IMG/VR virus record: IMGVR_UViG_3300023284_001240
Span: 1 to 34,321 of that record
Strand: one strand, 5' to 3'
DNA length: 34,321 bases
Source of the DNA: a virus
The notes beneath the pieces are model-generated. The model saw nothing but the letters and a program-made list of their open reading frames with translations, had not been told where the DNA came from and searched no databases. Position 1 is the stretch's first letter. Each line of letters opens with the position of its first letter. Positions 1 to 34,321 of this stretch are shown piece by piece. A program made the position numbers and the translations under genes.

Positions 1-240
1 TGGGGAATTAATAGTGGGGGATTCAGATTTATGGATATTATGAAAAATGGAGTTGATAGCATAGCTAGAGTTAGAAATTTAGCTGACAATGCTTCTGAGC
101 ATAATATTGCTTTTGTTGGAGAGTTTGCAGTTGGTGACTATATACAATTAGAAGTCTTTCAGGATACTGGGGGAAATTTAGATTTTGAATCAGGATCAAT
201 ACTTGAAAACACTTACCTTGAGGCACATAAAATTAATTAA
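1..240 (+). CDS. C-terminal fragment of a phage fibre/collar protein, C1q-like fold
   Basis: The reading frame is open from the first base of the window, so this is the 3' end of a longer gene; the first internal ATG is at 31. The fragment alternates hydrophobic and polar residues, with GDYIQLEVFQDTGG followed by a short Gly/Ser turn and a final strand ending in a basic residue. This resembles the last strands of C1q/TNF-like jelly-roll domains that trimerise at the tips of phage fibres and collars. The assignment rests on pattern only. The base composition is AT-rich compared with the gene that follows. It stops 8 bases before the next start, consistent with one transcript. Confidence 0.5.
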   Translation, partial: WGINSGGFRFMDIMKNGVDSIARVRNLADNASEHNIAFVGEFAVGDYIQLEVFQDTGGNLDFESGSILENTYLEAHKIN

Positions 241-248
241 GGAATGAC

Positions 249-1361
249 ATGAAAAAAATATTCTTGATCCTAGCTCTTATCTGTTTCGCGGTGAATGCTG
301 AAGCCGCGCAGTTGAAGGATACCATCATTGATAACGACCTGACAATCACGACGGGCGGGACAATAATCTATGAGGGCACAACAGCGGATGACTTTGAGCT
401 AACCGTTGACCCAGGAGATCCAACTGCGGACCGGACTTGGACCTATCCGGATGCTACGGATACTTTTGTCGGGAAAGCAACTACGGACGCTTTTACAAAT
501 AAAACGATTACGGATGGAACAAACGCTATTTCAGCTACTCAACTCACGACTGGCTCGGTTCCGGCGGCCCGTGTTGCAGCCGATCATATCGACGCGATCA
601 CTGAGATTGCAGCAGCGCTTAAAACGGGTGCTGATGGAACCCTGGCAACTGGAACGGCCGGAGCTTCGACAGAACTAGCGGAATGGAACGCTGATGGTGA
701 TACGGTTGGGGCGGGTGCGATTCTTGGAACGCTTACGGATGAAAATGTTTGCGAGTGGGAGGCCACCGGAACATTCTTGATCTGTGATACTCCAAAAGAT
801 GCGAGCGGTGCTTGTGCGGCTGGTTCGATTTGCGCAGGTGGGCATACTCATGCAGGTAGTGGTACTTGGTTCATTCCATTTTATGTTCAGAGTGCAAAGG
901 TGACCGGAGCGGATATTACAGCAGGGGGTCGGATTGATGCAGGTCAACGTCCTTGGAGGTTTTTGCTTGATGACACAACGGAACAGTCCAAAACCTATCA
1001 ATTCGTGGTCGATCCAAATTACGCTGCCGGGACCGCTACCTTAGAGATCCTTTTCTCAATGGATACGACTCAATCTGGAGATAAAGATGTTAAGTTTGAT
1101 GGGAAATTCATGTGTACCACAGGCGGGGATGCTGAAGATTTTAATACCGATGGATTTGATACTGAACAGTCGGTGACACATGATCTAGCAACCACACAAA
1201 CAGCAGATCATCCACGCAAGGCAACCATTACGTTCACGCAAACTCAGGCTGATGAAATGGCGGTTGATGACATCTGCCGGTTTTTCTTTAACAGAGATCC
1301 GGCTGTCGCGGCTGATGCGACAGGTGATGTTCAGATTCTCGGTTTACTAATTCACGAATAG
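249..1361 (+). CDS. Secreted fibre-like protein with Sec signal peptide
   Basis: A protein of 370 residues. It begins with two Lys, a hydrophobic stretch and an AEA-A cleavage site near residue 20, a textbook Sec signal peptide. Residues about 38-85 carry a phage fibre module (YEGTTADDFE, DPTADRTWTYPD, TNKTITDGTN) that is usually found in cytoplasmically assembled tail fibres. The middle has Thr/Gly/Ala-rich linkers and the C-terminal third is beta-rich. A GGA Shine-Dalgarno (SD) lies just upstream of the ATG. A related module occurs in the protein at 7184-7906. A signal peptide on such a protein is odd: it would be exported rather than assembled in virions, unless the leader has another role. 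Exact function is unknown. Confidence 0.75.
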   Translation: MKKIFLILALICFAVNAEAAQLKDTIIDNDLTITTGGTIIYEGTTADDFELTVDPGDPTADRTWTYPDATDTFVGKATTDAFTNKTITDGTNAISATQLTTGSVPAARVAADHIDAITEIAAALKTGADGTLATGTAGASTELAEWNADGDTVGAGAILGTLTDENVCEWEATGTFLICDTPKDASGACAAGSICAGGHTHAGSGTWFIPFYVQSAKVTGADITAGGRIDAGQRPWRFLLDDTTEQSKTYQFVVDPNYAAGTATLEILFSMDTTQSGDKDVKFDGKFMCTTGGDAEDFNTDGFDTEQSVTHDLATTQTADHPRKATITFTQTQADEMAVDDICRFFFNRDPAVAADATGDVQILGLLIHE

Positions 1362-1369
1362 GAGAACGC

Positions 1370-1819
1370 ATGAAGATATTCTGCATGTTTTTAAGTTTTA
1401 TGATTTTGTTCCCGGTGATTTCTTTTGCGGGATTCAATATCTGCGATAACGCAGGAACCCTTTCAAGGAGAGGATCTAGCCCGATCCCCGGTTGTTTCTA
1501 TTTCAGCGACAAAGATATCGCCGAATATAATCGAGTAAATACTTTGTGGGGATCAGTGCGCCATGATTTTCTTGAGATCGTTGGCGGAATTGTGGTTGAA
1601 AAATCTTTAGCCGACCAGACCGCCATTCTTGATGCTGAAGCTCAGGCCGTCATTGACGCTGAAACAGCAAGAGTGGTGGCCATCGACACAAACTTAAACG
1701 CTGCCCAATCAATCCGCCTCACTAACGTCGAGAACAGAATCGACAACATAGGAAACCTTGCAGATGCTAAAGTTTTTCTTAAAAAACTTGTTCGGTATAT
1801 TGCTCGCTCTGAGTCTTAA
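1370..1819 (+). CDS. Small secreted protein of unknown function
   Basis: A protein of 149 residues with a signal peptide: one basic residue, a long hydrophobic core and an SFA-G cleavage site near residue 20. The mature part has an early cysteine pair (C25 and C42), then a helical, Ala/Asp/Glu-rich half (about 85-130) resembling a short coiled coil. No family recognised. An SD-like AGGAG lies 5-9 bases upstream. Its 3' end overlaps the next gene by 56 bases, so translation of the two is probably linked. It is the second of three adjacent signal-peptide genes, suggesting a shared extracytoplasmic job. Confidence 0.7.
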   Translation: MKIFCMFLSFMILFPVISFAGFNICDNAGTLSRRGSSPIPGCFYFSDKDIAEYNRVNTLWGSVRHDFLEIVGGIVVEKSLADQTAILDAEAQAVIDAETARVVAIDTNLNAAQSIRLTNVENRIDNIGNLADAKVFLKKLVRYIARSES

Positions 1820-2516
1820 CCAGATAGTTTTTGCTGGTGTTGAGTTTGATGAGGTCGATGATAGTGTTACTTTAGGGACTAATACTTACCAAAGTACAAA
1901 TAACTTCTCAATATCTGCGTGGGTAAAAGCAGAGGATCATACTGATTTTGGGGCTGTATTTTCTGCTGCTGCGACAAGAAGCTTTCTTGGTATATCAAGT
2001 GGAGATGCTTGGTTTTGGCAGATATTTGACGGTGCGGGAAGAAGTGTTACTGGAAGTGCTAATGACAATGCGTGGCATCATTTAGTCGGTACTAAAAGTA
2101 GTTCGACAGGTTTACGGCTTTATTTAGACGGAACTTTAGACGCCAATAATGTGAATTTTACTGCAGCTGTAGTTTATGTTAGTGGATTAACAGCAATCGG
2201 AGAGACAGCAAACGACAGCACTTTCCAATTCGGAGGGATTATAACGGATGTCGCTTTTTGGACGGTAGTTATAACAGATGCAGAAATAACTCAATTATCC
2301 CAATCGAGAGTTAAGAGAATGCCTTTACAAATACAGCCCTCAAACCTCACAGGATATTGGCCATTAGATCAAGGAGCTGATGGAACCGCAAATTGTTTTA
2401 ATGGGTCAGCTAGCTTTTTAGATTTAAGTAGTACAGGACAAGCTGGAACAGGAGATGACGGAGCAAATAATACTGGATTAACTTGTAAGGCAGAAGAGGT
2501 TTTAAGTTACGCCTAA
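1764..2516 (+). CDS. Secreted LamG (concanavalin-like) domain protein
   Basis: I choose the ATG at 1764 rather than the TTG at 1758, because AGGA at 1750-1753 then sits at normal spacing. Residues 1-26 form a signal peptide ending VFA-G. The mature part is a LamG/concanavalin-A-like jelly roll: an FDEVDDSVTLG opening, FSISAWVKA, DNAWHHLVGT, LRLYLDGTL and the closing GGIITDVAFWTVVITDAEI, followed by a GYWPLDQG strand. These are the usual landmarks of LamG_3 domains, which often bind sugars. The signal peptide is encoded inside the preceding gene's C-terminus in another frame. Codon use is clearly AT-rich compared with the gene at 249, suggesting recent acquisition. Confidence 0.8.
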   Translation: MLKFFLKNLFGILLALSLNQIVFAGVEFDEVDDSVTLGTNTYQSTNNFSISAWVKAEDHTDFGAVFSAAATRSFLGISSGDAWFWQIFDGAGRSVTGSANDNAWHHLVGTKSSSTGLRLYLDGTLDANNVNFTAAVVYVSGLTAIGETANDSTFQFGGIITDVAFWTVVITDAEITQLSQSRVKRMPLQIQPSNLTGYWPLDQGADGTANCFNGSASFLDLSSTGQAGTGDDGANNTGLTCKAEEVLSYA

Positions 2517-2522
2517 CCAAAA

Positions 2523-2879
2523 ATGAATACCATAAAATTACCTAACGGAAATTCGATAGAGGGCCGGAGAGGTGGCGATAAATTTAGTGCGACCTTGAAG
2601 ACCCTTGCTATCTTCACCAGTGTTGTTTTCGGCGCAGGGATTACATGGAATGAAGTCAACGCAAATGCCGAGAGATCGCGGGCTAATACTCAAAAGGTCG
2701 AAGCGGTAGTGGAGCAGGTCAACGAGGGGCATGAGACAATTATTCAAATTGAGAAGGATGTTCACTATCTGAGGAGAGACTTTAGTGAGTATAAGATCGA
2801 ACAGAAAGAGCAGGGGGACATGCTTAAAGAACAGAGGAATATGCTCACGATAATCGTAACAGAATTGAAGGCGCAGTGA
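2523..2879 (+). CDS. Membrane-anchored coiled-coil protein
   Basis: A protein of 118 residues with a basic N-terminus, one membrane segment at about residues 25-43 (from TLAIFTSVVFGAGITW) and a long charged helix at about 45-118 with heptad-like spacing. The topology (short cytoplasmic N-terminus, one membrane span, periplasmic coiled coil) matches inner-membrane spanins and other small phage lysis or tape-associated proteins, but no diagnostic motif is visible. It lies seven bases after the LamG gene and abuts the next ORF. Lysis function is inference from topology and from the nearby holin-sized gene at 3756. Confidence 0.65.
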   Translation: MNTIKLPNGNSIEGRRGGDKFSATLKTLAIFTSVVFGAGITWNEVNANAERSRANTQKVEAVVEQVNEGHETIIQIEKDVHYLRRDFSEYKIEQKEQGDMLKEQRNMLTIIVTELKAQ

Positions 2880-2880
2880 A

Positions 2881-3108
2881 ATGGATCAAATCGATTGGCG
2901 TACGCGGTTTTTAGATTTGTGGCACGTATCCAGGAATCTGCAAATTGCTTTGCAATTCAAGATTGACAACGGCAATCGAAAAAGAGGAACGGACCAGGCC
3001 ATTGAAACATTCGGTAAACAGCTAGACGAAATGATGAATCAAATTCCGGACAGAGATTTGAACTATTCTCCGTTGAAGGACAAGCCCGATGCTGATTTGG
3101 ACGCTTAA
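2881..3108 (+). CDS. Hypothetical small phage protein
   Basis: A protein of 75 residues, soluble and charged, with no membrane segment. Its ATG starts one base after the upstream stop and its end overlaps a 59-residue gene by 20 bases. No family recognised. Placement between two small coiled-coil/membrane genes suggests a phage accessory protein of the same transcription unit. Confidence 0.55.
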   Translation: MDQIDWRTRFLDLWHVSRNLQIALQFKIDNGNRKRGTDQAIETFGKQLDEMMNQIPDRDLNYSPLKDKPDADLDA

Positions 3109-3268
3109 AACATTCTTCGGCAAAGTGCTCGGTTTGGACATGATCCCAAAGGAAAAGCGTGAAAAGTTTTTAAAAGAAATAGTCATCCCTTTGGCAAAGG
3201 AAGCCGCGATCTCAGCGGCAAAATCGGGCGGCAAAGAAGTTATGGTAAGCATGACAAAGAGGTTCTAA
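3089..3268 (+). CDS. Small 59-residue hypothetical protein
   Basis: A short ORF with amphipathic character: an N-terminal hydrophobic segment (LIWTLKTFFGKVLGLDM), a charged middle (PKEKREKFLKE), and an Ala/Ser/Lys helix. It overlaps the upstream gene by 20 bases, and its stop TAA shares a base with the next gene's ATG (TAATG at 3266-3270). Both overlaps are typical of translational coupling in this genome and are the main reason to accept it. Could be a membrane-peripheral protein; function unknown. Confidence 0.55.
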   Translation: MLIWTLKTFFGKVLGLDMIPKEKREKFLKEIVIPLAKEAAISAAKSGGKEVMVSMTKRF

Positions 3269-3759
3269 TGAAAGAGTGGCATCGTCGGCGGATTGAGAAA
3301 AGGGAAAGGTTAAAGGCAGAGCGGGATCACATGCTCGAGCGCCAAGCAACGCTCCTGTCATCTTCACCAGAGCCCCCACCCGCAGGCGTTCGCATGAAAG
3401 GGGTTGTTGACAGCATTATCGTAAGGTCAGTGGGTGATAGGACGTGGGAGTTGATGGAACCTTTTGAATGGTATGGCATTATTGTACCAGCAGGTTTTAT
3501 TACGGATTTTGCTTCTATCCCCAGGCCATTCTGGAGTTTTATAAATCCTGCAGGAAGAGTTAAGCCAGCTTCAATTCCACATGATTTTCTTTATTCTAGA
3601 CAAGGAAAGTTAGATCATACTACTTTAACAAGAAAAAGATGTGATCAGATATTTCTAGAAATTATGGTTGTTATTAAAATGAAATGGATTAAACGGCATT
3701 TGGCTTATCGAGCGGTGAGAATCTTCGGTTGGATTTCCTGGAATCGGAGGGAAAAATGA
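3268..3759 (+). CDS. DUF1353 family phage protein
   Basis: A protein of 163 residues. After a charged N-terminal stretch of about 40 residues, the DUF1353 signature appears: a WELMEPFEW strand, the hallmark ITDFASIPRPFW, and then PHDFLYSR. DUF1353 proteins are common in tailed phages, usually among late genes near holins or lysis genes; their biochemical role is not established. The start is set by TAATG coupling to the preceding gene; an internal ATG at residue 43 is an alternative that would remove the charged extension. The 3' half (from about 3550) is noticeably AT-rich, a sign of mosaic origin. Confidence 0.8.
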   Translation: MKEWHRRRIEKRERLKAERDHMLERQATLLSSSPEPPPAGVRMKGVVDSIIVRSVGDRTWELMEPFEWYGIIVPAGFITDFASIPRPFWSFINPAGRVKPASIPHDFLYSRQGKLDHTTLTRKRCDQIFLEIMVVIKMKWIKRHLAYRAVRIFGWISWNRREK

Positions 3760-3935
3760 ACAAGCTAAAGAGCGCGAGGTTTTGGATGGCGCTGATGTTT
3801 TCAGCGACCGCCTGCGCTGGATACATAATGCACCTCATGCCTACCGAAGCGTTCATGGCACTAACAGGCATGGTTGTCGCGCATTATTTTTCCAAGAGTA
3901 GGCCAAACGAAAACCCTCTAAAGCCGAGGTTATAG
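3756..3935 (+). CDS. Holin-sized small membrane protein
   Basis: A protein of 59 residues starting at the ATG at 3756, which has a strong SD (GGAGG at 3746-3750). It overlaps the DUF1353 gene by four bases. There are two hydrophobic segments (about 9-25 and 30-46) joined by a short turn containing HLMPTE, and a basic Pro-rich tail. Size, topology and pairing with DUF1353 fit a small holin-like protein that would permeabilise the inner membrane, but sequence alone cannot show lysis function. No endolysin is recognisable next to it. Confidence 0.55.
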   Translation: MNKLKSARFWMALMFSATACAGYIMHLMPTEAFMALTGMVVAHYFSKSRPNENPLKPRL

Positions 3936-3936
3936 A

Positions 3937-6492
3937 ATGGACGGATTATTCCCGCTTGAAGTCAAAGAGTATTATGGCCTTAACACAAAACAGTCCCGGG
4001 CCCGGCTTCCCCTCGGATTCAGTTCAAGTATTGATAATTTCCACGACGTCGATCTTTCCGATCCCGGCATTGTCAGGACAAGAGCTGGGAACGACACCAT
4101 CAATGACAATATCTCTGTGTTTGGGACGGGATCCGGAGAATTTGACGGAGATGGTGATTTTCTTTCTGTTCCGGATAACGCGGATTTTGATTTTTCAGAC
4201 GGAACGTGGACCGTAGAACTGCGTTTTAGATCAACAAGTCTGGCCGCAAAGAATACGATTTATTTTCAAGGGACAGATGCGAATAATTATATGGAGATTT
4301 ACGTCGATACGGACGGATCTCTTCATATTGTTGTTGTTGCGGCAAGCGCGACGGTTGTTTCTGTGGCAACAGCGGCGGCCGCTGTGACAGTTAATACCTG
4401 GTTTGCCTTGGCATTCGTTGAGAACGGAGACGACTGGTTCATTTTTGTTAACGGAACTGATGCGGCAACGTCGGGAAACTCGGATACGAGCAGAGCCGCG
4501 AACTATACAGGTGTGGTCAGGATCGGATCAAATCAATTCATCACCGCCGCTGAAACAACTGGTAACATTGACGAATTGAGGGTGTCTGATACCGCCCGCT
4601 ACACCGCAACTTACACAATCGCAACAGCAGCTTTTTCTTCAGACGGTGACACAAAACTTCTGCTTCATTTTGAAGGCGATGACAACTCCACGACTTTCAC
4701 TGATGACGGTGACACAACGCACACAGTTACCGCGAATGGGAATGCTGCGCTAAAAGTTGGGACGCTAACTTTTACGCCACGGCGGATTCATGATTATTTC
4801 CGGCCGAGTGCCAACGAGCATCGGCTTCTCATCAATGGCGGAACCAAACTGGTCTTAATGGACCATCAGGGGAGATGGACGACGATTGGAACAGGGCTTA
4901 CGACTGATTTGATCATGGATTTTGTGAATTTCGGGGATCGCTCGTACATGGGTAACGGAACGGATGAAGGTAAGGCCACGGACGACGGGACGGGGATGCG
5001 CAAATGGGGGATCACCAAACCAGCCGCAGCTCCGACCGTCGCCACGGGTGCGGCAGGAGTGCTCACAGGTGACTATAAATACGCTTTCTCTTTTCTCAAT
5101 TCCACAACCGGCCATGAGTCCACAAGAAGTGCCCTGTCCGCACAAGTCAGCCCGTCATCTGAAAAAGTTGAGCTTTCTGTTATGGCCGCATCCGCAGACA
5201 CTCAGGTCACAGACAAAAGGATTTACAGAACCACCGCTGGCGGAGCAATTTTCTTTCTTTTAACAACCATCACAAACGCTACGACAACATTTAGCGATAA
5301 TGTTGCTGATACCGCGCTCGGCACGGCTGAAGCCGCAGAATTCAATGACCCGCCACCAGTCAATCCGGCTTTTATCGAGGAGTGGGATGGGCGTATCTTT
5401 TTTTCAACTATCAATGCGACGCGCGTCTATTTTACAAACGATGAATTTAGAACCCCGGCTGATAACGGTTTGGGTGAGGAGTCCGTGCATCCTGATAACT
5501 TCATTGAGTTTCATGCAAAAGTGTTCGGCATCAAGAAATCCCCTAATTTCAACGAGAATTGGGTGCATACCTCAAAAGGTATTTTTGCGATCTTGGCAAC
5601 TGGAATTGCGGATGATCCTTATGCTGCGGTTATTCGAAACTCAAATTGGCATGCGATCTCTCATTACACGATTGATAACGTCTATAACGACCAATGGTTT
5701 TTAGCTCAGGAAGCAAAGATCATGAGCGTTGATTCTGCCGGAGGGATCGACTATGAGTCTTATTTCATCGAGCCGACACTTGAGGCAGGAAACAAAGTTC
5801 AGTTTGACAATGCTCAGGCCGCGCATTACCGAGGACAGAAGAAAAACCAGTACAGGATGATTTTTCAGTCGGCTGGACAGACAACGCCTGATCGAATGCT
5901 TGCCGGGAATTATCTTAACCGGACACTACCGGATGAGAACGGATTCAGTTATCCGTCATGGGAATACCATCGGTTGCCGGCAACAGCCATGGCGGTCGTG
6001 ATTGACGATTCGACCGAAGCTGAAATCCTTTATACCGGAGACAGTGACGGGAAGATCCGGTTTCAGGATACCGGGACCGATGACGATGGAACCGCGATTA
6101 ATTGGTCGATGGAATTGGGCTGGACACGAACTGTGCTTGATGTATCCAAGTCGCTGATCGCTCGTTACCTCAAAACTTTTTATAAACCGCTAGGAGATTG
6201 GCCATTCTCTGTGAGAGTTGATTACGACTTTGGTCTCGCTGGGGGGAGAGTGAGGACGGTTCAGGTCGCTCCGGTGGGAGACCAATTTAATATTGATCTT
6301 ATTTTTGATACAAGCGTTTTTGCACCCGAAAATGCTCTGGTCCCGCGTGACCTGGATTTAGATGGTAGCTACACTTACGTTTCGGTCGTTTGGTCAGGGC
6401 TTGAGCTGAATGAAGTCTTTGAAATGAATAATGTCGTGCTCTTATTTTTGCCGATCGAGGGATTCCGTGGTCACGAATACGAAAGAACTTGA
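3937..6492 (+). CDS. Large virion/tail protein with embedded LamG domain
   Basis: A protein of 851 residues. The N-terminus (to about 60) has the SIDNFHDVDLSDPGIVRTRAG type of opening that I associate with podovirus tail-hub/DNA-stabilisation proteins. A LamG jelly roll covers about 65-235 (FDGDGDFLSVPDN, WTVELRFRS, LHIVVVAASA, IDELRVSDTARY). The rest is beta-rich with repeated blades containing G-[DE]-W/R-x-[FY] turns, suggesting a propeller-like body (about 280-700), and a compact C-terminus. No signal peptide, unlike the LamG protein at 1764. It starts one base after the upstream stop. Virion function is inferred from the pattern and the neighbours; LamG may mediate receptor or capsular sugar binding. 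Confidence 0.65.
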   Translation: MDGLFPLEVKEYYGLNTKQSRARLPLGFSSSIDNFHDVDLSDPGIVRTRAGNDTINDNISVFGTGSGEFDGDGDFLSVPDNADFDFSDGTWTVELRFRSTSLAAKNTIYFQGTDANNYMEIYVDTDGSLHIVVVAASATVVSVATAAAAVTVNTWFALAFVENGDDWFIFVNGTDAATSGNSDTSRAANYTGVVRIGSNQFITAAETTGNIDELRVSDTARYTATYTIATAAFSSDGDTKLLLHFEGDDNSTTFTDDGDTTHTVTANGNAALKVGTLTFTPRRIHDYFRPSANEHRLLINGGTKLVLMDHQGRWTTIGTGLTTDLIMDFVNFGDRSYMGNGTDEGKATDDGTGMRKWGITKPAAAPTVATGAAGVLTGDYKYAFSFLNSTTGHESTRSALSAQVSPSSEKVELSVMAASADTQVTDKRIYRTTAGGAIFFLLTTITNATTTFSDNVADTALGTAEAAEFNDPPPVNPAFIEEWDGRIFFSTINATRVYFTNDEFRTPADNGLGEESVHPDNFIEFHAKVFGIKKSPNFNENWVHTSKGIFAILATGIADDPYAAVIRNSNWHAISHYTIDNVYNDQWFLAQEAKIMSVDSAGGIDYESYFIEPTLEAGNKVQFDNAQAAHYRGQKKNQYRMIFQSAGQTTPDRMLAGNYLNRTLPDENGFSYPSWEYHRLPATAMAVVIDDSTEAEILYTGDSDGKIRFQDTGTDDDGTAINWSMELGWTRTVLDVSKSLIARYLKTFYKPLGDWPFSVRVDYDFGLAGGRVRTVQVAPVGDQFNIDLIFDTSVFAPENALVPRDLDLDGSYTYVSVVWSGLELNEVFEMNNVVLLFLPIEGFRGHEYERT

Positions 6493-6781
6493 AGCAGCAA
6501 GTGATTCTAGGAGGGTCGATAAGACCCATGTTGAAATCGAGAAAATCAATGAGGCATTGCGTAATAAGATTGACAGCCGGCGAATTATCACGCACAATTT
6601 CACAACAACGTCGGAAGAGGCCATTGAGCACAACCTCAATCTTGTCCCAACTTCTGTTTTTGCCGGTGTTGGAACAGGGGCCGCAATAATAAGCAAAGGG
6701 GCGACGGCTTGGACGAAAAAAAGGATCTACCTGATAAGCTCGGTGCAACCGAACAACGAAGTCCCACTCCTGGTCCTGTAG
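6467..6781 (+). CDS. Small phage tail-associated protein
   Basis: I choose the GTG start at 6467: GAGG at 6457-6460 precedes it at good spacing, and the longer frame has a Cys/Ser-rich unlikely start. The 104-residue protein has a charged helical N-terminus (about 1-40), then beta strands (HNFTTTSEEAIEHNLNLVPT) ending in a WTKKRIYLISS and VPLLVL strand pattern. Such C-terminal patterns are common in small phage fibre-tip or baseplate-adjacent proteins. It overlaps the 851-residue gene by 26 bases and the next gene by 73. Confidence 0.6.
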   Translation: MVTNTKELEAASDSRRVDKTHVEIEKINEALRNKIDSRRIITHNFTTTSEEAIEHNLNLVPTSVFAGVGTGAAIISKGATAWTKKRIYLISSVQPNNEVPLLVL

Positions 6782-7119
6782 ACGGATCAAAATATAAGAT
6801 GGCCAGAGCCGGGAACTGGATGTTTGAGTTTAATCAGCCTGCCGGAGTCCTCGTCAGAAACACCGTTTACCCAATCGAATATCATTTCTCAGCAACAGCA
6901 AACGGATATGTCACGGTAGTCGATCGGTTCAATGAAGATCAAATTAAAACGATTGTCATCAATTCTCAAGGAATCGTTCCTCTTATTCCGATTTTGGTCG
7001 ATAAAGAGACTGTGAAAAACATTGCTCGGTTTACTGTGTTGAGAGAAAAATCTAAGGCCGAAAGATTGTCTTGGGAAGAACAAAATGAGATGTTGAAACT
7101 TGCCGGATTCGTGAAATAA
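6709..7119 (+). CDS. Hypothetical phage structural-region protein
   Basis: Starts with TTG at 6709, supported by AAGGGG at about 6695-6700, and overlaps the upstream gene by 73 bases; an ATG at 6799 lacks an SD. The 136-residue protein has a charged leader, a beta-rich core (WMFEFNQPAGVLVRNTVYPI, then YVTVVDRF) and a Glu/Lys-rich C-terminal helix ending LKLAGFVK. No family recognised. It is the last gene before the terminator-like hairpin at 7148, so it closes the 1-7.1 kb unit. Confidence 0.55.
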   Translation: MDEKKDLPDKLGATEQRSPTPGPVDGSKYKMARAGNWMFEFNQPAGVLVRNTVYPIEYHFSATANGYVTVVDRFNEDQIKTIVINSQGIVPLIPILVDKETVKNIARFTVLREKSKAERLSWEEQNEMLKLAGFVK

Positions 7120-7137
7120 CGTTTCAAAAACAACAAA

Positions 7138-7186
7138 AAGGACACAGATCCCACTTGCATCGCGCAGGTGGGATTTTTTATTTATG
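7138..7186 (+). promoter_or_regulatory. SD-hairpin-U-tract-ATG element, copy 1
   Basis: AAGGACACAGATCC at 7138-7151 matches 13 of 14 bases of AAGGACATAGATCC at 32861-32874, and both are followed by a strong hairpin, a T-run and the next gene's ATG. The ATG at 7184 has no conventional SD except bases buried in the hairpin's 3' arm (AGGTGGGA). If the hairpin folds, AAGGA lies 14 linear bases from the ATG. T4 genes 25 and 38 are known to use a hairpin to bring a distant SD near the start; a similar role here is inference. Confidence 0.5.
7148..7179 (+). terminator. Rho-independent terminator directly before a start codon
   Basis: Stem of 11 pairs: ATCCCAC (7148-7154) with GTGGGAT (7168-7174), extended by TTGC with GCAG (one G-T pair), loop 7159-7163, then a run of six T ending at 7179. 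It lies 29 bases after the upstream stop and only five bases before the next ATG. It probably ends most transcripts from the tail region. Confidence 0.75.
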
Positions 7187-7906
7187 GGAACAGCCAGCAT
7201 TACTTCCGCGGTCTCAGGCCAGACATTAACCGCCGCATTTTATAATACCAATCTAAATAACATCCTCAATCAGCTAAACGGCAATGTGGACGCCACGAAT
7301 CTTGCCGATGCCGCAGTGACAACCGCAAAAATCGCCGCCGGCGCAGTCACGTTCATCAAGCTTTCAGCTTCCGGGAATTATGGGCCTTGGACCGGCGCGT
7401 GGGAATTTGACTCGGCCGTCAATTTCGACGGAGCAGTTGACTTTGATTCAACGGTTGATCTGACCGGTGCGACGATTTTGGGGGCAACCCCATTTGTTTT
7501 TGAGGGCGCTACGGCCAATGATTTTGAGACATCTGTTGCGGTCGTGGATCCCACCGCTGACCGGACATTGACCATCCCGGATGAAGATGTGAATCTCGGC
7601 GAACAAGTTGTCAAGGTATGGGGTAGGGTTAGTTATTCGGGTGGCACTCCAACTCTTGATGACAGTTTTAATGTGACAAGCATCGGGGATACTGGCGTTG
7701 GCCTTCTAACTGTCACGATTGCAACAGATTTTGCCAGTGTGAATTATGCGATTGCGCCTGGAGTCAACCGGGACGATGCAGGTGACGGTGCGGTCATCAC
7801 ATATTTTTCTCAAGCTGCGGGAAGTTTTGTTCTCAGCATTGAAAACTTGTCTTCTGCGGCAATCGACCCGACTAATCTTGGATTTAAAGCAACAGGGAAT
7901 CTTTAA
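7184..7906 (+). CDS. Fibre-like structural protein
   Basis: A protein of 240 residues, low in charge, rich in Thr, Ala, Asp and Gly, with no signal peptide. The N-terminus (GQTLTAAFYNTNLNNILNQL, then NLADAAVTTAKIAAGAVT) is a common opening of tail-fibre or head-fibre proteins. Residues about 105-145 repeat the module of the protein at 249 (FEGATANDFE, DPTADRTLTIPDED). The last 90 residues are beta-rich with SGGTPTLDDSFNV, typical of a fibre tip. It starts right after the hairpin element at 7138 and is followed two bases later by the next gene. Confidence 0.65.
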   Translation: MGTASITSAVSGQTLTAAFYNTNLNNILNQLNGNVDATNLADAAVTTAKIAAGAVTFIKLSASGNYGPWTGAWEFDSAVNFDGAVDFDSTVDLTGATILGATPFVFEGATANDFETSVAVVDPTADRTLTIPDEDVNLGEQVVKVWGRVSYSGGTPTLDDSFNVTSIGDTGVGLLTVTIATDFASVNYAIAPGVNRDDAGDGAVITYFSQAAGSFVLSIENLSSAAIDPTNLGFKATGNL

Positions 7907-7908
7907 TC

Positions 7909-8271
7909 ATGGCAAAAGTAAAAGTGTTTGAGAGACCCGACGGCCACATTGAAGTTTTTCATTTTAATCTCAGGCTTAAAAATCCAGGAGAGTCAGATGA
8001 CGATTTCATTAATCGTGTTATGTCCAAATTAAAAAGGGATCGGCCAGACTATTTGACTTACACCGAACATGACAAAGACTCGGATGATGTACCGAATGAC
8101 AGAAAAGACAGGGATAAGTGGAGACTGAAGCCATCCGGGAAAGTGGAAGTGGACAATTCGATTGAGACCGACAAAGAGAAGAAAGACAAATCTCGCAAAG
8201 ATGCGAAGACAAAACTAAAAGCACTTGGATTGACAGACGAGGAAGTTGATGTCCTCACGGGGGCTGGATAA
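7909..8271 (+). CDS. Charged phage accessory protein next to fibre gene
   Basis: A protein of 120 residues that opens with KVKVFERPDGHIEVFHF, a beta motif seen in many small phage proteins beside fibre genes, followed by a highly charged Asp/Lys/Arg region and a short C-terminal helix (LGLTDEEVDVLTGAG). Its stop shares a base with the next ATG (TAATG at 8269-8273). Possibly a chaperone or assembly factor for the fibre; function is inferred from position only. Confidence 0.5.
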   Translation: MAKVKVFERPDGHIEVFHFNLRLKNPGESDDDFINRVMSKLKRDRPDYLTYTEHDKDSDDVPNDRKDRDKWRLKPSGKVEVDNSIETDKEKKDKSRKDAKTKLKALGLTDEEVDVLTGAG

Positions 8272-8978
8272 TGGCTGTTGGAGCGCTTGTCGCTGGCGGA
8301 CTTGCTCTCGGGAAATTTCTATCCAGTCGCGGTAAGAAAGCAAAGACAGAACAGAATCCGCTTTATATCCCACCGCCTTATGAACCCTCAAAATATGATG
8401 CTCCTTCCGCAGAGCAGCTTTTTCAGACCTATTCTGGGCGCGCGCGTGGGGAGGATGTCGGATTTGCTGAAGAAGATTTAGGCACAATGCGTGCCGAAGC
8501 CATTGATCAGGCAAAACTCGTTGAACGAGAGCTTAGCAGTAGGGGGATGCGGGGACGAAAAACCACTGGCGCTGTCACCACAGGGGGACAAGCAACCCTC
8601 AGGGAGAAATCAATTCTCGGGGGTCTTCAAGCCAGAAGCCAGTCACTCCGGGATATTGCGATCCGGAATGCGGTTCTGAAAAGAACAGAACAGAGCGAAG
8701 GAATTCAAGGGCTTTTTAATTTCCTCGGCGCGGAACGCAGTGAAGCGCATAATATTTTTGCCGATGAGTTTTCAAGGGCTGGGATCATCAATCAGGATAT
8801 CATCCGCCGCGACGATGAAGCTGCTGCGGTAAAGGCGTACAATGTGGCAAGGCAACGGGAGACAAGAGGTGCTGTTTTTGATTCGGTCAGCGAAGGGCTT
8901 ACTGGCGGCGGAAGTGGCGGGGTCGCAGGTCTGCTTGGAAGGTTTCTATCTCAGAGAAGTTTAAGCAATTATCGATAG
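8271..8978 (+). CDS. Probable internal virion/ejection protein
   Basis: A protein of 235 residues. A Gly/Ala hydrophobic N-terminal segment (AVGALVAGGLALGKFL) is followed by a Pro/Tyr-rich linker (LYIPPPYEPSKYDAP), a long Arg/Glu/Ala helix-rich body and a Gly-rich C-terminus (GGGSGGVAGLLGRFL). This layout recurs in podovirus internal core or ejection proteins such as T7 gp14-like or P22 gp7-like proteins, which enter the host envelope on infection. It is coupled to the upstream gene and precedes two further genes that fit the same block, including the polyvalent giant. No motif proves the role. Confidence 0.5.
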   Translation: MAVGALVAGGLALGKFLSSRGKKAKTEQNPLYIPPPYEPSKYDAPSAEQLFQTYSGRARGEDVGFAEEDLGTMRAEAIDQAKLVERELSSRGMRGRKTTGAVTTGGQATLREKSILGGLQARSQSLRDIAIRNAVLKRTEQSEGIQGLFNFLGAERSEAHNIFADEFSRAGIINQDIIRRDDEAAAVKAYNVARQRETRGAVFDSVSEGLTGGGSGGVAGLLGRFLSQRSLSNYR

Positions 8979-8987
8979 GGGTGATTT

Positions 8988-9410
8988 ATGCCAAGTTGGG
9001 TTGAAAAGTATGGACAAGCCAGTCAAGCGGTGGTTAAGAATCCTTTCCCTGCCATCAAAGAGAAACGTGAAAAAAAAGAAGAATCAGAAGTTGATTTCCA
9101 GAGGAAACTCGCCGTTGCTTTAGCTGGCCGGCAACAACCTTACGGTTTTGAAAGCGGTGAAGAAGCTCCGCAAACTATGGCTGGCTTGCCGCTCAAAAGT
9201 TTGAAGATGGGACGTGGCGGGAGATATCGGCCGACGTATGGGAAACAATTTGGTGGTGATGACTTGATGGCGATGCTTCAGGGCTTGATGGGTGACGAAG
9301 GGGATCAGCAGGTGCCGGATTGGGTTCCTGAAGAGCAAGCAGAAGCATACGCAAAAGCTCGAGCTGCTGGATACTCTGACGACGAGATCAAACGCCATTT
9401 GGGGGGCTAA
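8988..9410 (+). CDS. Hypothetical ejection-block protein
   Basis: A protein of 140 residues, basic in the first half (EKREKKEESEVDFQRKLA), Gly/Met-rich in the middle, and ending in an acidic helix with AAGYSDDEIKRHL, a short helical motif common in phage polyvalent proteins. No family recognised. It begins nine bases after the upstream stop, and its own stop directly abuts the ATG of the 2386-residue gene, so the products are probably made together and may act in the same virion complex. Confidence 0.5.
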   Translation: MPSWVEKYGQASQAVVKNPFPAIKEKREKKEESEVDFQRKLAVALAGRQQPYGFESGEEAPQTMAGLPLKSLKMGRGGRYRPTYGKQFGGDDLMAMLQGLMGDEGDQQVPDWVPEEQAEAYAKARAAGYSDDEIKRHLGG

Positions 9411-12400
9411 ATGCCCCGAGCCACGCTTGAATCTCTTTTCGGTGGGAATGGAAAACAGAAACCGCAACAACCAACCCTTGATCAAATTTTTGCATCCGAC
9501 CAAAAAAGATCCCCAATAAAACAGATATTTAGTGCGGAACCCGGGGAAGAGCCGATCCGTATCCGTGGCGATAAAGCCGTTGCTTTTGATATCGCTGGAT
9601 TCCTTGGAAAGAAAGCGCTTCGGCATCAGATCCAGAAAATGGGGCAGTACAATCGAAGCGCCGTAACAGGAGCGTTGCGGGCGGCGGAGAACGTAGTTCG
9701 GATCCCGCGCTTTCTTTTGGAAGCAGCGCTTTCAGCTTCAGCGAGTCCTATTGACGGGCCACAGGTCACGCCTTTTAGAGCCCCAAAAGCACCAACCCCT
9801 CGAATCTTCCAAGGCAATCCGGTCGAGCGCGTGTTCGCTGACATGGCCAAAGAAACGGATGTCTTTCACCAAAAGTACGGTCCTAAACCAGAAGAGATGC
9901 AATCTTTCATTCAGGAATCAATCAAACAGGGCAAACGACCGGATCAGAAGGATCTTGATCGGTTCGTGCGTGATAAAAGCCTCAATCTTGAGAAGCTTGT
10001 CGGCGCCGGGAATTATCCAGAAGCCGCGAACTATATCGGCCATCAAGTGCTTTTGAATGCTCCGTACATGCTCACGACTCTCGGGCTGACGATTGCAACC
10101 GGCGGCGCATCGCCGGCGCTCCTGGGATTTGCAACAGCGTACGGCGCTGCGCAGCAGTACGGGGAGATTGAGGAGCGCCCAGACATCTCTCAGCAAGAAA
10201 AGCTTGAGGCATCCTGGTTATCCGGTCTGGCCGAAGGCATCCCTGAGATGGTTTCAGCGCGGGTTTTCCCTTATGCCGTTCGCTTATTTAAGACGGTCGG
10301 AACCAAGGCCGGGAAAGCCGCGATTGTCGGCGGACTTAACCGTGCGGTTGCTAGCTTGAAGGCCGTAGGGAGCCCGATTCTCTCCGAGGCCGCGGAAGAA
10401 TTCGTGACAGAAATCGCCCAAAACATGGTCACCCAGCATTACGCGATTGAGGACGGTATTACGAGGAAAGAAGTGCTTCGGCGAGCCACTGAAGCGGCTG
10501 TCATCGGCGGGGTTTCCGGTGGATTATTTCATGTGCCAGCGTCAGCTTTGCTCGGACTTCAGAGAGCGGAATCGACCAAAGAGATGACCCGGGAACAGCT
10601 CGTCCAAATGCACGCTGAGATCACGCTTCAGCTTAAAGGTATCGAGGGTCTTAAACCCCCGGAATCTGTGACCGCGGACGCGATCGCTGCCCTTGATCAG
10701 ATAGAGAAAATGTTGGCTCGGGAGACCCATCAGGACGAGGGCGCCACCAATTTTGAGGAGAACATCATCCCGGAAATCGCGGCTGAGACCATCGTCGATC
10801 AAGCTGAAAGGGGATGGGATCCCGCGGAAAACACCAGACTCCACCAGGAACTCGCAGAAGTTATCCAGAATGAAGCTGACACACTCAGGGAAGCCAACGA
10901 ATTAGGGCGTGTGACAGGTAAAGGGGCAAACCTCTACTTAACGCCTGAAGGTAAGACGTTAAGATTCCAAAGCGTGCTCCTCAAAATGCCGGATGGCAGC
11001 ATTCCCGAGACCGATCAAGACTATGTTGCGCTTGCCAGATTTAGGCTTGAGAAGGGCCAAGGACAGGAATCCAGTCTAGATGAATATAAGGCTGTCAAGT
11101 TCCTACTTGAGAATGGGAAGGTAGTTAAAGCCGAGGAGATCGTGAATTTAGCATCAGAAGAGAATATCGCTCTCAAAGAGGGTGCTACGGCGTACGGTGA
11201 CGTGGCTGAGGCTGTGGCCGTTGCGCAATCGAAGGCGACTTGGTATCAGCAGCTATCATCTCGGAGAAAGGCTCTTATACAGCAGACCTGGGCGAAAATC
11301 AAGGCCCGTGGATGGGTGGATTTGAGGGGTGAAATCCTTGAAGATCCCGGCCAGATCGCCACCGCTCTTTCGATCTTTCGAAACCCCTCAATCGAGCAGT
11401 TCCACGCCCTCTATCTGGATGGAGAAAATCGGGTGATTGCGCACACCATGATCACAAGCGGCCGGGTTGACGGAGTGGAGCCAAAAGATGCCGAAGTCTA
11501 TTTTAAGATCGGGGATCGAGCCCGGAGGACGGGTGCGGCAAAAGTGGTCCTTTTGCATAATCATCCTTCTGGTCGCGCGCAACCCTCAAAAGAAGACGTT
11601 GCTATGACTGTGGCAATGGCGCGGCGTGTGCCTTTGGGAGTCAATCTCTCGCATATCGTGATTGATGACGGCGAATATTCAGCGATCACGCCAACCGGAA
11701 CAGATTCAAAAATTGAATTTGGAGAATTTGATCTTTCCCGGTCCTACGACTTGGCAAGAGGCGAGCAGATACAAGACCCGGACGACATTGCCCAACTGTT
11801 CAGAACCGTACAGCTCGGGCAAAACAACGCCAGTCTCGTTTTGATGGACAAAGGGAATCGAGTGCTTGGGATCGAGAACATCCCGGGATCTTGGCTCGGC
11901 AAAAAGATGTCTGCGAACCTCAATGAGATCATCCGGGACAAACTCAAGGAATACGGAGCCGGGAGTTATGTCATCACTTCCGCCCAGGAAGAAATCAAGA
12001 ATCTTTCACCCGCTCTTTTACCGCCCAGAGTCCTGGATGTCATTCAAGTGACTGACGATGGATCGTTTGAGTCCGTTCGTGAGAAATCGGTAGGTTATTT
12101 CGGATCCCGGGTTCCAGATCCAACACCGAAAGCAAAAAGACTCTTTGAGGAAGGAGCTCCTTACGGGAAGCAATGGTTTACGGATGCCGAACAAGCGATT
12201 GAAGAGCGAATGCCAGCTCGGGCCCCACGTGAGCAAGTGGAAGGAATCCTTCGATCGTGGGGAGTGAAGACAGCAGAACTTGAAGACACCGGGCTCTCTG
12301 AATTTTTGCTTTCAAAAGAAACGTTTACGAAACAAGAAGTAATTGATTTTATTCGGGCGAATCAGATTGAGGTTCGGGAGGTTCTCCGGGGCGACTATGA

Positions 12401-15400
12401 GAACTTGCTCACATCCGAGAGCGATACATTACAGATGCGACAGACCATGGAAGACCAACTGACGAGGATGTATTCATCTGATGTGGATAAGGCGGCTTGG
12501 GAAAATTACGACGCAGGTGGGAAAGAGTTTCTGCAAGAAAAATATCCTAATGAAATAGCGCAATACGAAAGACTCGTAGCTAAGCATATCGAAGCATCTG
12601 AGCGAATACGAGAAAGCGGTGTAACGGGACCCACCAAATTCGCATCCCATCAACTCCCAGGCGGAGAGAATTACCGGGAAGTGTTGCTGACATTGCCGTC
12701 AGCCGAATCCACTCCTGTCCAAACGAAGGATGGAAAATGGACGTTAGATGTAGGCCAAGGGCAGACGATGGGCGTTTATGAAACCGAAGCAGCAGCTATT
12801 GAAGGAGCGAAAAAGTGGGGACAAACGGGCTTTAGAGGTGGGCATTTTGACGAACCCAACATCCTCGCACATGTCCGTTTAAACGACCGCACGGATTCAG
12901 AAGGCCGAAAGATTCTTTTCATTGAAGAGCTTCAGAGTGATTGGGGGCAAGCATTAAGAAGAGGCAAGGATGTACCAAAAATGCCTTTTGCCAAAATATG
13001 GCACGAACTCGCACTCAAACGAATCCTGCGAATGGCAACAGAAGAAGGATATGACGCGATCGGGTGGACGACAGGGGAACAGCAGACGGATAGATATGAT
13101 TTAAGCAAGCGCCTGATGGAAGTGAAAATCGGGCCGGGGGGCAGAAGTCATGTTTTGGATATCGATGCTTGGGACAAATCTGGTGAACATGTAATCAGGC
13201 AAAGCGATATCCCGAAAGAAAAATTGCAGGATTATATTGGTAAGGAATTAGCGGAAAGAGCTTTACGAGAAGGTGCTTTACAGCAGGTTAAATCTTATGG
13301 AGGACTGGATCTCAAAGTCGGCGGGGAAGGCATGAAAGCCTTTTACGACCGCATGATCCCGCAATTCCTTAACAAGTACACGAAGAAATGGGGCGGCCGC
13401 GTCACCGAAACGACAATCGAATCAAAGATCGGGAAGCAGGACGTAAGGTATACGCCAAATTTCGAGGTTCGAACCGCACTAAGAAAGAACGACAATCTTG
13501 GGTTTGACAGCACAACTCAAGCCCTTGAAGCAATTTTAACGCATCCTGATTTTGCGCAACGATGGGATGTTCCCCGCGTTGATGCTTTAATCATCGAAGG
13601 ATGGCGAGAAGATCAAGTGGGGGCATTGGAAAGGCCGCCTGTTCACGCTCTTGAAATAACCCCATCCATGAAATACGACATCACCATGAAAGGACAGTCG
13701 ATGTTCCGGGAGGCCCCGGAACCTTACGGCCGCGAGATCGACAGAGACAAGCTAGAGCGATTGAGAAAAGCCACGGCAAAAGCAAAGGAAGTCCTCACGC
13801 AATATGAGCAGAAAAACCTTGAGCAAGCACATGAAACGATTCAGTCAAAGCCCGCAAAAGAACGGATATCGGCAAGGGCCAGCCTTTCAAAGTTTGTGAC
13901 GAATGTGCGCACGTCTTTTATCAGCGCATTTTTGCCGGTCAAACAGATGGAACGGGAAGTTTACAAAATGGCCGGAGAAACGCAGCCAAGACTTGATATT
14001 GCCCGGAAACTTGAGCAGGTAGCCGGCGCCCGGGGAAAGGCGGAAGCAGACATCGTTGAGTTTGAGAGGGAAGTCTTAAAGCCGATCAAGGCTCATTATG
14101 ACGATTTCAACGTCTATCTTTTTCTTAACCGGACGATCGACCGCCTAAAAACTGGCCTTGACGCGCAAACTCAACAGATGTTTTTTTTCAAAAATCCGCG
14201 GCGGGTTGGCGGATGGACAGTTGAACGTGCTGAAGCGGCATTACGTGGTCTGCAAAAAAAGATTGGCGTTTATGAATATGCTCGTCTTGAAGCCGCGGCG
14301 GCTGTGTTCCAGCGCCACACCGAGAAGTCTCTTCTGCTCCAGGTCCAATCCGGAAGGATGTCGCATGAGCTTTTTAATACCATCAAAGGGATGAACGATT
14401 TTTACGCGCCGTTCAAGGTCATGAAATACTTTGAGGAAATGGAATCGATTAAGGGAAGTGCCGGCCGTAGGATTGCAACAACCACACAATTGACAAAAGC
14501 GATCGTCGGCATCACGGATGAAGATTTTAAGATCCAAGATATTCTGCAAGCCACCGCCGAACAGATTTATAAATCCCGGATCTTGGCTGAGAAAAACCTG
14601 AAGATGAACGAAGTCGCCAAGCTGACTCTTTTGGATAAAGAAGGGGCCCTGATCCGGCAGCTTGAACCGGGTGAGGACACGCGGGAAGGCTACTCTGAGG
14701 TATCGTTTTTTACGGACGGTATTAAAGTGTCCTATGAAATGCCTGAAGCTGTCGCAGAGCCTTTAAACGGTCTCAACCAGACGCAGACAGGCCAGTTTGC
14801 AAAAGTGCTTGCTGTGGCAGCGGTTCCAATGCGCATGGGCGCAACGTCGGCTAATCTTGCGTTTCAGGTTGTGAACCTTGTTTTTGCCGATCTGCCGCGC
14901 TCAAGTTTGGTCTCAAAGTATGGAGTCACTAAAGCGGAAGACCTAATCCGATTCCCACTTGAGTTCATTTATTCGTTTTACACTTCTTTTGGAGCGAATG
15001 TTTTCGGACAAGACAATGAACTTTACATGAATTTTTTGAAAAGTGGGTCAGCGAACTCGACCATTGCGCGCGTGCTCCGGCCGGCCGCATTTAAACCGCG
15101 TCTGCTTGGCCGTAAAATTTATGATCCCCGTAACATTCTTGAGACGATGGACCATATCTCAAATGCGATTGAAGAAACAAACAAGATCCTCGGATTTAAA
15201 CGCGCGTTAAGGATGGAAGGTTTTGCAAAGCTTTCTAAGGCCGAACAGGTAGCCAAGCTTCAGGAGATCGTGGCCGAGGTCAGGAACTATTCCGGAAGTC
15301 CGGATTTCTCGCGGCGAGGACGTGTGACCGGGACCGCGAATCTTCTTTTCATGTTCTTGAACGCTCGCATCCAGGGTGTCACCGCTGATTTTTCTCGGAT

Positions 15401-16571
15401 GTCCGGTAAAACAGGAGCGAAAGAGGCTGGGGTTGCGTGGGCGAGGATGATGACCGCAATCGGGATCCCTGCACTTGCTTTAGCGCTTGTGAATCATTCC
15501 GATGACGAACTTGAAAAAGATTTTTATCAGGTCTCAGACGTTGAACGAGAAAACTATTTCATGATCCCGACCGAGAAATTCTTTACAAACCAACACGGCC
15601 AGAAAGTCAGGGAATATTATCGGATCCCGAAACGTGAGATCGTCAAGCTTATGTCGAATCTGATTGAGAAGGCGGTCGAATATGCGAAGAAAGACAACCC
15701 CTTTGCCTTAGCCGAATACGCCGCGTATTTCCTTCAGGACATTTTCCCGGTCAATATTCAGGGTGAAACGGTCGAAGAGGTCGGCGAAAGCGTTTTGGCG
15801 AGCACAAATCCTTTGATCAAAGCGCCGCTTGAATATACGCTTGGCCGAAACTTTTTTTTCCATCGGGACATTATCCCGCGAAAGCTTGAGAAGGTCTCTC
15901 CGGCGCTTCAGTACACGGATCTCACACCTGAGGTTTACAGGAAAGCCGGTGAAAAACTAGGTGTCTCTCCGATGAAACTTTATCAGCTCGTCAGGTCTTT
16001 GACCGCCGGACTGTTCACTCAATTTGATATTTTGGAGCCGTTACCCGGTCGCAGCAAGCTTTCAACGATGCCGATATTCAAAAGATTTTTCCGGTCCGCT
16101 TATGTTGATTCAAAAGATTTTGTGGACAAGATCCGTACTTTCCAGACAGCCGGCGAAGATCAAAGGATCACGCTTCTCAGACAAGCCGAAGATTTTTATG
16201 AGGTGCTCAAAGACCTGCCGCCAAAAGAACAGATGGCAAAACTCAAGCCGATTAAGGAACGAAACAAAGCCTTATACAACAAGATCGAGGATGTGATCAA
16301 AGCCGAGCATGTGGGTTTGAATTGGCAGGACCGGTGGATTAAAGGGCTTGGGGTCAGGAACGAGGTCAGATCAAAATTTATTTATAGCATGCTTCGGGAA
16401 ATGCCGCAAGACGAACGCTCTAAAGCCCTTGCGATTCTAGCAGCTAAGAAGGTCGTCTCAAAAGAAGTGATGAAACAGATCATCGCTTTGACGCTTGTTG
16501 GAAAGTTTAAGGACGAAGTGTCTAACAAAAAACTTCTTGAGAAAACCATTAAGGAGCTTGTTCAGGCATGA
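9411..16571 (+). CDS. Giant polyvalent phage protein with RadC/JAMM domain
   Basis: A protein of 2386 residues. The first 400 include several hydrophobic helices (about 205-250 and 370-385) and SEAAEEFVTEIAQNM. A RadC-type JAMM metalloprotease fold spans about 640-770: E662, then H716-N-H718-P-S-G and S726/D729 form the expected zinc ligand set. A phage-specific domain at about 1100-1430 carries GGHFDEPNILAHVRLNDR, IEELQSDWGQ (1172 on) and GWTTGEQQ. The last 600 residues hold membrane-like helices (about 1800-1835 and 2010-2030) and the conserved polyvalent tail. Such proteins are thought to be injected with DNA and act in the new host. RadC-like domains sit in DNA-repair or anti-restriction settings; the actual substrate is unknown. 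Confidence 0.8.
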   Translation: MPRATLESLFGGNGKQKPQQPTLDQIFASDQKRSPIKQIFSAEPGEEPIRIRGDKAVAFDIAGFLGKKALRHQIQKMGQYNRSAVTGALRAAENVVRIPRFLLEAALSASASPIDGPQVTPFRAPKAPTPRIFQGNPVERVFADMAKETDVFHQKYGPKPEEMQSFIQESIKQGKRPDQKDLDRFVRDKSLNLEKLVGAGNYPEAANYIGHQVLLNAPYMLTTLGLTIATGGASPALLGFATAYGAAQQYGEIEERPDISQQEKLEASWLSGLAEGIPEMVSARVFPYAVRLFKTVGTKAGKAAIVGGLNRAVASLKAVGSPILSEAAEEFVTEIAQNMVTQHYAIEDGITRKEVLRRATEAAVIGGVSGGLFHVPASALLGLQRAESTKEMTREQLVQMHAEITLQLKGIEGLKPPESVTADAIAALDQIEKMLARETHQDEGATNFEENIIPEIAAETIVDQAERGWDPAENTRLHQELAEVIQNEADTLREANELGRVTGKGANLYLTPEGKTLRFQSVLLKMPDGSIPETDQDYVALARFRLEKGQGQESSLDEYKAVKFLLENGKVVKAEEIVNLASEENIALKEGATAYGDVAEAVAVAQSKATWYQQLSSRRKALIQQTWAKIKARGWVDLRGEILEDPGQIATALSIFRNPSIEQFHALYLDGENRVIAHTMITSGRVDGVEPKDAEVYFKIGDRARRTGAAKVVLLHNHPSGRAQPSKEDVAMTVAMARRVPLGVNLSHIVIDDGEYSAITPTGTDSKIEFGEFDLSRSYDLARGEQIQDPDDIAQLFRTVQLGQNNASLVLMDKGNRVLGIENIPGSWLGKKMSANLNEIIRDKLKEYGAGSYVITSAQEEIKNLSPALLPPRVLDVIQVTDDGSFESVREKSVGYFGSRVPDPTPKAKRLFEEGAPYGKQWFTDAEQAIEERMPARAPREQVEGILRSWGVKTAELEDTGLSEFLLSKETFTKQEVIDFIRANQIEVREVLRGDYENLLTSESDTLQMRQTMEDQLTRMYSSDVDKAAWENYDAGGKEFLQEKYPNEIAQYERLVAKHIEASERIRESGVTGPTKFASHQLPGGENYREVLLTLPSAESTPVQTKDGKWTLDVGQGQTMGVYETEAAAIEGAKKWGQTGFRGGHFDEPNILAHVRLNDRTDSEGRKILFIEELQSDWGQALRRGKDVPKMPFAKIWHELALKRILRMATEEGYDAIGWTTGEQQTDRYDLSKRLMEVKIGPGGRSHVLDIDAWDKSGEHVIRQSDIPKEKLQDYIGKELAERALREGALQQVKSYGGLDLKVGGEGMKAFYDRMIPQFLNKYTKKWGGRVTETTIESKIGKQDVRYTPNFEVRTALRKNDNLGFDSTTQALEAILTHPDFAQRWDVPRVDALIIEGWREDQVGALERPPVHALEITPSMKYDITMKGQSMFREAPEPYGREIDRDKLERLRKATAKAKEVLTQYEQKNLEQAHETIQSKPAKERISARASLSKFVTNVRTSFISAFLPVKQMEREVYKMAGETQPRLDIARKLEQVAGARGKAEADIVEFEREVLKPIKAHYDDFNVYLFLNRTIDRLKTGLDAQTQQMFFFKNPRRVGGWTVERAEAALRGLQKKIGVYEYARLEAAAAVFQRHTEKSLLLQVQSGRMSHELFNTIKGMNDFYAPFKVMKYFEEMESIKGSAGRRIATTTQLTKAIVGITDEDFKIQDILQATAEQIYKSRILAEKNLKMNEVAKLTLLDKEGALIRQLEPGEDTREGYSEVSFFTDGIKVSYEMPEAVAEPLNGLNQTQTGQFAKVLAVAAVPMRMGATSANLAFQVVNLVFADLPRSSLVSKYGVTKAEDLIRFPLEFIYSFYTSFGANVFGQDNELYMNFLKSGSANSTIARVLRPAAFKPRLLGRKIYDPRNILETMDHISNAIEETNKILGFKRALRMEGFAKLSKAEQVAKLQEIVAEVRNYSGSPDFSRRGRVTGTANLLFMFLNARIQGVTADFSRMSGKTGAKEAGVAWARMMTAIGIPALALALVNHSDDELEKDFYQVSDVERENYFMIPTEKFFTNQHGQKVREYYRIPKREIVKLMSNLIEKAVEYAKKDNPFALAEYAAYFLQDIFPVNIQGETVEEVGESVLASTNPLIKAPLEYTLGRNFFFHRDIIPRKLEKVSPALQYTDLTPEVYRKAGEKLGVSPMKLYQLVRSLTAGLFTQFDILEPLPGRSKLSTMPIFKRFFRSAYVDSKDFVDKIRTFQTAGEDQRITLLRQAEDFYEVLKDLPPKEQMAKLKPIKERNKALYNKIEDVIKAEHVGLNWQDRWIKGLGVRNEVRSKFIYSMLREMPQDERSKALAILAAKKVVSKEVMKQIIALTLVGKFKDEVSNKKLLEKTIKELVQA

Positions 16572-16675
16572 GCTTTTTATTGATTAAAGTGATGTACGCG
16601 ATTGGGGTCATAGTTTTTGTGTTTTTCCTTGATTGCGGTATAAAAAAAATTTCAGGGCAGACCCATGGCAAATGA
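16568..16675 (+). CDS. 35-residue single-span membrane peptide
   Basis: The ATG overlaps the stop of the giant gene as ATGA at 16568-16571, and the stop lies inside the next gene's start region (overlap of 11 bases). The peptide is almost entirely one hydrophobic segment (about residues 3-22, including YAIGVIVFVFFLDCG), then a short basic tail. Coupling on both sides and the clean membrane segment support translation. Role unknown; perhaps a small helper of the ejection apparatus. Confidence 0.45.
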   Translation: MSFLLIKVMYAIGVIVFVFFLDCGIKKISGQTHGK

Positions 16676-17087
16676 ATTTAAGGTCGCGGAAGCGTTAAAA
16701 AAAAGGCGGTCGGATGCGACTGAACTGGCGGCGTTAATAACCCAGCACGAAGGATTGGCAAAGAACCAGACGCCTTTCAGAATCACGGATCCGTCGATGG
16801 AGAAGTGGACAAGCATGTTTGATTCCACGATTAAAGCGCCGCTGGATACCGAGGCAAAAAAACCGAAAGGTCGTGAGAATTTCTTGTTTGTCCCGGAAGG
16901 CGGCGACGTTCCCGGAATGGTGCAGGAGCAGATGCGCCGGTATTCTGAACGAAATCCGAAGTGGGATCTTCAGCAAGGCATAGAAAAATTTGATCAGACC
17001 GGCGCTGCTGGCAAATTAAAATTCCTCGCCGAAGAAGGACACGAAGGTAAAAGACCGCTTTCGTATTATTTTCCAAAAAAAGGTTGA
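16665..17087 (+). CDS. Hypothetical protein at end of structural unit
   Basis: A protein of 140 residues, soluble and basic, with ALKKRRSDATELAALI at the start, Pro/Gly turns in the middle (FLFVPEGGDVPGM) and a C-terminal AGKLKFLAEEGHEGKRPLSYYFPKKG. No family recognised. It is the last gene before the promoter and structured leader at 17.08-17.35 kb; its stop codon region overlaps the candidate -35 box. Probably a late gene of the virion/ejection block. Confidence 0.6.
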   Translation: MANEFKVAEALKKRRSDATELAALITQHEGLAKNQTPFRITDPSMEKWTSMFDSTIKAPLDTEAKKPKGRENFLFVPEGGDVPGMVQEQMRRYSERNPKWDLQQGIEKFDQTGAAGKLKFLAEEGHEGKRPLSYYFPKKG

Positions 17088-17111
17088 CTTTTAATTTGAC
17101 CTGCCGATAAT
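17084..17111 (+). promoter_or_regulatory. Sigma-70-type promoter for the early region
   Basis: TTGACT (17084-17089), a 16-base spacer and GATAAT (17106-17111): five of six matches to each consensus box. It overlaps the end of the preceding gene and points into the replication/accessory region, giving a transcript start near 17118. Confidence 0.6.
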
Positions 17112-17142
17112 GTGATTATGAAAACCCGCCAAAGGAAACCCA

Positions 17143-17346
17143 ATGGTTCTTCCAAACAAAAAAATTAAAGCCCGGCGTCTGTTTAGACTCACCTCTACCG
17201 TTGTGTATGCAACGGCCTTTGGCGGGACAGCGCCGGGCCCCTTTTCTGTGCCGGACAACCACGAAAACCTAACAGGCGTGGGGCGTGGGATCGGGAGGCA
17301 CAAACACGCCAATTTAGCCTCCCCTCCGGCCGAACTTATATCATGA
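17143..17346 (+). CDS. Leader ORF coupled to replication gene
   Basis: A 67-residue ORF with AAAGGA at 17131-17136 spaced six bases from its ATG. Its stop overlaps the next ATG (ATGA at 17343), a gene that lacks an SD of its own. The product is basic at the N-terminus (LPNKKIKARRLFR), then Gly/Pro/Ser/His-rich, without a recognisable family. The same bases form several strong hairpins, so coding pressure here is uncertain: it may be a genuine small protein, or a leader whose translation governs downstream initiation. Confidence 0.4.
   Translation: MVLPNKKIKARRLFRLTSTVVYATAFGGTAPGPFSVPDNHENLTGVGRGIGRHKHANLASPPAELIS
17170..17323 (+). other. Structured leader RNA candidate
   Basis: A perfect eight-pair outer stem, GCCCGGCG (17170-17177) with CGCCGGGC (17231-17238), encloses a GTCT-AGAC hairpin (17177-17188) and a perfect six-pair CCGTTG-CAACGG hairpin (17198-17215). 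It is followed by CCCCTTTT. Further on, GGGAGGC (17293-17299) pairs with GCCTCCC (17317-17323), while GGCGTG, present twice (17275 and 17282), can compete by pairing with CACGCC (17305-17310). This looks like a multi-branched regulatory leader; I could not match it to a known riboswitch. Confidence 0.45.
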
Positions 17347-17840
17347 GTAAAGATCCAGCGTTTCTATTTTATCCAGGTGATTACCTCAGAGACACTCAAT
17401 GTCTACATGAAAAACCGCAGGTCGCATACGACCGTATCATGTGTGAACATATGAGGAACATAATGATTACAAAACAACGGCTGGATTTCTTCACAAAGCG
17501 TTTAAATGAGGAAGAATTGTCAGACCTTATGAGTGTTTTGATCGAAGAGAAGGGTCTTTATTACATTGAATGGGTAAAGGTAAGTTTAGAGAAGAGAATA
17601 GCTTACAGCGATTCAAGAAGAAAAAACAGAGCCCCAAAACCCCAAAAAACACATGTTAAGACATCTGAACATATGGTAAATGAAATTGAAAATGAAAATG
17701 AAAAAGCTTTAATGAACGGGCGATGGCCAAATTTGAATAAAACCAAGCCGGCCCGAGGTTTTGAAATTGATAACCGCGAGCATGACGAGAAGCTAGCGCA
17801 ATGGAAACGCGATCAGGAAGAGGAATTAAGCAAAAAATAA
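17343..17840 (+). CDS. DUF1376-like phage replication-associated protein
   Basis: A protein of 165 residues. The N-terminus DPAFLFYPGDYLRDTQCL, then AYDRIMCEHMRN and a VLIEEKGLYYIEW segment, gives the helix-turn-helix-like fold of DUF1376/replisome-organiser N-termini, which in phages precede replication genes. The usual motif of short hydrophobic helices and a Tyr/Trp-rich strand is visible to residue 90; the C-terminal half is Lys/Glu-rich and disordered-looking. The start lies in an ATGA overlap with a leader ORF and lacks its own SD, so translation probably depends on coupling. Role as a replication initiator or loader is inferred from family and position. Confidence 0.6.
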   Translation: MSKDPAFLFYPGDYLRDTQCLHEKPQVAYDRIMCEHMRNIMITKQRLDFFTKRLNEEELSDLMSVLIEEKGLYYIEWVKVSLEKRIAYSDSRRKNRAPKPQKTHVKTSEHMVNEIENENEKALMNGRWPNLNKTKPARGFEIDNREHDEKLAQWKRDQEEELSKK

Positions 17841-17841
17841 C

Positions 17842-18294
17842 AGCTCTGGGCGAGCAAACAACGAAAAAGGAGAAAATATTATGGACGGACAAGGTGAATT
17901 AGAAACGAAATATGAATCGGTCGTGGACGATTCTCATAAATACACAAACGTCCTGACGGATGAATACGTTGGGCCCGGAGGAGCTCAGCACCATTATTTG
18001 ATCGTGAATAAGGATTTAAAGAACGCTTTTTTGGAGGTCATATTCCAAGACGGCCCGATTAAAGAGTCTGGAGTCAATGGTGTGATGGATGAGAATCTTC
18101 TTGCGATTGTAATTGATCGCTTAAAAGGATTTCAGTCCGGGAAGTATGCTTCGGACTTTAATCAAAGAGCGATGGAGCTCATTGAAGCGGGTTTGAAGCA
18201 GCTGAAAGAAAGAACAGCCGAACGCGAATCGCGCGGCGTTGAAGGAACTCACGCAGTTTGAACCGTAACAAATAATCAAGCTCTGCCCAGAGCT
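17842..18294. repeat. 10-base inverted repeats flanking the Tad1-like gene
   Basis: AGCTCTGGGC at 17842-17851 and its exact reverse complement GCCCAGAGCT at 18285-18294 flank the gene at 17881-18261. The right copy is part of a 16-base palindrome (AGCTCTGCCCAGAGCT, 18279-18294). These may be cassette borders or the ends of a structured transcript. Confidence 0.5.
17881..18261 (+). CDS. Tad1/Acb2-type signal-sponge candidate
   Basis: A protein of 126 residues. An N-terminal beta region (about 20-65: HHYLIVN, LEVIFQDGPIKESGVNGV) leads to a helical hairpin (70-117: NLLAIVIDRLKGFQSGKYAS, then MELIEAGLKQLKERTAERES) and the C-terminal RGVEGTH (118-124). This matches my recollection of the Tad1 architecture: a beta-sheet domain plus an Acb2/Tad1 hairpin. 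Known Tad1 proteins sequester the Thoeris signal 1''-3' gcADPR, and Acb2 sequesters CBASS cyclic nucleotides. Arginines R111, R115 and R118 lie where ligand-binding basic residues are expected, though I cannot align them. A strong AAGGAG SD precedes the ATG. The anti-defence function is inference. Confidence 0.65.
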   Translation: MDGQGELETKYESVVDDSHKYTNVLTDEYVGPGGAQHHYLIVNKDLKNAFLEVIFQDGPIKESGVNGVMDENLLAIVIDRLKGFQSGKYASDFNQRAMELIEAGLKQLKERTAERESRGVEGTHAV

Positions 18295-18301
18295 AACTAT
18301 T

Positions 18302-18484
18302 ATGGAAAATTTGATAAACAGACAAGGCGTTAAAGTGTTTGCGATGGCAGAATATCGATGTCTACGCTGTAGCTTTTTTTGGAAAGAACCTGTCGCCCAA
18401 GTTAATTGCCCGGAATGTGGGTATCTTTACTGCAAGTGGTTAGGGTTCAAAGGATGGCTGAAAAATTATTTGAGGCGGGCATGA
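18302..18484 (+). CDS. Small zinc-ribbon protein
   Basis: A protein of 60 residues with CLRC (20-23) and CPEC (36-39), plus C44, forming a rubredoxin-like zinc ribbon, and a basic, aromatic C-terminus. Probably binds zinc; the partner is unknown. Its stop overlaps the next ATG (ATGA at 18481), so it is coupled to the nuclease-like gene that follows. The ATG lies eight bases after the palindrome at 18279-18294. Confidence 0.6.
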   Translation: MENLINRQGVKVFAMAEYRCLRCSFFWKEPVAQVNCPECGYLYCKWLGFKGWLKNYLRRA

Positions 18485-18858
18485 GTTACGCATTTGGTTT
18501 CTATTTCCGCTCGAAAGGCGAGCGCGATTATGCGGTCCTGCTGCAACAATCTCAGGAAATGGGAGAGATCACGCGATGGAAATACGAGCAGCATTATCAC
18601 TTGACGGTGAACAATCGGGAAGTGTGCGAGATCATTCCGGACTTCACGGTTTGGTATCCGGATTCTCGTATCGAGGTTCATGAGATCAAGGGAGGGCAGT
18701 TTGCGAAAACAAGGGCGTGGAGCCTGAAAAAAAAATTGTTTCAAGCGCTGTACCCGTGGATAACGTACCGGACGATCGATACCTACGAGCACAGACGACG
18801 GAAAAAGGCGTATCGGACTTGGATGAAGGATCGGGGATGGCAAACGATTCAGATGTGA
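18481..18858 (+). CDS. DUF1064-type PD-(D/E)XK endonuclease
   Basis: Start chosen at the coupled ATGA rather than an upstream frame extension. The 125-residue protein has SKGERDYAVLL near the N-terminus (E14), the strand IIPDFTVWYP with D54, then EVHEIKGG giving E68-x-K70, and a C-terminal basic helix. This is the PD-(D/E)XK nuclease core of DUF1064, commonly annotated in phages as a Holliday-junction-type or generic endonuclease. It probably acts in DNA recombination or processing. The following glycosyltransferase gene starts inside its 3' end. Confidence 0.7.
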   Translation: MSYAFGFYFRSKGERDYAVLLQQSQEMGEITRWKYEQHYHLTVNNREVCEIIPDFTVWYPDSRIEVHEIKGGQFAKTRAWSLKKKLFQALYPWITYRTIDTYEHRRRKKAYRTWMKDRGWQTIQM

Positions 18859-20183
18859 AAATGATATGGCCAATACTCACACTCAGCCTAGCCATTCGGT
18901 TGTGGGCCATCAACTGGGGCCTGCCTGAGACATACCATGCTGACGAACCGATCGTCGTGCATCATGCTTTGGAATACGGTATGGGCAGCTTAAATCCTTA
19001 CTTTTTCAGGATCCCGCCTCTGACCAGCTACATTCTGTTTATATTTTACGGGATTTATTATCTTGTGGGTGGCTTTGCGGACAAATGGGATTTTGCGTTT
19101 TCATTTCTCGCCGATCCTTCGGAATGGTATCTCATAGGGCGAATCTTACTGGGCGCGTTCGTAGGTACTGGAAGTGTTTATTTGATCTACCGTTTGGTCA
19201 AAAAACATTTCACCGAAGGGTTGGCACTTTTAACTGCCCTTTTCTTAGGGATCTCATTTCTGCATGTCCGGGACAGCCATTATATCTACGCGGACATTCC
19301 TTTGGTCTTCTCGATCATCTTGGCTTTCATTGCTTTCGGAAAAGGGCCGGTCTGGTCCGGGGCAGCCATCGGATTAGCAACTGCTTTTAAATACAACGGC
19401 ATTTTACTTTTAATTCCGTTCCTGTATTTATACCGGGATTCTTGGAAGGGAATTTTTAAGGCCGGGATTGCTGGCATCGTCACATACTGTCTTTTAAACC
19501 CATTCTCGATAATTGATTTTAAATTCTTCCTTCAAGAAATGGCAGCCGAGGCCCAAGTCCATCAAGGGACACCGTTTCTTCATCACATTCAGTATTCGCT
19601 ATTCGGTGCGATTGGATACCCCATGGCGGTTTTTGCTTTTTTTGGTATGTTTTCTATAGGTAAATTAAAGACATCAATGATGCTTTTTACCGTGGCTTAT
19701 TACCTTATTTTGTGGAGATTCGGGCAGTTATACCCTAGATATGTTTTACCAATGATTCCTTTTCTTTGTTTCTTCGCTGCGGATACGGTTTTAAGATTCA
19801 GAAAATATTGGGCTGTGCTTTTGGTGATACTCGCGGTGATGCCGAATCTTTACAAAGTCATAAAGTGGGATCATTTAATGACCCAAAAAGACACCCGGAC
19901 ACAAGCAAAGGAATGGATCCTAGAGAACATTCCAGACGCAAATATTGTTGGAATAGCGAGTCCTCAATATTTACCACGAATAAATTTTATGCAGAAAGGG
20001 AAAATTGATTATTACATTTACGAATATTGGATCAAAGATTTTGAAAGAGTCAAAGAATTTAATCCCTACGCTGACAAGAGACAAGAGCCAATCGACAAGC
20101 AGCCGATTACCGGCGGGCCGTTTACTTTAGGTGAATTGATTTGGAGAGAGAGAAACGGGCAAATAATAAGGATTATAAAATGA
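18837..20183 (+). CDS. GT-C family membrane glycosyltransferase
   Basis: I choose the ATG at 18837, with AAGGA at 18826-18830. The 448-residue protein has about ten to eleven membrane segments. The first large periplasmic loop carries HADEP (residues 34-38), the acidic pair that coordinates metal and lipid-sugar in PMT/ArnT-like GT-C enzymes; RDSHYIYADIP (145-155) is the second conserved loop motif. The C-terminal soluble part (about 350-448) resembles the periplasmic tail of these enzymes. It would transfer a sugar from a polyprenyl carrier to an envelope acceptor. Phage copies of such enzymes are known in serotype conversion; the acceptor here is unknown. It is coupled to the nuclease genes on both sides. 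Confidence 0.8.
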   Translation: MANDSDVKMIWPILTLSLAIRLWAINWGLPETYHADEPIVVHHALEYGMGSLNPYFFRIPPLTSYILFIFYGIYYLVGGFADKWDFAFSFLADPSEWYLIGRILLGAFVGTGSVYLIYRLVKKHFTEGLALLTALFLGISFLHVRDSHYIYADIPLVFSIILAFIAFGKGPVWSGAAIGLATAFKYNGILLLIPFLYLYRDSWKGIFKAGIAGIVTYCLLNPFSIIDFKFFLQEMAAEAQVHQGTPFLHHIQYSLFGAIGYPMAVFAFFGMFSIGKLKTSMMLFTVAYYLILWRFGQLYPRYVLPMIPFLCFFAADTVLRFRKYWAVLLVILAVMPNLYKVIKWDHLMTQKDTRTQAKEWILENIPDANIVGIASPQYLPRINFMQKGKIDYYIYEYWIKDFERVKEFNPYADKRQEPIDKQPITGGPFTLGELIWRERNGQIIRIIK

Positions 20184-20641
20184 GAAGTCTTGACGTCGAA
20201 TGCGCGGTTGCTGCTTACTTCAACCCAAGGGTAAACCTTGCCATTCCTAACGTCAGTTGGGCGTTTCTTCATTACGAAGCCGATCTTTTGATCATTACCA
20301 GGTCAGATTATCTCTATGAGGTAGAAATTAAAATAAGCAAATATGACCTGAAAAAAGATTTGGAAAAGCGGCACAAACACGATAACCGAAAAGTAAGTCG
20401 GGTATTTTTCGCCGTTCCAGAAAGTCTGTTACGGAATAAAGGCATGATCCCGGAATATGCTGGAATCCTAGTGGTAGATGAAAACTGGTATTGCCGGAAA
20501 GAACGTGAGGCACCAATCAGGAACAAATATAAGTTATCGGAAACTGAAGTAAAAGACCTTTACAGATTAGGTGCCTTGAAGTTGTGGACGGCGAAAAATA
20601 AACTGAAAGAAATCCGCACCCGCTACGAGTTGGGGGAATGA
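20180..20641 (+). CDS. PD-(D/E)XK nuclease, MmcB-like
   Basis: Starts at the ATGA overlap with the glycosyltransferase stop. The 153-residue protein contains HYEADLLII (D35), then YLYEVEIKIS with E49-x-K51, the PD-(D/E)XK core, and a helical KYDLKKDLEKRHKHD. RVFFAVPESLL and IPEYAGILVVDE form the later strands. This resembles MmcB-type DNA repair or VRR-NUC-like phage nucleases. Its substrate is unknown. It is the second of four PD-(D/E)XK-like proteins in the window. Confidence 0.65.
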   Translation: MRSLDVECAVAAYFNPRVNLAIPNVSWAFLHYEADLLIITRSDYLYEVEIKISKYDLKKDLEKRHKHDNRKVSRVFFAVPESLLRNKGMIPEYAGILVVDENWYCRKEREAPIRNKYKLSETEVKDLYRLGALKLWTAKNKLKEIRTRYELGE

Positions 20642-20820
20642 GTGAGTTCCATTGTCAAAGATGCTGTAAATGTGATTGCTGCAAACACGATGCAGGATCT
20701 TTCTTTATCGAACACCCTGACAAGATCCTTAGTCACACGGCTCGTTGCCATAATGTTAAAGACGGCGAACCCGCAGACACAGACAAAGGGTGTTTCTATT
20801 GTGAGGTACACGATGAATGA
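20638..20820 (+). CDS. Cysteine-rich small protein
   Basis: A protein of 60 residues with a dense Cys cluster at the N-terminus (CQRCCKCDCCKH) and a second set (ARCHN, CFYCEVHDE). It is a probable zinc or other metal binder. It overlaps the previous stop (ATGA at 20638) and the next start (20813). A competing longer start for the next gene in another frame would cover this ORF; the overlaps at both ends favour this reading. Function unknown. Confidence 0.5.
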   Translation: MSEFHCQRCCKCDCCKHDAGSFFIEHPDKILSHTARCHNVKDGEPADTDKGCFYCEVHDE

Positions 20821-21334
20821 GGCAGAGGAAATACTTACATGGGATTATCTTGTAGATAAATGGGGTATGTCAAAAACACAGGCTGAATACATCTGGTTTA
20901 AAATTAACAAAGCCATCGCCGCCAGAGACAAGCGGATCGGGGAGTTGGAAGAAACAATTCACACACACGATTTACCTCATGACGCAGGGACAGTAGCCGC
21001 TCTCTATAAGGAGATCACCGCCCTCAAAGCGGAGAATGAACGGCTAAAAAAAGCTCATCAATTTTGCTATATGGACAAGAATAAGTCAGATGAATTGCGC
21101 CGTCTGTTCGATGATAAACATGAGTTATTTTATCTTATTGGTAAAAATAAACTTGACGCCCTCCAGGGAGCATTGCGGGAGGCGGAGGGATCAATAATAA
21201 AATCACTTGCATGGGCTGGAGGAGAATTTCCAGATTGTCCTCCTGGGCCATTGCCCTGGGAAAAAGAATCTAAAAGAGTTTTAACCACAATCAAGAGACT
21301 GGTGGGGGCATGTGACATTAATAAAAATCATTAA
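20813..21334 (+). CDS. Coiled-coil phage protein
   Basis: I choose the ATG at 20813, which has GAGG at 20802-20805 and overlaps the Cys-rich gene's stop, instead of a weak upstream start at 20642. The 173-residue protein opens EAEEILTWDYLVDKWGM, then has a helix from AARDKRIGELEETIH and a long coil (AALYKEITALKAENERLKK). The C-terminus includes CPPGPLPWEKESKRVL. No family recognised. Probably a soluble accessory or structural adaptor. Confidence 0.5.
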   Translation: MNEAEEILTWDYLVDKWGMSKTQAEYIWFKINKAIAARDKRIGELEETIHTHDLPHDAGTVAALYKEITALKAENERLKKAHQFCYMDKNKSDELRRLFDDKHELFYLIGKNKLDALQGALREAEGSIIKSLAWAGGEFPDCPPGPLPWEKESKRVLTTIKRLVGACDINKNH

Positions 21335-21491
21335 AATATTAATGGTAAGTCTATTTTTAGGCTGTTCGATACAAACTCCAATAGATGGTGATGATAAGGA
21401 AAAGGTCAAGAACTTCACGGCTAATCATATCAGGTTATTGGAGAGGATCGCAGTTGCAATTGAAGGAAAAAAATGTGAATTAACCCCCTAA
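21312..21491 (+). CDS. Small predicted lipoprotein
   Basis: A 59-residue ORF starting at a GTG with a GGTGGGGG SD immediately upstream, overlapping the previous gene by 23 bases. Residues 1-18 are a short basic/hydrophobic signal ending in the lipobox-like LFLGC (C18), followed by a polar, helical mature part with a second cysteine (C55). A lipidated periplasmic or outer-membrane protein is inferred; candidates include superinfection exclusion or an outer spanin, but nothing discriminates. Confidence 0.45.
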   Translation: MTLIKIIKILMVSLFLGCSIQTPIDGDDKEKVKNFTANHIRLLERIAVAIEGKKCELTP

Positions 21492-21498
21492 AGATTGT

Positions 21499-21552
21499 TT
21501 GACAATGCCCGATATTATCTGTAGGCTTAGCGTAGAAACCCGATAATACCAG
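21499..21552 (+). promoter_or_regulatory. Promoter with paired direct repeats
   Basis: A perfect TTGACA (21499-21504) is followed at 17 bases by a weak -10 (TAGGCT, 21522-21527). CCCGATATTATCTG (21508-21521) recurs as CCCGATAATACCAG (21539-21552), matching 11 of 14 bases at a 31-base offset, close to three helical turns, flanking the -10. A repressor or activator site pair is likely. It drives the zinc-finger to recombination-gene block. Confidence 0.45.
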
Positions 21553-21570
21553 TTGGAAATGGAGGCTCAA

Positions 21571-21747
21571 ATGAGCGAAGACATTAAGGACTGCGAGGAA
21601 TGTGGCGAGGAATTCGTCGCAAAAAGAGAGCACGCGCGATTCTGCAAACCGATTTGCCGGTTCCGGAATTGGGACAAAAAGCATCCTCGCATAACGCAAG
21701 CAGCTCTTGCCGAAGCTACCAAAGTATTGAGGAGAAAAAAGTTATGA
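21571..21747 (+). CDS. Zinc-finger-like small protein
   Basis: Starts at the ATG at 21571 with GGAGG at 21561-21565. The 58-residue protein has CEECGEEF (8-11 Cys pair), then ARFCKPICRFRNWDKKH (C24 and C28), a treble-clef-like zinc pattern seen in small phage DNA-binding proteins, and a basic C-terminus. First gene after the candidate promoter, so it may regulate or assist the recombination unit. Coupled by ATGA to the next gene. Confidence 0.6.
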   Translation: MSEDIKDCEECGEEFVAKREHARFCKPICRFRNWDKKHPRITQAALAEATKVLRRKKL

Positions 21748-21965
21748 CGCTTTTGAAAACGATTTCTTATCAAAAAGATTGTTGTATCGTCCGAATTGGC
21801 GGAATGACTTATGAAGTACCAAAGCCTGTTGGACAAGCAATCGAAGACATGACCAACCATATGAGGCATCTTGGCGAATGCCCGACTTGTGGTTGCGTAA
21901 TAACGCAAACGTGCAGCCGATGCAAACAAGGAAAAAGCAATGGAACCCCCGCCTCGGTCAAATGA
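21744..21965 (+). CDS. Small protein with C-terminal CxxC pair
   Basis: Starts in an ATGA overlap with the previous stop; GGAG lies upstream at normal spacing. The 73-residue protein has a beta-rich first half (KDCCIVRIGGMTYEVPKPVG) and a C-terminal CPTCGCVITQTCSRCK, a zinc-ribbon pattern. No family recognised; position suggests a helper of the recombination genes. Confidence 0.55.
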   Translation: MTLLKTISYQKDCCIVRIGGMTYEVPKPVGQAIEDMTNHMRHLGECPTCGCVITQTCSRCKQGKSNGTPASVK

Positions 21966-22095
21966 AGACCAACAAGCTTTTAAAGAACAAAAATTAGCGC
22001 TCGGCAATCACCCGGAATGGTTTGCCAGTGCGGCGACTTATGAAAAGGGAGAATATTATGACAGCGGAGACAGAGAAAAAAACAAGCACCAGTAG
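21940..22095 (+). CDS. Short hypothetical protein before Bet
   Basis: A 51-residue ORF with AAGGA at 21928-21932, seven bases before its ATG. It overlaps the preceding gene by 26 bases and the Bet-like gene by 38. The sequence is polar (PPPRSNEDQQAFKEQKLA) with no motif. Overlaps and SD support it moderately; it could also be a translational coupling leader for the annealase gene. Confidence 0.4.
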   Translation: MEPPPRSNEDQQAFKEQKLALGNHPEWFASAATYEKGEYYDSGDREKNKHQ

Positions 22096-22936
22096 TCTTT
22101 TAGTTTCAATGGCAGGCAAGTACGGCATGGACGGCAACCTATTCCTTACCACGCTCAAAGGTACGGTGATGAAGCCTGGCAAAGACGGAAGGATCCCCAC
22201 GAACGAAGAGGTTGCTGCCTTCCTGATGGTTGCCAACAAGTACGACCTGGATCCCTTCACCAAAGAGATTTACGCTTTCCCCGACAAACGTGCAGGGATC
22301 ATCCCAATCGTGGGAGTGGACGGATTCACAGCGATCGCAAACCGTAACGAGAGCTATGACGGTTTTGAGATTGAGTACGCAGCAAGAATAGTCCAAAGTG
22401 ATGAACACAAACCTTGTCCGGAGTGGGCTGAGATCAAGGTCTTTCGCAAGGATCGGGCAAAGCCGATCGTCGCGCGCGAGTATTTCGATGAAGTCTATTG
22501 CAAGCCGAAAGGCGGTTATCCCGGTCCCTGGCAGAGTCACACCAAGCGCATGTTTCGGCACAAGGTCGTAATTCAAGGCTTTCGTGCAGCCTTCGGAATC
22601 TCCGGGGTCTATGATGAGGATGAAGCCGTAAGGATCGTAGATGCGGTTCAGTCTGCGCCTGCGCTGATTCCAGAAATGCCAAAGATCACGGAACAGGAAG
22701 CAAAACATCAAACGGAAGTACAAAACGGAAACCCAATCACGGAAGCGCATGTCAAGACGATCAACAAACTCGTCCAAGCGCTCAAACTCAATGACGGGGC
22801 GCTTCTGGATTTACTTCAAGAATTTGGGATTGAGAAGCTTGAGGATTTGAAGATGTACCAATTTAAATCCATGACAGGAAAACTCATGAAGATGGCGGGC
22901 AAAAATGGTCCAAAAAAAGACGCAGCCGAAGGATAA
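22058..22936 (+). CDS. bet: Bet/RecT-family single-strand annealing protein
   Basis: Start chosen at the ATG at 22058 (GGGAG SD). The 292-residue protein carries the lambda Bet pattern: FLMVANKYDLDPFTKEIYAF, GIIPIVGVDGFTAIANRNE, then WAEIKVFRKDRAKPI and TKRMFRHKVVIQGFRAAFG. The family anneals complementary single strands during recombination-dependent phage replication. The C-terminal 90 residues form a separate charged/helical domain (from KHQTEV). It stands first in a block with two PD-(D/E)XK proteins and a coiled-coil protein, forming a typical recombination module. Confidence 0.85.
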   Translation: MTAETEKKTSTSSLLVSMAGKYGMDGNLFLTTLKGTVMKPGKDGRIPTNEEVAAFLMVANKYDLDPFTKEIYAFPDKRAGIIPIVGVDGFTAIANRNESYDGFEIEYAARIVQSDEHKPCPEWAEIKVFRKDRAKPIVAREYFDEVYCKPKGGYPGPWQSHTKRMFRHKVVIQGFRAAFGISGVYDEDEAVRIVDAVQSAPALIPEMPKITEQEAKHQTEVQNGNPITEAHVKTINKLVQALKLNDGALLDLLQEFGIEKLEDLKMYQFKSMTGKLMKMAGKNGPKKDAAEG

Positions 22937-23588
22937 TCTCTTCGAGTTTGATCCGGTAACGCATATCGGGAAGGTGAACGGTGAGCTGTGGCCATCCGTG
23001 ACGCAGCTTTTGCAAGAAGAGCGGCTGATTGATTATAGTCGCGTGCCAGCGGACGTGCTTGAAAATAAGCGATTAATTGGGATCCGAGTTCACGCTGCCA
23101 CGGTCATGATCGACAATGGAAACCTTGATGAAGATCATTTGATCCAGAATTTCCCAGAGTGCTTACCGTACCTCGAAGGCTACCGCAAGTTTCGCACAAT
23201 TGAGAACTTTGAGCCAACCCATAAAGAGACCCGTTATTTCAGTATGAAGTGGCGGTTTCATGGTGCGCCGGATGAAAGCGGAATCCATATCTGCAAGATG
23301 GGTGCGGAGCACGCCCTGATTGATTACAAAACGACATGGTTTATGTATGCCTCAGCGGGCCCGCAACTATCAGGTTATGAGATTCTGATAAAAGAAAACC
23401 TTGGAATCAAGATCAAGAAACGCTTTGGCTTGCTCTTGAAGCCGACAGGCAATTATGATCTGGTTCCATTTAAAGATCCAAACGACAGGCAAGATTTTCT
23501 TGCGTGTCTTTGGTTGCACTGGGCACGACGGAATAAATACAAAACTCAGAAAGGGGTAATGAACAATGGTGAATACATTACAGCTTGA
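22905..23588 (+). CDS. PD-(D/E)XK exonuclease of recombination module
   Basis: A protein of 227 residues whose start overlaps the annealase by 32 bases. WPSVTQLLQ (29-37) and R61-x-H63 precede the nuclease core: FHGAPDESG (D123), LIDYKTTW with D140-Y-K142, and QLSGYEI (Q154, Y158). This matches the phage RecB/Cas4-like exonucleases that supply single strands to Bet/RecT partners. Cellular role: recombination and end processing of phage DNA. It is a strong functional partner of the preceding gene. Confidence 0.75.
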   Translation: MVQKKTQPKDNLFEFDPVTHIGKVNGELWPSVTQLLQEERLIDYSRVPADVLENKRLIGIRVHAATVMIDNGNLDEDHLIQNFPECLPYLEGYRKFRTIENFEPTHKETRYFSMKWRFHGAPDESGIHICKMGAEHALIDYKTTWFMYASAGPQLSGYEILIKENLGIKIKKRFGLLLKPTGNYDLVPFKDPNDRQDFLACLWLHWARRNKYKTQKGVMNNGEYITA

Positions 23589-24423
23589 AGAAGAACAGAA
23601 GCAAACAATCGAAACGGAAATCTCTCCACTTCTTGAGAAGGCTCGATGCTTGGTTGTTAAAAACCAAGGGGAGAGGATGGAAGCGGTTAATTTTTTGAAA
23701 GGTTTAAAGATCCTCAAGGATAAAATCGAGGAAAGATTTCATCCCACACAAAACAAAAAGATGGCGTATGAGACTTATTCTGCATCTCTTGATACCGAGA
23801 AGGCTTTTTATGAGCCTATCGATAATGCAGAACGCATTTCCAAGAGAACCGTTAAAGATTTTGACACTTCGGAGACTTTGAGGATTCAGCGCGAAGCAAG
23901 GGAGGCCGAGGAGAAAAGGTTGCAACAGGAACGAGAAGAAACGGCAAAACGTGAGGCGGAAGCGAAAGCTGAGCAGGAAGCCGAAGAAAAACGCCAGCTT
24001 GAAGAATTTGAGCGTCTCGAAGAAGAAAAAAAGAAAAAGCAAGAGCTTCAACAGGCAGCCACAGAAGCCGGCAATGCGAAGGTCGCTGGTATCGCTGCAA
24101 AAGAAGTGACGAAGATTGATAGTCAGATCGAACGTGTGGTCGAAGAAAGCGATAAAAAAATCGAAGAGATTCAGCGGAAAGCTGAAGAATCGCCTGCCCC
24201 AAAAATGAAATTCACACCCCCGCCGGCGCCCACCAAAAAATTGGTCTGGAAGGCCAGGGTAACAAACATGATGAAGCTTTGCCGATCGGTTGGTGCTGGT
24301 GATGTTCCTTTCAATGTTGTCGAGGCCCGTGGGTCAGCGTTGAATGACTTTGCTAAGAGTCACGATGGAAAAACAAAAATCGAAGGTATCGAATTCTATC
24401 AAGAATCAACAGGGAGGATCTAA
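23566..24423 (+). CDS. Coiled-coil recombination-associated protein
   Basis: A protein of 285 residues. The first 100 residues are helical (TEISPLLEKARCLVVKN, LKILKDKIEERFHP) and the middle (105-205) is a very charged Glu/Lys/Gln coil. A Pro-rich hinge precedes a compact C-terminal domain (KLVWKARVTNMMKLCRSVG, SALNDFAKSHDG). Proteins of this shape commonly sit between annealase/exonuclease genes in phages, though their biochemical role is unclear. It is embedded between two nuclease genes by overlaps at both ends. Confidence 0.65.
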   Translation: MVNTLQLEEEQKQTIETEISPLLEKARCLVVKNQGERMEAVNFLKGLKILKDKIEERFHPTQNKKMAYETYSASLDTEKAFYEPIDNAERISKRTVKDFDTSETLRIQREAREAEEKRLQQEREETAKREAEAKAEQEAEEKRQLEEFERLEEEKKKKQELQQAATEAGNAKVAGIAAKEVTKIDSQIERVVEESDKKIEEIQRKAEESPAPKMKFTPPPAPTKKLVWKARVTNMMKLCRSVGAGDVPFNVVEARGSALNDFAKSHDGKTKIEGIEFYQESTGRI

Positions 24424-25091
24424 TGCAACTATCACATTCTGCTTTAGGGATTTTAAAAGATTGCCAAAGGTGCTTTTGGCTCGATCGTAATCAAAAATTA
24501 AGCCGGCCAAGGGGCATTTTTTCATCACTTCCTAATGGAATCGACATCCTTTTAAAAGAGAAACTTGAGGTATATAGGGGCGATCTTCCACCCACTTTGA
24601 AGGAATATGAGCAATTAAAAGGGTTCGTGCTTTATACCGGGAGTGACCTTAAGAAAATGAGGAATTGGAAAAGCAATCCGCTGCGCATGGAAGATTCATT
24701 TGGCAATATTCTCGTCGGCGCCTTTGACGATCTTTTGCATAATCCCGAGACTGACGAATTTTGCTTTTTGGATTATAAGACAAAAGGCAAAGAGCCGGAC
24801 CAAAACTACGTTGAAAAATATTATCAAACCCAGCTGAACATTTACACCCGATTTCTTGAATGTGGGGGGAAAAAAGTTGCGCCTTTCGGCGTGTTCCTTT
24901 ACTTTTGGCCTGTCACATCAGGTTCGGGATTGCTTGATTTTCAATTTAAACCATTCTTTTTAAAACCGGACACAAACGCCGCTGAGGAACTATTCAAAGA
25001 CGCAATTAGATGCCTCAGCGGACCGCTGCCGTCCGCTAATCCTAATTGCGAGTACTGCGCTTTTGTCGCTAAAAGATCGGAATCTCTATGA
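24423..25091 (+). CDS. Cas4/RecB-like PD-(D/E)XK nuclease with Fe-S cysteines
   Basis: A protein of 222 residues, start in TAATG overlap with the coiled-coil gene. LSHSALGILKDCQRCFW holds C14 and C17; the nuclease core has GAFDDLL (D102 or D103), FLDYKTKG with D117-Y-K119, and QTQLNIY (Q137, Y141). C209 and C212 (NCEYC) close the chain. Four cysteines at the two ends of such a fold are typical of Cas4/AddB-type iron-sulphur nucleases. Likely a 5'-end processing exonuclease. It is a second nuclease beside the one at 22905, an unusual duplication. Confidence 0.75.
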   Translation: MQLSHSALGILKDCQRCFWLDRNQKLSRPRGIFSSLPNGIDILLKEKLEVYRGDLPPTLKEYEQLKGFVLYTGSDLKKMRNWKSNPLRMEDSFGNILVGAFDDLLHNPETDEFCFLDYKTKGKEPDQNYVEKYYQTQLNIYTRFLECGGKKVAPFGVFLYFWPVTSGSGLLDFQFKPFFLKPDTNAAEELFKDAIRCLSGPLPSANPNCEYCAFVAKRSESL

Positions 25092-25294
25092 GCATGTCAA
25101 AGATTCTCCAAAACATTTACTTGCTCTTAAATCAAATCGGGGATCCTGGTTTATGTAAGGGCTGCGGAAAGCAGATTTGGTGGGTGACTTATAAGAGCGG
25201 TAAAAAAGCGCCTATCACCATGGAAGCTCTGAACCACTTCGCGGATTGCCCGAAGGCAAAAGATTTTAAAAAACAAAAGGAGCAACAAGTATGA
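25088..25294 (+). CDS. Small zinc-binding phage protein
   Basis: A 68-residue protein starting in an ATGA overlap. CKGCGKQIWW (C23, C26) and HFADC (H50, C54) form a CCHC-type zinc site; the C-terminus is Lys/Gln-rich. Such proteins are frequent in phage recombination operons, function unknown. Coupled to the next gene by another ATGA. Confidence 0.6.
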   Translation: MSMSKILQNIYLLLNQIGDPGLCKGCGKQIWWVTYKSGKKAPITMEALNHFADCPKAKDFKKQKEQQV

Positions 25295-25623
25295 ATAAAA
25301 CAGAATCGCGTCTTGAAAAACTCCGCGATGCTTTATCGGCGCATCCGGATTGGAAGACCAAGCAGTTTGCAAAGTATCTAGGTGTCAACAATGCGCTTGT
25401 TTATAACCTGAAATCAAAATTGAAAAAGATGAAGGGATCGTCTTTGCCAAAATCAACGGCGGGGCAAGGGGCAGATTCTTATAGCTGGCCGAAATTCTTT
25501 GGGCTACTACGGTCCGGAATCAAAGCTTTGGAGCAGGCGGCCGAGTATGGTGAGCGCGTCGTCGAGAGCCAAAAACAAGCGGCCCAAGAGGATCTCAAGA
25601 AAGCGCAAAGTTTTTTAGAATAA
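25291..25623 (+). CDS. HTH-like protein with C-terminal coil and slippery end
   Basis: A 110-residue protein. Residues about 20-45 (WKTKQFAKYLGVNNALVYNL) resemble a helix-turn-helix; the tail (70-108) is a Gln/Glu/Ala coil. The last codons before the stop contain T TTT TTA (25611-25617) in the phase required for -1 slippage, one codon before the TAA, and the -1 frame runs on to 25814. Either a frameshift product of about 174 residues exists, or this is a simple stop next to an unlisted reading frame. Confidence 0.55.
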   Translation: MNKTESRLEKLRDALSAHPDWKTKQFAKYLGVNNALVYNLKSKLKKMKGSSLPKSTAGQGADSYSWPKFFGLLRSGIKALEQAAEYGERVVESQKQAAQEDLKKAQSFLE

Positions 25624-25814
25624 AGCCGAGCCTTGCGCCTGATGGCTATGTAACCGACGCGGAGCATCGGGAAATAACTTTGCGGTATTGGGCTTGCCGG
25701 CGGTCTTTGGAGTTACTTCTCGGCCGTAGGGAGGGGATAAATGAAACACCGGAAGGTAAAGAGGCATCCGAGATCATACGTGGAATTAAAAAAAGAGAAC
25801 GAGCATCTTCGTAA
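25614..25814 (+). CDS. -1 frame extension without its own start
   Basis: A coding-looking stretch of 66 codons (APDGYVTDAEHREITLRYWA, then RRSLELLLGRREG) with no ATG or GTG start; its first possible initiator is an internal TTG at about 25680. Its frame is exactly -1 from the upstream gene at the T TTT TTA heptamer. The protein-like quality and the length argue for use as a frameshift extension. The alternative is a homopolymer sequencing error at the T-run that split a single gene. Confidence 0.4.
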   Translation, partial: FRIKPSLAPDGYVTDAEHREITLRYWACRRSLELLLGRREGINETPEGKEASEIIRGIKKRERASS

Positions 25815-25923
25815 TTTGCTCAAGACGTATACCTCTGGTATTAAGATTTTATTTAATTGGATGGATGTGTGGTACGCAGAAAGGCGTAAACGAAATGAAG
25901 TTCGCAACAGCAAAAGACCTTAA
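25741..25923 (+). CDS. Small basic protein
   Basis: A 60-residue protein with a very strong SD (GGGAGGGG, about 25728-25735). It is basic at both ends (HRKVKRHPRSY; RRKRNEVRNSKRP) with a helix between. It overlaps the -1-frame ORF by 74 bases and the next gene by 29. Basic character suggests nucleic-acid binding, but no motif is recognisable. Confidence 0.5.
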   Translation: MKHRKVKRHPRSYVELKKENEHLRNLLKTYTSGIKILFNWMDVWYAERRKRNEVRNSKRP

Positions 25924-26173
25924 ATCGGCCGGCTTGACGAAGAATAAGATCCGCAAACTGGTCAAAGCGGGAAAACTAGAAATATCGCACGTCAGAGTCA
26001 AAGAGACGGGGCAGATCGTGAAGATTTACACACGACCGAATCAAGAAGCACCACCCTTGCCCAAACCAACGCTGCCAAATCCAGCACCGACGAAGCGGTG
26101 CCGAAGTCTCAAAGATGTGAAAAGGTTTATCTCGAAATGGTGGCGTAGATTTTGGAGGAGAGACTTGACATGA
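25895..26173 (+). CDS. Small HTH-like protein
   Basis: A 92-residue protein starting at the ATG at 25895. Residues 1-45 (TAKDLKSAGLTKNKIRKLVK, then KLEISHVRVKETG) resemble a short winged-helix or MerR-like DNA-binding unit; a Pro-rich linker (APPLPKPTLPNPAP) leads to a basic Trp/Arg C-terminus. Coupled to the next gene by ATGA at 26170. A regulatory role is inferred from shape only. Confidence 0.45.
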   Translation: MKFATAKDLKSAGLTKNKIRKLVKAGKLEISHVRVKETGQIVKIYTRPNQEAPPLPKPTLPNPAPTKRCRSLKDVKRFISKWWRRFWRRDLT

Positions 26174-26364
26174 CGGATGTCTTGGGCGTTTATTTCATCC
26201 AGCAAATCTTAAAATTAAGGAAGCGGTCTTACCAGGGGGCAGACAGATTGTTTTTTGACCGCGTGAGGAGAAAGCTAAACGAAGGGCGGCCACTAGATAC
26301 TGGCGAAGAAAATAAACTGAAAGAATTATATGAGAAAGAGAGGGGTCCGGATGAGAGAGATTAA
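26170..26364 (+). CDS. Small hypothetical protein
   Basis: Starts at the ATG at 26170 (ATGA overlap, GGAGGAGAG upstream). It has 64 residues, helical and strongly charged (LRKRSYQGADRLFFDRVRRK, EENKLKELYEKERG). No family. Overlaps the YopX-like gene by 14 bases. Function unknown. Confidence 0.5.
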   Translation: MTDVLGVYFIQQILKLRKRSYQGADRLFFDRVRRKLNEGRPLDTGEENKLKELYEKERGPDERD

Positions 26365-26701
26365 GTTTAGGGCGTGGGATAGACGTCGAAAAATATGGGA
26401 ATACTTTACTTTATCGGAGGCGATTTCTGGAACTCTCCATGATATTAGTTTAGATTTAGAAAATGAATGTCAACACACCGGCATCAAGGCAAAGAACGGT
26501 GTGATTTATGAGGGGGATATTTTGAGGACAGAAGACGGCAAACATATCGTTCAGGTAATCTTTCGGGATGGTTGTTTCTTAGCCGAAAAAGATAGAGATG
26601 AAAATTACATAGCTGTCCATAACAGGTTTGAAATCATCGGTAATGTATTCGAGAATCCAGAGTTATTAAAAGCAAAATACCCGGAATCGGACGAAGGATG
26701 A
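26351..26701 (+). CDS. YopX-family phage protein
   Basis: A 116-residue protein starting at the ATG at 26351. It has REIKFRAWDRRRKIWEY, QHTGIKAKNGVIYEGDIL and a final FEIIGNVFENPELL, which are the standard YopX landmarks. YopX proteins are widespread in phage accessory regions; their biochemical role is not established. Coupled by ATGA at 26698 to the O-antigen ligase-like gene. Confidence 0.85.
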   Translation: MREIKFRAWDRRRKIWEYFTLSEAISGTLHDISLDLENECQHTGIKAKNGVIYEGDILRTEDGKHIVQVIFRDGCFLAEKDRDENYIAVHNRFEIIGNVFENPELLKAKYPESDEG

Positions 26702-27999
26702 TTACCCTCAGAGAAAGATACTCAATTCCATTGATCTTTTTAATTGCGCCGATTTTTTATTACGCGGACCGAATCAGTCCAAACATTCGAGATCAGCAAT
26801 TCACGTTTTTGATGGTAGCAGCTTACATCATTTTGGCCGTGCATCATCCGAATCAGTGGATGAGAGCATTTTTAGCGTATGCTGGGGTCATGGGACTGAT
26901 GTGGCGCGGGCCGATGACGGATTATCGGTTGATGTTCATTGGAGCGGGCGCAATCATTCATTGGGCTGTGCTGACAGCCTCAGGACTTTCAGAAGGAAAG
27001 ACGTACAGATATGCGGCTCTTGGGATCTTGATTTTCACGATTATCTCAATCGTTGTCCAAAAAGCAGGCGAAGACGTTTATTTTTTCCAGCAATTCGCAA
27101 AGTACCATCCTTCCGGTGCCTGGACGTTACCAAATTACATGGGTATTTACGCGGCCGTCACAGCACCTTTCGTGGCGTATCTTCATCCCACTCTCTTTTT
27201 TATTGCCATTATCCCAGCTCTGTATGCACGGTCTGTCTCGGTGGTGGCTGTTTTTATGGGTGTAACGGTTCTTTATTTTTTTAAAAAATCGTGGCTGAAA
27301 AGAGCATGGATACTGGCGGTGATTTATTTCGTGTTTGCGATTGGCGTGTTTGCGTCGTTTCAATCGGACATGAAGAAAGGCGGACAGCCTTATCGCCGGC
27401 CGATGGTTTGGAAAATGGTGTTGAGTAAGGCTTTTCGATATCCGGTGTGGGGGCAGGGCCCGGGATCATACAAAGAAACGTTTTTTTTGGAATTCCGAGG
27501 GATAGAGAAAGATTATTGGCTCAACGTGAAGTGGGATCCGAAGAACGAAGAAGCGTTCAAGAATAGGATTCTGGAAATCGCAAAAGACAACGGAACGGAC
27601 ACGACACGGCTTGAGGCAATCCATTTCAAAGACCCGAGAGGACCTTTTTGGAATATGAAAGGCATTCTCGATGAGCTGAGGGGAAAACGCGAGAACCCGC
27701 TGCATGGATGGGCGTGGGATCATCCCCACAACGAATACATTCTTTTATTTTATGAATTTGGACTGATTGGACTTTTGATTTTTTGTGGGTATGCGGTCAG
27801 TCTTATCCGAGATGCTATACGAACGGCTTATGCAAGTAAAGAGGCGATGAATGATGCGCGCTCTCTTTTATTTTCATTTCTGGCGATGCTAGCGCTTGCT
27901 TTCTTGCATTTCCCTTTTTCAATCCCGCGTCTGTCGATCCCGTGCATCGTGATTGCGGCGCTTTTAGAGAGGAGAATTAAAGATGAGTACAGAGAATAA
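26698..27999 (+). CDS. O-antigen ligase/polymerase-like membrane protein
   Basis: A 433-residue protein with about ten membrane segments. A large periplasmic loop (about 225-345) carries RRPMVWKMVLSKAFRYPVWG, GQGPGSYKE and WDHPHNEYILLFYEFGLIGL, the Wzy_C signature with its conserved Arg and His. These enzymes join or polymerise lipid-linked glycans at the periplasmic face (WaaL ligases, Wzy polymerases). Phages use such genes to change host surface glycans; together with the GT-C enzyme at 18837 this may alter receptors. Activity and substrate are not predictable. Start is coupled to the YopX gene. Confidence 0.8.
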   Translation: MITLRERYSIPLIFLIAPIFYYADRISPNIRDQQFTFLMVAAYIILAVHHPNQWMRAFLAYAGVMGLMWRGPMTDYRLMFIGAGAIIHWAVLTASGLSEGKTYRYAALGILIFTIISIVVQKAGEDVYFFQQFAKYHPSGAWTLPNYMGIYAAVTAPFVAYLHPTLFFIAIIPALYARSVSVVAVFMGVTVLYFFKKSWLKRAWILAVIYFVFAIGVFASFQSDMKKGGQPYRRPMVWKMVLSKAFRYPVWGQGPGSYKETFFLEFRGIEKDYWLNVKWDPKNEEAFKNRILEIAKDNGTDTTRLEAIHFKDPRGPFWNMKGILDELRGKRENPLHGWAWDHPHNEYILLFYEFGLIGLLIFCGYAVSLIRDAIRTAYASKEAMNDARSLLFSFLAMLALAFLHFPFSIPRLSIPCIVIAALLERRIKDEYRE

Positions 28000-28348
28000 A
28001 AAGCCCTCATTAACGGTACTGATTTTAAATTGGGTGGTTCTGTTTGCAATAATTTTCTGGATGACAATATTAGCGCTCGGTGTTAGTGGTTGTGCGTCTG
28101 GAATCGAAATGGGTCGATACATGGAAATGCAGGATCAGTTCCGAGCCAGAACAGAAAAAGATTTACGGATCATCATAAAAGCGCATAATAGAGTGGCGAA
28201 TGATGTGCGTAAATTAGAAGCATGGCAAGGGAATGTGAATGAAACACTCGAAGGCTTTAAAGCCGAAGAAGAAGAAAAAGCCGCAGAAAAAATCCAAGAA
28301 GAAAAAACTGACCAAGAAACAGAGCAGGTTCGTAGCAGCTCTGGTTGA
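27983..28348 (+). CDS. Membrane or lipoprotein with coiled coil
   Basis: A 121-residue protein, start with GGAG upstream, overlapping the ligase-like gene by 17 bases. A hydrophobic segment at 10-33 is followed by VSGC (C37), which may be a lipobox, then a helix with QDQFRARTEKDLRIIIKAHN and a Glu-rich tail. Topology fits a spanin or other envelope-anchored protein; a lysis role is speculative. The last 110 bases also encode the start of the small terminase in another frame. Confidence 0.5.
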   Translation: MSTENKKPSLTVLILNWVVLFAIIFWMTILALGVSGCASGIEMGRYMEMQDQFRARTEKDLRIIIKAHNRVANDVRKLEAWQGNVNETLEGFKAEEEEKAAEKIQEEKTDQETEQVRSSSG

Positions 28349-28769
28349 CACAGACGTTGATACAATAGCAGAAGCATCCCGCATCGCCGGTTATTGCGAC
28401 CGACATCAAGGCCATAATTCCCTACAAACCGCAACCGTACAAGAGGCCCTTAAAGATTTCTCCGATACTTTAGACGCTTACGGTGCGACGAAAGAAGTGC
28501 ATGCTTTAAGGATTTCGGAAGGTCTTCATGCTATGGAGACTAAATTTTTTCAGTTTAAGGGAAGAATCACAGCAGTCAAGGACGTGGTTAATTGGGACGC
28601 TCGCCTAAAAACGGCTGAACTCCTCGCTAAAATCCGCGGTTATATTCAGACCGGCGCCAAACTAGAGGTTAATCAATCCCTAAAGCAACTTGTCTTGGTT
28701 GTCGGATCCAGAAAAGACAGCTTCTTCAAACAAAAGCCCATCGATGCAAGCGACAAATCCAACGCTTAG
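28239..28769 (+). CDS. terS: Terminase small subunit
   Basis: A 176-residue protein. After a Lys-rich leader (residues 8-26) comes LTKKQSRFVAALVD and IAEASRIAGY, a small-terminase helix-turn-helix pattern, then a helical oligomerisation region (VNWDARLKTAELLAKIRGYI) and a polar C-terminus. It would recognise the phage packaging site and regulate the large subunit. Start supported by AAGGGA at about 28227. Gene order immediately before the large subunit fits. The basic leader is unusually long. Confidence 0.75.
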   Translation: MKHSKALKPKKKKKPQKKSKKKKLTKKQSRFVAALVDTDVDTIAEASRIAGYCDRHQGHNSLQTATVQEALKDFSDTLDAYGATKEVHALRISEGLHAMETKFFQFKGRITAVKDVVNWDARLKTAELLAKIRGYIQTGAKLEVNQSLKQLVLVVGSRKDSFFKQKPIDASDKSNA

Positions 28770-30210
28770 TCAAATGTTGTGGGAAGCACAGCCTAAACAG
28801 CAAGAGTTTCTTCATGTCATGGCTGATGAAGCCATGTACGGGGGAGCGGCCGGAGGAGGCAAATCGGATGCGCTCATGGCGTTTGCGATTATGTATGCTG
28901 AGCATTATCCCGGCGCCAAGATTCTCATTCTCCGGCGCACACTCGTAGAGCTCACCCGCGAAGGCTCCCTGATTCCAAGGTCACATGAATTGCTTGGAAA
29001 TACTCATTGGCGCTGGCAGGGGCAGGCAAAGAAGTGGCGGAACCCAAACGGATCAGTGATTGAATTTGGGTACTGCGAAGCCCAAAATGACGTTTACAAG
29101 TATCAGTCCGCTCAATACGAAGTCATCATTTTCGACGAACTGACGCATTTCACCGAATACCAATACCTCTATCTTTTCTCCCGTTGCCGGTCTCCGAGAG
29201 GATTCCCTAAAGCAATCAGGTCCGCCACAAATCCCGGGAATATCGGTCATGGCTGGGTAAGGCGCCGATTTATTGACGTCGGACCTCCTGGCGAGATTCA
29301 CACTGAAGAGTTCAAGAATCCATTCACCAAAGAGACTCAAAAAATGACGCGGGTCTTTATCCCTGCCCGGGTTGTCGACAACAAGTTTTTGATAGAGCGG
29401 GATCCGAATTACGTCATGTACTTGATGAATCTCCCAGATGCGGAGCGGCGCGCGCTCCTTGATGGGGATTGGGACTCTTTCGCCGGCCAGTATTTCAATG
29501 AGTGGAGGAAGGATCTCCACACCTGCCGACCTTTTCAGATTCCTGACTTCTGGAAACGATTCATCACGCTTGATTGGGGCATGGCGAAACCTACGGCGTG
29601 CCTATGGATAGCCCTTGCTCCGAATGGCAGGGCCTACGTTTACAGAGAACTTTATATTTCCAAAGAGATAGCAAGTGTTGTCGGCGCAAAGATTTATGAG
29701 CTGTCAAAAGATGACGTGGCAGGCCAAGGCATGAAAGCATTTGATCTGTTCACGGCCGATCCGTCTGTTTTTCAACGAAAAGGAGAGGGCGAGAAGTCAA
29801 TCGGGGTCACGCTTCAAGAGAAAATAGGGTACGACCTGATGATATCCCCATCCAAGAACGATCGCGTGATTGGTTGGACTATGTTGCGCGAATGGTTCGC
29901 ACCGGCCCCTGACGGCCTGCCATGGCTGCAATTCTTTAATACCTGCTTAAACTCTATCCGGACCATTCCGGAGCTGATCCACGATGACAAGCATCCTGAA
30001 GACGTTGATTCTGATGGGGAAGACCATTGCGGAGACAGTATCAGATATTGGGCTGTGCGGCGAACTAGGCAGACGATTGTGCCGGAAGAAAAGCCATACG
30101 AAAAATTACCTGATAAAGATTATGAGTTTTGGCGCCGATGGCATGAAGAGAAGAAGAAGCTTTTGGGCAAGGGTGGTGGAAAATTGAAAGACATCATTGA
30201 CATCATGTGA
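28744..30210 (+). CDS. terL: Terminase large subunit
   Basis: I choose the ATG at 28744 (488 residues), overlapping the small subunit; a TTG 54 bases earlier is possible. Walker A is YGGAAGGGKS (32-41), with K40; Walker B VIIFDE (127-132) carries D131 and E132. The nuclease domain shows LDWG (D277), TADPS (D339) and DHCGDSIRYW (D431) as its acidic set. This is the packaging motor and DNA-cutting enzyme of tailed phages, acting at the portal. All key residues are present. Confidence 0.92.
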   Translation: MQATNPTLSQMLWEAQPKQQEFLHVMADEAMYGGAAGGGKSDALMAFAIMYAEHYPGAKILILRRTLVELTREGSLIPRSHELLGNTHWRWQGQAKKWRNPNGSVIEFGYCEAQNDVYKYQSAQYEVIIFDELTHFTEYQYLYLFSRCRSPRGFPKAIRSATNPGNIGHGWVRRRFIDVGPPGEIHTEEFKNPFTKETQKMTRVFIPARVVDNKFLIERDPNYVMYLMNLPDAERRALLDGDWDSFAGQYFNEWRKDLHTCRPFQIPDFWKRFITLDWGMAKPTACLWIALAPNGRAYVYRELYISKEIASVVGAKIYELSKDDVAGQGMKAFDLFTADPSVFQRKGEGEKSIGVTLQEKIGYDLMISPSKNDRVIGWTMLREWFAPAPDGLPWLQFFNTCLNSIRTIPELIHDDKHPEDVDSDGEDHCGDSIRYWAVRRTRQTIVPEEKPYEKLPDKDYEFWRRWHEEKKKLLGKGGGKLKDIIDIM

Positions 30211-30243
30211 CCAAAAGTGATAGCCTTAATTTTTAGAGGGCGT

Positions 30244-30525
30244 ATGCTAAAAAAAGAACCGATCTACTGTCCGCGTTGTGGCAAACTTCTCGCAGTCAAA
30301 CTCCCCGACAATATGATTCTCGTCCGCTATAATGATTCCCGCGCTACACTAATCTCATCAATCATCGAAGGCAAGCTTGAGTTTGTGTGCGCATCCAAAC
30401 GTTATCGAAATGATTCTGGGTGTGGAGAGCGCGTCACGTTGCATTTTGCTGAAGGAAATCTTGATGGCGGAACCGTCACCATCGAACAAAAAAAGGCTGA
30501 ATTCCCATGCGGGATCGAGAACTAA
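30244..30525 (+). CDS. Zinc-ribbon protein
   Basis: Starts at the ATG at 30244 with GAGGG upstream; a GTG 27 bases earlier lacks an SD. The 93-residue protein has CPRCGKLL (C9, C12) and later C49 and C60 in a CASKRYRNDSGCGE stretch, then a beta-rich tail. It looks like a zinc ribbon of the Com or Mu-Com-like kind seen near phage packaging genes. Function unknown. Confidence 0.6.
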   Translation: MLKKEPIYCPRCGKLLAVKLPDNMILVRYNDSRATLISSIIEGKLEFVCASKRYRNDSGCGERVTLHFAEGNLDGGTVTIEQKKAEFPCGIEN

Positions 30526-30788
30526 GCGACGAACTCAGAAATATTATTACCTCAAAAGAAGCAGAGGTCACCCGGCTAAACGCGAGAATCCAACAGCTTG
30601 AGGATAAGCTGATGAGCATCCTGGATCCTACAGCCCTCAAGACTTTTCGAGCCATCGAAAGAGATCGGGACCAACATGGCGAACCAAAAGGGCCGATGGT
30701 TGTTGGCGAAAATGGTGAAATTCGAGAGCAAACCGCAGCCGATCGCGCAAAAGTAATGCAGGGAATGAAAGAGTTAGGGATAATGTAA
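30507..30788 (+). CDS. Coiled-coil protein between terminase and portal
   Basis: A 93-residue protein overlapping the previous gene by 19 bases. Residues 1-40 form a charged coil (SKEAEVTRLNARIQQLEDKL); the rest has a Gly/Glu linker (PMVVGENGEI) and a short helix. Its end abuts the portal start by one base. Probably a small packaging/portal-associated protein; no family recognised. Confidence 0.55.
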   Translation: MRDRELSDELRNIITSKEAEVTRLNARIQQLEDKLMSILDPTALKTFRAIERDRDQHGEPKGPMVVGENGEIREQTAADRAKVMQGMKELGIM

Positions 30789-30789
30789 A

Positions 30790-32835
30790 ATGTACTCACA
30801 AGACCTCTACGCCCAAATCGAGAAACTGGATCTCTCACAGGAAAATGACAGGAAAAGCCTGATCGGGATCATTGATACATGGTCGGATGATGACGTAGAA
30901 TCAAAAAATGAGCGGGCCGCGGTTTGGGCGCAGAACATCCATTATTTGATTGGTGATCAATGGATTCGCTATAACGATCACATCCACCGATGGGAAACCA
31001 TCCCTTACACCGATGCCAACAGAAACATTGACCGGCCCGTAACAAATCACATGCTCAGGTGGGTCACTGTCAATGCTTCCGGGTTTACGTCAAGACCATC
31101 CATCCAGGTCGAGCCCAACTCAGAAGAACAAGAAGACAAAACATCTTCGAAGGTAGCGAACGTCATTGATGACTATTTGTGGGAAAAGCTGGAGAAGGAC
31201 GATCACTATTACGAATTGGCGTTATGGGCACTTTGTTGCGGGAACTGTTTTCGGAAAGGAATCAAGAAGAGAACCAGGCGGTTTCTGAAACAGGAGACGG
31301 AAAGTAAACAAGAAATAAAAAATTATCTGAAAGAAGTTGATTGCGAAATCGTATCACCGTTTGAGATGGCCTTTGCTGGCCTTCCGAAGAGATGGAGGGA
31401 CATAACGATCCTGATGCAATCTCAGATCAGGAATATCCAATGGATAAAAGATCGATTTGACATTGAAGCGCCCGGCTACACTGGTGAAGCGAAAGAAGTT
31501 ACGAAACAATCAAGCTATTCTTATACGCTTACGCTCGGAGAAGGACTGAGACAAATCGTCGAAGGGCAATCCGTTTTAGGTCAGAGTTCGCGGCGGCAAA
31601 CCGGCCAAAATCTTGACAATACCGCTGTCATAAAATGGATGTACATGATACCAAGTTCCAAATATCCGAAAGGATTCATGGCGGTGATCGCATCGAGCAA
31701 GCTGTTATACCTTGGGGCATCAGACACTTTTTACCTTGATGGTGATATCTGGCATCCGTACACGTCATGGTCGTTCTGGAAACAGCCCGGGAACATCTGG
31801 GCGGCGTCTTTAGTTCAGCAACTCCTTCCGATTCAGCGCCGAATCAATGCCATTGATGCCCTTCTTGCTTATAACCGAAAGACTGTTGCCGTGGGTACAT
31901 GGTTGCTTCCAAAGGGGTCAAACATCCCATCAGGGACGATTATGGGCGTTCCTGGCCAAGAACTCGAATATTCTCCAGATCCTGTGACTGGCGCGAAACC
32001 GGAAAAAATACCTGGCACCCCACTTCCAAATCAAGTCGTCGAAGAGCGGCAAATACTTTTAGCAGACGGTGACCTTATCGCTAACGCAGCCGATATCAGG
32101 TCTGGCAAGAACCCATCAGGGGTCAATACCCTCGGACAACTTGAGATTTTGACTGAGCAGGCAGAGAGAAGCGCGTCAAAACAGGTGGAGACCTGGGAAA
32201 AGTTCCTTGAACGATCGGAACAGATCGACCTTCTCAATTTCCAGGAGTGCTATCAAGCACCCGATCCGAAGACGATACGAAAACTGAAGAGCATGTCAAA
32301 GGATCTCACGGGCCAAGATTGGGACCAATTCATAGGAGCAGACCTTCGAGAAAACGCCTCTGTTCGTGTAGAACCAGGATCCACAAAGCTTCTCAGACAA
32401 CGGACTGTATTGCGTCTTGCAACAGCCGGTTTCTTGGGGGATGTGCTGGCTGACCCGTATAATCAAAAGAAATTTCTTCAGGAATTCGGACTCGGGAAAT
32501 ACTACACCGAATCAAATGTCGATGTTGTGAAAGCTGAAAAAGCGATTGAAATGATGAAAGGCGGGATTTATTTGCCGGTCCTCGAAGACGTGGACAATCC
32601 GGATATTCAGATTATGGTGCTCGCCCGTTACATGAAAAACCCGAAGTATATGGACCTACCCCCAAAAATTCGCTTGCTTTTTGAACGAAGATACGCAGAA
32701 TATGTGGGTATGCTCGCTAAATATCCTACGATTCCTGCCGATGAATCTCAAGTAACCGCGGGTGGCAAGAATGTGAACCCGAATGAAGGTATTGATAAAA
32801 TTTTAGAGTCCAGGAAATCACCGATGGAAATTTAA
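30790..32835 (+). CDS. Portal protein
   Basis: A 681-residue protein of the podovirus (P22-type) portal size. The start WAQNIHYLIGDQWIRYN, the later RPVTNHMLRWVTVNASGFTS and the core with WHPYTSWSFWKQPGN and LPIQRRINAIDALLAY follow the fold of large portals; the C-terminal part is helical (IDKILESRK at the end). It forms the dodecameric DNA-entry ring that binds the terminase and the tail. It lies downstream of the terminase genes as expected. A 144-base piece (32241-32384) reappears inverted at the window's right end. Confidence 0.85.
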   Translation: MYSQDLYAQIEKLDLSQENDRKSLIGIIDTWSDDDVESKNERAAVWAQNIHYLIGDQWIRYNDHIHRWETIPYTDANRNIDRPVTNHMLRWVTVNASGFTSRPSIQVEPNSEEQEDKTSSKVANVIDDYLWEKLEKDDHYYELALWALCCGNCFRKGIKKRTRRFLKQETESKQEIKNYLKEVDCEIVSPFEMAFAGLPKRWRDITILMQSQIRNIQWIKDRFDIEAPGYTGEAKEVTKQSSYSYTLTLGEGLRQIVEGQSVLGQSSRRQTGQNLDNTAVIKWMYMIPSSKYPKGFMAVIASSKLLYLGASDTFYLDGDIWHPYTSWSFWKQPGNIWAASLVQQLLPIQRRINAIDALLAYNRKTVAVGTWLLPKGSNIPSGTIMGVPGQELEYSPDPVTGAKPEKIPGTPLPNQVVEERQILLADGDLIANAADIRSGKNPSGVNTLGQLEILTEQAERSASKQVETWEKFLERSEQIDLLNFQECYQAPDPKTIRKLKSMSKDLTGQDWDQFIGADLRENASVRVEPGSTKLLRQRTVLRLATAGFLGDVLADPYNQKKFLQEFGLGKYYTESNVDVVKAEKAIEMMKGGIYLPVLEDVDNPDIQIMVLARYMKNPKYMDLPPKIRLLFERRYAEYVGMLAKYPTIPADESQVTAGGKNVNPNEGIDKILESRKSPMEI

Positions 32836-32847
32836 CGATATTCCCAC

Positions 32848-32906
32848 AGCGCGGAGCGCTAAGGACATAGATCCAGGCGGAAGCAATTCTGTCTGGATCT
32901 TTTTTT
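32848..32906 (+). terminator. Double hairpin with U-tract before the next ATG
   Basis: A small stem AGCGC-GGA-GCGCT (32848-32860) is followed by AAGGA, then a 14-pair stem (32869-32882 with 32887-32900; two G-T pairs) capped by GCAA, a stable tetraloop, and a T-run to 32906. The next gene's ATG begins at 32907 without a normal SD. The same AAGGACAYAGATCC prefix occurs at 7138. It can terminate transcription and/or bring AAGGA within about nine linear bases of the ATG. Confidence 0.7.
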
Positions 32907-33239
32907 ATGATTAAACTCGGATACAAATACCCAAAATCGAATATGGAAGTCGCAAGCACTTCCGAAAGTCATAAACAAGAAACTCATTATCCACGCCTTG
33001 ATATCGGCTCCGAATACGGAGACTACCCAAAAGTAACGCTTCCGGTTAAAGGATCTGACATCGGAAAAGAGATCACCGCAACCGTCAAGCTGAAAGTTAC
33101 AAAGATTGCGGAAGTCAGTAGCGAGAAAAAGAGTAACAGAGCGTACAGTTTCGACGTTTTAGAAATTCATTTTAACCGGGACTCAGATGACTCAAAAAGC
33201 GACCGTTTGAATTCCATGAAAAAAGAGTACGGGGGATAA
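32907..33239 (+). CDS. Head-region hypothetical protein
   Basis: A 110-residue protein whose ATG immediately follows the U-tract. It is polar with a beta core (PKVTLPVKGSDIGKEI, TVKLKVTKIAEVS, AYSFDVLEIHFNRD), and a flexible C-terminus. Position after the portal suggests a small head or capsid-accessory protein. No signature is certain. Its start may depend on the folded element upstream, since an internal ATG at 32943 also lacks an SD. Confidence 0.55.
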   Translation: MIKLGYKYPKSNMEVASTSESHKQETHYPRLDIGSEYGDYPKVTLPVKGSDIGKEITATVKLKVTKIAEVSSEKKSNRAYSFDVLEIHFNRDSDDSKSDRLNSMKKEYGG

Positions 33240-33242
33240 ATC

Positions 33243-33512
33243 ATGGCAATCGCAACAACAAGGAATATTGATTCGACGACAGTTTTTGGAAACTTGCGCG
33301 TAGTGATCGGCCGATCCGTTCTTTCGGGAACCACGAACCTAGGCGAAGTTGTGACCGGCTTAAGAAAAGTCATGCTTTTTATACCCATTGTTGCAGCGGC
33401 CACACAGCAAGGCGTTTCGGTTGATGAGACCCTGCCACTTGCCGGCGGTACCGTGTCTGTGGTTGTAGAGACAAACGACAGCACGTTTGACTGGATCGCC
33501 ATAGGACTCTGA
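33243..33512 (+). CDS. Small head-region structural protein
   Basis: An 89-residue protein, beta-rich and low in charge (TTVFGNLRVVIGRSVLSGTT, FIPIVAAATQQ, GTVSVVVETNDSTFDWIAIG). Small proteins of this composition often accompany capsid genes as decoration or joining proteins. It begins three bases after the previous stop and ends two bases before the next start. Assignment to the virion is inference from position and composition. Confidence 0.5.
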   Translation: MAIATTRNIDSTTVFGNLRVVIGRSVLSGTTNLGEVVTGLRKVMLFIPIVAAATQQGVSVDETLPLAGGTVSVVVETNDSTFDWIAIGL

Positions 33513-33514
33513 TC

Positions 33515-33946
33515 TTGGCTCATGGGAAGATGCAAAAAGCCGCGGTGTTATACCTCGGCGATGATGGAGGAAAGAAACGATGTGGCCGATGTATGATGTT
33601 TTTGAAGGACATATCGAAATGCTCGATTCATGGGAGCAAGGTCAATATCACGAAGTCGATGGTGTGCGGGTTCTACATTCACGGGGATCCGATGACTTCA
33701 AAAGATCATCCGCCGATGGAATTTGTGAGTCCGGAAGAATCAGGGCTTATTGAAACAGGCTCGGATAACGGCACACATTGCAAATCGTGCGAGTATTCAA
33801 ACGCTGAAGTCAATCGCTGTCATGTCGTTAGCGGCGTTATCGAACCTGATGGATGCTGCAATGGTTGGGAAAAACAAGAGAACCATGAAGAAAATGAGAA
33901 ACAGAACCGAATCCGAAGCGCGTCGAAAGATTACGCAAGGTCATAG
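33515..33946 (+). CDS. Cys-rich, HiPIP-like double-module protein
   Basis: Starts with TTG at 33515 (AGGA upstream); an ATG at 33530 is an alternative. The 143-residue protein has two related Cys modules: CGRCMMFLKDISKCSIHG with VCGFYIHG, and CKSCEYSNAEVNRCHVVSG with DGCCNGWE. Spacing resembles phage high-potential iron-sulphur-like or zinc proteins found next to capsid genes. The tail is charged (EENEKQNRIRSASK). Metal type is not determinable. Confidence 0.6.
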   Translation: MAHGKMQKAAVLYLGDDGGKKRCGRCMMFLKDISKCSIHGSKVNITKSMVCGFYIHGDPMTSKDHPPMEFVSPEESGLIETGSDNGTHCKSCEYSNAEVNRCHVVSGVIEPDGCCNGWEKQENHEENEKQNRIRSASKDYARS

Positions 33947-33961
33947 AACCAAGGAGATATC

Positions 33962-34309
33962 ATGTTGAATTTAATTACTCTGTTTTATAAAGGATTGTTC
34001 GGGATGTTTGAAGATGCGGCTGGTGATGCGGGCGCCGGCGGTGGGGCTGGGACCGCAACTGGAGGGGATGAAGCAGGCGGTGGCGCGGGAGATGATGCTG
34101 GTGATAAGGGCGATGAAGTTAAGGATTTTAAAGCGCTCTATGCGGAGTCAGAGGGAAAGCTAAAGGCATTTGAAGGCGTGGATCCTGGTTCTACACGAAC
34201 AGAGGCGTTTTCTCGAAGGTCTGCTCCTATGAATTGGTCCCAATCTTGGCCCGTGAGATCCTTTGACATGCTCTTCAGTTTTCGTATCGTCTTCGGATCG
34301 GGTGCTTGA
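33962..34309 (+). CDS. Scaffold-like Gly/Asp-rich protein, truncated by chimera
   Basis: Start at the ATG at 33962, with AAGGAG at 33951-33956. Residues 1-15 are hydrophobic, 16-50 are Gly/Ala/Asp-rich, and a helical part (DFKALYAESEGKLKAF) follows. Such acidic, Gly-rich starts are common in scaffolding or head-maturation proteins beside portals. Only about residues 1-72 are genuine: from base 34178 the sequence is an inverted copy of the portal gene, so the remaining 43 residues are an artefact of the join. Confidence 0.4.
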   Translation: MLNLITLFYKGLFGMFEDAAGDAGAGGGAGTATGGDEAGGGAGDDAGDKGDEVKDFKALYAESEGKLKAFEGVDPGSTRTEAFSRRSAPMNWSQSWPVRSFDMLFSFRIVFGSGA

Positions 34310-34321
34310 TAGCACTCCTGG
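34178..34321 (-). repeat. 144-base inverted duplicate of the portal gene
   Basis: Bases 34178-34321 are the exact reverse complement of 32241-32384, within the portal gene, and the copy runs to the window's last base. The join falls in GTGGATCC, an eight-base microhomology. This is the shape of a foldback chimera made by strand-displacement amplification or assembly rather than a biological repeat. Confidence 0.9.

Follow-up and report, generated by a model that had tools for sequence, protein, structure and literature searches.

Terminator-form hairpins between an SD-like word and the start codon at two gene borders of a podovirus-like genome

Two blocks of about 50 bases, starting at 7138 and 32861 of the virus record IMGVR_UViG_3300023284_001240 from an uncultured phage (the window, i.e. 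the whole stretch of 34,321 nucleotides that was analysed), have a common layout: AAGGA-CAY, a hairpin of 13 or 14 bp (-20 to -22 kcal/mol), a U run and the ATG of the next gene. With moderate confidence, each element is interpreted as an intrinsic terminator set inside the split ribosome-binding site (RBS) of the downstream gene, the sequence making termination appear more certain than the bridging of the Shine-Dalgarno (SD) word to the start codon. The evidence consists of the predicted fold and geometry of the two elements, the recurrence of the order in other phages and the covariation of the stem in the family phrog_3982.

In the proposed mechanism, the RNA polymerase arriving from the upstream module would meet the hairpin and the U run, and we infer that a fraction of it stops just 5' of the ATG. 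The read-through transcripts would keep the hairpin folded, removing approximately 31 nt of linear distance and placing AAGGA 9-10 nt from the ATG. The 30S subunit could then initiate with an AAGGA that the folded hairpin brings within reach, despite the 41-nt linear spacing. The SD would sit in the 20-30 nt or so needed between a terminator and the upstream stop codon, and one short border would serve to end transcripts and to dose and translate the downstream gene. If this is true, one short hairpin sets the RNA and protein amounts obtained from the next phage module, which would explain how genes that touch a terminator and lack an ordinary SD are translated. The T4 gene 25/38 exception would be widened into a broader design, gene callers that seek an SD only a few nucleotides upstream would be warned, and a compact terminator-RBS part would become available.

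Anatomy of the two elements

The features of both elements, and those of the related blocks in a second genome (G001), are collected in Table 1.

Table 1. Coordinates of the two elements, of their flanking genes and of the G001 blocks.
Feature	Position	Strand	Remark
Stop codon of the upstream 136-aa ORF (6709-7119)	7117..7119	+	26 nt 5' of the element 1 stem
Element 1 AAGGA, SD-like	7138..7142	+	
Element 1 hairpin, terminator form, 13 bp, -20.1 kcal/mol	7146..7176	+	
Element 1 tail TTTATTT	7177..7183	+	T run TTTTTT at 7174-7179 carries on out of the stem
Gene 1, 240-aa tail-fibre-like protein	7184..7906	+	ATG directly 3' of the T-run tail
Stop codon of the upstream portal gene (30790-32835)	32833..32835	+	33 nt 5' of the element 2 stem
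Element 2 AAGGA, SD-like	32861..32865	+	
Element 2 hairpin, terminator form, 14 bp, -21.6 kcal/mol	32869..32900	+	
Element 2 tail TTTTTT	32901..32906	+	
Gene 2, 110-aa ORF of unknown function	32907..33239	+	ATG touching the T run
G001 blocks	2454, 5908, 10150, 15103, 19385 (reverse-complement positions)	-	late-gene borders

The prefixes read AAGGACACAGATCC (7138-7151) and AAGGACATAGATCC (32861-32874) and lead into hairpin, T run and ATG (7184 and 32907), exactly as the initial annotation had described them. Its statement that the hairpins differ in sequence while prefix and layout are kept also holds, since the elements have in common the SD, CAYA and the outer stem and differ in their inner stems and loops. 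The stem foot makes up six of the 14 bases of the common 14-mer. Alone, such a 14-mer is not rare, since chance would give about 114 pairs in the window that agree at 13 or more of 14 positions; its occurrence at the same place relative to two terminators has a chance of 1.9e-7 per alignment, or about 3e-6 over 17 offsets.

Both sites carry a stable, GC-containing hairpin with a U run immediately 3', which is the criterion for an intrinsic terminator, and the U runs of 6-8 start directly at the stem foot. The predicted folds are much more stable than those of shuffled sequences (z = -6.1 for element 1 and -6.5 for element 2). The two elements are the best intrinsic-terminator candidates of the window, each at the top of the list for its window half.

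The order of a split RBS is likewise present at both sites: AAGGA, a 3-nt gap, the hairpin, 7 or 6 nt, and the ATG. In the minimum-energy folds the AAGGA-ATG distance of 41 nt decreases to 10 nt in element 1 (CAC plus TTTATTT) and to 9 nt in element 2 (CAT plus TTTTTT), both normal spacings for initiation (T4 functions with 5 and 11 nt). Folded spacings of 14 and nine had been proposed; nine is correct for element 2, and 14 is true of element 1 only with the foot pairs (A-U, G-U) left open. In the minimum-energy fold of element 2, AAGGA is partly paired with the U run (mean unpaired 0.23-0.54), and this weak predicted pairing would count against bridging.

The downstream genes had both been said to lack a normal SD. 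This is valid for the gene at 32907, whose best linear match reaches -3.1 kcal/mol and which has no usable linear SD, but not for the gene at 7184, where AGGTGGG (-6.4 kcal/mol) is present 11 nt 5' of the ATG and is hidden within the 3' arm of the stem. Residues 8-61 of the tail-fibre-like protein match phrog_892, its conserved N-terminal part, which supports the ATG at 7184.

Two further candidates in the window were set aside. A third prefix-like copy, AAGGTCATAGAACC at 33937-33961, has two mismatches, is within chance and has no hairpin, and is followed by the normal SD AAGGAG and the ATG at 33962. The sigma-70-like boxes found 18 nt before both AAGGA words (AAATAA at 7114, GATATT at 32837) differ in sequence, and the first includes the upstream stop codon.

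Comparison with known systems

In phage T4 genes 38 and 25, a hairpin between SD and AUG shortens the spacing, as supported by mutational and DMS data (PMC3014915). The linear-to-folded distances change from 22 to 5 nt and from 27 to 11 nt (Nivinskas 1999; Malys and Nivinskas 2009, reviewed in PMC3014915). T4 gene 38, read directly as a control, has the order AAGGAG-AGGGGC-UUCG-GCCCUU-CUAAAU-AUG, which bears out the earlier claim of a T4-like geometry, though without the U run. The T4 and window sites have in common the SD, the hairpin, the short tail and the AUG, the spacing being reduced in the window from 41 nt to 10 and 9 nt. On the other hand, the T4 stems are shorter, are followed by CUAAAU or UUACUAUA instead of a U run and are not terminator-form, whereas the candidate bridging hairpins of the window have the full intrinsic-terminator form and span a longer linear gap. 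Judged by their sequence, the window elements thus resemble T4 split RBSs in anatomy, with the terminator form added.

Other systems are similar in part. In the Vibrio phages Phriendly and VPp1, an intrinsic terminator marks the late border behind the capsid gene, and read-through presumably feeds the next gene; however, their SD comes after the terminator (hairpin-U run-GGAG-ATG), whereas in the window it comes before, the ATG touching the U run. Hairpins that sequester an RBS, and attenuators, are also placed near a start codon where they could control the next gene, but the proposed SD of the window lies 5' of the hairpin and not within it; folding would therefore enable initiation instead of blocking it.

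In E. coli, a tR2 reporter reached maximal termination only with more than 27 nt between stop codon and hairpin (PMC4824070). In the window this gap measures 26 nt at element 1, just short of the threshold, and 33 nt at element 2, beyond it. Since a terminator behind a translated gene needs a spacer of this length, the SD occupies a spacer that is required anyway. No description of a terminator acting as an SD-AUG bridge was found in the open-licence papers searched, which is weak evidence of absence.

The layout in other phages

Queries of IMG/VR with the portal, TerL and the 110-aa ORF gave no relative close enough for comparing the window's two stems, and the tail-fibre ORF gave partial matches only. 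The exact prefix plus T5 occurs there at seven loci, none with the hairpin-ATG layout. Rfam had no match, and a nucleotide search of phages with the window's 7-kb ORF as the query returned none either.

A generic IMG/VR pattern (AAGGA-N-CC...GG-N-T6-N-ATG) matched at least 120 stretches and led to a distant relative, G001 (IMGVR_UViG_3300001536_000003, 24.5 kb, loci L356 and L357), whose TerL is 34.5% identical to that of the window over 455 aa (E 1e-79). This genome has five blocks, each opening with a promoter-like GTGATATAAT box, a short gap and an SD-like word (AAAGGTA, AAGAGTA, GAAGGAA, AAAGGAA or AGAGGAA; a clear SD in four of the five). A T-rich gap then separates this word from the hairpin, to which T run and ATG are attached. 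The blocks precede the genes for the portal, the MCP, and proteins of 307, 243 and 165 aa, the last being tail-fibre-like. At three of them the block ATG is the gene start, whereas before the MCP and 307-aa genes it opens an ORF of only 2 or 5 codons and the gene starts slightly later. Order, SD and tail persist from block to block although the hairpins differ, and the combination of a same prefix and layout with a different hairpin is thus repeated in a second genome. The closest annotated relatives of the G001 portal and MCP belong to the TM7 phage DolZOral124_53_65 and to spring-water phages, which is a weak hint of a Saccharibacteria-type host. The terminator-block scan found no such element in the TM7 phage MG269973 or the spring-water phage MW202566, and in MW202803 it found only weak hairpins, lacking an SD. 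The promoter-AGG-T run-ATG pattern of G001, searched across genome contigs, yielded no convincing SD-hairpin-ATG copies among the matches listed.

The second occurrence is in phrog_3982, a gene of approximately 100 aa directly 3' of the major capsid gene, present at 80 loci (L264-L343) and in Vibrio phages (L344 and L346 are Phriendly and VPp1), and unrelated to the window. In one group of this family a hairpin is followed by a U-rich tail of about 7 nt and the ATG, the hairpin-to-ATG distance being nearly always 7 nt. In an alignment of 19 sequences, 96.6% of the stem cells are paired and both sides have changed in 8 of 11 pairs; none of 500 shuffles reached the observed values, and the pairing drops to 34-65% in slid controls. 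An SD of -4.3 kcal/mol or stronger (e.g. AAGGAG, CGGAG or GAGGGAGA), overlapping the A-U/G-U foot of the stem, stands just 5' of the hairpin in 14 of 23 members. The remaining members keep hairpin, U run and ATG with little or no SD before the hairpin, and the Vibrio phages have the ordinary terminator-SD-ATG order. The hairpin and the ATG spacing are therefore conserved in this family, and the upstream SD is common but not obligatory.

Because some of these members lack the SD, other initiation routes exist, and such members would count against the split-RBS reading. Relatives without the prefix, or with normal starts, had been named beforehand as what would tell against it; they occur in part, in this other family, phrog_3982. 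The combination of terminator and SD-bridging hairpin put forward initially is still the best fit and its layout is seen in other phages, with these members as the part that does not follow. A wider reading, which is tentative, is that a fused SD-terminator-U run-AUG border cassette, with its own promoter in G001, might be a standard device of several podovirus lineages. It would end upstream transcripts, lead new ones and position the ribosome, jointly setting module dosing and translation start.

Alternative readings and genome context

The generic IMG/VR pattern was compared with a control in which the SD pentamer was swapped for the scrambled AGAGA, counting strong hairpins that lie no more than 7 nt from the pentamer and using cut-offs partly chosen after seeing the data. 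Among the matches listed, ORFs of 60 aa or more start at the ATG in 16 of 36 AAGGA cases versus 7 of 48 AGAGA cases (Fisher p 0.003), and ORFs of 100 aa or more in 9 of 36 versus 3 of 48 (p 0.025). Several long ORFs in both scans, many of them in the control, seem to have their true start some codons further on, after an ordinary SD, which counts against the split-RBS reading. The scan gives modest support to the idea that SD-abutting terminators mark gene starts. Six loci (L086, L175, L191, L216, L230 and L233) were rejected as gene starts at that ATG, since an SD-like stretch and a start in the same frame lie beyond the U run, and L088 was not relied on, its ORF matching mainly parts of larger tail proteins. 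Two loci on the minus strand, L153 (ORF start 3412) and L235 (ORF start 3135), have CCCCTCAG...CTGGGGG-A-TTTTTT-ATG and no SD before the hairpin.

The alternative that survives best, although it is rather doubtful, is that the elements are plain terminators abutting the next gene by chance. The ATG would then be reached by coupling or reinitiation from the stop codon 48-71 nt away, or be a weak SD-less start, and AAGGA would be part of a purine-rich stretch. The phrog_3982 members that keep terminator, U run and ATG without an SD, together with L153 and L235, agree with this, as do the SD-like words found upstream of 6-10% of the terminators that precede no gene. With the window and G001 left out, a small survey found an upstream SD at 3 of 20 terminators followed by a gene start versus 24 of 414 other viral terminators (about 6%), a non-significant difference that counts against the split-RBS reading. 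However, a clear SD is present at both window sites and at four of the five G001 sites, against that background of about 6%, and a gene start follows an SD-abutting terminator more often than one with the scrambled pentamer. In addition, most other window genes have an SD at ordinary linear spacing, so the host appears to use SDs.

It is improbable that the functional SD is AGGTGGG (site 1) or TGGAT (site 2), both hidden in the 3' stem arm, with the hairpin as a translational brake to be opened and not a bridge. This arm is frequently rich in G and resembles a well-spaced SD, as at site 1 (-6.4 kcal/mol) and in most of phrog_3982, where the arms reach -5 to -9 kcal/mol against the anti-SD at 7-nt spacing even in members without an upstream SD; this competing SD counts against bridging. 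Nevertheless, the arm of site 2 has just -3.1 kcal/mol, weaker than other words of the window that contain AAGGA (-5.4 to -5.8 kcal/mol), opening the hairpin costs about 20 kcal/mol, and a terminator needs a G-rich arm anyway. Least probable is the reading in which the hairpin serves chiefly at the 5' end of a transcript started just upstream, where it would stabilise the mRNA and space the SD, the U run being an unstructured spacer and the terminator form secondary. In favour of this, each G001 block follows a GTGATATAAT box that would start the RNA a few nucleotides before the SD; against it, neither this box nor any common sequence was found upstream of the AAGGA at 7138 and 32861, and terminators typically have U runs of 6-8 at the stem foot.

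The terminator within a split RBS, which remains the preferred reading, belongs to a genome with podovirus-like genes, including TerL (28690), the portal (30790), RecT (22022), a 2386-aa protein and tail genes, the evident genes being all on the + strand. The last 144 nt of the window (34178-34321) match 32241-32384 perfectly in reverse complement. This contig end is probably an artefact of fold-back amplification or of assembly, in which case the end of the ORF at 33962-34309 would be unreliable. The proteins encoded at 18717-20183 and 26698-27999 are mannosyltransferase-like (PMT) and O-antigen-ligase-like (Wzy_C), respectively, and perhaps alter the host surface. The 2386-aa ORF (9411-16571) is weakly similar to large ORFs of the pelagiphage HTVC010P and the Bacillus phage Page (23-25% identity) and is perhaps an internal virion protein.
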